A DNA stretch of 64,000 nt. It comes from Aldrovandia affinis. Lineage: Eukaryota; Chordata; Actinopteri; Notacanthiformes; Halosauridae. This document shows positions 1 through 64,000 of the stretch, piece after piece. The stretch is from the NCBI GenBank assembly GCA_029706075.1, contig JAINUG010000150.1, forward strand, positions 451,501-515,500, read 5' to 3'. The notes beneath the pieces were generated by a model. The model was not told where the DNA came from. It did not search any database and saw nothing but the letters and a program-made list of their open reading frames with translations. The translations under genes and the position numbers were made by a program. Each line of letters begins with the position of its first letter. Within the stretch, counting starts at the first letter, position 1.

Positions 1-590
1 AATAAAGCACAGATTTTTAGCACACTGCGTCTCCAGGTTCGTTTTTACACCTCATATTCCTACCAGTCTTTCTAAACGAGTCACCATGTCAATAATCAAC
101 CACGTTTTAAAAAGCTTTGCCAGGCGAAGCCGTGAGTCACAGAGAGCATCACCTTAGAGCGAGCCGTGTCATCTCTCACAAGGCGCCGCGCGACTGCGGC
201 TAACAGCGGCCCTCAGCTCTCCGCTACGGGAGCTACCGGCAGTCTGCACTCAACCAACGAATCAATCCTTACGCGAGTTCCACCATCTGACACCACCACA
301 CACTATGTTTTCAAACAGTTTACTTATGTTTGCAAACGTTCGTGGCGAACGCAAAGGGAACAGAAAAGAAGTTTCAAATTGTTTGCAAACATTCACAAAC
401 ATTGGCCTTCACTTGCCAATTTGAACGTTTATAGTGGGGGGTGTTTTATACCGTTTACAAGCAGGTTGTCACAAAGCATTTCACAGTCAGCCTGGTAACT
501 ACAGTTTGTTTTCAGGCCGGAGCCCAAGAGCAACACGACTAAGGCATAGGCTTGGATTAGTCATATGGAAGTTTAAAAAGGTTGCTCCAG
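1..590. other. Unrecognised single-copy-looking DNA, partly CpG-rich
   Basis: No repeat family or convincing exon is recognised. Positions about 125-260 are richer in CpG than the surroundings. A GCC|GTGAGT sequence near 129-138 resembles a plus-strand splice donor, but no open frame with an acceptor supports an exon. Confidence 0.3.
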
Positions 591-599
591 TGGTGTAGG

Positions 600-945
600 A
601 GTAAGAACGTTTGACGCTGCCCACTGCTTCCGATTCCACCAGGTCGCGCCAGTTTGGCTCTGGCCGGGAGTGCCACTAGGGGGCGGCAATTGGCTGTCCG
701 CCCCAGGGAGGGGGGCGGGATAATAGCCGAAAGAGCTCGCTGCATATATGAGTGGTCCTATGTGTTACAGTGCCAGGCTTCGACTTAGGCCGGTCCAGCA
801 CTCACTACCAGTCTCGGGACGACGGCAGTGAGTTCTCATACGAGGGAGGGGATAATTGACATGAAAAAGAAAGGGTATAATTGGATACTAAATTGGGAGA
901 AAAAATGGGAATAAACAGCAAAAATAGATATATATTTTTTAAAAG
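600..945 (+). mobile_element. tRNA-derived SINE, GC-rich-body family
   Basis: The body carries a GCCGGGAGTGCCAC block, a GGGGGCGGC...TTGGCTGTCCGCCCCAGGGA block, and a 3' end with ATTGGATACTAAATTGGGAG followed by an A-rich tail. The same blocks occur at 46040-46408 (inverted) and 63797-64000, which shows a dispersed family. The tRNA-like head is diverged in this copy. Length of about 350 bp fits a tRNA-derived SINE. Exact ends are uncertain by about 15 bp. Confidence 0.7.
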
Positions 946-2048
946 GTAGCTCCACAAGGTCTGTGCGTCGTTATTAATAGGGGGAAATAAATACAATCCT
1001 CCACAGATTATTTTATTGTAAATTAATTTTTGCTATCGTTTGCTTTTTCTTCTATGGGCGATGTGAAACAGTGACAAAAATATGACACATATCCACCGAA
1101 AGGCCTACAGGTAGCCTACACGCCCGAATTCTCAATATTAGCACCTAAAAGAACACAGATCATGGTTCTACTGTTCACACTTCATAGACGGATTAAGCAC
1201 ATTTCTCTGACAAACGGAGAGATGAGCCATCCAAGTGTGTTATTTGCACCCCCGCTATTAATATCCACCTGCAAATGACAGAGATTTATTGAAAGAGCGC
1301 GAAGCCTGTAATTGGCGTGGACAGCCCCTGAGAGCTGAAGGACGATCGAAACGGTCCCCTTCATCTGGCTGAGAGCTACGCTGCATTACGGCGTAATTAC
1401 CGCCTTCCACACGCACCATGGCCATGATGGATCTAGGAGCCATTTCAGGGTGTAATTAGCCAGGCCCAGCAGCGATCCCGCCGACAGGGCGCTCAGGAGG
1501 CCTGTTCCTGCACACAGTCACACCTCCCAGCCCTCACACCTGCTGGAACAGGAGGAATCTAAGCGTAGGAAGGAAATAACCTACGCGTACAAGAAACTTT
1601 AGTGCAGTGGTGTCTGCAAGGTGGATCGTTATCCACTTATGGATTTCCACACAATTCTTTTGATGGATTTTGAAATTAATTGGACTGTATAAAAAAAAAC
1701 AAACATGTATCCATTGCCTTTTTTGACAGTTGTAAAATAGCAATTAGACTATTCTTTATTGTAAGAAATTGATCATTTACATTGGCTAAGGAAGTCTCTT
1801 GTGATCCGTACGGTGTTGGGGTGTGAATGTTTATAATATCTGCTTGTGTTTTAATGTTTTACTAATTTGTGCGAGCATTGTTTTTGCACAATTCATATTC
1901 AGCCATGCCGTTGATTGGTGGATCTCATCTCTGTCCGTTGTGGAGTGGACACCAGGGCCTGTCCTTCCGCCGGGGTCCAGGGAAAATGTCACTAACCCAG
2001 ACGTCATGCCGAAGGGAAGGTTGCTCATGGTGTTGAAAGGGGTTCTGG
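946..2048. other. No recognised feature
   Basis: Moderately AT-rich sequence with short open frames that look like chance. No splice-flanked exon or known repeat is visible. Confidence 0.4.
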
Positions 2049-2127
2049 TCCACACACACCACACCACACCACACCACACCACACCACACCACACCACACC
2101 ACACCACACCACACACACCACACCACA

Positions 2128-2178
<51 letters not shown>
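2049..2178. repeat. Compound (ACACC)n / (AC)n microsatellite
   Basis: A run of ACACC pentamers, about 15 units with some interruptions, passes into a pure AC dinucleotide tract. The pentamer probably arose from the dinucleotide by an extra C that then spread. Open frames across it on both strands are artefacts of low complexity. Confidence 0.97.
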
Positions 2179-2180
<2 letters not shown>

Positions 2181-4857
2181 CAGAACTTATGTTCAGTTAA
2201 ATTATAGGGACAGTTTCCAAGACAGTCATCAAATGCATGATTCTTCTAGGTGGAAGAAAATCGAATAAAAAAATGTTTTCTTAATGCTGGAAGTTCATGG
2301 CAAGGTTAATTATTTTTGTCACAAACTACTCACTCCAATCAATCTGCCTTTGAAGACACTTTGGGGTCTGAAAGCCCCTGCGTTGTTGGTGCATTATCCT
2401 GGTGACAATGCCTGTAATTAGGGCTTCAGCTCTGAAGAGCAGCTCAGATGTGGATGTTTGGAAGTTGGGATTGTGGATATGAGAGATGACCACCGCTCTG
2501 GTTTTTGCGGTCAAAAATGTCTGCTTTGTTTGCCAGACATCACCAAAGAAGCTCATCTTACATAGCCGCCAGGAGGTATTCTTCGGCCGCAAAAATCCGT
2601 CAAATCCTTGCTTTCGCTCAAATATCCTCAATTCCGCAGCATACGGTCTCCTCACACGCTGCATTTACCCTGCTCGGATTCCAGTAAACAGCCCCTTTAG
2701 GCAACGTCGCCTACCATTTTAGAACATCGAGCCAGTAACTCAAGCAGACGTACTAAGCGTGACTTGCAAAGGCAGTGCTCTGACAAGACCTGGGCCTGGA
2801 ACCAATCAGCATTCGCCCCTTAGCTCTTGGCCCACAGACCAGGGGAGTTCATGTCGGTGATCGCTGAACTCAAAAACTGTGTTGGTACAAGATATAAATA
2901 AACATTCACGTTTAACTGTGAATCAAAGTTCAGGATAAATGTGGATTGAATCCAGCCGTAGTGGCCTACAGCTGGCCACGATGCCTGAAAAGCTCTCCTT
3001 CACTTTCCAATCGGTCCAAATCCACAGGACAGTTTTTGGATGTTATCTCACATCCCACCCCAATATAATTCAGAGGCTTCTGTACACTGGACTGGCCTCA
3101 AAACCTGTAATGTTTATGTTGCGCCCCAGTCAATTAAGCTAATCTCTTCCTTTCCTCTACAGCCTAGCCAAGCTGGGTCTCTGTTTTTCTCTCTCCCTCC
3201 CTCTCCTTTCATTCTTCCTCTTTTAGAGTTTGTTTATTCCACTGTGCATAAAAACTGAATGGAAAAAACGGTTGAAAGTGCTCATTCAAACAGCAGCTGA
3301 CTACAGTGAGCAGGACAATCCATTTCAAGTTAAAGATTATTTTACGCCTACAGGAGAAAAGTTTGAATTTTGTTTAATCAAGGTGTGAACCCAAAACATA
3401 TCTAAAGCCAAATGAATGGCACCCTCATCCAATGCCTAGTACGTTGTTACTGCAATATGTGATAGTATGCTGTTTGAGTACACCAAATGCCTGAATAAAT
3501 GTTTGTTTCAGGACCATGCGAGGACATGGTCACCAGACCTGGGCAAAATACATATTTGAAGTACTTTAACTCTTTAGATGCCGGTAAAAATTTTAAAACA
3601 CTGCAGCAGATCCTTGGAAATGTTCAACAAAATCAAAATGTACAACGATCTGAAAGGATAATTTTGTTCTTAATATTGGTGAAAATAGTATTTTGAAATT
3701 GTCAGTAATATACAGTATAATTTTACATTTTACCAGTGTCCTAAAGGGTTAAAACTTTTCAAATAATTATTTAACCCCAGGTCAGGTGGTCACCCGTGTT
3801 CCCTTTAAACATAAAAAGTCACAAAGTGAACCAGGACTTTAAGCTTTTCTGTGTTTTTTGAGAATATTGGCAGGGCCTTTCGCCACTGCTTCCGTACCGT
3901 GACATCTGCGTCCTGCCAGAGCAGCGCGGACAGACAGACAGACAGCCGGTCATTCGCACATCCAGCCTGCAGCGGGGGGAGGGCAGCGCACATGCCTGGG
4001 AACAAGGCTTTGAAGGGATTGTGACCCCCCGTCCAAATAATGCAACTCCAGCGCCGGGAATGTGCGGCAGGCAAAAATATTTTGGGAGTAAAAGAACAAC
4101 CTCAATCTGTCCTCCCGACATTTAATTAACTTGAGTTAATCCTGCCCTGGGACCATGTCCTGGTATAGCTTTCATTCAAGAGAAAACAATGACTGTCATA
4201 AATCTATTTCAAACTGCAAAGGTGGGACCCTTTGCTAATTAAATCCTCTTTTTACTTTCTGGTTAAAATGGGATTTCCAAAGAGGTTAAAATAATTATAA
4301 ATTCAACGACAAATTTGGTTCATTTGCAAAGAGGGCACTGTGTGGCTGGAACACAAAACTAAAAGCATCAAATATGAATATTGCATTAAAACAAATGTTT
4401 TGTACATGACAACATTGCAGGAATATATTCAAAGTATACTAGTAGTCTGAGACTAATAGTAGAGCAGACGAATACATCGTCTTTGGGGTTGCAAGCTATA
4501 AATTATTCCTACCTCATTCTTGTTTATCTGTCAAACTGATGAATTAAAGAATTTGACAGGCTAAAATGAGCTCTAATAGCACAAATGCACAGAGATTAAA
4601 CCACTGTGCACCGTTCTGTAATCATAACACATTTCAAATTTCCCAGCCATTCTAATGTTTAATTATCTGTCTGCTTTATAGATGAACCTGTCAGTCACAA
4701 AAAGACAGAAAGAACAGGCTGTCCAGAGGGCAAGAACCTTTCAGTTCTTCTAAACTAGAGATCCTCAGTGGTCTAGTGGGTTTGAATTCTAAGCATCAAT
4801 CCCCCATCACGGACTCCACTGATCTATACACTAAGGAATGAGGGGGTGAGGAGCAAA
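2179..4857. other. No recognised feature
   Basis: A long stretch with no repeat family or exon that I can support. It includes short (GACA)n near 3928-3943 and AT-rich intergenic or intronic-looking DNA. Confidence 0.4.
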
Positions 4858-5957
4858 ATAACACACAAACACACACACACAGTTACTCACACACACACAC
4901 ACACGCACATGCACACACACACATACACACACACAGTTACTCATGCACACACAGTTACGTTACTCATGCACACACAGTTACTCATGCACACACAGTTACT
5001 CATGCACACACAGTTACTCATGCACACACAGTTACTCATGCACACACAGTTACTCATGCACACACAGTTACTCACACACACACACACGCACACACACAGT
5101 TACTCATGCACACACAGTTACTCATGCACACACAGTTACTCATGCACACACAGTTACTCATGCACACACAGTTACTCATGCACACACAGTTACTCATGCA
5201 CACACAGTTACTCATGCACACACAGTTACTCATGCACACACAGTTACTCATGCACACACAGTTACTCATGCACACACAGTTACTCATGCACACACAGTTA
5301 CTCATGCACACACAGTTACTCATGCACACACAGTTACTCATGCACACACAGTTACTCATGCACACACAGTTACTCATGCACACACAGTTACTCATGCACA
5401 CACAGTTACTCATGCACACACAGTTACTCATGCACACACAGTTACTCATGCACACACAGTTACTCACACACACACACACGCACACACACAGTTACTCATG
5501 CACACACAGTTACTCATGCACACACAGTTACTCATGCACACACAGTTACTCATGCACACACAGTTACTCATGCACACACAGTTACTCATGCACACACAGT
5601 TACTCATGCACACACAGTTACTCATGCACACACAGTTACTCATGCACACACAGTTACTCATGCACACACAGTTACTCATGCACACACAGTTACTCATGCA
5701 CACACAGTTACTCATGCACACACAGTTACTCATGCACACACAGTTACTCACACACACACACACACACAGTTACTCATGCACACACAGTTACTCATGCACA
5801 CACAGTTACTCACACACACACACACAGTTACTCATGCACACACAGTTACTCATGCACACACAGTTACTCATGCACACACAGTTACTCATGCACACACAGT
5901 TACTCATGCACACACAGTTACTCATGCACACACAGTTACTCATGCACACACAGTTAC
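4858..5957. repeat. 18-bp minisatellite array with higher-order blocks
   Basis: After a (CA)-rich lead-in, about 50 copies of an 18-bp unit (CAGTTACTCATGCACACA) run to 5957. The array is split into blocks of about 6, 20, 14, 2 and 7 units by CA-rich spacers near 5069-5097, 5461-5489, 5749-5768 and 5811-5826. The first two long spacers are almost identical, so whole blocks were probably duplicated as units. The unit length is a multiple of three and has no stops, so every plus-strand frame stays open, which does not indicate a gene. Confidence 0.97.
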
Positions 5958-6205
5958 TCCACTCCCATACAAAGCCACACCCACCCACACAGCCAGTCCT
6001 ATACAAAGCCACACCCACACACACACACACAGCCACTCCCATACATGGCCACACCCATAGACACAGCCACTCCCATACATGGCCACACCCACAGCCACTC
6101 CCATACATGGCCACTCCCACACTCACAGCCACTCCCATACATGGCCACACCCATAGACACAGCCACTCCCATGCATGGCCACTCCCACACACACACAGCC
6201 ATGGC
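5958..6205. repeat. Degenerate minisatellite with CCATACATGGCCA core
   Basis: Units of about 28-34 bp share the core CACTCCCATACATGGCCACACCC with variable linkers such as ATAGACACAG. About seven units follow directly on the 18-bp array. CCATACATGG contains the near-palindrome CCATRCATGG. Confidence 0.9.
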
Positions 6206-7314
6206 TGTACACTGAGGCACTCCTGTGTGCACCACTACTCTGTTTTCGGGGGGCTGGAAAGCAATCGGCCCCAGCGGGAGCATGATCTCCGAATATAAAG
6301 GGGCTCACATCCACTTCTCCAGGGTGATTTCTTTCCATTCTAGAATGACATCATCCCCTCTCCCATGGAACAAAATACTTTCTGGCGTTCTATATCCTGA
6401 GGCACTAAGCTGAAAAGAAGCGGCATTGTAGAAACCTGTTCATGGTCCGTGATAATCTAATTTCCAACAGTCAGTCCATCTCTGAGGCACCAGGGCCCCA
6501 CTCAAGGTGCCACAGGCTAGGGTGTGGAGCGCCAAGTTCCCTTATCCTGGCAAAGCGAAAACCATAATCATCCTCCTCACTCAAGACTTCTCTGAAATTA
6601 AGACACTCTGATGAGGCAGAATGTCACAGCATTTGTTTAGAATTTGTAATGAAAACCTAAAAGCCCTCCAAGGATGTTTGGTCACCTAGGTCACACCCAC
6701 TTTCCCTAGTTTAAACCAGTGCATTAATCCTATCATTTATCAGTACCTGCACTTAACTGAACTTAACTGCACTATTTATTTGGGACAGAGCCGAAACAAG
6801 TACTCGCAAGGCATCGCAATATTACAGGCTGGAGGGAACTTCAGTCTGCCTGTAAGCTGGTCGTGTTAGTCCCCCCCTCTCCAGAACTATTCTTTATTAC
6901 TAGACGTACAGACAAAAAAACACAATACAGGAATGCAATAAAGACTATTAAATGCTTCATACATCGAATGTCCCATGAACTGTGAACATCTTGCATTACA
7001 AAGCAATAAGCGCTCGTGCCCGCTTTCACCTCCTGTCACATACCATTTCACAGCGTTTAAGTCAACGGTGAAATCGCAGTGCTGTGGAAAAACATCAAGC
7101 CACACTGCAGAACATTTCAACAAAGAGCCTCCACACTCCGCAAAAGAGTACACAGAGGAGCCCGATCCTTCGCCTCCAATCTTTACTGCAGGGCGACCGT
7201 GTCGGCCTACAGCCAACTGACATGCCACAATAATTCTAAATAAAAAAAGAATAAAAATCACATAAAAACTGTCAAGGTCATCTCTGTTATGCCTCCTTTG
7301 AGGAGCACGTTTTG
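6206..7314. other. No recognised feature
   Basis: Unrecognised non-repetitive sequence. A 216-codon minus-strand open frame at 6887-7537 has no domain signature and includes the minisatellite at 7315-7372, so it is probably chance. Confidence 0.35.
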
Positions 7315-7372
7315 AGTGGGTTTTCAGCGGGTTCTGAGTGGGTTCTGAGTGGGTTCTGAGTGGGTTCTGAGT
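7315..7372. repeat. 11-bp minisatellite, GGGTTCTGAGT units
   Basis: About five tandem copies of an 11-bp unit, the first slightly diverged (GGGTTTTCAGC). Confidence 0.9.
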
Positions 7373-7710
7373 GTTGAGTTTCTTGGCCTGGGTGATGGCC
7401 ATTGAGATCCTGTGAAGAAACAGGCCGAAAGAAGAGCCCCTTCCATCCAGCAATGGCGGGAGTTGAGAGATAAAAGCCAGATTACCCAGAGAGAGCAAAA
7501 CCGCCCTGACCAAGGCCACTAATGCTGCCGCTGGCAAAGCACACTCAGAGAAAAACTTCCTCCCCCATTAAAGTCAACAACTCCAACATCTCCCCCAAAG
7601 AGTTACGCATGTGACTTATGCAGGGAAAATGGCAGTCACACAGGGCCTTGCTAAAATGATTATGTAGGCCTAGGTGTAGATTAGATAATGAATATTAGAT
7701 ATTAAAAAAC

Positions 7711-7905
7711 ATTACATTACAGGCATTTAGCAGACACCCTTATCCAAAGTGACACAATTCATTTATACAACTAGATATATTACTGAAGCGATTCAGGTTA
7801 AGTGCCTTTGCTCAAGGGTACAATGACAGGCCCACCTGGGAATTGAACTTGCAACCTTTTCATTACAAGCCCAGTTCCCTAACCATCTTACGACACTGCC
7901 GCCCC
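7711..7905 (-). mobile_element. UnaSINE1-like SINE with L2 tail
   Basis: On the minus strand it begins GGGGCGGCAGTGTCG and contains a perfect pol III B-box match (GTTCAATTC). It continues through a TACCCTTGAGCAA block and ends with an L2-type tail (TTTGGATAAGGGTGTCTGCT) followed by AATGCCTGTAATGTAATG. The head, the 'cttgtaa...ttgca' tRNA-like segment and the tail order match my memory of the eel UnaSINE1 family, which shares its tail with the UnaL2 LINE. It is about 195 bp and looks full length. Confidence 0.8.
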
Positions 7906-9780
7906 AAAACAGACCAGGATCCATTACAAGCCCAAACTGAAAGAAAGAAAGAAAAAGAAATGATCTCTCCAGCAGGATGAGAAATAAACAGTGTTTTTCT
8001 GTAAGAATGGGGCAAGCCTTCACACGACAGCTCAATAGGGGCTCTGGAAGGCTCATCCACACTTAAAAGCCCAAAGAGTCCACTGGGGAACTTGGCACTG
8101 AAACAAAACAACGCTTTTGGAACACAGTGTAACTGGAGTTGGTAAATAAGATGGCTTTAACTGCGCGGGGGGAGAGAACACACACACACACAAAAAAGAC
8201 TCATTTCAAAAAAGAAAGCTCTCCCCTCAACTTTTCAAATCTCCCAACACAACGGGTCTAAAGGAGGACTTCCCTGAGGGTATTCATGCGGTGCTTTTCC
8301 CACATCCCTTCGTAAGGAGTCCTTAAAGTGAGTCGTTTCACTGATCGGGCAGATCCACCCAACTGAAAATAAACGGGTCTGTGAAGCAACAGAGCTTACA
8401 GATATGGCTGCATTGCTGCGGCAGAACATATGCTTAAGCGTGCCTGTCTTTGCTTGCACTTCGGAGTGAGGTAGTGGCCTTAACAGCGAGCCTCTTATTG
8501 TCTTCTCCTGTGCAGTCTGGACAGGGCAGGGGCTGATGGGAGGTGTTCCTGGGGGGGGGACCTCTGTCGCTGAGGGTCAGGGAGGCGAGGGGGAGCAGAG
8601 GTCAAAGGAGTTAAAAAATAAATAAATAAATGCAGAAATGTTGATATAGCAGACAGCGGGGGCATTGTTGAGGGGATAGCACGGGATCCGGCTGGGGCCA
8701 GCATCGAGAACTTTCATGAAGGGGGGGGGGGGCAATGACGGAACGGAACTCGGCAGCACAGTAAACACGGCAGCACAGTAAACACGGCAACGCTCGAGGG
8801 GAAACGCATTTGCTCTTCACCGCCATGGGAATTGCTCATTCCATCTCGGGAAAAGCAATGGCGTGTCAAAAGAAGCATGATTATTAAATACTGGCAGTTA
8901 TGGCTGGTGGGGGAACTCGAAAAAGTGCTTTGATGCCTGCTAGCGTGCTTAATGAGGCCAATATGGGCACAACAAATAGCAAAAGACAATTACAAACATC
9001 TGCGTTTCCCGGATTAAAGGCCCGGCTCTGCGATGGAGGTGGCATCTACAATGTATGGCGACAATGTAAATGAACTACAATCCAAAGAGAAAGTGAAAGA
9101 AGAGTTTAGGCCGTGGGCCTCAACCAACCCTCGCAAAGCTGACAAAGCCCATGCCGGCCATTTTATCCCCTGCCAAAGTAGGGGCCGTGACCCGTAGGCG
9201 CAAGAGCAGGAAGTGGAGGAGGAATGCAAGGGGGTCAGAAGCAAAGGAATTCCCCCTGCCCTCTCCAAAATATCCCCTCCTCAAGAGAGAGGGGTGACAC
9301 AAAAAAAATACAGAAATTAGGCCAAAGACTCCTCAATGTATATAAATCAGCCTTGTTTACATGTTTTTGTCTTTCTGTTCACATTAATGTTTTCTTTCAT
9401 TGGTGCATGAATCTAGCCATATCTGGATTAGCAAGCATCCAGGCCTGTGTGACAGCCCTGCGTTCTCCAGAGCTTGTATTTCTCAACAGGAGCGTGCGTC
9501 ATAAGAAGGTATGGCGGTGGAATCCGATGACAGGAGACATTGTACTCATTTATATTATGGAGCAACATATAGCTTAAGAATGTCCTTCTTTGATCTACTA
9601 CATTAAACAAGTCCACAAGTCTAGATTCCCTCTTGCAGTTATTCCAAGTTTTTATTTTATTATTTTTTAATTTTATTTTTTACTGCTAGCAACTGCAACT
9701 ACAATGATTATTACTGAGCTCTGAGATCAGACTTCTGATTGTACTTCTGTCTGTCTACCCTGTGATGGTTCTTGTAGTTC
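7906..9780. other. No recognised feature
   Basis: Unrecognised sequence with short homopolymer and CA tracts, for example G10 near 8720 and (AC)n near 8179. A 17-bp direct duplication of CGGCAGCACAGTAAACA lies at 8752-8786. Confidence 0.35.
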
Positions 9781-9885
9781 CCGCTTGTTATTTGCACTTG
9801 GTGTAATTTTCCATACTGGCCTTGTAAATCGCTTTGGACAAAAGTGTCTGCCAAATGAATAAATGTGAATATAAAATGTAACTTC
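9781..9885 (+). mobile_element. L2-type LINE or SINE 3' tail fragment
   Basis: CTTGTAAATCGCTTTGGACA followed by AAAGTGTCTGCCAAATGAATAAATG is a diverged copy of the L2 tail seen in full at 19240-19310. Only the 3' end is present. Confidence 0.6.
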
Positions 9886-11000
9886 TGTTTGTTTCAGTTC
9901 AACAGCACGTTATAAAAGTTTACTGAAGTCCTACCAAAAAACACTCTAGTACCGTTTTTTTTCTTACATCTTTTTTTTGTTGAAAAAGCAAAGACAACAG
10001 CTTGCACAATTCCACGTTGTTTTTTTAAACACCCAGATAAAGACAAACGCGTTTGTGTGAAGACTTCCTTTCTCGGCAGTGTTGGGGACAGCGCACCGCT
10101 CTGAGGTCCAGACCAGAGACGCTGCCAATTCCCAGGGCGATCCCCAGCAGGGCAGGCTGCCCACACTCTGCGCCCCAAGCATCCCCAAGGCTCAGCTGTT
10201 ACTCCTCAAAGCGCTCTCAAATTGTACGTCCAATTCCTCACATTCTGCAGAGCTCCGCAGAAGCACTGCTAAGCGACGACCCCCCCCCATCCAAGCTCCG
10301 TGCTGCTATATTCTCAGTGTTATATGCAGTGTTGCTGCTATGATTGTCTAGCTTGTAAATAAAAAATATACAGGCTAAACAAATCATGTTTAGTGGTTAT
10401 TATGAGTTGAGTCGTAGGCTACATAAACAAGCCACGTTAATGTACCCTAGAACAACAAAACCAGCTAGCTGTGAATGCTGTCCCAGGTACAAAAACTTGG
10501 GACAGTTTGTATGCAGCTACCCAAGCCTGAAATTGGAAAATGTTATGAAATGTAAAGTATGGCTACTTAATTTATTGCTGGTGTCATAACGGTGACAACG
10601 ATACAAATAATATGACCCTTTGGAAGTAAAAACGGTGCGTTGTTTACCATACGTTGTAGCAGATTAGCTACATACATCCGACAAATGTATGGGACATCGT
10701 ATTTTGGTGGGGGTCTTGCTTTAATTTGAATTATGCCCGTTGTAATCATTAACTCCCTTAGACCGAGAGTTCATATTTCTAGAAAAAGTTAAACAAAACA
10801 TGTTTACCTCCACATTAGCCATACAACCTAACACATTCGATTGAAGAGTATTACGTCCTTTTATCTGTGGCTCTTTGAATCAACTGACAACAAGAGTGTG
10901 TTGCACTTGAAAATAAAACAAAACCTGGGCATGCGAACGCAAACGTATCATGGAACATAAGCAGCCAGTGCAAAACGTGAAAAGGCCATTTAAAATGCGG
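9886..11000. other. No recognised feature
   Basis: AT-rich unrecognised sequence. If the exon proposed at 11007-11330 is real, this would be the start of its first intron on the minus strand. Confidence 0.3.
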
Positions 11001-11006
11001 TTTTAC

Positions 11007-11330
11007 CTTGTTAGTATCTTCTTTCCAAACAAGTTTGTAAGTCTCTCTCTTGAAAATCAAGGCCAATAATCAAAGCAAAACTTTCGGCAGGCAAACCGTC
11101 TTCTTCGGCTCGTTCGTCTTCAAAACAAGATTCTCCTGGATCCAGTACTGACTACCGCGTTCATGTTCCCAAAACACACTAGGCTTTCGGGAGAAAAATA
11201 CATGCATTCGGTCCCTCCGTGCTCCTGCACCCGCTACAGTTCCCACTACTTGTTGAATTGCTGGCGATAGTGGATTTCTCTCCCCCCTGGAAGCGGAAAT
11301 GAAGTAGGCTGCGAAACGAAAAGAGAGAGA
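11007..11330 (-). other. Candidate first (untranslated) exon with CpG-rich promoter side
   Basis: Read on the minus strand, this segment is locally rich in CpG (roughly 16 in 260 bp by eye, well above the flanks). It ends in a strong splice-donor sequence, ACAAG|GTAAAAC, with the junction between 11007 and 11006. The two ATG frames within it are short, as in upstream ORFs of a 5' UTR. No protein is encoded and no downstream exon was identified, so the gene is unknown. A transcription start near 11300-11340 would fit. It could also be a chance CpG-rich patch. Confidence 0.35.
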
Positions 11331-12127
11331 AACGCACTGACTCCTACAGGCGTGAGAGAAATGTCTTATTTGCGACCCAATGTTCCTCGAACCACGACTT
11401 TTCGGAGGACATAAGGTGCACAGGGCGAGTTCAAGACTCTTTGCTCTTTCATATGTATTGTGGGAACTATGAAACGCAATGGAAAGGTCGCATGTAAGTT
11501 TAAAGTCGCTGTTGGGAAGTCAGTTCTGGACATTTGAGAGGTTTCTCGTGGGGGAAAAAAAATTCCCATAACTGTGGAATGTCTCACTGTACAACTATTT
11601 TGGCAAGATTAAACACTTTATTGATGATCAATTTACAGTACTGAACAGCTGTAAAAATGGAATTGACTAAGTTATACAATACATTTTATTTTGTAGACTT
11701 CATTTCATACTTAATTTGATTGGATTTTGGCTATGGCATAAATATTAGCCTACTGGAGGTATTGGGCAGATTAACACTACTGCAAGCCACAGAATGTTTC
11801 AGGCATGTTGTGGATCTCTCTCAATAGACCACTATAAGACCAGAGAGCTCCACTCAGCAAGCAAGCATGTAATCTGATTCCAGAGGCAAATAAACAGCAT
11901 CTCCTGTCTCCTGTTTGCTTTTCTTGTTTATGTCCTTCTGTTGCATGTGTGCTCCTTCCGACAGCCTGCATCTTGCAGATAATGACTCCCCGAACTCAGT
12001 ACTGTAGTAGTTTACTTTTTTAACCTAATTTTTCATTTGCCTCCTATTGGCCCAGCACCATTTCTTCCAGCAGCAACTTCATTTTCCCAGGATGTCTCCT
12101 GTCCAGGTTCTAACTAAGCCCACATCC
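11331..12127. other. No recognised feature
   Basis: Unrecognised sequence without clear repeats or exons. Confidence 0.35.
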
Positions 12128-12271
12128 GCTTAGCTTCAGCAGTTTGACATGAGAAGGGTACAGTGTGGTATGGCTGCTTAGCTTCAGCAGTTTGGCATGA
12201 GAAGGGCACAGGGTGGTGTGGCTGCTTAGCTTCAGCGGTTTGACATTAGAAGGGTACAGTGTGTTATGGTG
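12128..12271. repeat. 48-bp tandem repeat, three copies
   Basis: Three units of 48 bp begin GCTTAGCTTCAGCAGTTTG. They differ at a few sites, for example GACATGAGAAGGGTAC versus GGCATGAGAAGGGCAC. Confidence 0.95.
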
Positions 12272-13224
12272 GTATGGGTAACACCACTGTGCCACCTGTA
12301 CCCACACAAGGAGCACAGAAGCTGTTAACAACATTACCAGACCAGAGAGTGTATAATGCTACATCAATAAAACACAAGTGCTGTAGGTTAACTATGCAAA
12401 ACCTAGAACTATGCCTCAAATAGTGAATGCATACAGATACATCCAATACCATGAGATGTAAAAACAGCATCTGAATGGATAGATCATTACAGTGTGATAT
12501 GTGTATGTTTTAAGAGTCTGTGTCCCTGCATGTTTGACAGTGCGTTGCGCTTTGTGATGAAAGGGGGTGGGGGGGGGGACGTTGTGGGTGTTCAGCTAAC
12601 TCACGAGGACAATCCTGGAGCCCACATTATGTGTGTCAGTAATGGAGAGCGTCGTTGTTTCTGTTGTTCTGTCTAGCCCGGGCGTGGCCTCTCTGCCGTG
12701 CCATTCTGTCACTCGGTATCTGATATGAGTCCTCATGTTGTCTTTGGCTCTTGTCTCGTCTCGCCTCCTGTCGCCGAATAAATGTGTACAGTGACTCCAC
12801 CGAGGCTTCGTCGTTTAGTGTTTCTTTTGTGCTGCTGCTCTGAAAATAAAGGTAGTATTGTTCATTTTACAGCAGGGTCACCATCTGAGACGCTGTTTGG
12901 TGTTAAAGAAATGTTCTTAATAATGGCTTTAAAGAGTTAAACATGGATCCTGCACCCGTAGAATAATAAGGTAATAATGTTTGACACTGGTGCATTAGTT
13001 AAAAAAAGCACTGAGGGTAGTTGCTGAAATGTTTGCCTTTTTCCCCTCACTTTTTTCTTTTTCCACTTTTTGCACTAGAACACAACAACATTTTTATATA
13101 TTTTCTAATCTCAGTTTAAGTATTTTTTGTCATAGGTGCAACTGCCTCAAAATGATGTATGAGTTACTTACTATAATTGTCTCACTTTCTGGATTTTGGT
13201 GGGTTCAGGCCCAGTATTTTTCGT
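12272..13224. other. Unrecognised; possible LTR-like segment near 12660-12850
   Basis: The stretch GTCTCGCCTCCTGTCGCCGAATAAATG, followed by a pyrimidine-rich and CpG-bearing region, is reminiscent of a Gypsy LTR polyadenylation region. No LTR ends or target duplication are visible, so this is only a note. Confidence 0.2.
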
Positions 13225-13320
13225 GTTTTTATATTTTGTAAAGATTTAACATATTTCTGTAAAGCGTCTTTGTGACAGTGCTCTGTAAAAAGCGCTAAAC
13301 AAATGACATTGAATTTAATT
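13225..13320 (+). mobile_element. LINE 3' tail fragment (L2/Rex1-like)
   Basis: CTGTAAAGCGTCTTTGTGAC, then a CTGTAAAAAGCGCTAAACAAATGA segment and a short A/T repeat tail, resembles the 3' end of L2- or Rex1-type fish LINEs. There is no coding part. Confidence 0.5.
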
Positions 13321-13572
13321 GAACTAAATGTTTTAAAGAGACTACAGCAGATGCACTCAACCCATCACCCTCCATGATGGAGACCGACCGTCCATGCCTG
13401 CTCAACAAAACAATATTTCTCAACTTACTGAACAGTGTTGAAGGCCCCAAGGGAGCAGTGAAATCAAACGGTGTTACTCCAAGGCTTCTGTAAACTGCAT
13501 CAGCAAAATGTATGCGTTAAATGTGAATGTATACATTTAATCCATGTTGTAACTGTCAATGTATTAGGACTC

Positions 13573-13622
13573 TATTACATTACATTACAGTCGTTTAGCA
13601 GACGCTCCAGAGTGACATACAA
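13573..13622 (-). mobile_element. L2-type 3' tail fragment, inverted
   Basis: ATTACATTACAGTCGTTTAG then CAGACGCTCCAGAGTGACATAC is the inverted L2 tail with its TGTAA-type terminal repeats. Confidence 0.65.
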
Positions 13623-14982
13623 GATGACATTAAATGCATCCACATGAATTGCGACAGAATAAAATGTGAAATTTCCTAACAGAGTGAAATTTCCCCTGCA
13701 GGGCTGAATAAAGTAACGCTTCATTATATTGTATAAATGAATGGCATGTCTGTCAACTGTCATTAATTTCTGCTCCCATGTGATTTGGTCTCTTGAAGAG
13801 GACTGCCATGGTCGTGTGTGTGTGCTGATGACAAAGCAGACCCGCTGTTGTCTGAGCTGTTGTTTTTCCATGATCTCCTTTGAGGGCGCACTCTGTCTCA
13901 CCCTAACAGACAAAGCATGGGGTCTGGATGTCTGCATTTTTAGCTTCATGGTCATACCATTGCGGCACATCAGTGGAGCAGTATAAGGAAAGTCTTACTG
14001 AGAATCCTCATGCACTGGCATGTCTTTCAAAATGATGTTTCAGAGTGTCTGTTTCTCAGCAACTGCAAGCATGCCACCTGAACAGGGGGCCTGGGAGGGC
14101 ATGTGTTAATAATAGGACTGTGCAGTGAGGCAGTGAGGAAACGCTGAACGAGGAAGCGTGAGCAGAATGGCCCCACCAAGAGAGCACATGCAGGGAGACC
14201 AGTGGGGACTGATATCAATCAATCTTATCAATCAATCAATCGATTCATCAAAATGTATCGGTTACAGACCTGGGTCAAATTAGCTTTAGAGGTACTTTAA
14301 CTCCTTAGGTGTAAGGACATGTAACATGTTACTAACCGAACTGTACCGAATCATATGAAAGATTAATTTAGTAAGTATAAACATCTGCGATGTGAAGTGA
14401 TTGAAGTGATGGCCTAATAGTATCTGTAATATTAATAGAATAGTATTCGAATCATATAAAAAAACACTTACAATGACCAAAACTTGTGGAACACACCATC
14501 ACAAACCTAGTTAAAATTCTCCCTTATATTAATGAAATACTTACAAGAATAAAATCACACTGGTTAATCAGTGAATGTGATTCCGCTGGAGTTCTGTGTG
14601 TCAGGCTCACCTACTCTACCTGTTTTCAGACAATAACCAGCTAGAGGGCTCCAGAATGCCCCCTAGTGAATTGAGATTACAAACACAGGGGCTTTAGGTG
14701 AGGGGCTCCCATATTTTTTTAATCTCAAGGCCCCCCAAAAAATGACCTGAGCACACTTCCCCAATAAAGCAGATAACCTGTTGCCTACTACCAAACATTT
14801 AATAGTTACAATGATCACAATATTACAAATGTTGTGTACACCAAATACATTTTATTATATCTGGAGACATAACATCAGCCATTTATGAAACATGAACATT
14901 AAATATTCTTCAAATAAAATATTCTCAAAAACGGAAATATCTTTATAACCCTGGTACCCCAGTTAGGGAGCTGGGTGTTGGA
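13623..14982. other. No recognised feature
   Basis: Unrecognised sequence. A short (ATCA)n-like tract lies at 14214-14242. The block near 14700-14760 with runs of C may be an old element end, but nothing can be assigned. Confidence 0.35.
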
Positions 14983-15158
14983 CAGGGTTCCTCAAATCTG
15001 GCACCAGAATCCAAATTTGGTCCTGGTTTTCCTTTTTCTCAGGTAGTTAATTGAACAATTTATGCCACTGATTGGTCTTCACACTTGACTCCCAGGTAAA
15101 GGAAGGGTGGGAAAATAGCAGTGCTCGGCCCACGAGGACCATGATTTGGGGAAACCTG
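14983..15158. mobile_element. hAT-like miniature element (MITE)
   Basis: The ends are inverted: CAGGGTTCCTCAAATC at the left and GATTTGGGGAAACCTG at the right. The flanking 8-mers GTGTTGGA and GTGTACAG match only partly, so the target duplication has decayed. It has no coding capacity. Confidence 0.6.
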
Positions 15159-15174
15159 GTGTACAGGTAGGACA

Positions 15175-16005
15175 TAGGTCAGCAATTCCGGTCCTGGAGA
15201 GCCGGTGTTTGCAAGCTTTTTGTTACGTGCGGTAAATGCAGACCTGGACCCAAAAGCGGACTCGACACGGAGATGGTAATTGCGCTCCGCTCAGGAGGCG
15301 TTTAATCAAGGAACAAATAAAAGTGACGGAAACAAGCCGTCCAAAAACAAACAGGCAAAACAGGATAGCCGTGCGGCTAAATAAACAAGAAACAGGGAAT
15401 CCAAAAACAACCGGCAAAAAACAGGAAAGCCGTGCGGCTACTAAACAAGAAACAAAATAAACACAGGCAGATTCAGGAATATTCGCGAAGTCAGGAACAG
15501 GTAACCAAATGAAAGCAGTGCTAGAAAAACTAGTACGCAAAGGCAATGGGCTAAACGAGTGCCGGGTTTAAATAGGCAAAAGCATTAACTAATAAGGGCA
15601 GCGTGCAGAATGTGTAGGGGAAAACAAATGTGACAGGCTGAAACGAAAACGAGGGAACAAGAAACAGATTGGGGCAGCGTGCAGAATGTGCAGGGAACAA
15701 CAATTGTGACAGGCTAAACGAAACGAGGGAACAAGAAACAGCCGCGCCCAGCAACACAGACAACCCAGGGAAAACGCAAAAACCAGACATGACACGCAAG
15801 GAACAAAGTGGCAGAAAAACACAAGGAAAGTGAACAGGGCGGACAGCGATGTAACACTTTTCATTTTTACCAATTGCCCAATTGCCCTAGATTAGACCAC
15901 CGTAAACATTTAATTTGGGAACACAAGAACAGTCTTCAGCTGTCATTCATAAGCTTATCAAGAACTTTAGCTAAAATATCAGATCACATAAATGATTACT
16001 ACTAC
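15175..16005. mobile_element. hAT-like MITE copy, interrupted by a solo LTR
   Basis: The left part (GCAATTCCGGTCCTGGAGAG) and the right part (GATTAGACCACCGTAAACAT, then ACACAAGAACAGTCTTCAGC) match the MITE at 17390-19463. The solo LTR at 15221-15856 lies between them. The outer right end is not clear, so the end coordinate is approximate. Confidence 0.6.
15221..15856 (-). mobile_element. Solo LTR of a Gypsy-type retrotransposon
   Basis: It begins TGTTACGTGCGG and ends AGCGATGTAACA, so the ends are TGTTAC/GTAACA inverted repeats. It is flanked by a perfect 5-bp duplication CTTTT (15216-15220 and 15857-15861). Orientation is minus: on that strand a CCTATTTAAACCC TATA-like motif precedes an ATTAAA polyadenylation signal near the 3' end. 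Two internal duplications of roughly 70 bp are present: a CGTGCAGAATGTG...CAAGAAACAG unit (about 15600-15740) and a GCCGTGCGGCTA unit (about 15368-15440). Only recombination between two LTRs, or loss of the body, would leave this form. Confidence 0.88.
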
Positions 16006-16992
16006 CCTGGTGTAGTAGAAATCACAATGGTAAAATAACAAAAAAGCATAGCATCGCAAACTGAAGTTAGCCCTGGAAAAATAACCCAGGCTATCAGAAG
16101 CCTCAACTCTGCGAGCCATCGTGAGACATGTATTTGGACTGTTATACGATTCCCAGATGTACAGTAAAGTTTTCTTTTAAGGGCTTTGCCACAAACTGGT
16201 AAAAATTGCATACAGCTCAGAAAGGTACATTATTATATCTACATCAACACTTTTCTACACTCTCGGTTGGTGAGATTCGAGTTGTAATACTGATAGGGGG
16301 TCTTAAATATGTTCATCACATTTGGAAGGCAGCTTTATTTGACATTTACCAGAAATGGCTTCGGTAGTCCTTTGAGGTTAGGTTTTTTGGTTACAGTGGT
16401 CACTGTGCTGAGTGCTGAGCTATAGAGGCCTTGAGTATGATAAATATTCCAGCGTTTGTTTTTTAATAAAATAGATTTTTGACTTACACATGATGTTGTT
16501 GATCAGTCCAGATGGGTGCTTTTGTGCATGTTCACATTATTTGGCGAGATACAGCCACAACTTTGTAATGAATTATTAATTATTTTTTTATGTTTGAATT
16601 ATTTATCCAATTGGCAATTGGCAATTTTTATGCTTGCTGGAGTATGCTGAAATGTTCCCTATCTGCTCTCCTTTTGTCTGTGTTGGATAATAACAAAACT
16701 GTCTGTATCTAACCAAATAATGGGAATATGCATTCTATCTGGACCAGTCAACAACAACAACATTAAGTCATTAATTAATAAAATATTTAAAATGATATCA
16801 TTTTTAGTCCATGAGGGTTCAGTAAAGCTGGAATGCCCAGCTCTCTGTGGGAGGAACCAAGTTCTGCTTAATCACAGTCCTGCATCAGGAATCTGCACAG
16901 CATCCTCCAGTTCTGGTCTGCCCAAAAGACCTCGAACATTAACTACTCTACCATTAGTGTGTGGTCAGGACTCCCCCAAACACCTCTCACAT
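16006..16992. other. No recognised feature
   Basis: AT-rich, unrecognised. Confidence 0.35.
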
Positions 16993-17140
16993 TAACATAT
17001 GCCATTTAGCAGACACTTTTACCCAAAGTGACTTACAGTAGTGAATGCATACATTTTTCAGTATATGTGCCCCAATGAGAATTGAAACTAGAACCTAAGC
17101 ATTGTCAGCACCTTGCTCTACCTACTGAACCATTCATGTG
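16993..17140 (-). mobile_element. SINE fragment with L2-like tail
   Basis: GCCATTTAGCAGACACTTTT then ACCCAAAGTGACTTACAGTA is an inverted L2-type tail. It is followed by a GAATGCATACATTTTTCA block and a tRNA-like region (GAATTGAAACTAGAACC, TGCTCTACCTACTGAACCA), in the order seen in many fish SINEs on the opposite strand. Confidence 0.6.
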
Positions 17141-17389
17141 TGGTCAGACTGACTACCATTAATGTATAGTCATTGTATGGCTAGGACTGCTCCAAACACC
17201 TCCAAGAATAACTACCATTAACCTATCTTCAATTTAGGTTCAGCAAACCCTGACCATAACATCCCTGTCAGTGGCTACAATTACACTTTAGTCAACCGAT
17301 GGTTAGGGATTACTTGTAGTTCTTTAGTTGAACTGCCCCAGACACCTTTGCTAGTGCTTATCATTCTCAGGCCAGCAGTGAGACTATGC

Positions 17390-19463
17390 TAAGGGTGGGC
17401 AATTCCGGTCCTGGAGGGCTGGTGTGTGTGCAGGCTTTTGTTTTTACGAATTAACCTGGCTCAATTAACTGATTAGCTGTATGCATTAATGCTGGTTCAC
17501 TCTCAGATTAGATTACACAGTAAACATTTCATACAGGGACACACCTCCCCTTTGTCTCTAATGTCATTAACTCCTCTCTTTCCTCTGGCTCTGTCCCCTC
17601 CTCCCTCAAATGCGCTCAGGTTGTCCCCCTCCTCAAAAAACCCTCTCTGAATCCTGCTGTCATCTCTAACTACCGACCTGTCTCTCTCCTCCCCCATTCC
17701 TCTCCAAAACGTTAGAGCGGGCTGTCTATAATCAACTGTCTGCTCATCTCTCACAGAACGACCTGCTTGATCCTAACCAATCTGGGTTCAGAGCAGGCCA
17801 CTCCACAGAGACTGCTCTCCTTGCGGTCACAGAGGCTCTTCACATCGCTAAGTCCCGATCCCTTAGCTCCGTCCTCCTTCTCCTCGACCTGTCGGCGGCA
17901 TTCGACACCGTGGACCACCGGATCCTGCTCTCATCTCTCGTCGAGATGGGAATCTCTGGATCTGTGTTGACATGGTTTGAGTCCTACCTGGCTGACCGGT
18001 CCTACCAGGTGGCCTGGAGAGGATCCCTCTCCTCTCCCCGCACCCTCTCTACCGGTGTCCCGCAGGGCTCGGTGCTAGGCCCTGTCCTATTTTCTCTGTA
18101 CACCAAGTCACTTGGTTCTGTTATTTCTGCTCATGGTTTTTCCTATCACTGTTATGCTGATGACACTCAACTGTTTCTCTCCTTCCCTCCATCTGATACC
18201 CAGGTCCCGGCACGGATCTCTGCATGCCTGGCTGACATCTCCGCATGGATGTCCACCCACCACCTGAAGCTGAACCTGGGGAAGACAGAGCTGCTCTTCC
18301 TCCCAGCGAAGGGCTCCCGATGATTGATGCATCAATCACCGTGGAAGGCTCCATAGTGTCTCCGTCCCAGTCTGCCAGGAGTCTTGGGGTAACCCTGGAC
18401 AACCAGCTGTGCTTCTCGAGCCATATTGCAGCGATCACTCGGACCTGCCGTTTCTCCCTCCACAACATCCGGAGGATCCGACCGTTCTCACCCAAGAGGC
18501 CACTCAACTCCTGGTCCAGGCCCTGGTGATCTCACGTCTGGACTACTGCAACTCCTTGCTGGCAGGCCTTCCGGCCTGTGCCATCAAGCCACTGCAACTA
18601 GTCCAGAACGCTGCTGCTCGCCTGGTGTTCAACCAGCCGAAGTTCACCCACGTCACCCCTCTACTCTCCTCTCTGCACTGGCTCCCCATCGCAGCACGCA
18701 TCAGATTCAAGTCACTGGTGCTCGCTTTTCAAGCTGCCAGAGGTACTGCTCCCCCATACCTCCAGTCACTCATCACGCCCTACACCCCGTCCAGACCTCT
18801 CCGCTCCGCCTCCGCTGGCAGACTGACTGCCCCATCCCTCCGGGCGCCTGGCAGCCGCTCTCGCGGTCTCGCCTCTTCTCTGTCCTGGTCCTCGTTGGTG
18901 GAACGACCTCCCGCAATTGGTCAGGACTGCGGAATCACTTCCAATCTTCCGCAAGAGACTCAAAACCCACCTCTTCAGACTCCACTACCCCTGATCTCTG
19001 TCCATCTAGCTAAATTGTCTTCACCACTGTCTACTTGTTCAACACTATACTCTTTATTTAAAAAAATAAAAATAAAAAAATAAAAAAAATTTAAAAAAAA
19101 TTGTACATTTTGTAAAAATTGTAAAATACCTTTTCCTTCCCGGTGTTACAGGTATGGTACGCAGATGCCTGCAATGATGTCTATTGCTGTATTCCTGCAC
19201 TGATCTCGTGCGCTAACTGTGATTGTTCCTACCATGTATTGATGCACATCTTGTAAGTCGCTCTGGATAAGAGCGTCTGCTAAATGCTTAAAATGTAAAA
19301 ATGTAAAATGTACACAAGAACAGTCTTCAGCTGTCATTCATGAGCTTAGCAGAAAATTTCGATAAAATGTCAGATCATGTAAATGATTGGCTTAAATAAA
19401 TAATTAAGAATAAAAGTTGGCATGAAATCCAGAAACAGATATGGCCCTCTTTGCCCACCCCTG
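17390..19463. mobile_element. hAT-like MITE interrupted by an L2 LINE
   Basis: The right end reads TTTGCCCACCCCTG and the left TAAGGGTGGGCAATTCC, forming an inverted pair with changes in the first bases. It is flanked by a perfect 8-bp duplication GACTATGC (17382-17389 and 19464-19471), the hallmark of hAT insertion. Without the L2 insert the MITE is about 300 bp. Comparison with the copy at 15175-16005 places the L2 insertion inside GGGACACAC|AAGAACAG. Confidence 0.85.
17543..19312 (+). pseudogene. 5'-truncated L2-clade LINE with decayed reverse transcriptase
   Basis: The translated pieces cover the middle and C-terminal part of a non-LTR reverse transcriptase. They include an NYRPVSLL motif near 17670, a DLSAAFDTVDH block near 17890, GVPQGSVLGP near 18055 and the catalytic YADDTQL near 18150. 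A C-terminal region with LDYCNSLLAGLP (near 18540) and LHWLPI (near 18675) follows. The endonuclease and first RT blocks are missing, as expected from 5' truncation. Frames change near 18310, 18500 and 18890, so no protein is made. The 3' end (GTAAGTCGCTCTGGATAAGA, then GCGTCTGCTAAATGCTTAAA) is the conserved L2 tail with ATGTAAA repeats. ACAC at both edges may be the short target duplication. Confidence 0.9.
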
Positions 19464-19493
19464 GACTATGCTGACAGACATCTGCATAGTCAG

Positions 19494-19830
19494 GCCCCCC
19501 AGTGGCGCAGCTGGTGAAGGCACTGGTCCTAAGTGCAGGTTTCCCACTGCAGCCCGTTCGGGGACAGCGATTGGCTGTCTGCCCCCAGAGGGAGGTGGGA
19601 GAGAAGCTGGCATTATTTGGTTGCATGCAAGCGGATCTGTGTGTGTCAGTGTTTCGGTCGATGTCTTGGCGAGTTCCGTTTCGGATGAAGCGGTTCAGTG
19701 TCTTTGTCACTGCTGGTTGGCGAACTTGCAGTTAGAGAGTTGGGGGGGCAGGTGGTTGAACGCTGAACTAGAAATAGGGTATGGTACAATTGGCAATTGG
19801 CCACCAAATTGGGAGAAATAGGAACAAAAG
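19494..19830 (+). mobile_element. tRNA-derived SINE, GGCGCAGCTGG-head family
   Basis: Its head, CCCCCAGTGGCGCAGCTGG, holds a perfect pol III A-box (TGGCGCAGCTG). The middle has a GATTGGCTGTCTGCCCCC block, and the 3' end reads ACAATTGGCAATTGGCCACC then AAATTGGGAGAAATAGGAAC. The 3' tail is shared with the 600-945 family, but the head differs. Confidence 0.8.
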
Positions 19831-20410
19831 ACATCCTCACAGTCTGGACATGAGTGGCTGACAGTCTGTAATGTCACAGCTGGCCCAGTGGGCGGGGCCC
19901 GACTGGCCTGTGGGTTCCGTGTTAACACAGAGCTGTGCGTCTGCTTTCACTCAACACCCAACCACCAGCTGCTTCCCCTGTTTACTGAATGTGAAGAGTA
20001 CCAGCGTCTGCATGCAGGCTTGGCTGCCATCAGTCCTGCTAGACTGAGCTAGTAAAAATTACATTGCCATTATCATCGGGCTACTTTAAATCAGATATTA
20101 CAGGAACTCCAGTTCTCCAGGAACAGTGTAATTATCAGAGGTTTAATGGCTTCTGTAGGTCTATTGTCTACTCTTTAGTCTCAATTCAAAGCAAGAAGAA
20201 AAAAAGAATCGTTCCTCATTGACTTCCTTTGTACATGACAGTGCAAAACCAAACAGACAGAGAGAAAATACTGTTCCCAACTATGGAAATTACGTAGCAT
20301 TGGTGCCTATGTGCTTATGAAAAACTCCACTTGCCATGGCAACAATGCAATAGAAAGATTGATGTATTTAAAAAGAGAATAAAAACATATTTAATTTAAC
20401 ACAGGGAACA
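19831..20410. other. No recognised feature
   Basis: Unrecognised sequence between a SINE and a dispersed repeat. Confidence 0.35.
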
Positions 20411-20768
20411 GACTATGGACTATGTTCAGGCCTGGCCATAGCTTCCTCCTGCAGGAATCAAGCTGTAACAGCTTGTATTGTGTAGTGTGTACATTGGAGT
20501 GTGTCTTGGAGTGAACTGTCTGTATGTAAGAGAGAAGAACTGAACATAATGTAGAGCTCAGTGGTAAATGGAAAAGACTAGAAGCTCATTAAACCATCCT
20601 GCCCAGGAGACGGTTGTTAGAAGAGGGGAGTTCAGCCAAACGCTCCTGATCTCTATCACTGTACTCTCTCTGCACTCACAGACTAGAGACAGACCTTTCA
20701 CATACATTATTACATCAACAGCAGGGAATAACATGGCTGAACATCACATAAGGGAGAGAAAAGAATAT
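20411..20768. repeat. Unclassified dispersed repeat, copy 1
   Basis: This roughly 350-bp block is almost identical, in inverted orientation, to 44841-45190 (roughly 97% by eye). Shared landmarks are CTTCCTCCTGCAGGAAT, GAACATAATGTAGAGCTCAG and CATTATTACATCAACA. It has no coding signal and the family is unknown. It directly abuts the Tc1-like element at 20770. Confidence 0.8.
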
Positions 20769-21002
20769 ACACTACCGGTCAAAAGTTTTAGAACACCCCC
20801 ATTTCCCAGTTTTTACAGAAATGTAAGCAATTCAAGTCCAGTAAATAACCTGAAATGGTACAAAGGTAAGCGGTAAACTGAAGTTTAAAAAAAAGGTTTA
20901 GGTTACCAAAAACAGAAAAATAATGTAAATTTCAGAGTTATAAAAAAAGTCCCTTTTCAGGGAACAAGTAATGGGTTAACGTGGGTTAACAAGTCACAAG
21001 TT

Positions 21003-21570
21003 TTTAAGCAGCTAGAGGAACTGCTCCCCCTTACCTCCAGACACTCATCACACCCTACACCCCAGCCAGACCCCTCCGCTCAGCCTCCTCTGGCAAACTG
21101 ACTGTCCCATCCTTCCAGGCGCCCGGTAGCCGCTCCTCGCGGTCTTGCCTCTTCTCTGTCCTGACCCCTTGGTGGTGGAACGACCTTCCGCAATCGGTCA
21201 GGACTGCGGAGTCACTTTCTATCTTCCGCAAGAGACTCAAAATCCACCTTTTCAGACTCCACTACCACTGAATTCTGTACATCTACCCAATTGTCATTAC
21301 CACTGCCTACTTGCTCAACACTTCTTGTATATGTATCCCTGCCTACTCATTTAATAATTTTTTTTTTTAATAAAAAAATATTACTAACCTTTTCCTTCCC
21401 AGTGTTACAGGTATGGTATGCAGCTGCCTACAACGATGTACATTGCTGTATTACTGCACTGATCTCTTGCACAAACTATGATTGTTCCTACCATGTATTA
21501 ATGCACATCTTGTAAGTCGCTCTAGATAAGAGCGTCTACTAAATGCTTAAAATGTAAATGTAAATGTAAT
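21003..21570 (+). mobile_element. L2-clade LINE 3' fragment nested in the Tc1-like element
   Basis: It matches 18736-19312 of the larger L2 copy: the AGAGGAACTGCTCCCCCTTA block, the remnant coding tail, then GTAAGTCGCTCTAGATAAGA and an ATGTAAATGTAA tail. It begins abruptly, as 5'-truncated LINEs do. It interrupts the transposase region of the host element, so it is the later insertion. Confidence 0.88.
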
Positions 21571-21572
21571 GA

Positions 21573-21848
21573 TTAATCGGTCCATAAGACCTTCTTCCAG
21601 TCTTCAGTAGTCCTCTGGTGGTGCTTCATGACCCAGGCAAGCCTCTTTTTCTTATTTTGCCATCTTAGCAATGGCGTTCTTACTGCCACTCGACATGTCA
21701 AACCTGCAGCTCGAAGTCTTCTCTTACTTCGACCAGTGTTAAGCTGTGCTTGAAGCTGTTGTCCTGTGAGCCGCCTATCACGCAAACTGTTGACTCTCAG
21801 AAACTTGTTGACTCTCAGAAACTTGTTGTGGAAACTACTCACTGCCAA
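21573..21848 (-). pseudogene. Tc1-like transposase, duplicated N-terminal fragment
   Basis: The minus-strand frame encodes the Tc1-type N-terminal DNA-binding region (LTGQQLQAQLNTGRSK, RRLRAAGLT) and continues into WVMKHHQRTTEDWKKVLWTD, the segment that ends at the first catalytic aspartate. It is a second, shortened copy of the unit at 21909-22226 and lacks about 45 bp present there. The rest of the DDE domain is absent, being cut off by the L2 insertion. Confidence 0.8.
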
Positions 21849-21908
21849 AAAATGTACATGTAAATGTATTTTTCAGCTTTTGGTAACCTAAACTTTTTTA
21901 TTTATTTT

Positions 21909-22226
21909 TTACCTCTGGCAGTTCCAGTCTTCAGTAGTCCTCTGGTGGTGCTTCATGACCCAGGCAAGCCTCTTTTTCTTATTTTGCCATCTTAGCAATG
22001 GCTTTCTTACTGCCACTCGACCTGTCAAACCTGCAGCTCGAAGTCTTCTCTTTACAGTTGAAACTGAGACTTCCTTACTTCGACCAGTGTTAAACTGTGC
22101 TTGAAGCTGTTGTCCTGTGAGCTGCCTATCACGCAAACTGTTGACTCTCAGAAACTTGTCTTCTGATTTTGTTGTGGCTTTGGGTCTGCCAGACCTCTTT
22201 CTGTCAGAGTTTCCTCCAGCTTCCAT
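21909..22226 (-). pseudogene. Tc1-like transposase, N-terminal fragment
   Basis: This 105-codon minus-strand frame starts MEAGGNSDRKRSGRPK. It contains a helix-turn-helix region with a GRPK (AT-hook/GRPR-like) linker, a second helix-turn-helix (STVKRRLRAAGL), and ends just before the first catalytic D. The ATG and the upstream spacer to the inverted repeat fit a Tc1 gene start. The catalytic domain is missing. Confidence 0.85.
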
Positions 22227-22458
22227 GTGCCTTTTGATGGTGTAGGAAACTACTCACTGCCAAAAAATGTACATGTAAATGCATTTTTCAGTTTTTTGTA
22301 ACCTAAACTTTTTGTTTTTTTACCTCTGGCAGTTTACCATTCACCTTTGTACCATTTCAGGTTATTCACTGGACTTGAATTGCTTACATTTCAGTACAAA
22401 CTGAAAAATGGGGGTGTTGTAAAACTTTTGACCAGTAGTGTATACATATATATACATA

Positions 22459-22611
22459 TAGGTAAGTCACCTATAACTGCCAAAATAAAGGAAACATTTG
22501 AGTAAATGAGAGATACAAAGTATATTGAAAACAGGTGCTTCCACTCAGGTGTGGTTCCTGAGTTATTTGTGTTATCTGGTGTTTCCTTTATTTCAGCAGT
22601 TACCTGTATAT
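22459..22611. mobile_element. Tc1-derived miniature element, AACTGCCAAAATAAAGGAAA family
   Basis: The left end carries CTGCCAAAATAAAGGAAACA and the right end inverts it as TGTTTCCTTTATTTCAGCAG then TTACCTGTATA. The interior (GGTGCTTCCACTCAGGTGTG) belongs to a common fish Tc1-derived repeat. AT repeats at both edges hide the TA duplication. Confidence 0.8.
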
Positions 22612-22917
22612 GGTATATATGTGTATAGTATATGTACAAAATAAACACACATACAGTAGGATTAGATATTTCAAAATAAAATTATAAACGTTAATTAGGG
22701 AAAATAATAAATAACAAAATACAGTACATTAAGATTAACAGACCCGCCGTTATCATCAGAGTGTGTGGGCCTCTGGGCTGGAGAAGATTAAGCAGAGATT
22801 TGAGTGACAGCTGTCAAAGGGCACAGAGAGAGGTGTAGAATATTTGTTGCCATAATGAACAAGAGGTCAGGGAGAGAGGCATCAAGATACATCTTGATAC
22901 ATACAGTGTGAGAAAGT
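22612..22917. other. No recognised feature
   Basis: AT-rich unrecognised sequence. Confidence 0.35.
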
Positions 22918-22985
<68 letters not shown>

Positions 22986-23382
22986 CTGTGATATAAAATT
23001 AACAGGAATAATGAAAAGCTTGGAGCAGCAGACGTCAGAGAGAGAGAGTGTCAGGGATGTTGTAGGTGCGGAACCAAGTGCAGGCGAGAGAGAGACCCAG
23101 AATGCAGAGACGCATTTAAGATTTTGTAATAAACTTAAACGCTGGCAGGAATGAAAGCAAAACAATGTCTGATAAGACATGTAACAATACTAATAAACAA
23201 AACAAAATGACAAACGAGCAGGAACAAACAAAACTAGTCAAACGGCAAATCCAAAACGTATTCCAAAACACGGAATAAACTAAACACTGGGAATCTAAGA
23301 AAACAAACAAGAACACGAATAAACAATTTCGCGAAAGGCAAGCAACACTAAGTAACAGTGGTTTCAACAAAGAGAGAGAGAG

Positions 23383-23420
<38 letters not shown>

Positions 23421-23540
23421 TGTGTGCCGTGCTGTAGGGTGTGTGTGTGTGTGTGCCGTGCGCGTGTGTCTGTATGTTTCTCTGATATAAAATGAACAGG
23501 TATAATGGAAAGCGTGGAGCAGCAGACATCAGAGAGGGAG
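22918..23540. repeat. Tandem duplication: (GT)n plus 60-bp unit, split by an LTR-like insert
   Basis: A (GT)33 tract is followed by a unit with GATATAAAATTAACAGGAAT and TTGGAGCAGCAGACGTCAGAG (22987-23040). A second (GT)-rich tract at 23387-23470 is followed by the same unit at 23480-23534. The copies differ at about seven sites. The LTR-like segment at 23049-23369 lies within the GA tract of the first unit. Confidence 0.8.
23049..23369 (-). mobile_element. Possible solo LTR inserted in a GA tract
   Basis: The segment starts TGTCAGGGATG and ends GTTTCAACA, and lies between (GA)n runs. On the minus strand it reads like a Gypsy LTR, with an AT-rich body and then GCGTCTCTGCATTCTGGGTC near its 3' end, as in the other LTRs here. 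The inverted ends are only 3 bp, and the repetitive target hides any duplication. Confidence 0.4.
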
Positions 23541-23592
23541 AGCCCACGTGGCGATGCTGAAATGGGTCAGGACCCTTCAGGCATGGTGTTAA

Positions 23593-24487
23593 TGTTATAT
23601 TCTGAGTATCTGTTCTGTTTGTTTTTGTACTTTGTTTATCTTTCTTCGAGTCATGTTTTGTTCACGTCTGTTATCCCCGTCTGTTATTGTTCCTGGTCCA
23701 CTCCTTGTCTTGTCATTCACTTCGGGAGTTTACATTTCGGGATTTCAATCTTCGCTTATTTTCTCGTTTCTTCCTTCCTACTTTCTTGATCGCACTTTGT
23801 ATATATTAGTTAGATGTGTACAGTACTAACTAACTAATCTACTAACGTTAGGGATTTAGATTTAGTTACTAACACTACTAATCACTAATTATCTCACGCT
23901 TCCTACTACCGGCATTTCTCTCTCTCATTATCCTATCCCTGCTTAGTTTTCCGTTCTCTCTTCTCTCATACGCACGCAACGTTTCTCCTTGCGTACCTCC
24001 CCTTTACTATGCACGTGTCTGCCTGTTCTCCCAGGTCGTTTATTGTCTATATGTTTGTATGGTTCAGTGTCCGTGTCTTACGTTTCCCTCTTGTTATGTA
24101 ATTATCTCTTCCCTGTGTTCCAGCCTCTCTCTCCTCGTTGTCTCACCTGATTTCTATTATGTCTCCCTGTATATATGTTCAGTGTTTTCATTTCCCCGTG
24201 TCAGTACGTTGATTCTATTTCCCTGAGCCTACCTTTCCGAAGCCAGAGTTATTAGCATTTCCCGAGACTACCCTTTGATTATGACCCCGAGCCTGCCCAG
24301 CGATTTTGTCCTTTTGCCCTTCTGATTCCTGAGTATCGACCTTTTGACTGCCCTATTACTACTTCTCTCTGCCTCACGATTTTGTACCTCTGATTCCCTG
24401 ATTCTTGGTTTTGACCCCTGCCTGTGAATAAACAACTCTTTTGCCTAATCCCTGATCTGCGTCTGGGTCCTTACCGCGGTCGTCACA
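23593..24487 (+). repeat. 5' LTR of the Gypsy/chromovirus element
   Basis: It runs from TGTTATATTCTGAG to CGGTCGTCACA. U3 would be 23593-24199 and R would start at 24200. AATAAA lies at 24427-24432. Differences from the 3' LTR are mostly homopolymer-length changes, one 4-bp indel in a CT run, and about two substitutions (including GATTATGAC/GATTACGAC and ACCGCGG/ACCTCGG). Confidence 0.96.
24170..24210 (+). promoter_or_regulatory. LTR core promoter: TATA box and predicted R start
   Basis: TATATAT starts at 24170, exactly 30 nt before GTCAGTACGTT (24200-24210). That 11-mer is the sequence complementary to the PBS, so two independent signals place the transcript start at 24200. In the 3' LTR the same arrangement lies at 29634 and 29663. 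Confidence 0.7.
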
Positions 24488-24488
24488 G

Positions 24489-24499
24489 GACGTACTGAC
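24489..24499 (+). promoter_or_regulatory. Primer binding site of the self-priming type
   Basis: One base after the LTR end lies GACGTACTGAC. It is complementary to the predicted first 11 nt of the transcript (GTCAGTACGTT) at 10 of 11 positions. No TGG for a tRNA CCA end follows the LTR. Known family behaviour: Tf1 and sushi-like elements use the folded 5' end of their own RNA as primer, over 11 nt. That this element does so is inferred. Confidence 0.75.
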
Positions 24500-24503
24500 C
24501 AGG

Positions 24504-25530
24504 ATGGACCCAGCAGATCCAGACCAGCTCCGCTTCGCCCTCGAGCAGCAAGGTGCCATGCTCGGACGGCACCAGGACCATCTGGAGCGTGTGGCTGAAC
24601 ACCTGCAGTCTCTCACCTCCCGGTTTGGCTGAGCTTACCCTCACGCTGCGAGCTCCGGTCATTAACCCCGCACCCCAGCATGCCGCGGCGCCACTTCAAC
24701 CCGAGCCTTCCTCCCGGCTGGTGCGCGAACCACGCCTGCCTCCTCCTGAGATACGCAGGTGAACCGGGAGGTTGCCGTGCGTTCTGACGCAGTGCCAGTT
24801 GATCTTCCAACTGCAGCCATCCACGTTCTCAGCGAATTATCCCGGTCGCCTCGTCATCACCCAACTGACCGGTCGTGCCAAGTCCTGGGCTACCACCGCG
24901 TGGGAGGGCTCTCTTCCCTGCTGTCAGAGCTTTGACCGGTTTTCCGAGGAGATGAGGAGGGTCTTCGACCGGTCTAAGCAGGGTCATGACGCGGCTCGGG
25001 AGATGCTCTACCTACGCCAGGAGGGAGGGTCGGTGTCGGATTACGCCATTCGTTTCCAGACCTTGGCTAACGCCTGTGGCTGGGGAAGGAAGGCGCTGTA
25101 CGACGCCTTCATCTGTGGACTCTCCGAACATCTTAAGGACGAGATCCTGACTCGTGACCTGCCAGAGTCCTTCGATGACCTTATCAGCCTTGCCATCCGC
25201 GTGGACTCCCGGCTTCAGGAGCGTCGTCGCTGGCGTAGTTCCGGAGGTTTTCCCGGGTCTGGGAGGACCGGGGTCAGGTCACCGATCGGTGCCTACAACC
25301 ACCCTGGAGCAGCTCCATCTACTACCCCGGAGCCTGAACCCATGCAGCTGGATCGGACCCGCCTTTCTCGTCAGGAGCGTGACCGCAGGATGGCCAACCG
25401 ATCCTGTCTCTACTGCGGTGAGTCTGGGCACTTCATTTCCGGCTGTCCAGTAAGCCAACACCCACTAGTTAGGAGAGGAGCACTAGTGGGTGTCATTCCA
25501 ATCGAACGCTCCTCTAAACAACGGACCTGC
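24504..25530 (+). pseudogene. gag: gag region (capsid and zinc-knuckle nucleocapsid), frameshifted
   Basis: The likely start is the ATG at 24504, just after the PBS, beginning MDPADPDQLRFALEQQ. That frame stops after about 43 codons, and the related sequence continues in another frame. The main body reads from about 24772, with a capsid-like segment (AREMLYLRQEGGSVSDYAIR, LSEHLKDEIL). A CCHC zinc knuckle of the form C-x2-C-x4-H-x4-C follows at 25405-25446 (CLYCGESGHFISGC). At least two frameshifts lie near 24620 and 24755. In function this is the structural protein of the virus-like particle. Confidence 0.88.
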
Positions 25531-25970
25531 CTGCCGGTGACCATCGAGTGGGAGGGTCAGAGGCGAGAGACCACCGCGCTCATTGACTCGGGGGCTGAGG
25601 AGAGCTTCCTGGATGCCGGTGCGGTCGCGAAGTGGGGGATTCCAGTTTCCAGTCTGTCTCACCCCCTCATTGCCAACACACTCAACGGTCAGAGACTGGC
25701 CCAAGTTACCCAGATCAGTTCCCCTCTTACGTTGCGTACTTCCGGCAACCACCAGGAGAAGATAAGGTTGCACATTATTGACTCCCCTCACTCACCTATT
25801 GTCCTTGGCCACCCGTGGCTGGTGAAGCATAATCCGTCCGTGGAATGGAGCAGTCACAGGATTGTGGGTTGGAGCCCACAATGCCTTTCCCAATGCCTGC
25901 AGCAAGCCCATTCATCTGTTCCGAGTCCCCTGTCTTCTGTCGAGTCCCCTTTCTTCCGAGATGAGTCTTG
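25531..25970 (+). pseudogene. pro: Retropepsin-type aspartic protease region
   Basis: It continues in the frame of the zinc knuckle. The active-site motif ALIDSGAEESF has its DSG at 25585-25593, and the conserved PIVLGHPWL segment lies near 25797-25823. The frame ends at a stop at 25969-25971, before reverse transcriptase begins in another frame. Gag and protease in one frame is usual for this group. Confidence 0.88.
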
Positions 25971-25984
25971 ACCTGTCGGTCTTT

Positions 25985-26900
<916 letters not shown>

Positions 26901-26904
26901 TGAA

Positions 26905-27370
26905 CTAGCTTTCCGGTCACTTAAACAACGCTTCACTTCTGACCCCATTCTCATTCACCCTGATCCCACCGCCCAGTTTATCGTCGAGGTCGACGCTTCC
27001 AACATTGGGGCAGGTGCCATCCTTTCCCAACGCTCCGCCAAGGACAGGAAGGTTCATCCCTGCGCCTTCTATTCCCATCGCCTCAACCCTACGGAGCAGA
27101 ACTACGACATTGGCAACAGGGAACTGCTCGCAGTCAAGCTCGCCTTGGAGGAGTGGAGGCACTGGCTGGAGGGGGCTGAAGTTCCTTTTCTGGTCTGGAC
27201 AGACCACAAGAACCTGGAGTACCTGCAGACTGCCAAGAGACTCAATTCCCGCCAGGCTCGTTGGTCGCTCTTCTTTTCGAGATTCAATTTTGTTCTCTCT
27301 TATCGACCTGGATCCAAAAACACTAAGCCTGATGCCCTTTCTCGCCGTTTCGAACCCGTATCCAGGGTTT
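26905..27370 (+). pseudogene. pol: RNase H domain region
   Basis: It is open in one frame. It carries the first catalytic aspartate in [14 protein letters not shown] (near 26986-27020), the glutamate in NRELLAV (near 27115-27135), and the second aspartate in [10 protein letters not shown] (near 27197-27226). It ends with PDALSRR near 27328-27348. It degrades the RNA strand during reverse transcription. This part alone looks intact. Confidence 0.9.
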
Positions 27371-27493
27371 CCGTTCCGGACACCATCCTGCCTCAATGCG
27401 CTATCAACAGCGTTCAATTTCGCATTGAGGCAACAGTGCGCTCCGCCTGGAGGGTGAGGCGGCCCCAGTCGCTGTCCCTCGAACCGCCTCTTC

Positions 27494-28483
27494 GTGCCCA
27501 GTTCTGTCCGATCCCAGGTGCTTCAGTGGGGTCACTCCTCTCGCCTGTCATGTCACCCTGGCATAAACAGGACTATGTCTTTTATCCAGAGACGTTTTTG
27601 GTGGCCTGCCATGGTCCAGGACGTTAGGAGTTTTATTTCTGCCTGCTCTGTCTGTGCCCAGAATAAGGTTTCCCATCAGCATCCCTCTGGTTTGTTACAG
27701 CCCCTACCCATCCCTCACCGCCCTTGGTCCCACATAGCTCTGGATTTTGTTACGGGTTTACCCTCCTCCAACAGCAACACCACCATTATGACGGTTATTG
27801 ATCGTTTTTCTAAGGCTGTTCATTTTGTCCCCTTACCCAAGCTTCCCTCCGCCAAGGAGACAGCCACCCTCATTATCCAACACGTTTTTCGTTTACATGG
27901 CATCCCCAGTAATATTGTTTCTGACAGAGGTCCCCAGTTTATCGCCAGGTTTTGGAAGGCTTTTTGTTTACTCCTTGGTTCTTCCGTCAGTCTTTCCTCA
28001 GGTTTCCATCCCCAATCTAATGGCCAGACAGAGCGGGCTAATCAGGTTATTGAAACCGTTCTGCGGTGCTTGTGCTCTCGGAACCCATCCTCTTGGAGCC
28101 AACATCTTCCCTGGGCAGAGTATGCCATCAACTCCCAAACCTCTTCCTCATCCCGTATGTCCCCCTTTGAATGCTGCCTTGGTTACCAACCACCCTTATT
28201 CCCTAGCCAGGAGAGGGAGGTGGGTGTCCCCTCTGCCGAGGCGTTCATCCGTAGATGCCGACGTACCTGGAACCTCACACGCCGCAACCTCCTCCGAGCC
28301 AGCGCCCGCATGAAGGAGACGGCGGACAAGGGGGCGCTCAAGGCTCCCCGTTACCGGGTTGGGCAGCGGGTCTGGTTGACCACCAGGGACATTCCCCTCA
28401 GAATGGACCACCGCAAACTCGCACCCGTTTTATTGGCCCCTTCCCCATTTCCAGAATTATCAGTCCCACTGCCGTTGTTTTGA
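27494..28483 (+). pseudogene. int: Integrase domain with intact D,D35E core
   Basis: The frame runs 329 codons from about 27494. It has an HHCC zinc finger (HPGINRT ... CSVCAQNK), then catalytic D at 27743-27745, D at 27923-27925 and E at 28031-28033. The spacing between the last two is exactly 35 residues. A GPY/F-like region follows near 28340-28450, where the frame breaks. The integrase is shifted relative to RNase H near 27500, so pol is not continuous. It joins the DNA copy to the chromosome with a 5-bp stagger, matching the GTTAA duplication. Confidence 0.92.
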
Positions 28484-28612
28484 AGTTACCCCACACCATG
28501 CGTCGTATTCACCCCACCTTCCATGTTTCCCGCCTCAAGCCCCTTGTAACCCACCCTTTGTGTCCCGCCCCTGAGCCACCCCCACCCCCCCCGCCTTATT
28601 GATGGTGGAGAT

Positions 28613-28777
28613 GCCTACACGGTCCGTAAGATTTTGGACGTTCGCCGCAGGGGCCGTGGTCGCCAATACCTGGTGGACTGGGAGGGCTACGGTCCCGAGG
28701 AACGTATCTGGGTCCCATCCCGGTTCATATTGGACAAATCCCTTATCAGAGACTTTGATTGTTCCCGAGCTGTCTAA
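28613..28777 (+). pseudogene. Chromodomain at the integrase C-terminus
   Basis: It is 54 codons ending in TAA. The pattern [13 protein letters not shown], then [18 protein letters not shown], includes the chromodomain aromatic and acidic signature (Y/V near the start, W-EGY, then W). In chromoviruses this domain can bind histone marks and guide integration. It lies in a different frame from the upstream integrase because of a shift near 28430-28600. Confidence 0.92.
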
Positions 28778-28779
28778 TA

Positions 28780-28975
28780 TTTTGCCATGTGTTTTACCCT
28801 GCCTGTCTGAGATTCTGCCCGTGCCTTTACCCTGCCTGTCTGAGATCCTGCCATGTGTTTTGACCCTGCCTGTCTGAGATTCTGCCCCGTGCCTTTACCC
28901 TGCCTGTCTGAGATTCTGCCATGTGTTTTGACCCTGCCTGTTCTGAGATCCCGCCACGTGCTTTGCCCCGTTCTG
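28780..28975 (+). repeat. About 33-bp tandem repeat in the element's 3' untranslated part
   Basis: Five to six units with the core ACCCTGCCTGTCTGAGATTC alternate between CTGCCATGTGTTTTG and CTGCCCGTGCCTTT linkers. It lies between the chromodomain stop and the polypurine tract. Confidence 0.9.
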
Positions 28976-29040
28976 CCTGGCTTTCCCTGCGTCTTGTTTG
29001 TTTATCTGTTTTTGTTGTTCCTCCTGTTAAACGCCAAGAG

Positions 29041-29062
29041 GCGTTTCTTAGGGGGGGGGTCC
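29041..29062 (+). promoter_or_regulatory. Polypurine tract (plus-strand primer)
   Basis: TTAGGGGGGGGGTCC lies immediately upstream of the 3' LTR start at 29063. The G9 run fits the polypurine tract that primes plus-strand DNA, with a 3-base TCC gap. Confidence 0.7.
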
Positions 29063-29950
29063 TGTTATATTCTGAGTATCTGTTCTGTTTGTTTTTGTAC
29101 TTTGTTTATCTTTCTTCGAGTCATGTTTTGTTCACGTCTGTTATCCCCGTCTGTTATTGTTCCTGGTCCACTCCTTGTCTTGTCATTCACTTCGGAGTTT
29201 ACATTTCGGGATTTCAATCTTCGCTTATTTTCTCGTTCTTCCTTCCTACTTTCTTGATCGCACTTTGTATATATTAGTTAGATGTGTACAGTACTAACTA
29301 ACTAATCTACTAACGTTAGGGATTTAGATTTAGTTACTAACACTACTAATCACTAATTATCTCACGCTTCCTACTACCGGCATTTCTCTCTCTCATTATC
29401 CTATCCCTGCTTAGTTTTCCGTTCTCTCCTCATACGCACGCAACGTTTCTCCTTGCGTACCTCCCCTTTACTATGCACGTGTCTGCCTGTTCTCCCAGGT
29501 CGTTTATTGTCTATATGTTTGTATGGTTCAGTGTCCGTGTCTTACGTTTCCCTCTTGTTATGTAATTATCTCTTCCCTGTGTTCCAGCCTCTCTCTCCTC
29601 GTTGTCTCACCTGATTTCTATTATGTCTCCCTGTATATATGTTCAGTGTTTTCATTTCCCGTGTCAGTACGTTGATTCTATTTCCCTGAGCCTACCTTTC
29701 CGAAGCCAGAGTTATTAGCATTTCCCGAGACTACCCTTTGATTACGACCCCGAGCCTGCCCAGCGATTTTGTCCTTTTGCCCTTCTGATTCCTGAGTATC
29801 GACCTTTTGACTGCCCTATTACTACTTCTCTCTGCCTCACGATTTTGTACCTCTGATTCCCTGATTCTTGGTTTTGACCCCTGCCTGTGAATAAACAACT
29901 CTTTTGCCTAATCCCTGATCTGCGTCTGGGTCCTTACCTCGGTCGTCACA
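29063..29950 (+). repeat. 3' LTR of the Gypsy/chromovirus element
   Basis: It runs from TGTTATATTCTGAG to GGTCGTCACA and is 888 bp. The predicted R start is 29663 and AATAAA is at 29890-29895. The 7-bp length difference from the 5' LTR is fully explained by three 1-bp and one 4-bp indel. Confidence 0.96.
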
Positions 29951-31332
29951 GTTAACACATCTGAGAATAAATTTGACAGCCTTTATACACATTTCCACCA
30001 GAACAGATGCATCTCTGAGAATCATCTGGAGGGCTCAAGCAGCCCTACTACACATTGGAGGGGGTTCGGCAAACCTCCAGTACTCTGTGGAGAGGTAGCA
30101 CAGTTTCAGGCCCCTGTTAAGCTGGTTTATTAGACTGGCGCAGGTGTGTACAGACAAGGCCCAGGCCTTTCACAGACTTTACAGGGGGTAAATTAGCGGG
30201 AGGAACGTTCGCTCCTTCATTGATCAGTCAGACATCTCAACATGAAGGACCGTCACACCATTCTGAACCCCTACGAGAGGGGTCATCAAATCCTAACCCC
30301 TACGAGAGGGATCATCAGATCCTAACCCATACAAAAGGGATCATCAGTATCCTGTCTTCTCAATGAAAGAAAATAAGTAAGACAAAAAAATTGACCAAAC
30401 TCTTGTCTTTATCTTGATAGTTAGCCAGGGAATTCTTATCAGAATACCAACTTCTCATCAAAACTCTCTGCGTTATCTCTGATACCAATGCAATGCAAAC
30501 ACGGTTCTCTGCATACTCTGTGGGTTCTCTCTAGATTATTCCAAATCTATCCTGCAAACAAGAAGGCAAGAGATTAAAGCAGGACCTACCTGAATACAAA
30601 GGGATGCTTTTAGACCCTGGAAACACATGACTACCACATAACATCATCACTAATAATCATTTAAATACATAGAACATAGCCAAAAAAGTTCCCAAGAAGG
30701 AAGCTATCAAACACATCCATAAATCCATAAATACTGTATATGCAGCAACATTTATGATGTTTATTTCAACAAACATACCTTTACAAAGCTGTAAACTGGA
30801 GATACAAAGACTAACACACATGAACACTGAAGGAAGCAGAAATGACTCTCATCCGGTGATCAACACTGTCTGTGAAGCGTGTAGACTTTAAAAACAATCA
30901 AAAACCTTTTCCTTCATTGAAATTTCTCAATTTTTCTTGACTTTGTGTATGTAGGAATGTATATAACTGGTTGTAACTGTTTTGGGGATAAGGACAACGA
31001 CCATCAGACTTGCTGTTTCCCTGCTTTATCGAGAAATTCAGAGAAGTCCAGGATGATCATTTGAAAGAGAACATTTATTTCCTATAAGTTACAATTCTAA
31101 TAAATTTAAGAGTGTAAGCATGGTAGGAGCAAGCATGCTAATCAATTAATTGAGCCCATTGCAACAACTTAGGGGCCGTCACAATGAAGCTGTAAGACCT
31201 GCCATTGGCTGAAATCTGGGACTTTAAAAAAAAAGTAGTGTCTACACTCATTGGACTGAAAGCTGTAAATCAGTCACATGAAACATCAGTTCCATGGCAA
31301 CCATTGTTGTTTGTACTGCTGTTTGATTAAAT
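29951..31332. other. Mostly unrecognised; short tandem repeat at 30262-30353
   Basis: Beyond the GTTAA target copy, the only structure seen is a roughly 29-bp repeat in three copies (CTAACCCCTACGAGAGGGAT, then CATCAGATC), the last one diverged. Confidence 0.5.
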
Positions 31333-31591
31333 CAGGGGTGTCCAAACTACGGCCCGCGGTCCATTTATAATTGGCCCGCGGCCGCATTCCAATATAATGG
31401 AATATGGCCCGCGCATGAAACTTGCACTTGACTGAGTTGTAATTCTTAGTTTCACCACTAGTGGAGCCACCCGTATTCATTGAACACTCCGCGAATAAAC
31501 GAACTGGTCTCAGCTTTTTTTCGTAGCACCCCCGTCGACAGATCATCCGAAGGGCGCAATAATTATTTTCGCGTAGCACCCCCCACCCCTG
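31333..31591. mobile_element. hAT MITE, CAGGGGTGTCC ends
   Basis: The ends are CAGGGGTG and CACCCCTG, and a perfect 8-bp target duplication GATTAAAT flanks them (31325-31332 and 31592-31599). The left interior (CAAACTACGGCCCGCGG) is a common vertebrate hAT non-autonomous motif. Length is 259 bp with no coding capacity. Confidence 0.92.
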
Positions 31592-31599
31592 GATTAAAT

Positions 31600-32388
31600 G
31601 AACAAAAGGTTGTAAAAGAAACATAAAAAGGTAATATTCACTTTAATTTACTACTCAAAGATAAGGACTGACCACATTGCAGTTCGATTGAAACCCTCAC
31701 TCCTTCAAGGGGGTCAGTCTTTGGCCTGCTTACTAATTTTTAACGATCCACCAGATGTCTGATCAAATTTCCTTCGACCCAAGCGGCATGCCTTCATTTT
31801 GATTAATGGTTCACACAGGACCCACTGTTCACTACTCATCAAAAACTAAATTAACCTGTCAAAACCTGTCAAAGGAAGCGGCGTCCGCCTTCATTCACTT
31901 GCCCTCAGAGGAGCTGAACGTCAGCACGTGAATTTCAACTGCAAAGAGATCAAAACCGTAAATTGACCACAGAGAGACCACAGACCATAAGTGGACCGCA
32001 GAGAGACCAAAACCCATGAAACTCTTTAGTTATCAATGGTCAAATTCAGATTGTTACATGTGACCGCATGCAACCAATCCTATTGTGAGAAACATGGATG
32101 AAGGCAAACAAGCTGTGAAAAGTTGTCACAGTTTTCTGACTTAAAACTCTCCGTCTCGTGTTGGTATACCAGTCTAGACTGAGAGTGCCCTGGATCCCAT
32201 TGCTGAGAAACCCAGCAGTGTTTAAACACTCACTGCCCAACACAGGGGCTCGATTGTCATTTGCTTAGCAGGAGTTTAAACCTCCAGCTTAAACTACAGG
32301 CCCACCGAACTGCTCCCTGGAACATCTGCTCCTGTTTCCCAGATTAGGAATAGCTCTTCCAGATCTAATGCAGTTTGGTGGTCTAGAG
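31600..32388. other. No recognised feature
   Basis: Unrecognised sequence. A diverged repeated phrase, GACCACAGAGAGACCA / GACCGCAGAGAGACCA, occurs at 31966-32010. Confidence 0.35.
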
Positions 32389-32742
32389 CAGCGGTTCTCA
32401 AACTATGGGTCGCGAAAAAAATAAAACATTTAAATACATTTAATTTTTTTTTTACCATAAGCATTTCTTTACATTTTTTTAAATGAAAAACAAATTGCCA
32501 GTTTCTTCGTAAAATCTGTCTACAGGCTTCATTTGTCGTCGCAAGTAAGTCTGTTTTATTAGTTTTTCATAAAGATATAGCCTGTGAATGCATTTGCTAC
32601 TATTTTGGAAATAGACCACCAATATATGTTTCTGGACTAAAGTTTTTCAGCGTTGTAATTGCACTATCATTTATGTATGGGGTCGCAATTTTTTCCCACC
32701 CATGAAATGGGGTCGTGGAGTAAAAAAGTTTGAGAAACCCTG
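32389..32742. mobile_element. hAT MITE, CAGCGGTTCTCAAACT ends
   Basis: The ends CAGCGGTTCTCAAACT and AGTTTGAGAAACCCTG are inverted, and a perfect 8-bp target duplication GTCTAGAG flanks them (32381-32388 and 32743-32750). The inner GGGTCGC motifs near both ends are typical of this hAT group. Length is 354 bp. Confidence 0.92.
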
Positions 32743-32884
32743 GTCTAGAGGTTTAAACCTGGAGTTTAAACTCCTCCCGCAACCTTCTGCACTGCAATCG
32801 ACCCAGGGTGCTCAGGACCAATCCATTAAAAAACATCTGCAGCAAGTGTGAGTCCGATCAAACGGATCTGACAAATCAAAAATT

Positions 32885-33165
32885 GTATTACCCATTTTTT
32901 TATTTTCTCCCAATTTGGAAAGCCAGATTGGCTATTAATAAGCTTGTCAAATTGCTACAACATCCAATGACACAAGCTGCTGGTTCTTTCCACTCTGCAG
33001 TCCACCAGCTGAGCTGCGCAGCCGTTGTGTCAGAGGACTACACCTACTGCGCAGCTGGTGCAGACTGCAGGTACCTGATCAACCAGTCACTAGTGCGGGA
33101 TTGGATTGCCTACTGAAACCCTTCCTCCTCAGCTGATGCTTTAGCCAGTAGGGCCACCCTGCAGG
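32885..33165 (-). mobile_element. SINE-like element sharing the AAATTGGGAGAAAA tail
   Basis: Read on the minus strand it has a tRNA-like head (GGCCCTACTGGCTAAAGCA with an A-box-like TGGCTAAAGCA). The middle contains CAGCTGCGCAG motifs, and the 3' end reads TTCCAAATTGGGAGAAAATA. It belongs with the partial copies at 40030 and 56835. Confidence 0.6.
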
Positions 33166-34449
33166 GCCCGTATCAAAAAGCTTTTCAAATGGGCTTGGTT
33201 CTGTTTGGATCAATGGCTCCCTTACTCCAGTATCAATTCCCTCCTCACTAGGATGCAAACCATTATCAAATGTATCCAGTTTTTATTGAACCTAATCAAT
33301 CAAAGATCTTCTTAATCATTGCATATTTCATTCAACTTTAAGGAAAAAATTAAATAATTATATTTTTTGACACTTTGACAAAAAGTGATCACATGGAATG
33401 CGGTGGCTTACCCATCTCGAGTACACTGCAGTTATTCAGGCACAAACACAAAACAAGTCCTTTTTATTTGTTAAAGTAGTTAAAAAAATGAAAAAACACA
33501 AGCTAATGCAAGCGCTAACCCTTCGCCTACTAACTTTGTGCAATATAACCTTCACACCTATCCCAGAATGCACTGCCCAACTTCTCCTCTTCCCCGCAAA
33601 TTGCATCTGTAAGTCATGTGACCCTGTACTTTGATGTGCCCGCCCACTGGATTGTGAGGTAAGGAACATTGTGCTACATCTGAGATATTCTGTGGTTATT
33701 TAAAGCAACCCACACATTTACAGAGCGGTTGTGATCATGCTAACAATGTGCCCCCGTCTCTCATTTATGTGTTTCCTTACGCTCAACCCATAGGCAGTAT
33801 TAGCCACTTGTTTTTAATAGTCTAAGAACAAGAGTTGTGGAAAGGTGGCAAGAACACAAAACTGGCCACTAGACGTGGGGTCAATTCCATCTCAGTTCAC
33901 TCAAATTAGGAAATAAATTGAAATGAAAATGAATACATTTAAAAAAACCTCATAGAACATTTTGTCCAGTTTTCAATTCATGAAGCGAATTGACATTAAT
34001 TTGTTAAATTAATTGAATTGAAATGGAATTGAGCCCCAATCTTGCTCTCCTGTGTGTGAGATCCAGGTGACACAAGGTATACAGGTAGCCTGGGCAGGTC
34101 CCTAGTGACCTGGGAGTAAAAACATGGCCATGTGCATGCAAATCTGCCAGTCGAAGGAGAGTTTAACCCTTTGACGTGTGAGGTTTTTTGAGAGTTCTAG
34201 TTCTAATTCATAGTGTTCTATTCTGTCATTTTAGTTCTTTGAGGACGGCATTAGCCACCCTTTATGATGTCATCAATTAGAATCAACTAGAATGTTACAT
34301 CATGTTCTAGAATAAACATCATAGTGCGACAGTACTCCTCGAAGGGTTAATGTGACTGGGCTTGTTTCTCAGAGAGCTCTCGTGTTTACTCATGGCTGAG
34401 TGCGTTCTGTCAGCATGCAAGACACCTGCTCCTACAGCCCCATCTGTGT
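33166..34449. other. No recognised feature
   Basis: AT-rich unrecognised sequence. Confidence 0.35.
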
Positions 34450-34855
34450 GCCAACCCCTCTGGAGAGAGGGAGAGAGGGAGGATGGGTCAGAGGGACTGG
34501 GAGAGAGTGAGAGATGGAGTAAGAAAGTAAGAGAGAGGGAGTGAAGGAGAAATCATGAGAGAGAAAGGGAGTGGCAGCCAATAAGCAAGAGAATGGGGCA
34601 AAGGGAGAACAAGAGAGCATAGAGGGAATGAGAGAGGCAGGAAGAGAGAAAGAGAGAGTCAGAGAGGGAATAAGAAAGTAAGAGAGAGAGACAGCGTGAT
34701 AGAAAGAGGGAGTGAGAGAGAGCAAATGAGAGAATGAGGGAGCGAGAGAGCGAGACTGAGCGCGATAGAAAATTATAAACAGAGTGCAATAGAAAAAGGG
34801 AATGAGAGAAAGCACGAAAGAGAAAGGCTGAGAGAGGGAGAGAAAGCACCAATCA
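34450..34855. repeat. 400-bp purine-rich (GA) tract
   Basis: GAGAGA, GGGAGAGAG and AAAGAGAG motifs dominate the plus strand, with very few pyrimidines. Such tracts can form triplex DNA. Long open frames on the opposite strand, rich in Ser/Leu/Phe, are compositional artefacts. Confidence 0.9.
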
Positions 34856-35993
34856 GAGCATGAAAAGCCACACTCCAACGCGCCACGTCGAGATCACATC
34901 TGCACAGAGCACCTTTAACAGGGGCACTGAAAATGTTTTAATCTGCAGGATACCGCTTTTAAAACCACTTTCCAGAACAATCTACAGGGATGAAAGGCAT
35001 GGGGCTGCAGGTGATTCATTAAAGAGACTGAGGTGCACTAGCAATGAGATGGGGAGGAGCGATGGGGAGCTGACCACCACAAACGCACTCCAGAATCTAA
35101 AGGTGGCTCGAGAGCCACCAAAATACACGGGGAACAGGACAACACTGCAGCACAGCACACAGACTGAACCGGGGATTGCACAGTGAACATTTTAAATTGA
35201 CTGAAGCAGAAACGACAGGACCTCTGCCCTCTCGAACCCTACTCTGGTTCTGGCTCTACCGTTTGTTCTCTGCTGAAATCCATTCTTGCACCCTGCTGGA
35301 TTACTGACAGAGAACAAGCTGGCACTGAGCTCCAGGTGACAGCAGGAAAGGCACAGCCACGGGAGCAGAGGATTCTGGGACATGGCTAAACGCTGCATTA
35401 TTCATGATACCAACACCATCCAACTGGTGCCACTCATTTGACTCACTCACTCACTCACCAATGAAAAAACTGCTAATAATATTGTTAATGGTGAAAAACA
35501 TTGAATTTAATTTTCACACCTTTTTAGATCTGCATCTCTATATTACAATACTCCAGTGTGGTAATCCAGTCAATTTACATCTATGTTTCCCCCCCAAGTG
35601 TAAACAAACCTTAAATGCTCCCTTTTAAGTTTTATTTCAATAAAACAAATAAGCCTAAGATTGTTTGTGCAAAGTCACTCTAATGCTACCGTAGATATAC
35701 AGTAGGAAGCATTGTGTCAGTCCACATTGTATGAATTGCGCCTTGAGAATGACAATGAAGTATGGCAAACGCCTATGGCGATAAAAAACAAATATACACA
35801 TTTGATGGTCTCACCACAACCCGCCGCCAAATGAGCAGACTTTTCTCAGCCCATCCCTGAATCTGGACATCAAAGTGTTTAAGTTGTGAGTCAGCTCTGT
35901 TCACATGTGTCTATTTAAGCACCAGTGTCTCTGTGGCTTTACATCAGTGAACAGAACGTGGTGTCAAAAAAGCTGCAGCTCTGACAGAGTACT
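34856..35993. other. No recognised feature
   Basis: Unrecognised sequence; a short (CTCA)n is seen near 35444-35458. Confidence 0.35.
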
Positions 35994-36094
35994 ATAAGTG
36001 ACTAACCCCACAGTCACACTGGATGTGCTGTAAGTGACTAACCCCACAGTCACACTGTAAGTGACTAACCCCACAGTCACACTGGATGTGCTGG
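35994..36094. repeat. Tandem repeat, GTGACTAACCCCACAGTCAC units
   Basis: There are three copies of TAAGTGACTAACCCCACAGT then CACACTG, two of them extended by GATGTGCTG, so the unit alternates between about 25 and 38 bp. Confidence 0.9.
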
Positions 36095-36845
36095 AAGAGA
36101 CTAGCAAACAAACGTGTGGGGGGTGGGGTTTAGGGTGGTTACCATTGCCATCACTCAAACCTGGGCAGGTGGAAACTGGCCTTGAAGGGGTCTTCAAAAG
36201 GGATCTGTCTAATCCATCTGTACAGAAAGCAGGTAAGAATTATTACACAGATCTATAGACACAAGGAGGCCTCAGTTAATCCCACCCCACAGTGAGGCAG
36301 TGAAAGCCTGCTGCTCTCTATGGAAAGACTTGGGTGTGGAGAGGGAGGTTTTTTGGGCGGTGATGGTTTGCTTGTACGAAGGCGTGCAGTTTTTAGTTAC
36401 CATGAGAACTGGGACTCTGAGCAGCTGCTACACAAGCGGTTCTGTAAATAGGCCATTTTGAGCATGTGTGATGGTGTGTGTGTGCGTTTGTGTGTGAGTG
36501 AATTTGTGTATGTGTGTGTGGTTGTGTACTAGAACCCACTACCTCACCAAAAGGGTCAGATAAAAGTTAGAAAATTAGACCCCCACAGTAGCAGTCAGCC
36601 AGTGCATTACTGTATATTATTGTGTTTTGGTAATGTAGATCAAGAAAATTACTGTATGAGCTTCCATGGCTCCTCAAGCCCGACCCAATAAAAGAGGTCA
36701 GGTAACTGTGTAATCAGAGGCTTTAACTGATCAAATACCTATTGAGTAACAACACAAACCTGCACACTCTGCGGCTCTCCAAGGGCAAGAATGAATTCCA
36801 CTGCACTAAATGCTCCAGGCCTCTCTTGCCCATTTGCTTGTCCAC
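36095..36845. other. Unrecognised, with a GT-rich patch
   Basis: A GT-rich patch lies at 36468-36526. Nothing else is recognised. Confidence 0.4.
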
Positions 36846-36859
36846 CATCAGGCTTTGGA

Positions 36860-37028
36860 AAAGCAACAAGCACTAGCTCGCCCAGCGTTAATGCTCGCAG
36901 GTACTAGCTCGCCCGGTGTTAGCGCGGGCTCACACTAGCTGGCCCAGTGTTAGCGTTAGCATGCATTAGCTCACCCAACATTAGCAATGAAACGTACTAG
37001 CTCACCCGGCATTAGCGCTGCGCTAACA
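36860..37028. repeat. Degenerate ~35-45-bp tandem repeat, CTAGCTCGCCC...TTAGCG units
   Basis: Five units each contain CTAGCT(C/G)(G/A)CCC followed by a (G/A)(C/T)(G/A)TTAGC phrase. They are strongly diverged. The array ends about 40 bp before the palindromic LTR element. Confidence 0.75.
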
Positions 37029-37720
37029 CAGCCCAACCAGATCCTCAGCTCCTGCATTCCCTCCATCTGTTACGTTCTGAGTGTCTGTTCGGTTTGTTTT
37101 TGTACTTTGTTTATTTATCTTTCTTCGAGTCATGTTTCTTTCACGTTCTGTTCCCGTCTGTTATTGTTCCTGTTCCAGATCCACTCCTTGTCTTTGTCTT
37201 TTACACTTCGGGAAATGTTTGGGTTTTTTCCTTCTTATTATCTCGTTTTCTTCCTTCTTACTTTCTAGATTGCACTTTGTATATATTAGTTAGATGTATA
37301 TAGTACTAACCAACTAATCTACTAACATTAGGGATTTAGATTAAGTTACTAACACTACTAATCACTAATTATCTCACGCTTCTGACTATCGCTGTCTTTC
37401 TCGCTTATTATCGTATCCCTGTTAGCTTTTCACTTTCCCTTTCATTCGCACGCAGATTCTGTCTATGCATTCCTCCCCTTCTAACTATGCATGTGTCTGC
37501 CTGTTCTTCCAGGTCGTTTATTGTCTATGTGTCTGTCATTCCCAGTCCGTGTCTTTCGTTTCCCCTCGTTATTCTATTAGCGAATTCCCTCGTTATTAGA
37601 TTAACGATTCCCATTGTTTTCACCTGTGTTCCTCCCCTCTCTCCTCCCCGTCACACCTGAGTCCTATTGTGTTTTCCTTCCCTGCCTGTATATTAGTTCA
37701 GTGTTTATGTTCATTCCTTG

Positions 37721-37763
37721 TATATCTGTTCTGTGTTCTTGTTCTTTCCCGGGTCAGTAGTGA
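37721..37763 (+). promoter_or_regulatory. TATA-like motif and predicted R start of the palindromic element
   Basis: TATATC at 37721 lies 32 nt upstream of GTCAGTA at 37753, where R should begin by homology with the full-length element. Downstream, GTGATTC replaces CGTTGATTC, so this copy's R start has lost 2 nt relative to its own PBS. An ATTAAA signal at 37980-37985 marks the end of R. Confidence 0.55.
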
Positions 37764-38040
37764 TTCTTATTCCCTGAGCCTACTTTTCCGAAGCCAGTGT
37801 TTATAGATTTTTCCGAGACTACCCTTCTGATTACGACCCCGAGTTTGCCTAGCGATTTTGTTTGTTTGCCTTTCTGCCTTCCTCATTATCGACCTTTTGA
37901 CTGCCTGTTTTCGACTTCTCTCTGCCTCGCGTTTTTGTACCTCCGATTCTCTGATCACCTGGTTTGACCCCTGCTTCCCATTAAACAACTCTTTTGCCTT
38001 ATCCTGATCTGCGTCTGGGTCCTTATCCGGTTCCTAACAG

Positions 38041-38051
38041 AACGTACTGAC
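38041..38051 (+). promoter_or_regulatory. Self-priming PBS at the inversion point
   Basis: AACGTACTGAC is the perfect complement of the 11-nt R start GTCAGTACGTT found in the full-length relative (24200-24210). Upstream is U5; downstream the sequence is inverted U3. Confidence 0.75.
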
Positions 38052-38742
38052 CCGGGAAAGAACAAGAACACAGAACAGATATACAAGGAATGAACATAAA
38101 CACTGAACTAATATACAGGCAGGGAAGGAAAACACAATAGGACTCAGGTGTGACGGGGAGGAGAGAGGTGAGGAACACAGGTGAAAACAATGGGAATCGT
38201 TAATCTAATAACGAGGGAATTCGCTAATAGAATAACGAGGGGAAACGAAAGACACGGACTGGGAATGACAGACACATAGACAATAAACGACCTGGAAGAA
38301 CAGGCAGACACGTGCATAGTTAGAAGGGGAGGAATGCATAGAGAGAATCTGCGTGCGAATGAAAGGGAAAGTGAAAAGCTAACAGGGATACGATAATAAG
38401 CATGAAAGACAGCGATAGTCAGAAGCGTGAGATAATTAGTGATTAGTAGTGTTAGTAACATAATCTAAATCCCTAATGTTAGTAGATTAGTTGGTTAGTA
38501 CTATATACATCTAACTAATATATACAAAGTGCAATCTAGAAAGTAAGAAGGAAGAAAACGAGATAATAAGCAAGAAGGAAAAACCCAAACATTTCCCGAA
38601 GTGCAAAAGACAAAGACAAGGAGGATCTGGAACAGGAACAATAACAGACGGGGAACAGAACGTGAAAGAAACATGACTCAAGAAAGATAAATAAACAAAG
38701 TACAAAAACAAACCGAACAGACACTCAGAACGTAACACCATC

Positions 38743-40029
38743 CTCTCTGCTACTTACACAAATACAGGATGTTCCACTTGGTTAGTAACTGGAGTTTATG
38801 GTATTCTATTACAGTACACAATATTGTACAGTGGTCACTTCTCAACATCCCAGTACATTTTCGGAAGATGTATCAAATTGGAATGCATTCAAGGCTCAAT
38901 GGTAAGGTGACAAAGCTTTCAACGTTAAGAACACAGAGCAAAGTATCTGGTGCATCTAAAAAGATCTGTGCACTGGTGTCATGTGACCCCAGCACACCCG
39001 TCTCTGCTGAGGCCTGTCACAGGGTGCGGAGAAAGTGTCCTACGGCAGAGAGATAATCGGGCACTGGATCTGACGAGAGTATCAATGGACCTGTGACGGC
39101 CCTGATAATTACAGGAATCCACTAGCTGCCATCCGGGGGCTAGAATAACATGATGGGTATGGATTGTGAATAATGAATGAAAGGAGATTACACTGGATTT
39201 TGTGGGTGCCATCACTATATTGAAAAGGTGGGTCATTGGATTTTATATGTGGGTGTCTGTGACAGAGGGCACGGTCTCTGGCGAAAGGCAACATTGGGCA
39301 CCCCCTCCCCCCGGAGTACGCTCGCCCACAAATACGCCCATCTACAACCCTGTACCACAGTGATAGCATTCACCATCCCTACTTTTGTAATTATGGTTCT
39401 ATTTTGTTTGTTACTTATCTGTGCTGTTCAGCTTGTTGGCCAGTTTGCTGAAACAGTTTTTTTATTACTACATAACAATAATAATAACTTTACCTATATA
39501 GAACAATGATTTTATATCTTTTATACAATGATTTGCAAAGTACTTCACAGATGAGCACAAGGGTTAACTACATTGCATGGGGTCACAATATTGCCAGAGG
39601 TCAATATATTATGAGGGGTAACATGATTACATGGGATCACTATATTGCAAGAGCATTATCAATGCCTATTTTCCAAGGGGGGCTCAGACCTTCCCCGTCA
39701 GCCCTCGGTTCTGCGGTCTCCATAGAAACGTGTCCTGTGCCATGCCAGATGGGTGTCAGACAGTGACTGCAGGCCCCACCCGGGTGTTTTTAGAACAGTG
39801 ACTGCAGCTGCTCTGCAAATGACTTGTGCCCCTTTGGCCAGGCCTCAGTTAATCCCCCTGACAGGGGTTGCTGTGGCCCTTAATGTCTTACTGAAGGGTC
39901 ATCAACACACCTTGGCATTGGTCTCCTAACACTAGCATGTCTGGAAGATTCTCTATTCTTTCAAATAAAAAATCTGATCTTATCTATCTATTATTTTTGA
40001 ATAACTTTTCATCCTTTATTTTTACCTGT
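38743..40029. other. No recognised feature
   Basis: Unrecognised sequence. CCCGGGTGT-like short phrases do not form a repeat. Confidence 0.35.
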
Positions 40030-40215
40030 TCGCTCAGCAGCCCCACCTGCTGTGCTGGAGGACTGGACTTCTTGTGCAGCTGATGCAGGCAGATTGCAGG
40101 GGTCATAGACTTACCAGTCCTAGGGGCCCCTGGTCACAGCCAGCATTGGTAGGGACAGGATTCCACACCAGACCCTGGGGGGCATCACCACATCAGGGGT
40201 GAGTGCTTTAGCACA
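40030..40215 (-). mobile_element. SINE-like fragment
   Basis: On the minus strand GTGCTAAAGCACTCACCCCT forms an A-box-like head, and a CTGCCTGCATCAGCTGCACA middle resembles the copy at 32885-33165. The 3' tail is absent. Confidence 0.45.
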
Positions 40216-41518
40216 ATGACCCCATCAGAAGGTCCCAAAGACTCACACTTCAGTCAAATACTACAATGAGGGGCTATCTTCTTGTTTTACCACCATTACC
40301 ACCATTATCACCATTACATAGAACCAACTGCTGTAACCATTATATAGAACCGGCTGCTGCAATAGAAGGGGATGATTGAAGTCTTTTGTTTTGTGGAACA
40401 TGTATTTGGGGAAAGGACACAGATGAAACATGCATATTTAATTACATATTTTGATCCATTCTGCTACATATAGATAAAGGTAGACTGCTACAGGCCCCAA
40501 GTACTAAAGCAGCATCAATTAGTCTTTGATGCAATACAATGATGGAACCCCACTCTAATTTTAAATATTCTGAGGGAGAAAGAATGAGATATGTAACGTG
40601 AAGTATGATCATCAGGCCTTCAAACACAGGGCCATTAAGATAAGTATTGGTCAGGATGAATGAAGAAACTTGTTTATTCCACAGAATATTCATAAAAACC
40701 AGTCTATCAATTTTCCACGATCGACAGATGGCATCACTTTTACCTGTAGTGGATGGGAGTTTTCAGTTTGAGTGTTGGGGGGGAGGGGGGTACTTGTGCT
40801 TTTAAAGGGTTGTTCGGCCCACAGGTGTAACATGTATAATGCAGGGAGCTCCCCAAATCTTGCACAGCAGCGCTCCACAAGCAGGGGCTAACCAGAAAGC
40901 TCTCCCCAGAAAACAAACACTGACTTTAGTATAAAAATACACACCCCGACCATGCTCCACACAAAGAAAGCCAAAGAGAACAAAGCACGCCTGAGCCCAG
41001 AGAGTTCAGAGCGCGGCTAGGAGAGACGCTTCAAACAACTTCCAGTGACTCAACTCCAAGAGCAAACGCTTATATTTTACTGTGTTTCAAATCAATGCCG
41101 CCTGGTGTGAAAAAGAAACCGGCATGACTCGGTACAGCCCCACCTGCTGTGTCGGCAGCGCCCACAGCGGTCAATCCTCTGCCTCGCGCTGTTTATTTTG
41201 GGGCAGGACCCTCCATTGCTCTGCGGTGTTGGACAAGTCTGGGGCCCCCCCAAGAGGGTTCTGGGCTCGCCCACGTCTCTGTATCCTGTAAAGAATGCAA
41301 TGTGTCATGGCTCTTTCGCCGACTCGTGTTCTGTTTGACAATGCATTACTGGACAGCAATGTCAACACTCTGACAGTCCGATTACACACATCGTTAACAA
41401 GCACAAATCGGCCTTGCTTGTGCAAACTATCTTTTTCTGCATGAGTGAAATTAGCATATGTATATATAATATATAAATCTCTCTCTCTGTCTCTATATAT
41501 ATATATATATAGGTAACT
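40216..41518. other. No recognised feature
   Basis: Unrecognised sequence; short (ACC/ATT)n at 40290-40316 and AT/CT microsatellites at 41458-41512. Confidence 0.35.
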
Positions 41519-41722
41519 ATACAGGTAACTTTCAAAATAAAGGCAACACTTCGGTAACCTGGGGGGTGCACTAAAACCATTGTCAACTGGGTGGGGTGGG
41601 TGAGTCTCGTTGGAAAGAGGAGGGCTGGGCATATCCTCTAGCACTGGCCCTAGCACCCCCCAAAGGACACTGCGGTACTGCACCCGTTTAAAGGTGCCCC
41701 TTTATTTTGGCAGTTACCTGTA
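41519..41722. mobile_element. Tc1-derived miniature element
   Basis: The left end TACAGGTAACTTTCAAAATA, with AAGGCAAC, and the right end CCCCTTTATTTTGGCAGTTA, with CCTGTA, are inverted and sit in a TATA-rich target. It is the same broad family as 22459-22611 and 60172-60701 but has an unrelated interior. Confidence 0.75.
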
Positions 41723-43440
41723 TATATATATACATATTCCTTGTAGTTTACCTGCATAGCCCCAGTTAAAGGAACACATGTCATTAAAAGATTAACATCA
41801 GCTAAACACACTGTCACACTCAGTTTCTGCTAGTGTGAAATTTACCAGCAGCGTGTGCTGCACCGCAAACACTGTCAGCAAGCTTGAAAGTCACAAAGCT
41901 GAGCACAGTGACCTTTTTAACCTACCTAGCATCACTGGCTAATTGATCATTTGCACCAAAAGACTGCTGGAGGCGTTAACTTCCAGCTTACAACATAAGG
42001 TCATTTACAAATGCAATTAAAAGGACATGAAAGGACGAAACTGGGACCTTTAGACAATTAACACGCAAGCTCAACCCAAGGGCCACAAAACAAGCCTGAG
42101 AGTTTGCGGGAACACTTGGTGGGCCAAAAGGCAGACCGTGATCTGGGCCCATCTGTATAAAGTGTTTCATAGTAGGTGTGCTTATCTAGAATCAGTTTAG
42201 CCTTTTAGCTCATAACGGATAAGGTTAGGATATGGACAGGGGAAACCTGATCCTAGATCAGCGCTCCGACTGAGGTGCGTTATACATACTGCCCCTGGCG
42301 TCTGTTTTAAACTCTGGTGGTCGAGGCATTCGCTGATTCACAAACAGCTCGATAATGAAGACGTAGAGCCCTTTTATCCAGACAAACGATCCTCGCGGCC
42401 TGAACCCTGGTCCTGTGATTTATCTGGTCATCACTCATGCGGCGGGCGACAGAGGTGCTCTTCAGCATTACCCACGATCCTTCAGCACAAAGCAGCTCCA
42501 GGCCCCGGCCCTGTCACCAGGGGAGATGAGAGGCTCCATAATTTACTCACAATGACTGCCATCTGCTGTTTCTGCTGCAGGACCAGGGGACAGGGGAAAA
42601 CATTTAAAAAATCGCACAAACCTTCTAAGGGCAAATTCCGGGAGATTAATTTGTTTTGTTTCTCGTCCTCCTAGTCTTTTGATGCCCAGAGGTAAGACAG
42701 GTCTTCTAGGAACCTTGGAACAAAAGGACAGATGGGGAGAATTCTGTGAGAAGATAACAACCAAGTCAAACCGAGCCGACTCTGCATCGGCGATCGGCTA
42801 GCCATGTCTGGCTGCTGGAATGAAATGTGGCTTCAATGGTCTGGTGATTCTGTGGTGGAAAAAGGTTCATAACCAATTCATAGCAGAGTTTTTTTTGGTT
42901 TGTGGTAACTCATTCAAGAAGGATGTCTCAATTCATGCCGACCTCAGGCACACTGACCCCCAGAAGACGGAACGGAGCAGTCACTGTGCACTCGTGGGAT
43001 AATTGATAAAGGACAGGTGTCGCTGATGGGGTTATAGCAGCGCAACAGGCACTTTTTAACATGGCCAGCAGCTTTGGATTAAAAAAACAAAACAGCTCTG
43101 ACGTGGGCATTTCAATTCAGGGATGGCTGTGATGATTTCAGAACTGATTTCTGATCAGATCTGATGTCAGTTATTGATTTTTGTTTTACATGAGAAGCGG
43201 AAAGACTCCACCTTGTCATGAATAATACAATACTTTGTTTACCTGTTTGTAGTTTCTGTAAGCACTACATGACTATAATAATGATTAGTGATTATCGTAT
43301 ATTCATTATTATATAATTATATATATATATATGCTGCATAAAGTATATGCTGCATATGATATATATATTGTACATATACACAATACATACATATATAATT
43401 ATGTTTTTGTATTATGCATATACTGTATATACTATATATA
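41723..43440. other. No recognised repeat; moderately conserved-looking stretch at 42280-42780
   Basis: No repeat is recognised. The segment 42280-42780 is non-repetitive, has balanced composition with several CpG, and contains ATTA-type motifs. Conservation cannot be judged from one sequence. Confidence 0.25.
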
Positions 43441-44146
43441 CACTCAGTGGCCACTTTATTAGGTGTAACTTTCTAGTACTGGATAGTACTTTCTAGCACT
43501 TTGCTCCCAGAACAGCCTGAATTCTTCATGGCATGGATTCAATAAAGTGCTGTAAACATTCCTCAGAGATTCTGGTCCATGTGCTTTGTGACATGGTGCA
43601 TTATCCTGCTGGAAGTAGTCATTAGAAGATGGGTAGACTGTGGCCATAAAGGGATGCACATGATCAGCAACAAGATTCGACGTATTGTGCATTCAGAGAT
43701 GCTCTTCTGCATACCACTGTTGTAACGCGTGGTTATTTGAGTTACTGCCGCCTTCCTGTCAGCTTGAACCAGTCTAGCCATTGTCCTCTGACTTCTCTCA
43801 TTAACAAGGTGTTTTCGTGCACAGAACTACCACTCACTGGATGTTTTTTGTTTTTCGCACCATTCTCTGTAAACTCTAGAGACTGTTGTGTGTGAAAATT
43901 CCATGAGATCAGCAGTTTCTGAGATACTCACACCACCCCATCTGGCACCAACAATCTTTACACGGTCAAAGTCACTTCAAGATCACATTTCTTCCCCTTT
44001 CTGATTTTTGGTCTGAACAACAAGTGAACCTCTTGACCATGTCTGCATGCTTTTATGCACTGAGTTGCTGCGACATGATTGGCTGATTAGATAATTACAT
44101 TAATGAACAGGTGTACAGATGTACATAATAAAGTGGCCACTGAGTG
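43441..44146 (-). mobile_element. Tc1/mariner-like element, internally deleted
   Basis: The inverted ends CACTCAGTGGCCACTTTATT are flanked by TA. The interior encodes minus-strand transposase pieces: a DNA-binding part (ARLVQADRKAAVTQITTRYN, 43563-43781) and part of the DDE domain with YFQQDNAPCHK (within 43459-43692). A deletion joins the two halves, so it is non-autonomous at 706 bp. The end motif belongs to a very common fish Tc1-like family. Confidence 0.92.
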
Positions 44147-44157
44147 TATATATATAT

Positions 44158-44826
44158 TGTGGCAGCCCAAGGGGCTGCACAAGGAAATGGCTGCCTGGCC
44201 TACAACACATGGGAGCGAGGAAACACTACATTTCCCAGCAGGCCACAGTCACACCTGAGCTAAGTCAAGCAATGGGGACTAACGACCAGCTGAAGGACAT
44301 TTCAAGGCCTATTTAAAGGGCTGATTCCATCACATGTTGAGAGGAGTAGGAACGTGTTTGGGAAGGAGTTGGTGTTGGTGTTGGTGTTGGTGTTGGTGTT
44401 GGTGTTGGTGTTGGTGTTGGTGTTGGTGTTGGTGTTGGTGTTGGTGTTGGTGTTGGTGTTGGTGTTGGTGTTGGTGTTGGTAGAGTGAATACCTGTGAAG
44501 TCTTTTGACCAGCCAGGATTTGGAAAGAGAGTGTTGGAGTGTTTTTTGTGTGTATGGAATTGGATTGCTTTGGATATCGACTACGGACTGGATTACGGAA
44601 CTGAACTGGATTTGTGGACTGGATTTTGGACATTGACAACGAGATAAAGATTGCAGACTTTGTGTGTTTGTATTCCCCTGAAGACCCCACCCTTTGTTTT
44701 GTGTTTGTCAGTATTAGTTTAATAAATCATTGTTTTGTGTTTGAATACTGCCTCCTCTGGGTTCTTGAACTTGCCTACACCCTCTGCAAGGTCCGTGAGT
44801 GTTGCCCAACCCCTGGGGACACCACA
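44158..44826 (+). mobile_element. Solo LTR with internal (TTGGTG)n
   Basis: It starts TGTGGCAGCCC and ends GGGGACACCACA (TGTGG/CCACA ends) and lies in an AT repeat giving ATAT on both sides. CCTATTTAAAGGG near 44310 is a TATA-like promoter. TTTAATAAATCA near 44718 is the polyadenylation signal. A second, truncated copy lies at 51879-52211. No internal retroviral region is present. Confidence 0.85.
44369..44481. repeat. (TTGGTG)19 hexanucleotide repeat
   Basis: About 19 nearly perfect TTGGTG units lie between the LTR's TATA-like motif and its polyadenylation signal, so in the predicted R region. In one minus-strand frame it encodes a run of Thr-Pro pairs, which has no significance here. Confidence 0.97.
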
Positions 44827-44840
44827 ATATATATATATTT

Positions 44841-45190
44841 ATATTCATATTCTGTTCTCTCTCTTATGTGATGTTCAGCCTGTTGTTGATGTAATAATGT
44901 ATGTGAAAGGTCTGTCTCTAGTCTGTGAGTGCAGAGAGAGTACAGTGATAGAGATCAGGAGCGTTTGGCTGAACTCCCCTCTTCTAACAACCGTCTCCTG
45001 GGCAGGGCGGTTTAATGAGCTTCTAGTCTTTTCCATTTACCACTGAGCTCTACATTATGTTCAGTTCTTCTCTCTTACATACAGACAGTCCACTCCAAGA
45101 CACACACTCCAATGTACACACTACACAATACAGGCTGTTACAGCTTCATTCCTGCAGGAGGAAGCTACGGTCAGGCCTGAGCATAGTCTA
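44841..45190. repeat. Unclassified dispersed repeat, copy 2 (inverted relative to copy 1)
   Basis: It is the inverse of 20411-20768 over its full length, with only scattered differences and a short deletion near the AACAGGCTGAACATCA segment. It begins right after the AT repeat that follows the solo LTR. Confidence 0.8.
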
Positions 45191-46039
45191 AATACATAAC
45201 TACCTTCACTGGTACTTCAGAGCGCATAGCTCTGGATATCTCTAATGTGGATATCATAGCTCTGGATATCTCCAATGGGGATATCATAACCTGCCTGAAA
45301 TGTAATCACATCCTATTTGCCCTATTGGCATTAATTTCACCGACTTCCTTCCAAGTCTGTCCATCACATTTTGAGGGATGTTGTTCACAGCCAGACTCAA
45401 ACTCACAAACCCATAAATGAAAAAGCGTACGTGCGTGCAGGTGTGCCAGCATGTGACCTAGTGGAAAAGGCAGACGAGGAAACTGTTGAAAAGACCTGCA
45501 TGCTTATAGTTTCCTCTTATAGCTCCCAGAGTTGTGAATTTTATTATCAGGATGGAACAGTATTTCGGCCAGAAACCGGTCATCAGGGGCAACGTTAGTG
45601 AAGAAACACCCGCATTAAATGATGAGCATTCTCTCAAACATTTGGCAATGTGCAATCATCTCAAGCACAGACAGGTGTGAGTGTAGATGTGTGTGAGCCT
45701 CATGAAATTCTCCACCTCAGGAGGTGGCACAAATGCAGTTAAGACTGATACGGTAGCATTTTCTCCAGCTCAGATCGTGGGGTAAACGCTCTACCGACTT
45801 AACCTGGTGCAACCATTTCCTTGGCGCGGTCACGCATGCATGGCTGCAGATTTCACATCAACTGCTTTGCTGTGGTAGCATTCAATGCAGTTCCTAGAGT
45901 AATATAAGCATACCAATACTAATCTCAAAAGCAGGACAGATGGAGGGGTGAATGTTATGGTTGAGTCTCACTGATGATGGAGGTTTGAGCTTAAATATCT
46001 TTTAAAATCGAGGTGCCTTTCAATAACTACAATCTATTC
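45191..46039. other. Mostly unrecognised; 31-bp duplicate at 45227-45290
   Basis: Two copies of ATAGCTCTGGATATCTC with AATGTGGATATC are in tandem. The rest shows no recognised feature. Confidence 0.45.
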
Positions 46040-46408
46040 TTTTTTTTACATTTTTAATTTATTTTTTGTTTCAGATTTTACGCCAGTTTCTCTCAATTTA
46101 GTAGCCAATCACACCCTCTATTTTTGATGTCAATCCCCCCCTCGTATCATGAGTTCGCTGCCGTACCCCTGTGACCGGTAGTAACAAAGGCGAAGTATCG
46201 TCGGCACTCGCCGGGTTGTTGACCGTAACTCCTGTGCGCAGCAAACTTCCTGTCACCTTCCCTGCCCCCCTCCCTGGGGCGGACAGCCAAATGCCATCCC
46301 CGGTGGCACTCCCAGCCAGAGCCGACTCTGGCGCGGCCGGTGGAACCGAACCCTGGTCGCAGCGGCCAGCGTCGAGCGTTGCTAGACCACCCGGGAGGCG
46401 GTTCTAAT
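46040..46408 (-). mobile_element. Full-length tRNA-derived SINE, GC-rich-body family
   Basis: On the minus strand it has a tRNA-like head with GACCAGGGTTCGGTTCC as a B-box. The shared GTGCCACCGGGGATGG and TGGCTGTCCGCCCCAGGGAG blocks follow, then a GATTGGCTACTAAATTGAGA 3' end and an A-rich tail. About 365 bp; this is the most complete copy in the window. Confidence 0.82.
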
Positions 46409-47111
46409 CTATTCTAATGGGATCCCATGCAACACCTGACGGCCTCAATTCCACTAAAATGCAGCGCATGGGCGGCTTTTTGAAATTTAAATTCCAATCC
46501 AAATGGCAAGAAATTAGCCCCATAGCCAAACGGATAAGTTCAGAGCAGCCTCAGAATGGAGCTATGAAAATGGAGACATCTGCAAAACGAGATATCACTT
46601 TATTTTCTCTACAGCGAGGGCAGGTTTCCCAAGCAACATCCAGCCGCTCTACTGTCAAGGTCATGTGCATCCTGTTGTATAACCATTGTGTAAACAAACC
46701 ATGTCCAATTTTGATAAATCTCCCTGAATCCAATTACAGTAACTGTACGTTGTTGTTGTTTTTTCCAGAAGCACACTATTCATGCAACAGGCCTGGTTCT
46801 TGAAAGGAAAGAGGCTGGAACCTCTACAACCCTACAATACTACACATGATAGATCAATTTTTAAACTGAGGTCTGGGGACAGACTTCTCAAACCATCTTA
46901 AGGGCGAAAAGGGTGTTTTAGTCATTAAAGTCTTTAAACTTGAATTACGCAACTAATTGCGTAATCCTGGTGGATCGGAGTTAATGAAGCGGGGCCGCTC
47001 CCATCTGCTTGTGACAGAGATGAGAGATGCAGAGCTGGGAGGAGGAGGAGCAGGAGCCCCTCCTTCACCCGAGGCACGCATTGCTGTGTGCTCAGAGCCA
47101 TGTGGAAGCCA
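46409..47111. other. No recognised feature
   Basis: Unrecognised sequence. Confidence 0.35.
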
Positions 47112-47305
47112 TCAGCACACACTTTAATAGACTCCCTGCTCAAAGGCTAGTGTTTCACTCCACTGTTTCTCATACAGATTGCACGTGTACACAGACACAC
47201 ACACACACACACACACAAGCCACCAGCACATCACTTTAATAGACTCCCTGCTCAAAGGCTAGTGTTTCACTCTACTGTTTCTCACATAGATTGCACATGT
47301 ACACA
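47112..47305. repeat. Direct duplication of a ~110-bp block
   Basis: ACTTTAATAGACTCCCTGCT and CAAAGGCTAGTGTTTCACTC, then a GATTGCACRTGTACAC segment, occur at 47120-47200 and again at 47232-47305 with few differences. A CA tract sits between them. Confidence 0.9.
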
Positions 47306-47432
47306 CACAGACACCCCCCACACACACACACACACACACACACAGGCACATGCATGCATACACTGAACACACAAACACACATCCAAACATGCACAACAAT
47401 ACACACACAGACACACACATGCTTACACTTAT

Positions 47433-47464
<32 letters not shown>

Positions 47465-47635
47465 ACACACACAAGCACACACACACAAGCACACACACAC
47501 ACAAACATGCACACTCACACACTCTCTCTCTCTCACACACACACACAGACACACACACTCCCTAACACACAGGCACACATGCTTAAACTCATACACACTC
47601 AGGCAGGCATGCATGAACACAGTAAACGCACACAT

Positions 47636-47670
<35 letters not shown>

Positions 47671-47818
47671 CACACACAGTCATGCACACGCACATAGGCA
47701 TGCATGAACACCCACACACACACGTGCAAAAACAAACTAAATGCACATAGTGTACACATACTACACACACACACACACACACATTCAAACACCCAAACAC
47801 ACACACACACACACATGC
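47192..47818. repeat. CA-rich complex microsatellite field
   Basis: Interrupted (CA)n tracts carry GCATGCA, CTCTCTCT and AAACAC insertions over 600 bp. Long open frames here are low-complexity artefacts. Confidence 0.95.
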
Positions 47819-47974
47819 AGAATATCTGCCTTGAAAAAAGTGGGTGTTTCAGGATGATATCCTACAGAAAGCTCTAGAATGAATCCCCACAACAAAAATG
47901 TGGGTTTCCCCTGAGAACTACCCTGGAAGGCGATGTGAATGGGTGTCAATTAAGAGCTGAGTAACAAGGAAAAC

Positions 47975-48209
47975 CAGCAGACCCTGTGGCCCTCCAGGAC
48001 CAGGGTTAGGGACCCCAGCAGACCCTGTGGCCCTCCAGGACCAGGGTTAGGGACCCGTCCAGACCCTGTGGCCCTCCAGGACCAGAGTTTGGGACCTCAG
48101 CAGACCGTGTGGCCCTCCAGGACCAGGGTTAGGGACCCCAGCAGACCCTGAGGCCCTCCAGGACCAGGGTTGAGGACCTCAGCAGACCGTGTGGCCCTTC
48201 AGGACCAGG
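47975..48209. repeat. 41-bp minisatellite, six copies
   Basis: The unit CAGCAGACCCTGTGGCCCTC then CAGGACCAGGGTTAGGGACC is repeated about six times with scattered changes. One unit has the variant start GTCCAGACC. Confidence 0.95.
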
Positions 48210-48964
48210 GTTGGAGCCTCTACTACAGAGTTGTTTGTGTATGAGAACAAGACCCTGTAGCGCGGGGTAAAATTGATCACATGCAGAAGCAGCTTGGCGA
48301 TGGGACACCCTGACAAAAAGATCAAGAGCCTCTCAGCCTAAAGAAAGAGCTGGATAAATATAAAACAGTCCAAATCCATCCATTGGCCTTAATAGAAAAA
48401 TACACCCTGGACAGGTTTCAACACACACCATTCACTCACACAAAATCAATATGAGTTGGGAGTGAGGGTGAGTGAAATTACTGGAGTCTGTTTATAGAGT
48501 GTAGAAAGGCCTGAAAAAAACTGTCTTAAACCATAAGTTGGGAAAACCCTGTTTAAAGTGTAGATTGATGTCTTAATTGTCCCACGCCCGGCTCCAGGAT
48601 AGACAGACCCTCAAGTTTCACGGTGGGGGGCTTCCGTCCGAGGCAGGTCTTCTGATCTCGGTTAAAATAGATGGGATCTGACTGGAAACACATGGGGTGG
48701 GGGAACGGATTTAACAGGCGAAGATAAACACCCATTTGAGAGGGGCGGGTGGCCGAGTCTGCTCTCTGCACAGTGTGGCTTGGGAATGACTGGACCGCGA
48801 ACATTTGGGGAAAGTGGACTCCACCCTGGCTCGCAGGCAGACAGCTCAGTGCTGTGTGTTTTCTCGGTTGGTGGAAGCGATGCCTGCCACTTTGACGGTG
48901 CGGCCTGAGGAGAAGCAATGGCCATCTGCTTCGTGTTCATTTACCAGTATCTTGTTTATACAAC
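48210..48964. other. No recognised feature
   Basis: Unrecognised. Minus-strand frames at 48553-48940 show no domain. Confidence 0.35.
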
Positions 48965-49130
48965 AATGTGCACTTAGCAGATGCTGTTACCCAGGGGGTC
49001 GGGATTACATGGCTTATATTCCTCCATATAATTAATTTACATAGCCATTCAGGTAAAATGGCTTGCTCAAGGACACAGCAGCAGGGTCCCAACTTCCGGG
49101 TCCCCGATTTGAACTGAACACTACCCCCCC
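48965..49130 (-). mobile_element. SINE fragment with L2-like tail, inverted
   Basis: CACTTAGCAGATGCTGTTAC (inverted tail), then a TTGCTCAAGGACACAGCAGC block and a CCGATTTGAACTGAACAC B-box-like region, follow the same order as 7711-7905. Confidence 0.6.
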
Positions 49131-49559
49131 CCAGACCAAACAGGGAGGACCGGGGAGGGGAGTATTTTTCACTGAGTATTTTCCCTTTGTATTTTATATT
49201 TCCATATCTCATAAACAACATATTTTAGACTTTCAGATAAAATAAACCCTGTCTGGTTTACAAATCATTGGTAATATTGTGACAATTGTCATTTTTATGT
49301 ATATACTGTATTTGTGTCTATTTATATAGATCCATAATATAAAGGCATTACATTTTAAACATACTTCCATATACTAGTGTTCAATAGCCACTGTATTAAA
49401 ATCTATAGTGGGTGTTGGAAGGTGTGAAACATTTTATTGAGACAGGGATCATTTTAGAGTGGTCATTTCAGGGGGCTTTGAGATTGAAAAGTTTAGGAGT
49501 GGCTGCCCTCACTGCAGTTCCACACCTCTGCCCTGATCAAACAGGGAGTGGTGTTCAGC
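49131..49559. other. No recognised feature
   Basis: AT-rich unrecognised sequence. Confidence 0.35.
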
Positions 49560-49695
49560 TTTACTTTTTTGTTACTTATTCGCTTAGAAGACACCTGCGA
49601 TGTTCCTTGCTCAAGATTACAACCATCATGCCCTGAGATTAGAACCTGCAACCCCTCCTGGGATTTGAACCTGCAATCTCTTGCAAGTGTAGATG
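49560..49695 (-). mobile_element. Degenerate SINE fragment
   Basis: A CTTAGAAGACACCTGCG tail remnant, CTTGCTCAAGATTACAA and a GGGATTTGAACCTGCAATCT B-box-like segment are arranged as in the other inverted SINEs. The B-box region is duplicated (GATTAGAACCTGCAA / GATTTGAACCTGCAA). Confidence 0.5.
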
Positions 49696-49934
49696 GTAAC
49701 TCGGCTTGGCCTCCTGTCACGGTTAATAAGGAGGCCTAACCTGTAGACAGGCCACCCTTTCCCCCACAGCCCCGAGGACCAGCGGGCGATCAGACGGGCA
49801 CTGCTCCAGCACCCTGGGGTGAGAAAGCAATGGAGCGCATCTCAATTATAACGCCACAGATGTGTACACAGCACTTCATGTGCAATAAACCAGACATCAA
49901 CAGGTTTATCCCTGCAGCTCTCCTCTGCTGCGTC

Positions 49935-50030
49935 CGTGCACTGACCAAACACAGACCAGACACAGACCACTCATAGACCACACACAGACCACACACTGAC
50001 CACTCATAGACCACACACAGAGCACACCCG
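49935..50030. repeat. Degenerate short-unit repeat, GACCACACACA units
   Basis: Units of 10-12 bp (GACCAGACACA, GACCACTCATA, GACCACACACA) repeat about nine times, with a higher-order alternation of the CTCATA variant. Confidence 0.85.
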
Positions 50031-51195
50031 ACAACGGTCGGTGTTGACTAGTAAAGCGATACTAGGTGATGCCACCCCAATACTGAACATTTGGGGGAGA
50101 GACATGGCCTTTTCCGACTGCAATTCTACCGTGCTCAGACACCTTTCAGTCCGAGCGCATGCCAGAGACAGGTGCATGCTGGGGTGGCCTGCTAGGGTTC
50201 CCTCTTTAAGACGTTATGACACCCAGCTACGCTGCCCAACACGGGCCAAGCCCATGCAGAATAAAAAAGGAGATTTGCAGTAGGAACTGTGACCTTTAAT
50301 GGCAATGATCTAATGAAAGTGGAGATCGCGGTTGCGGTCGCTGCTGACCTTTTAACGCACGTTTAGACGTGACTCCCCCTGCGGGCACTACAGTGAGGAA
50401 TAAGAGGGTTTTTCCCCCACTTTTCAATTTTTTTCCCTTGTTTTAACAAACACTACAGAGGCAATGGAGAGGTTATTATGCACGAAAACTATTAAAAGGA
50501 GGTGATGCTGTTCAATAAGTAAAATTATAAAAACAATGAATGATTTTACACAAATATACAACACAGTAGCTATGTACTTACTTTCTATAGGTCCCTCAGT
50601 TATTTTTTCTCCTCTGAACTTGGCAACAGAGGAGACTGGGATTTATTTCTTTGGCAAAAAAAATTCCCTTGAATACATTAGATAAAAAGCCTGCTTTAAA
50701 TCTTTTATACAATTTCAAGAAACAATTTAAACGGGATTGAAAAGTAGGTTTTTAAGGTTAACAGTGTAATTTCCTCCTGTGTATTCAACCTTGATTTTTC
50801 TCAGTTTTCCACATGTAGAATAGCTGAGCTGAATAGCTGTGGGAGATTAAACAAACTGAAAAATGTCCAATGCTCCAGCTTCAAATGTACACATTTAACC
50901 CCTCTCTCTGGTCATTTCTGCTGTTGCATCACAGTATTTGCAGAATTACGAAGCGTGCAGTACGGACCTCCATGTTTCTAAACTGGTCCTCAAAATCAAA
51001 GAATTGATCAATGACCATCCGGATGGTATGTTCCAATATTTTATTTTGCATGACACCAGCCCTTAGTTAATCATTAGTAGTCCTATTTTATCTATGGGCT
51101 CAATCCATCTATGTGTACATGTGTAGTTGTTTCTCCTATTACTGGCATATTGCTGTTCCTGCTATTTCCTGTGCCCCTGTATTTTGTGATTGCTA
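50031..51195. other. No recognised feature
   Basis: AT-rich unrecognised sequence. Confidence 0.35.
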
Positions 51196-51290
51196 TGTAC
51201 ACCCAGTGTCAAATTTTCTTTCCAGGTCTCCCTCGCAAAAGAGGTTTTAATCTCAATGGGATTCTCCTTGTTAAATAAAGGCTAAAGAAT
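51196..51290 (+). mobile_element. Possible LINE 3' end
   Basis: CAGGTCTCCCTCGCAAAAGA, then TCTCAATGGGATTCTCCTTG and TTAAATAAAGGCTAAAGAAT, resembles the 3' end of fish LINEs that terminate in short AATAAA-like repeats. There is no coding part. Confidence 0.45.
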
Positions 51291-51793
51291 GGATAAATAA
51301 ATGTATTTATACACATGAACATACAAATAGATAACGTGAGCAAACCCTGCAGATAAAATAGGACTAATGATGTAAAAAAATAAAATAAAATATTGATAGT
51401 CAAACAATTCGACTATGTGAGCTCAGTGTAGGTATTGGTCAGACCAAACCCACCCTTGGAATACAGGTGTCAGGAAAGTAGACTCTGCACCTCTGTCTCC
51501 TGGGAGCAGCACTGCAGAGACAGATGTCTCCATCTGTGGCTACTGCCTGCAGAGCTACCATTCCAGACAGGGACAACCCTATTTCCACCATGGGCGTCTC
51601 ACTGCTGGCTTTCCCTCTGAACTCCTCTCCTGTTACTCCAGGGTTCCTACATGACTGAGTGAAGCTGGAGGGCAATGTGAGGTCTGCCCAAAGCTGCCTC
51701 AGTTTGGATGAGAACCAAGCGTTCACATTCTGCTTTCCCACAGTTATCTGCTTTCCTATACTTTTTTCCACTAAAATCATACATGTATACATA
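51291..51793. other. No recognised feature
   Basis: A 122-codon minus-strand frame at 51439-51807 has no recognisable domain and no splice or promoter context. It is left unannotated. Confidence 0.3.
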
Positions 51794-51878
51794 CACTCAG
51801 TGGCCACTTTATTAGGTACATCTTTCTAGTACTGGGTAGGCCCCCCCTTTGCCCCCAGAACAGCCAGAATTCTTCATG

Positions 51879-52211
51879 TTTGGAAGGAAAGTATTGTATG
51901 GCTTGGCTTGGCTTGGCTTGGCTTGGCTTGGCATGGATTGGATTGTTTTGAGGACCCCGGTTTTGTGTACCGACTTGGACTGTGTGAGGAACTGACCTGA
52001 ATTTCGACTATGGATTATGGACAACGACAACGAGTAAAGATTGTGGACTTTGTTTTGGATCCCCGAATACCCTGCCCTTTGTTTTGTGTTGTGTAAAAAT
52101 GAGTTAAATAAATTATTGTTTTGTTGGTAATACTGCCTCCTCCGGGTTATTTAACCTGCCTACGCCCTCTGCAAGGTCTGTGAGTGTCGCCCAACCCCAA
52201 GGGACACCACA
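51879..52211 (+). mobile_element. Truncated LTR of the TGTGG...CCACA family
   Basis: It matches the 3' half of the solo LTR at 44158-44826: GACAACGAGTAAAGATTG, CCCTTTGTTTTGTGTTGTG, TAAATAAATTATTG, GCCCTCTGCAAGGTC and the ACACCACA end. It contains (GGCTT)n at about 51898-51932 instead of the hexanucleotide array. Its 5' half is missing. Confidence 0.85.
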
Positions 52212-52493
52212 GTGTGTTTTGTGGCATGGCGCATTATCCTGCTGGAAGTAGCCATTAGGAGATGGGTAGGCTGTGGCATTTAAACGATGCTCAATTGGTA
52301 TTAAGGGGCCTAATGTGTGCCAAGAAAACATTCCCCAGACCATTACACCACCACCACTGGCCTGAATCGTTGACACAAAGCAGGATGGATGCATGGATTC
52401 ATGTTGTTTATGCAAAATTCTGACCCTACCATCTGCATGTTGCAGCAGAAATCGAGATTCGTCAGACCAAGTGAAGTTTTTTCCAATCTTCAA
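52212..52493 (-). pseudogene. Tc1-like transposase fragment, DDE domain
   Basis: The minus-strand frame reads NFTWSDESRFLLQHADGRVR with the first catalytic D, then GGGVMVWGMFSW, then YFQQDNAPCHK with the second D. It then breaks at the LTR junction, so the third acidic residue is missing. The residues after that break are LTR-derived. Confidence 0.85.
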
Positions 52494-52839
52494 CTGTCCA
52501 GTTTTGGTGAGCCTGTGCCCACTGTAGCCTCACTTTCCTGTTCTTAGCTGACAGGAGTGGAAGCTGGTGTGGTCTTTTCCTCTGACCTCTCTCATTAACA
52601 AGGTGCTCACAGAACTCTGGCACCAAAACAATCATTCCATGAGATCAGCAGTCAAAGTCACTGCTTCCATTCCAAAGCCATTCAGATTTTTGGTCTGAAC
52701 AACAACTGAACCTCTTAACCATGTCTGCATGCTTTTATCCATTGAGTTGCTGCCACATGATTGGGTGATTAGATAATTGCATTAACAAGCAGGTGTACAG
52801 GTGTACCTAATAAAGTGGCCACTGAGTGTATATCTGTGA

Positions 52840-53060
52840 CAGAACCTGCCAAGCCGTTGACTGTAACTCTGACTGACACAGAGCCTCTTACATGTGGCAA
52901 ATTACATGCCGGTTTCCCTCCCCTTGGGGGCAGACAGCCAATCGCCGACCCCGAACAGGACTCCTGGGCAGTGCCAGGCCGGCGCAGCCGGGGATCGGCT
53001 ACAGCAGGCAACCTGCACTTAGAACAACCTATACCAGTTGCACCACTTAGGGGCCTACAT
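52840..53060 (-). mobile_element. tRNA-derived SINE, GTGCAACTGG-head copy
   Basis: On the minus strand the head CCCCTAAGTGGTGCAACTGG holds an A-box (TGGTGCAACTG). A TCGGCGATTGGCTGTCTGCC block follows, and a TCTGTGTCAGTCAGAGTTAC segment ends it. It matches the 19494 copy but lacks the 3' tail. Confidence 0.72.
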
Positions 53061-55869
53061 GCAGTGTATGAAATGACCAATGGCTCTTGGGGGTGGTCCC
53101 CCAGATTGTCAATAATGCCTGCACATGCACACACACATATGTGCATGCACACACATGTTTGTTTGTTTCTCTCATGACTATATGGCTACATTGAAACAAA
53201 TTATCTATTTTTTTCTTGAAATTGAACAGGTTTATTAGTCAGCCAGATAGGTCTAAACAGTTGAAGCTGGAGTTTATGGCATTTAAATAAAAACAGGCTG
53301 GGCTGAGCGAAGGTTGGGCTGATCACCTGACCTGAGCTGAGGAAGGCTGGGCTGGGCTCGCCTTAGATGGCCAGGGGCTCTATAGGTTAGGTATAATAAC
53401 GTTAGCATTAATAATTGGCTACTTCCTGGGAACTTCGACTTTCCATTAAAATTTGAGAAATTGTGTTATACTGGCATGGCTATTTTCGACTTAATTTGAT
53501 TTAAAAAAATACATCTGATTTATGCACTGACATCAAAAAACAATTATAACAGAAACCCTTCCTTTATCATCTGTGCTGACAGGCTGGCTTGTTATGTTTT
53601 TAACTTGATGAATGTACCTCTTACACTGCAAATATTCCAACACAAACCTAAATTCTAAATAAATTTAAAGGATGTGCCATAGTAAGTTGACTAAGTCTGC
53701 ATAGCTGACCATAATGTAGCAACGGACGCTAGCTGCCATTCAAATGCTATTCTGACCCCCCAACCTTAAAAATGTATTTCTTATGGGAGGTCCCTTGTGG
53801 CTTATGGATGGTCCCAGACCCCCCAGACCCCCCTAATTTCGACCACTACCTATATGTGTATAATTCAATGGCATATTGATGACATAATTCGCCATATTAC
53901 ACTGTGAGAGCAGGGCAGAAGTGTACTGTCACTTCTGGGGAAATATTAATGTTTATTCCAGTAAGATGGGGGCTGTGTTCTGGCAGGCTGTATAGGACTA
54001 TAACAGTATAGCAGTAGTAGATAACAGTAGTGCTGCATGCTGACCCAGTCTGGATCTCTTTATGAGATGTCATGCTTTTGTCCCTCAGCGTCAGCCTCTC
54101 ACACTATCGAGTGTGCTAGATGTTTCCTGATATGGATTATGTGTTTGGGTTGCAAAATAAAAAAGCAGAATGGGAGGATTATCGGTGTTAAAGGTGCTTG
54201 CTAGCCTGCAAAGGTATATTGGTTCCGCGAACTAGCATTAATCTCTGCATATTCATCCCTGTGCTGTTAAATGCTTTGGCACCGAGGCACGGGGGAGACA
54301 AATTCACGGGTGACCATTACAACGGCCGGGGTTCAAATAGCCCCACAGTTATGAGCCTGACTAGGTTCCTCATTCTGATGTGGTATAACTCAGCGAAACG
54401 AACTGGGGATGTGCTTTGCTAATAAACGGATGATCAGTTGCTACTTCTGATGAGTCCCACAATGGATTGGGTGTATGAAACGAAAAACCGCTGCAGCCAA
54501 ATCCAGGGACCCAGCACCGAGCAGATTGCAGGATGCCTAGGCCAGAATCCAGACGCTCTATCGGAGATTGAACTGTTCTAGGCAAGTCGAGACAAGAGTT
54601 CAAAGAGGACACCGCCATTTCCTTGAACTGTTTAACAGAGGGAGTGGAGAGAGTGCCCCTGATTTATGGAGTAAGTCCATGCCCCCAGTGAAAGAAGAGT
54701 CATCGTGTGGAGACGGTGGCCCAATCTCACACTCCTGGACCGTAAAACCTGTGGTCACCCGTCCACCTCGCCCACCCTGCTATGTGCGCATCTGATAACC
54801 CCCCCCCTCCCCGTTCTCGGGGCGGAAATTTTCAGGCCCAGAGGTTGTGTTCAGTGACTAGCTGCTTCACCTGAACAACACAGACTCATATATCAGGATC
54901 GTGTGACTGCAACCGTTGTGAGCTTCAGAAACAAACGGTTTCATTTCCTGAATGGATTTTGATGACTGGTCTGTTCCCTCTTAATGAAAGGGAGGCAAGG
55001 CGAGCAAAAACAGAGCACTAAAACCACCAGAGAGCTTGGGTCGCCCCACACAACACCCAGAGAGAGGTCTGGATTTCATCAGCATGTGTCCTGCCTTTGA
55101 CTTGCAAACAAATGCAAGAGTCTGCTTGTTTCTTCAAAAACTATTTGGCAAGTTGAATGATCGCTAACATTAACTCACCAAACGTTTTGTTTTTGAAGAA
55201 AGACAAAAAAGTAACACTTGCATTTATTTGTAAGCCAAAGTTCAGGACAACTTATGATTGAATACAGACCAGAGAGGTGAAATCTAAAATGTCTAAAATC
55301 GGCTAGCTCACCCACCCATTCCCCCCTCCCCCACACACACACGCACACAAAAAGTTTCTACAGGAAGTTATAAAAGGTGTATTGGAAGAATAATGTGCTA
55401 TTACCACAATATATGTGACATCATTCAAGTGAAATATGTTCAGTCTCCAGACTAATAACACTGAGTTTATAACAATGGCTTCAGGGCAGCTTTGTGGCTG
55501 GAATCGTTTAGTGATATCCAAATCCTTACCGGGAAGTGTAAAGTCTAGACACACAACTACAGAGCAAAGTAAGACCTGCAAAAGTGCATTGACTTATTTG
55601 ACTTTCTCTCACTGTACACATTAATCTGGACAAGTATGTGTCAGCCATATAGAGTACAACTTCAAGGCATGCCATTAATCAAAGCGCAAATAAAGACAAA
55701 TGTTGCCTTAAGAAAACCGAGCGCATATATGTGTATTTGAGCATAAAAGGATAAAAATGAATAAATCAAGATTAATTTCTCTGTCATGTGCACAGGCCTT
55801 TGAAGAATGGTCACACTTTGTATTGACGGACACATTTTGCTGAATGCCAATGACATCACTTTTGATCTG
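53061..55869. other. No recognised feature
   Basis: A long stretch with nothing that I can assign. A 20-bp string CTAGGCAAGTCGAGACAAGA near 54578 recurs near 57084, suggesting an unidentified short repeat. Confidence 0.35.
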
Positions 55870-56160
55870 CCTCCTTTGGCCAATTGGCTGTCTGTCCCTT
55901 AAGGCACCCGTCAGCTGCTCATTGTGGCCTCGCCTCTTCTCTGCCCTGTCCCCCCAGTGGTGTACTGACCTTCAGACTACACTTCCACTGAATATATACG
56001 TAAAGTAATAACTTTTATGTCACTGTTTTATAGGTGGGGTGTGCATCTGTCTCAGTTGTTATTGCTGTACTGATCTCTTGCTCTCGCTGTGATTATTCTT
56101 GCCATTTGAAATGCACCTATTGTAAGTTGCTCTGGATAAGAGCATCTGCTAACAAATAAG
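55870..56160 (+). mobile_element. L2-clade LINE 3' fragment, old copy
   Basis: GGCCTCGCCTCTTCTCTGCC, then TGTATTGCTGTACTGATCTC-like sequence and GTAAGTTGCTCTGGATAAGA, parallels 18850-19290. It is more diverged than the copies at 17543 and 21003. Confidence 0.8.
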
Positions 56161-56834
56161 TTAAACCAGAGTGTGTGTGGCGTGGTCCCGAGGCAAAGTC
56201 AAGGGGTTAACCACCCTGAAGTGGTTTATTTTCATACAACTGCGCAGCCCTGGGTGATTTATTGTGCTTATGGCAATGTTTTTGTTATTTACTTGTTACT
56301 TTTTTTGCAGCTATTTTCAGTTGGATTTTCAGATCGAATGTTGAATTGAAATTGAATATTGATGTGTATTAATTTGGAACAGTGATAAGATCACTTTAGC
56401 TGGAACTGCTTCATAGTAGCAGTTTACTGGAAAATAATCAACACCCTCTTGACCAATCAGCATCCAATATTTAACCAAGCCATGGTGACCGATGTTGGAA
56501 GTGACCGTTTGCACAGACACGGATTCTCGGGAAACCCCCCTCACAGCAAGCTCCCCAGCCCTACGCTCACACCAATCAGTGGAGGGTGTCCCACAGGCAA
56601 TTGGGCACCCTTCCAAATTGTTTGACAGGATGAATGGGCCTAATTGCACTTTCCACAGGGAATGGGGGCGGGGGGATCCAGGCTGGCATCAACTCTCTCC
56701 TCCCCACGTTTCTTCCTTAAACAACACTTCAAATGTACTGTTTACACACAAAGGTCTTGAAGTGACTGGATTTTCCCTCCCCTCTCTGGCTAATAAATGT
56801 AAACAAATGACACTTTTTTCCTTTTTCCTTTTTT
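56161..56834. other. No recognised feature
   Basis: Unrecognised sequence. Confidence 0.35.
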
Positions 56835-57060
56835 ATACCCTGGTTTTCTCCAAATTTGGAATGGCCAATTAATTGTGTTGATGCTAATAGCTGCAAACCT
56901 GTCGACACGGGAGAGCAAGGACATGTTCGCTCTCTCCTCTCATGCTCTATCTCTGTCTGATCATAGACATTGCTTCTTTTCACTATGAGGTCCGCTAGCT
57001 AAAGCTTGCACAGACCGTGGGAGGAGGACACTTCATGTGCAGCTTGTGCAGGCAGACTGA
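56835..57060 (-). mobile_element. SINE-like element sharing the AAATTTGGAGAAAA tail
   Basis: On the minus strand it ends ATTGGCCATTCCAAATTTGG then AGAAAACCAGGGTATAAAA, like the 32885 copy. The upstream part (GAGAGCGAACATGTCCTTGC) is not recognised. Confidence 0.5.
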
Positions 57061-57826
57061 GTAGATCACAGCTAACCTGATAGACTAGGCAAGTCGAGAC
57101 AAGACACTGGTGTGCGATGAGACTGAAGTCCCTCCCTCCATGGGTGACGCTTCCGCCGATTATGTGCCACTCCACGGGGCTGCTGTACGCAGTCAGCACT
57201 GGCAGGGTCTGGATTTCATAGCAGACGATGGGGCTCATCCACACAATGGAACTGTGTCCTAACAGGATGAGCCACCCTGCAGCTGCAGCTCTTTTCTTTT
57301 CTCCTGGAAGCCCTTGTACTGGGCTGGGAGCGATACAGTCCCAGGAGGGGCACGTTCCAGTTGACTGCATTCCCCTTTCCCACAGGACAGAGCACATCTC
57401 CGAATGGGACCAGCCTTCAGGCAGGATTCAACTACCGTGAACAGCTTCCAAGCATGGGGCCATCCCTCAGGGCATTCTCATTAAAGCTCCTGCTAACATC
57501 ACTGAGCAAATAAACCCAATGCGGGACAGGTTTGGACAGCTAAGCTGAACCGTGGACTCACAAAGGACATGCTAAAACGGGCTAATTGTGTTAGCCCTGC
57601 TGGTCCCTGGTCCCTTATGATGTACCCCTCACCTTTTCTTCTGTCACACTTCCATATATACAGGGAGGACCTATGGGATAACAAGGAACTATCCTAACAC
57701 AGAGAAGATTAAATATCTTCTTGGTATTTGAATAAAAGAGGTGTTGCGTTAATGAGCAAAATCACTGTATGAGAAGGTTGGAAATGTGATCTCCTCCATG
57801 GTGGAGATAGTTAGAGAATTGTTTGC
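57061..57826. other. No recognised feature
   Basis: Overlapping open frames on both strands at 57000-57440 have no domain signature. Nothing is annotated. Confidence 0.3.
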
Positions 57827-58029
57827 CTTGTAGATGTGGGAGTGGTATTGACCTACCTCATGCTTGTAGATGTGGGAGTGGTATTGACCTACCTCATGCT
57901 TGTAGATGTGGGAGTGGTATTGACCTACCTCATGCTTGTAGATGGAGGGGTGCAGACCTACCTCACACTTGTAGATGTGGGAGTGGTGTAGACCTACCTC
58001 ACACTTGTAGATGTGGGAGAGGTCTCTGC
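57827..58029. repeat. 36-bp minisatellite, each unit with a minus-strand splice-donor motif
   Basis: Three identical units (CTTGTAGATGTGGGAGTGGT then ATTGACCTACCTCATG) are followed by a 33-bp variant, another 36-bp unit ending CTCACA, and a partial one. On the minus strand each complete unit contains GAG|GTAGGTC, a near-consensus 5' splice site. Unit lengths are multiples of three. Confidence 0.93.
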
Positions 58030-58031
58030 TG

Positions 58032-58148
58032 TCACAGGGCGACGATCTTGCAGCAGTTGTCACAGACTGCTACACCCCCTTTGTCCGACAAGGTGAAGTA
58101 CACACTGCACAGCCAATCCAAGGAGCAGTTACCACCGCAGCACTGAAT
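58032..58148 (-). other. Candidate cysteine-rich exon (tetraspanin-like motif?)
   Basis: On the minus strand a long pyrimidine tract ends in CCCCAG at 58154-58149, a strong 3' splice site. From 58148 one frame is open for 38 codons before TGA at 58034-58032, and seven of the 38 residues are cysteine. It begins IQCCGGNCSLDWLCSVYF and later has CDNCC. The CCGG-x4-DW-x4-YF spacing resembles the second extracellular loop of TspanC8 tetraspanins. The sequence then departs from the family and stops, so it could be a last exon, a decayed exon, or chance. The other two frames contain stops. Confidence 0.35.
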
Positions 58149-58154
58149 CTGGGG

Positions 58155-59054
58155 CGAGGGAGGAGAAAAGGCAGATAAAGTGAAAGTAAAGGAAGAAAAA
58201 TGAAGTCAGCGATGAGAATGTCACCAGAAACCACACTGATCTGCCCTGTTCACCTGTCCCTTAGCTCAAACACGCTTGAGCTTAATGACAACCTCACACC
58301 ACATGCTTAGAGACATGGACATAGCCACCATACCTGAATGGCATGGCCGCAGATGTTAACACAATGGAGAAGCAGAGCTTGTATCTGTCACTGAGGCTCT
58401 AATATGTACAGATCTACACAAACAGAGGAGAGCAAAAGCTGCAGGTTTTAAATTGTGTCCCTGGTATGGAAAGAAAAGTTTTCAAAACACAGAAAAGTTA
58501 TCTCTCCCTCCCTCGAGGCCATCTAACATCTCCGGTATTTCTGAGGCTAATAATCTGTGCAACTCTACAACACTAATTATAAATTAATTAACAAGCAACC
58601 AAACAAATAAATAAATAAATCCATAGATCCATCCTCGTAAATAGCCTCGCACACCAGTAATGATTTTATGAATTCCTTTAATAAAAAACGGATAATCTCA
58701 TGTTTTCACTATTTTCTTTTGCGTGACTTTTCATAACCGTAGTAGTGAGCCTGTCCCATCGCTGCAAAATCCTCTGAGTTTCTATGAGTTTTAGCTGTGC
58801 TTGTAAGGTATCCCATGAGGACAGCTTTCCATCTAAAATCAAGCAGAGATTGATCTTAACAATCTCCATTACCATCGCTCAGGTTTTAAAGCATCTGTAA
58901 GCTCTGTAATGTAATTGTTTTATTGCAGGAAATGTATCCTGTGAAGCACTTTGTGATGATTGCTTTTTTTAAGAGTGTTACTTAAAGTTGAATTTGAGAG
59001 ATTTCAGTTTGGGTTTAGGGGGGTGAAGTGAGGCTAAGAGGGGATACAACACAA
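58155..59054. other. No recognised feature
   Basis: If 58032-58148 is an exon, this is its upstream intron. Nothing else is recognised. Confidence 0.3.
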
Positions 59055-59165
59055 CAAGCTCCTGTATAGCACTCTTCATGTGAATATCGAGGGTACAACA
59101 GCAGTTCCCCACCTGGGGATTGAACCAGCAAACTTAGCGTTACAAGCCCACCATTACACTGATTC
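59055..59165 (-). mobile_element. SINE fragment
   Basis: GGGTACAACAGCAGTTCCCC, then a GGGGATTGAACCAGCAA B-box region and a GTTACAAGCCCACCATTACA segment, match the tRNA-like half of the UnaSINE1-like type, inverted. The tail is lost. Confidence 0.6.
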
Positions 59166-59583
59166 CAGAGACAAAGGGCAGAACAACTGTTGAGGGTCTG
59201 CACCTCCCTCCTCTGCCCTGCCTACATTTCCCACGTGCCTCTGCGCTGAGGCAACCATACACAACCCTGCGTCATCTCCACCCATTTGTGTGGCATCACT
59301 AAAACTGGCAGATGCTACATTTTCTTCCAAGTAATGCCTCAGATTCTGTTTTTCTTCCTCTTTTTTAACCACAACGAGTTGCAAACAATAGTGTCCTTTT
59401 TTCAGGCCCAGGGCAGAGGCGGATGGCAGGCCAGATTGGATGGCTTTACACATAATGGGCCAGCACTGCACAGAGGGAGACCGACTGTGAGGGAAGATTC
59501 TTGGCATGCTATCAACCCATCCGTCCCGGGAGCACGCGGTGCCAATACTGCTATTTTTATGGGGCTGTATTGGAGGAAGAAAC

Positions 59584-59614
<31 letters not shown>

Positions 59615-59764
59615 TGTATCCCCTTTATTGGCACAATTCAGTCCTTAGAAACAGCATAAATCACATATCCCATGTGCTCAGATGAGAACATGACACCAAT
59701 ACACAATAGACACATATAGCAGTAACTACCCCCACCCAGAACAAGCTGGCAGGAGATCACCACA
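59166..59764. other. Mostly unrecognised; (GA)n at 59583-59614
   Basis: A GA dinucleotide tract is the only clear structure. Confidence 0.5.
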
Positions 59765-59965
59765 TATAAGAGTGGCTCTGTGTGTGTACCAGAGTTACAG
59801 TTGATGGTTCGGCGGGATTCTGTCTCAAAGGAGGCAGTTCATTTTCCTTTGTCGCTGCCGGTCGTGGCTGTGAGGTCATAGCGCGAGGGGAGGGGGGGAT
59901 AGTTGAAGTAGAAATAGGGTACAATTGGCTACTAAATTGGGAGAAAAAAAGGGGAAAATATTAAA
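59765..59965 (+). mobile_element. SINE 3' part
   Basis: GGCTCTGTGTGTGTACCAGA, then a TTCGGCGGGATTCTG segment and the 3' end ACAATTGGCTACTAAATTGG plus GAGAAAAAAAGG, match the 19494 family 3' half. The head is missing. Confidence 0.72.
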
Positions 59966-60171
59966 CAAATAAATTAAAAATCTGATTTCTTGCTTGTGTG
60001 GCTGGGCTTTTGTATTTTTACAAATACTTTTGCACAAATTCATAAGAAGTGTAAAGCTAGCTTCTTATACCTGTAGATATAAAAAGAGGCTAATATATGA
60101 TAAATATGGCCACATATCATACCTGTAGATATAAAAAGAAACTGATTTTCTGAATATATTATAAAAAGGTC
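59966..60171. other. AT-rich spacer with a short direct duplicate
   Basis: ATACCTGTAGATATAAAAAG occurs twice (60068 and 60119), about 50 bp apart. Confidence 0.6.
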
Positions 60172-60701
60172 ACTATGGCCAAAATAAAGGAAACATCAAC
60201 ATAACGTGTCCTAATAAGTGGAACACCACGAGTGGCTAGAACAGCTTCAATGCGCCTTGGCATAGATTCTACAATTGTTCAGAACTCTACTGTAGGTATG
60301 CAATGCAATTCTTCCATGACAAATTCCACCATTTGGTGTTTTGATGATGGTGGTGGGAAAACTCTCCAGAATCTCCCATAAGTGTTCAATTGGTTTGAGA
60401 TCTGGTGACTGAGAAAGCCACGGCATATGGTTTACATCATATTCATGCTCATCAAACCATTCAGTGACCACTCGTGCCCTCTGGATGGGGGCATTGTCAT
60501 CCTAGAAGAGGCCACTCCCATCAAGATAGAAATGCTTCACCATAGGATGAAGGAGATCACTCAGAATGGCTTTGTATTTATTGGCATTTACCTTGCCCTA
60601 AAGGTGGACCCAAACCATGCTAGGAAAATGCACCCCACACCGTAATAGAGCCGCCAAAACCCTTCATTTACTCAAGTGTTTTATTTTGGCAGTTACTTGT
60701 A
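60172..60701 (-). mobile_element. Tc1-like element remnant, GCCAAAATAAAGGAAAC ends
   Basis: The left end GGCCAAAATAAAGGAAACAT and the right end TGTTTTATTTTGGCAGTTAC are inverted. The interior is the C-terminal half of a Tc1-like transposase gene, so this is an internally deleted relative of the autonomous parent of the MITEs at 22459 and 41519. Confidence 0.85.
60247..60471 (-). pseudogene. Tc1-like transposase C-terminal fragment
   Basis: The frame contains MPWLSQSPDLKPIEHLWEIL, the conserved Tc1 segment with the final glutamate region, preceded by VVTEWFDEHEYDVN-like sequence. The D-containing upstream part continues, frameshifted, to about 60640. It ends near the inverted repeat as in other Tc1 genes. 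Confidence 0.85.
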
Positions 60702-61639
60702 CATTACTTTATAACATTGGATTGACTAAATAAAGTGTGAGCCATAGCTAGCATATTTCCAATCATGTCTTAAGGGTACTGTTGCAGGGAATGTAACCAG
60801 TCAAGATGAGTGGATTTACAGCAATCTTCACTGTTGATAAAACAAACTATATTGACCATATTGATTTAATTTTCCCCTAAAATAATCAGTCCATAATAAC
60901 TGCAAACTGATATTGTTTCATAACAAATTTAATCAATACAGGCTTTTAGGCTGACCTCAATTTAATAAAGTTTCAACAATATGCAACAATGAAAGAAATC
61001 TCTACTTCACCCACTGGTGAAACACTTCACAGAAGGTCTCCTCTTGCAGCTGTTGATTCCTGTATGATTCGCTTCGTCTCAATGGCTGTTTCCATCTGGA
61101 GCAGTTACCTCATATTGCAGACAAACGCAGCACAAGCCACTGAGATCCATTGCACACACAGGATATGAAAACTGACTATAAACAACAAGACAAACAGCAT
61201 TTTGGGATGGTTCGGTTCCAGTTAAGACACAGAGATTCAAGATTCATGTTGGCTGCGTGCAGAGAACCTTCGGTTTCCCGCCAGATCTGTAGCATGCATG
61301 CTAGCATTTTAGCATTTAGCATTTTATCCTAATTAAGATAATTAACGAAGATAGTTACCTAGTTATCTTAGTTCGTTATCATGGGAAATTAGTTTACACG
61401 TTCGCTACTGGTGTGTGCGTATGGTGGGGAGCTGTCTGGTGGTACGTTTGTCATTACAGATGTGAGGCATTCTGCCATATCGCTCTGAAGTAAAGAAAAG
61501 TCTCGCTTCATTGTTAACAGCTGTTATTTAGATTTTTTTTCTTACTTGGTGGCAGCTGGGAGACAGGACATATGTATGTCCCTCTGATAGCCCGCGCAAC
61601 GGCGTGTGCTATCTTTCCCCTGGCCGCAGGTAGCGATCT
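60702..61639. other. No recognised feature
   Basis: Unrecognised, AT-rich. The segment 61295-61380 contains TAGCATTT and AGTTATCTTAGTT-type short repeats. Confidence 0.35.
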
Positions 61640-61735
61640 GTCACGGCTAGGGATGTCACTGTATTCGTTTGTGACGGTATGATAACCATCCTGAAAAATA
61701 CTGTGGTAATCGTGGTACCGCGGTATCAATGATGT
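61640..61735. mobile_element. Possible hAT element end remnant
   Basis: CACGGCTAGGGATGTCACTG, then GTGACGGTATGATAACC and GTGGTACCGCGGTATCA, resembles one end of fish hAT elements that start TAGGGATGTCAC. No partner end is found. Confidence 0.45.
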
Positions 61736-61761
61736 AAATTCATTAAATTATTAGCATGTGT

Positions 61762-61763
<2 letters not shown>

Positions 61764-61810
<47 letters not shown>
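61764..61810. repeat. (AAT)n microsatellite
   Basis: About 15 perfect trinucleotide units. Confidence 0.97.
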
Positions 61811-61812
<2 letters not shown>

Positions 61813-62438
61813 CGTTATTTATATAGCACTTTTCATACAGAATGCAACTCAAAGTGCTTAATTATAATTAATTAATTAAATAAATAAATCACACAATCCA
61901 AGAAAAATCATGAAGGAATAAAGTGAAATAAAATAAATAAATAAATACAATTATTAAGGAATAAAGGTATTCAAAAAAATACAAATAGAGTGGATAAAAT
62001 AAATAAATAAATACAATTATATAAAATTAAATATATCAGATACAGGGAGCCAGTGCAGTGTAGCTAAAATAGGAGTAATATGTTCTCTCTTCCTTGTTTT
62101 CATTAAAAGTCTAAGAGTCCTAAATTAGCTGTAGTTTCTCAATTGACTTTTTTGGAAGACCGGTGAAAAGGGCCTTACAGTAGTCCAGTCTACTTGAAAT
62201 AAAAGCATGAATGAACTTCTCAGCATCCTGTTGAATTTAAAATGGCCATACTTTGGCAATATTTCTTAGATGGAAGAATGCTGTTTTGGTCACCTTGTTT
62301 ATGTGGGTTTTAAAACATATATCAGAGTCTAAAATTACACCTACACCTATTACTTGTTACTTCCAATTTATTCTGATGAGCCAAATTTCCTAACCTATTA
62401 GAAAGTGCATCCCTTTTAGCTTTGGGGCCAACTAATAG
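61811..62438. repeat. Dispersed LINE-like repeat, interrupted at its right by the TA-flanked element
   Basis: CGTTATTTATATAGCACTTT followed by AATGCAACTCAAAGTGCTTA, and further on GGGCCTTACAGTAGTCCAGT, belong to a repeat that I have seen in many fish genomes. I cannot name it. The sequence appears to resume at 63762 (TTTCTGTCTTATCTTCATTT), directly after the inserted element. Confidence 0.4.
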
Positions 62439-62440
62439 TA

Positions 62441-63061
62441 GGGTGATATCAGCTAAATTGGGCCACTTTTTGGTTAATCGCTTGGGAAACTAAGAAAAAA
62501 GCAATGTATGACATTGAATTGTGTTTTTATGGTTAATAAGGACTGTTTTTAATATTGTGTTGAATTGATGTAATACAATATAATTGTTCAGGCCCTACAG
62601 CTTTTGAAAACATCAGCTGTCACATTTTTTTAGATGAGCAGTGTTCAGGTAAAATGGGCCGGCTGATCAGCTAAAATGAGCCACTCAAACTGTAAAACGA
62701 AGTCATTTCTCATAAAATAATCGAATCATCTTTAATCTCAACACACTAAAACATTGCATTAAAATAACATTAAATGAACTCATGAAGAATAACATTAAAG
62801 CATTAAGAATTCATAAAGAATAACATTAAAATTAATTCATGAAGTACCAATTACTTTAGGAACTCATTTTGGAACATGAATGTGTCTGTGCATGTGTGTG
62901 TGCGTGTGTGTGTGTGGTGTGTGTGTGCCTAACTATGCAGGCTTACACATGCATATCTGGAATGAAAAATACTCTCGGAACAACTGTAAAGAAAGTCATA
63001 TTAAAACGGGAGACAAGGCTACTCTTTTAGACTGATGCTGCAGTAAATCACTCATTCATCA

Positions 63062-63115
<54 letters not shown>

Positions 63116-63759
63116 CAGAGCGCTAGATAGTGAGAGCTAGCTCACGATGCGCCCTGGACCCGAGCTAACACACACATACATAATTAGAAGGGAAAATGTG
63201 AAAAGAGGTATGTAATATATACAATAATATAATATAATAATCTATTAATAGCCTACTTTTAATAAGAGGAACCATCAAAATATCCGCTAAAACTCAATTC
63301 AGAAGGTGGCTCATTTTGGCTGAAATGCATGGCTCAATTTACCTTAACACATTAAGGTAAATTGAGCCACTAACAAAAAATGCTTTTTTATAAATAAATA
63401 CGTTTATTAAGAAACTATCAGCATTATATCTGATGGAGGCCATCAGAGCATGTAGTATACATAATCATTTATATATGTACATTTGTTTTTTATTGATTTA
63501 TCAACCTTATTATTGACAAGTACATTTTCATATGTCAGGCCACTCACCTTGAAGTTCTCTCAGCAGTCTCGATGTGAGGCATTGCCCCGACCACCATAGC
63601 AACCCTAGACCAATCAAGTCAATTGTTACATGTCAAGTACAGTTGTGGCAACAGTTTAATATAATTTGCAGTCATTGTCTGTTAATATTTTAAGAGCTGA
63701 GACGTTCAAACCTTAAATGGCTCATTTTACCTGATGGCCCAATTTAGCTGATATCACCC
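62441..63759. mobile_element. TA-flanked DNA element with 25-bp inverted ends and internal palindromes
   Basis: The first 25 bases, starting GGGTGATATCAGCTAAATTG, are exactly inverted at the right end, and TA flanks both sides (62439-62440 and 63760-63761). The interior repeats the motif AAATTGGGCC / AAATGAGCC in both orientations (near 62651, 62677, 63310, 63335, 63360, 63718). It includes a palindrome around 63334-63368 built on GGCTCAATTTACCTTAA. There is no transposase frame. A (GT)25 tract lies at 63064-63114. The superfamily is unknown; a TA target fits Tc1/mariner-related elements. Confidence 0.82.
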
Positions 63760-63761
63760 TA

Positions 63762-63796
63762 TTTCTGTCTTATCTTCATTTAGTTAAAAAAAATGA
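63762..63796. other. Continuation of the interrupted dispersed repeat
   Basis: TTTCTGTCTTATCTTCATTT probably continues the repeat that breaks off at 62438. Confidence 0.4.
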
Positions 63797-64000
63797 TTGC
63801 TCGACCTCCCACGTGGTCCAGTCGTTACAACGTTCGCCACTGGCCACGGGGACCGGAGTTAGATTCCCCGTCCCGCTCCGGCTCTGGCCGGGAGTGCCAC
63901 CAGGGGGCGGCGATTGGCTACCGCCCCAGGGAGGGGTTTGGGAAGCCCACAGGATGTTCGCTGCGCATGAGAGTGGCCCTGTAGTACCGGGTTACGGTCG
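63797..64000 (+). mobile_element. tRNA-derived SINE, GC-rich-body family, cut by the window end
   Basis: The head has a perfect A-box (TGGTCCAGTCG) and a B-box with one change (GTTAGATTC). It is followed by GGCCGGGAGTGCCACCAGGG and the GATTGGCTACCGCCCCAGGG block. The 3' third lies beyond position 64000. Confidence 0.82.

Follow-up and report, generated by a model that had tools for sequence, protein, structure and literature searches.

Recurrent palindromic LTR insertions in Aldrovandia affinis are best explained by a wrong second strand transfer in a putatively self-primed chromovirus family

How can a retrotransposon insertion carry the U3 end of an LTR at both of its outer ends? This question is raised by one locus in the window, as we call the whole stretch of 64,000 nt of Aldrovandia affinis DNA that was analysed. 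A reading made from the sequence only had described there a complete LTR (37069-38039), a G, an 11-nt primer binding site (PBS), and an inverted U3 extending to 38737. We found the same layout, but with the start one base earlier. The whole element spans 37068-38737 and consists of the following parts:

37063-37067, no strand: left copy of the target site duplication (TSD), CCATC
37068-37752, plus strand: left U3 arm, starting with TGTTACG, with TATAT at -32 from R
37753-38039, plus strand: single R-U5, starting with GTCAGTAGTGA, with the poly(A) signal ATTAAA at 37980, and ending with CTAACA
38040, plus strand: G between the LTR end and the PBS, also present in a full-length relative (24488)
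38041-38051, plus strand: 11-nt PBS AACGTACTGAC, the switch point, exact complement of the R start GTCAGTACGTT of the relative (24200 and 29663)
38052-38737, minus strand: right arm, the reverse complement of U3, with the outer end CGTAACA
38738-38742, no strand: right copy of the TSD, CCATC

As the sequence-only reading had claimed, R-U5 is present once, each outer end is a U3 end (TGTTACG), and a single CCATC duplication encloses the whole. The words abutting the element match at a length of 5 bp only, with mismatches at 3, 4, 6, 7, and 8 bp; the chance of a 5-mer common to two window positions is 0.0013. The region 37068-38737 contained no open frame of ≥150 aa. A 31-bp spaced repeat was observed at 36867-37018, ending about 50 bp to the left of the palindrome.

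One alignment of the two arms gave 679 identical positions among 689 ungapped columns, and a second one gave 672 among 682; small indels came in addition. The differences were polarised against 43 other U3 copies of the same genome, including both arms of a second palindrome on contig C1923 (see below). Outside an indel that shifted with the alignment (U3 162-166), seven substitutions remained, and their derived letter occurred in none or one of the 43 other copies. Three had changed the left arm (U3 136, 394, and 425) and four the right arm (U3 277, 334, 335, and 568). The right arm had also lost U3 59 (gap in 3 of the 43 copies) and U3 115-116 (gap in none), and the left arm U3 85 (gap in one). 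Since the differences were mostly private to one arm, the arms of the window palindrome began as one sequence and changed in place. A single origin with later change on both sides speaks against an assembly foldback and also against two unrelated insertions.

Inverted repeats are a classic foldback artefact, and the evidence here comes from an assembly. The same layout could result from an inverted duplication following an ordinary solo-LTR insertion. Against both stand the mutations on the two arms, the TSD outside both arms, the unrelated flanks (no BLAST match between the left and the right 1 kb), and the occurrence of the same plan on other contigs with different TSDs. An assembly foldback at the window palindrome is very unlikely, and the two explanations together deserve next to no weight.

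The window also harbors a full-length related chromovirus, which served as a yardstick:

23593-29950, plus strand: the related chromovirus, with the TSD GTTAA
23593-24487 and 29063-29950, plus strand: its LTRs
24200 and 29663: its R start GTCAGTACGTT, with TATATA at -30
24489-24499: its PBS GACGTACTGAC, one base past the 5' LTR
28550-28774: its chromodomain (PF00385, E 2.5e-10), downstream of the integrase core

A G-rich tract precedes the 3' LTR of this relative. Its open frames matched models of gag and protease, RNase H, integrase, and the chromodomain; a piece of reverse transcriptase was matched only below the Pfam cut-off. Among the 120 of 2259 protein matches that were listed, most of the named ones were fish Gypsy integrase-like proteins, besides Ty3 and retroviral integrases. 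Other repeats of the window were an 18-bp tandem array of about 61 copies (4874-5959) and two UnaL2 LINE 3' elements (16996-17049 and 19240-19293), with a reverse transcriptase frame at 17670-18320.

The PBS of the relative forms an 11-pair duplex with its own R start, G-U pairs included. The sequence-only reading had also claimed a self-priming family, with the PBS complementary to the start of R. The PBS of the palindrome was complementary to the R start of the relative in 11 of 11 positions, which bears out the family. Both R starts of the relative are identical in sequence, and the PBS of the palindrome can pair with either. The complementarity did not extend to the palindrome's own R start, which pairs contiguously with only the 3'-terminal 7 nt of its own PBS. 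The best match of this PBS within its own LTR was 8 of 11, a value that shuffled 11-mers reached in 3664 of 5000 cases. The R starts are predicted, from the TATA motif at -30 (relative) and -32 (window copy). When folded as RNA, the leader was less structured than shuffled sequences (z +1.8 and +2.3). With respect to the pretzel structure of self-primed leaders, the U5 tail against the post-PBS sequence gave -26.7 kcal/mol. The self-primer of Tf1 reportedly stays attached to the cDNA, according to a report of 2006. Self-priming in Tf1/sushi elements is described in passages of PMC6317226, PMC10085805, and PMC7175516; such passages, including some of PMC3601003, also give an 11-base self-primer that is cut between bases 11 and 12 and the sushi LTR end motifs. 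Judged by the PBS/R-start complementarity and the chromodomain of the relative, the putative source of the palindrome is a Tf1/sushi-like self-primed chromovirus family.

We searched the genome (1.22 Gb, 2576 contigs) for further cases. LTRs of the family were numerous, with at least 102 matches. The exact junction occurred at two places, the window and C1923. The pattern of LTR end and PBS occurred at 221 places (13 and 208, with 100 of the 208 listed), and 22 of these, all listed, had some other base at the sixth position past the PBS, where a T normally stands. In seven of the 22 an inverted U3 followed at or just past the PBS. An eighth two-U3 insertion, C102, has a normal leader and came from a DNA search in which 40 of 3819 candidates were scored. 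The genome thus holds at least eight two-U3 insertions including the window, seven of them with distinct 5-bp TSDs. The census is a lower bound, and as it required an intact PBS, insertions that switched at another place are under-represented in it. The eight insertions, with their TSDs and switch points, are:

Window, CCATC: from the PBS end to the U3/R border
C1923, ACAGG: from the PBS end to the U3/R border
C158, TTTAT: from the PBS end to the U3/R border
C2367, GTGTT (recognised post hoc, once the arm end was known): from the PBS end to the U3/R border
C334, TSD none seen: from the PBS end to the U3/R border (placed by likeness to C2367); begins at R, left U3 absent
C2389, ACCAG: from the PBS end into U3, at about position 400
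C147, GTGAT: no more than about 20 nt past the PBS, at the short match ATGAA (judged against the leader of C1989); right arm with a 1.4-kb insert
C102, TTCCC: 458 nt past the PBS, in gag

The remaining 15 of the 22 places were leader variants and deletions (observed or presumed), one pol inversion (C557), and C1801; four of them (C1803, C2022, C2211, and C2542) were judged from 21 matched letters alone. At C1801 a single LTR is followed by a PBS-like inverted stretch. C890 and C1900, where the PBS is joined to pol, were read by eye as deletions. The inverted piece of C557 (L073, 1885500-1891500) is pol (internal positions 1655-3504 of the relative), lying between the PBS and the 3' part. A junction-like match on C2120 (L081, C2120:15800-19300) is not a palindrome: a truncated U3 leads into R, which breaks off after its first 11 nt and gives way to foreign DNA, and neither a left LTR nor a TSD was seen. 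A scan of viral contigs for the 16-nt LTR-end/PBS pattern was uninformative; of the 19 loci found, none resembled the LTR or the relative by BLAST.

The search confirmed recurrence, which the sequence-only reading had proposed to look for: six of the seven other sites each have a 5-bp duplication of their own. Its further suggestion that the palindrome spreads as an element was unsupported. The window and C1923 were about 97% alike in U3 and only 86.6% in R-U5, as expected of separate events, and the R-U5 of C158 was 98% like that of the relative. These three therefore look like separate events rather than copies of a single palindrome, and the eight events as a whole look independent.

The switch from the PBS end to the U3/R border was exact in five of the eight insertions; one joined the PBS end to the interior of U3, and two switched beyond the PBS. 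The right arm reached the U3 end in seven of the eight. The exception was C2367, whose arm breaks off within U3 near position 291, with CA as the last bases, one base off the left arm. The abundance of family LTRs would suit two LTR insertions in opposite orientation that were trimmed afterwards. Against this, a second R-U5 is missing, and the window element has one TSD for the whole. Moreover, in six loci the PBS end is the precise place of the join, and four of these also combine one outer TSD with a PBS-to-U3/R join. We regard two trimmed insertions as very improbable.

Three palindromes with unequal arms were informative about the template. The right arm of C2389 comprises 401 nt, of which the first 361 nt are identical to the left arm and the remainder belongs to another U3 subtype; a 35-mer from this second part occurs exactly in C1801. 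This mosaic arm needs a template change during synthesis or a recombinant template. The right arm of C158 is 101 nt longer than the left and contains U3 sequence near R that is absent from the left arm. In C147 the left U3 ends at 216 and joins R nt 6, and the right arm matches U3 599-78 and 84-1. For C158 and C147, the inequality of the arms is compatible with a sister template and also with subsequent loss of sequence from the left arm. The sequence-only reading had left open whether the strand was copied from itself or from a sister strand. The mosaic and the unequal arms favor two plus-strand strong-stop DNAs priming each other over the foldback of one strand, even though deletion could explain two of the three cases. 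A one-strand foldback is also disfavored because it would leave only one free end for integrase.

We therefore consider it likely that the window element is an aberrant integrated product, in which plus-strand strong-stop DNA annealed to a plus-sense R start and copied U3 backwards, and integrase joined both ends. In self-primed elements the primer is the first 11 nt of their own RNA, which makes the PBS the complement of the R start. The 3' end of plus-strand strong-stop DNA (U3-R-U5-G-PBS) could then anneal to any plus-sense R start, while its proper acceptor would be the 3' end of the minus strand. We infer that it annealed instead to an R start, most likely that of another plus-strand strong-stop DNA present in the particle, and that U3 was then copied back to the 5' end of the template. 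Two strands priming mutually would yield a duplex with a U3 end on each side and an unpaired R-U5 middle. Integrase would have joined both U3 ends, giving the 5-bp duplication, and host replication would have resolved the unpaired middle. Right arms ending at the U3 end are expected if the 5' end of the template is the start of plus-strand DNA. The sequence-only reading is partly supported: the insertion was a single one with U3 at both ends, its switch lies at the PBS, and such events recur, but the PBS was not the exact switch point in all copies. The pairing of the window copy's present R start with its PBS over no more than 7 contiguous nt also counts against the explanation. Annealing by 11 nt is not the sole route, since three of the eight switches do not run from the PBS end to the U3/R border; the direct route via the PBS holds for five or six of the eight, and switches further on account for the rest.

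Two other routes differ in the molecule from which U3 was copied. The 3' R of genomic RNA, still joined to U3, might have been the self-primer, and the plus strand might have read through the primer into the attached U3 RNA. This would yield the same junction, and the PBS can pair with either R start of the relative, both having the same sequence. Genomic RNA continues, however, to the polypurine tract and the coding region, and arms made in this way should often overrun U3; those observed stop at its end in seven cases and inside it in one. We judge this route unlikely. Alternatively, plus-strand strong-stop DNA replaced minus-strand strong-stop DNA in the first strand transfer, with the 3' R-U3 of genomic RNA as acceptor. 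Judged by the match of PBS and R start, the two DNAs can share their last 11 nt, which are complementary to the R start. This route requires U3 RNA that stayed undegraded after plus-strand DNA synthesis and was cut exactly at the U3 border, where the arms of seven of the eight insertions end. It seems improbable to a similar degree. For recurrent, integrase-joined palindromic LTRs in a self-primed family, a second strand transfer gone wrong is the best explanation, most likely with strong-stop DNA as the template.

The start of R was variable within the family. In a tally of 43 LTRs (L020-L021 and L028-L062), 42 passed the filter; a narrower filter gave 40. The forms before GAT among the 42 were GTCAGTATT (19), GTCAGTACT (16), GTCAGTACGTT (3), GTCAGTACGGT (2), and the singletons GTCAGTAGT (window, 37753-37766) and GTCAGTTTT; L029, which was filtered out, reads GTCAGTATT. 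In the U3 subtype of the window copy, the full-length form of the R start was found at eight places, five of them with GTCAGTACGTT. Nucleotides 8-11 of R are a hot spot of variation, beside the primer cut between nucleotides 11 and 12. Each of the two common forms was combined with several R subtypes downstream, and the form agreed between the two LTRs in six of six pairs. The hot spot is possibly a footprint of the first strand transfer after cleavage of the self-primer; old subfamily variants are the alternative. Most full U3 copies of L020-L062 were 94-98% like the window copy (one in L060 78%), and their R-U5 was 82-94% like it. As U3 is more alike than R-U5, an exchange at the U3/R border during strand transfer is suggested. 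At L034, L044, L053, L059, and L061 we observed pairs of family LTRs about 2.5 kb apart from start to start, which are probably non-autonomous elements with about 1.5 kb between the LTRs. A 69-nt duplication of the U3 start was seen in L031, L032, L033, L039, L044, L053, L056, and L071.

Palindromes made up 7 of the 221 places with the PBS pattern. We tentatively suggest that self-priming carries a hazard, since both strand transfers would share one 11-nt address. This might regularly produce integrase-competent palindromic LTRs, in putatively self-primed families only, and two converging promoters might make putative dsRNA against the family. If the explanation by a wrong strand transfer is correct, the palindromes would document, in the genome, a by-product of self-primed reverse transcription that is acceptable to integrase. 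They would also show that concerted integration can do with two U3 ends and that one particle can bring together plus-strand DNAs of different subtypes. Such palindromes are predicted in self-primed families and should be absent from tRNA-primed ones. Ordinary genome assemblies would become a source of data on strand transfer.

The class of palindromic LTRs looks undescribed in the literature searched, where no title or displayed opening of an abstract among the papers listed described it; the search was shallow, and finding no description of this kind is weak evidence of absence. It shares inverted terminal sequences with DIRS elements. DIRS-like elements are not known to have a TSD, whereas the palindrome has a TSD of 5 bp, together with no open frame of ≥150 aa. 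The 5-bp TSD points to integrase. Tyrosine recombinase and circular intermediates are described for DIRS elements in a passage of PMC5633606. The palindrome has no coding region, like TRIM, LARD, and SMART. Those non-autonomous elements have two direct LTRs and no coding region; the arms of the palindrome are inverted, R-U5 occurs once, and there is no second R, which sets it apart from TRIM/LARD. A solo LTR is also short and non-coding, with one R-U5 and one 5-bp TSD. It ends in U5, whereas the palindrome continues via the PBS into an inverted U3 and has U3 at both outer ends rather than U3 and U5; it cannot have arisen by LTR-LTR recombination alone. The palindrome also resembles the Tf1/sushi chromoviruses, self-primed Ty3/gypsy elements. 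The PBS lies one nt after the LTR and is complementary to the first 11 nt of R, the ends are TG...CA with a 5-bp TSD, and the window relative has a chromodomain. The palindrome differs from them by a single R-U5, the lack of a coding region, and two U3 outer ends in place of U3 and U5.
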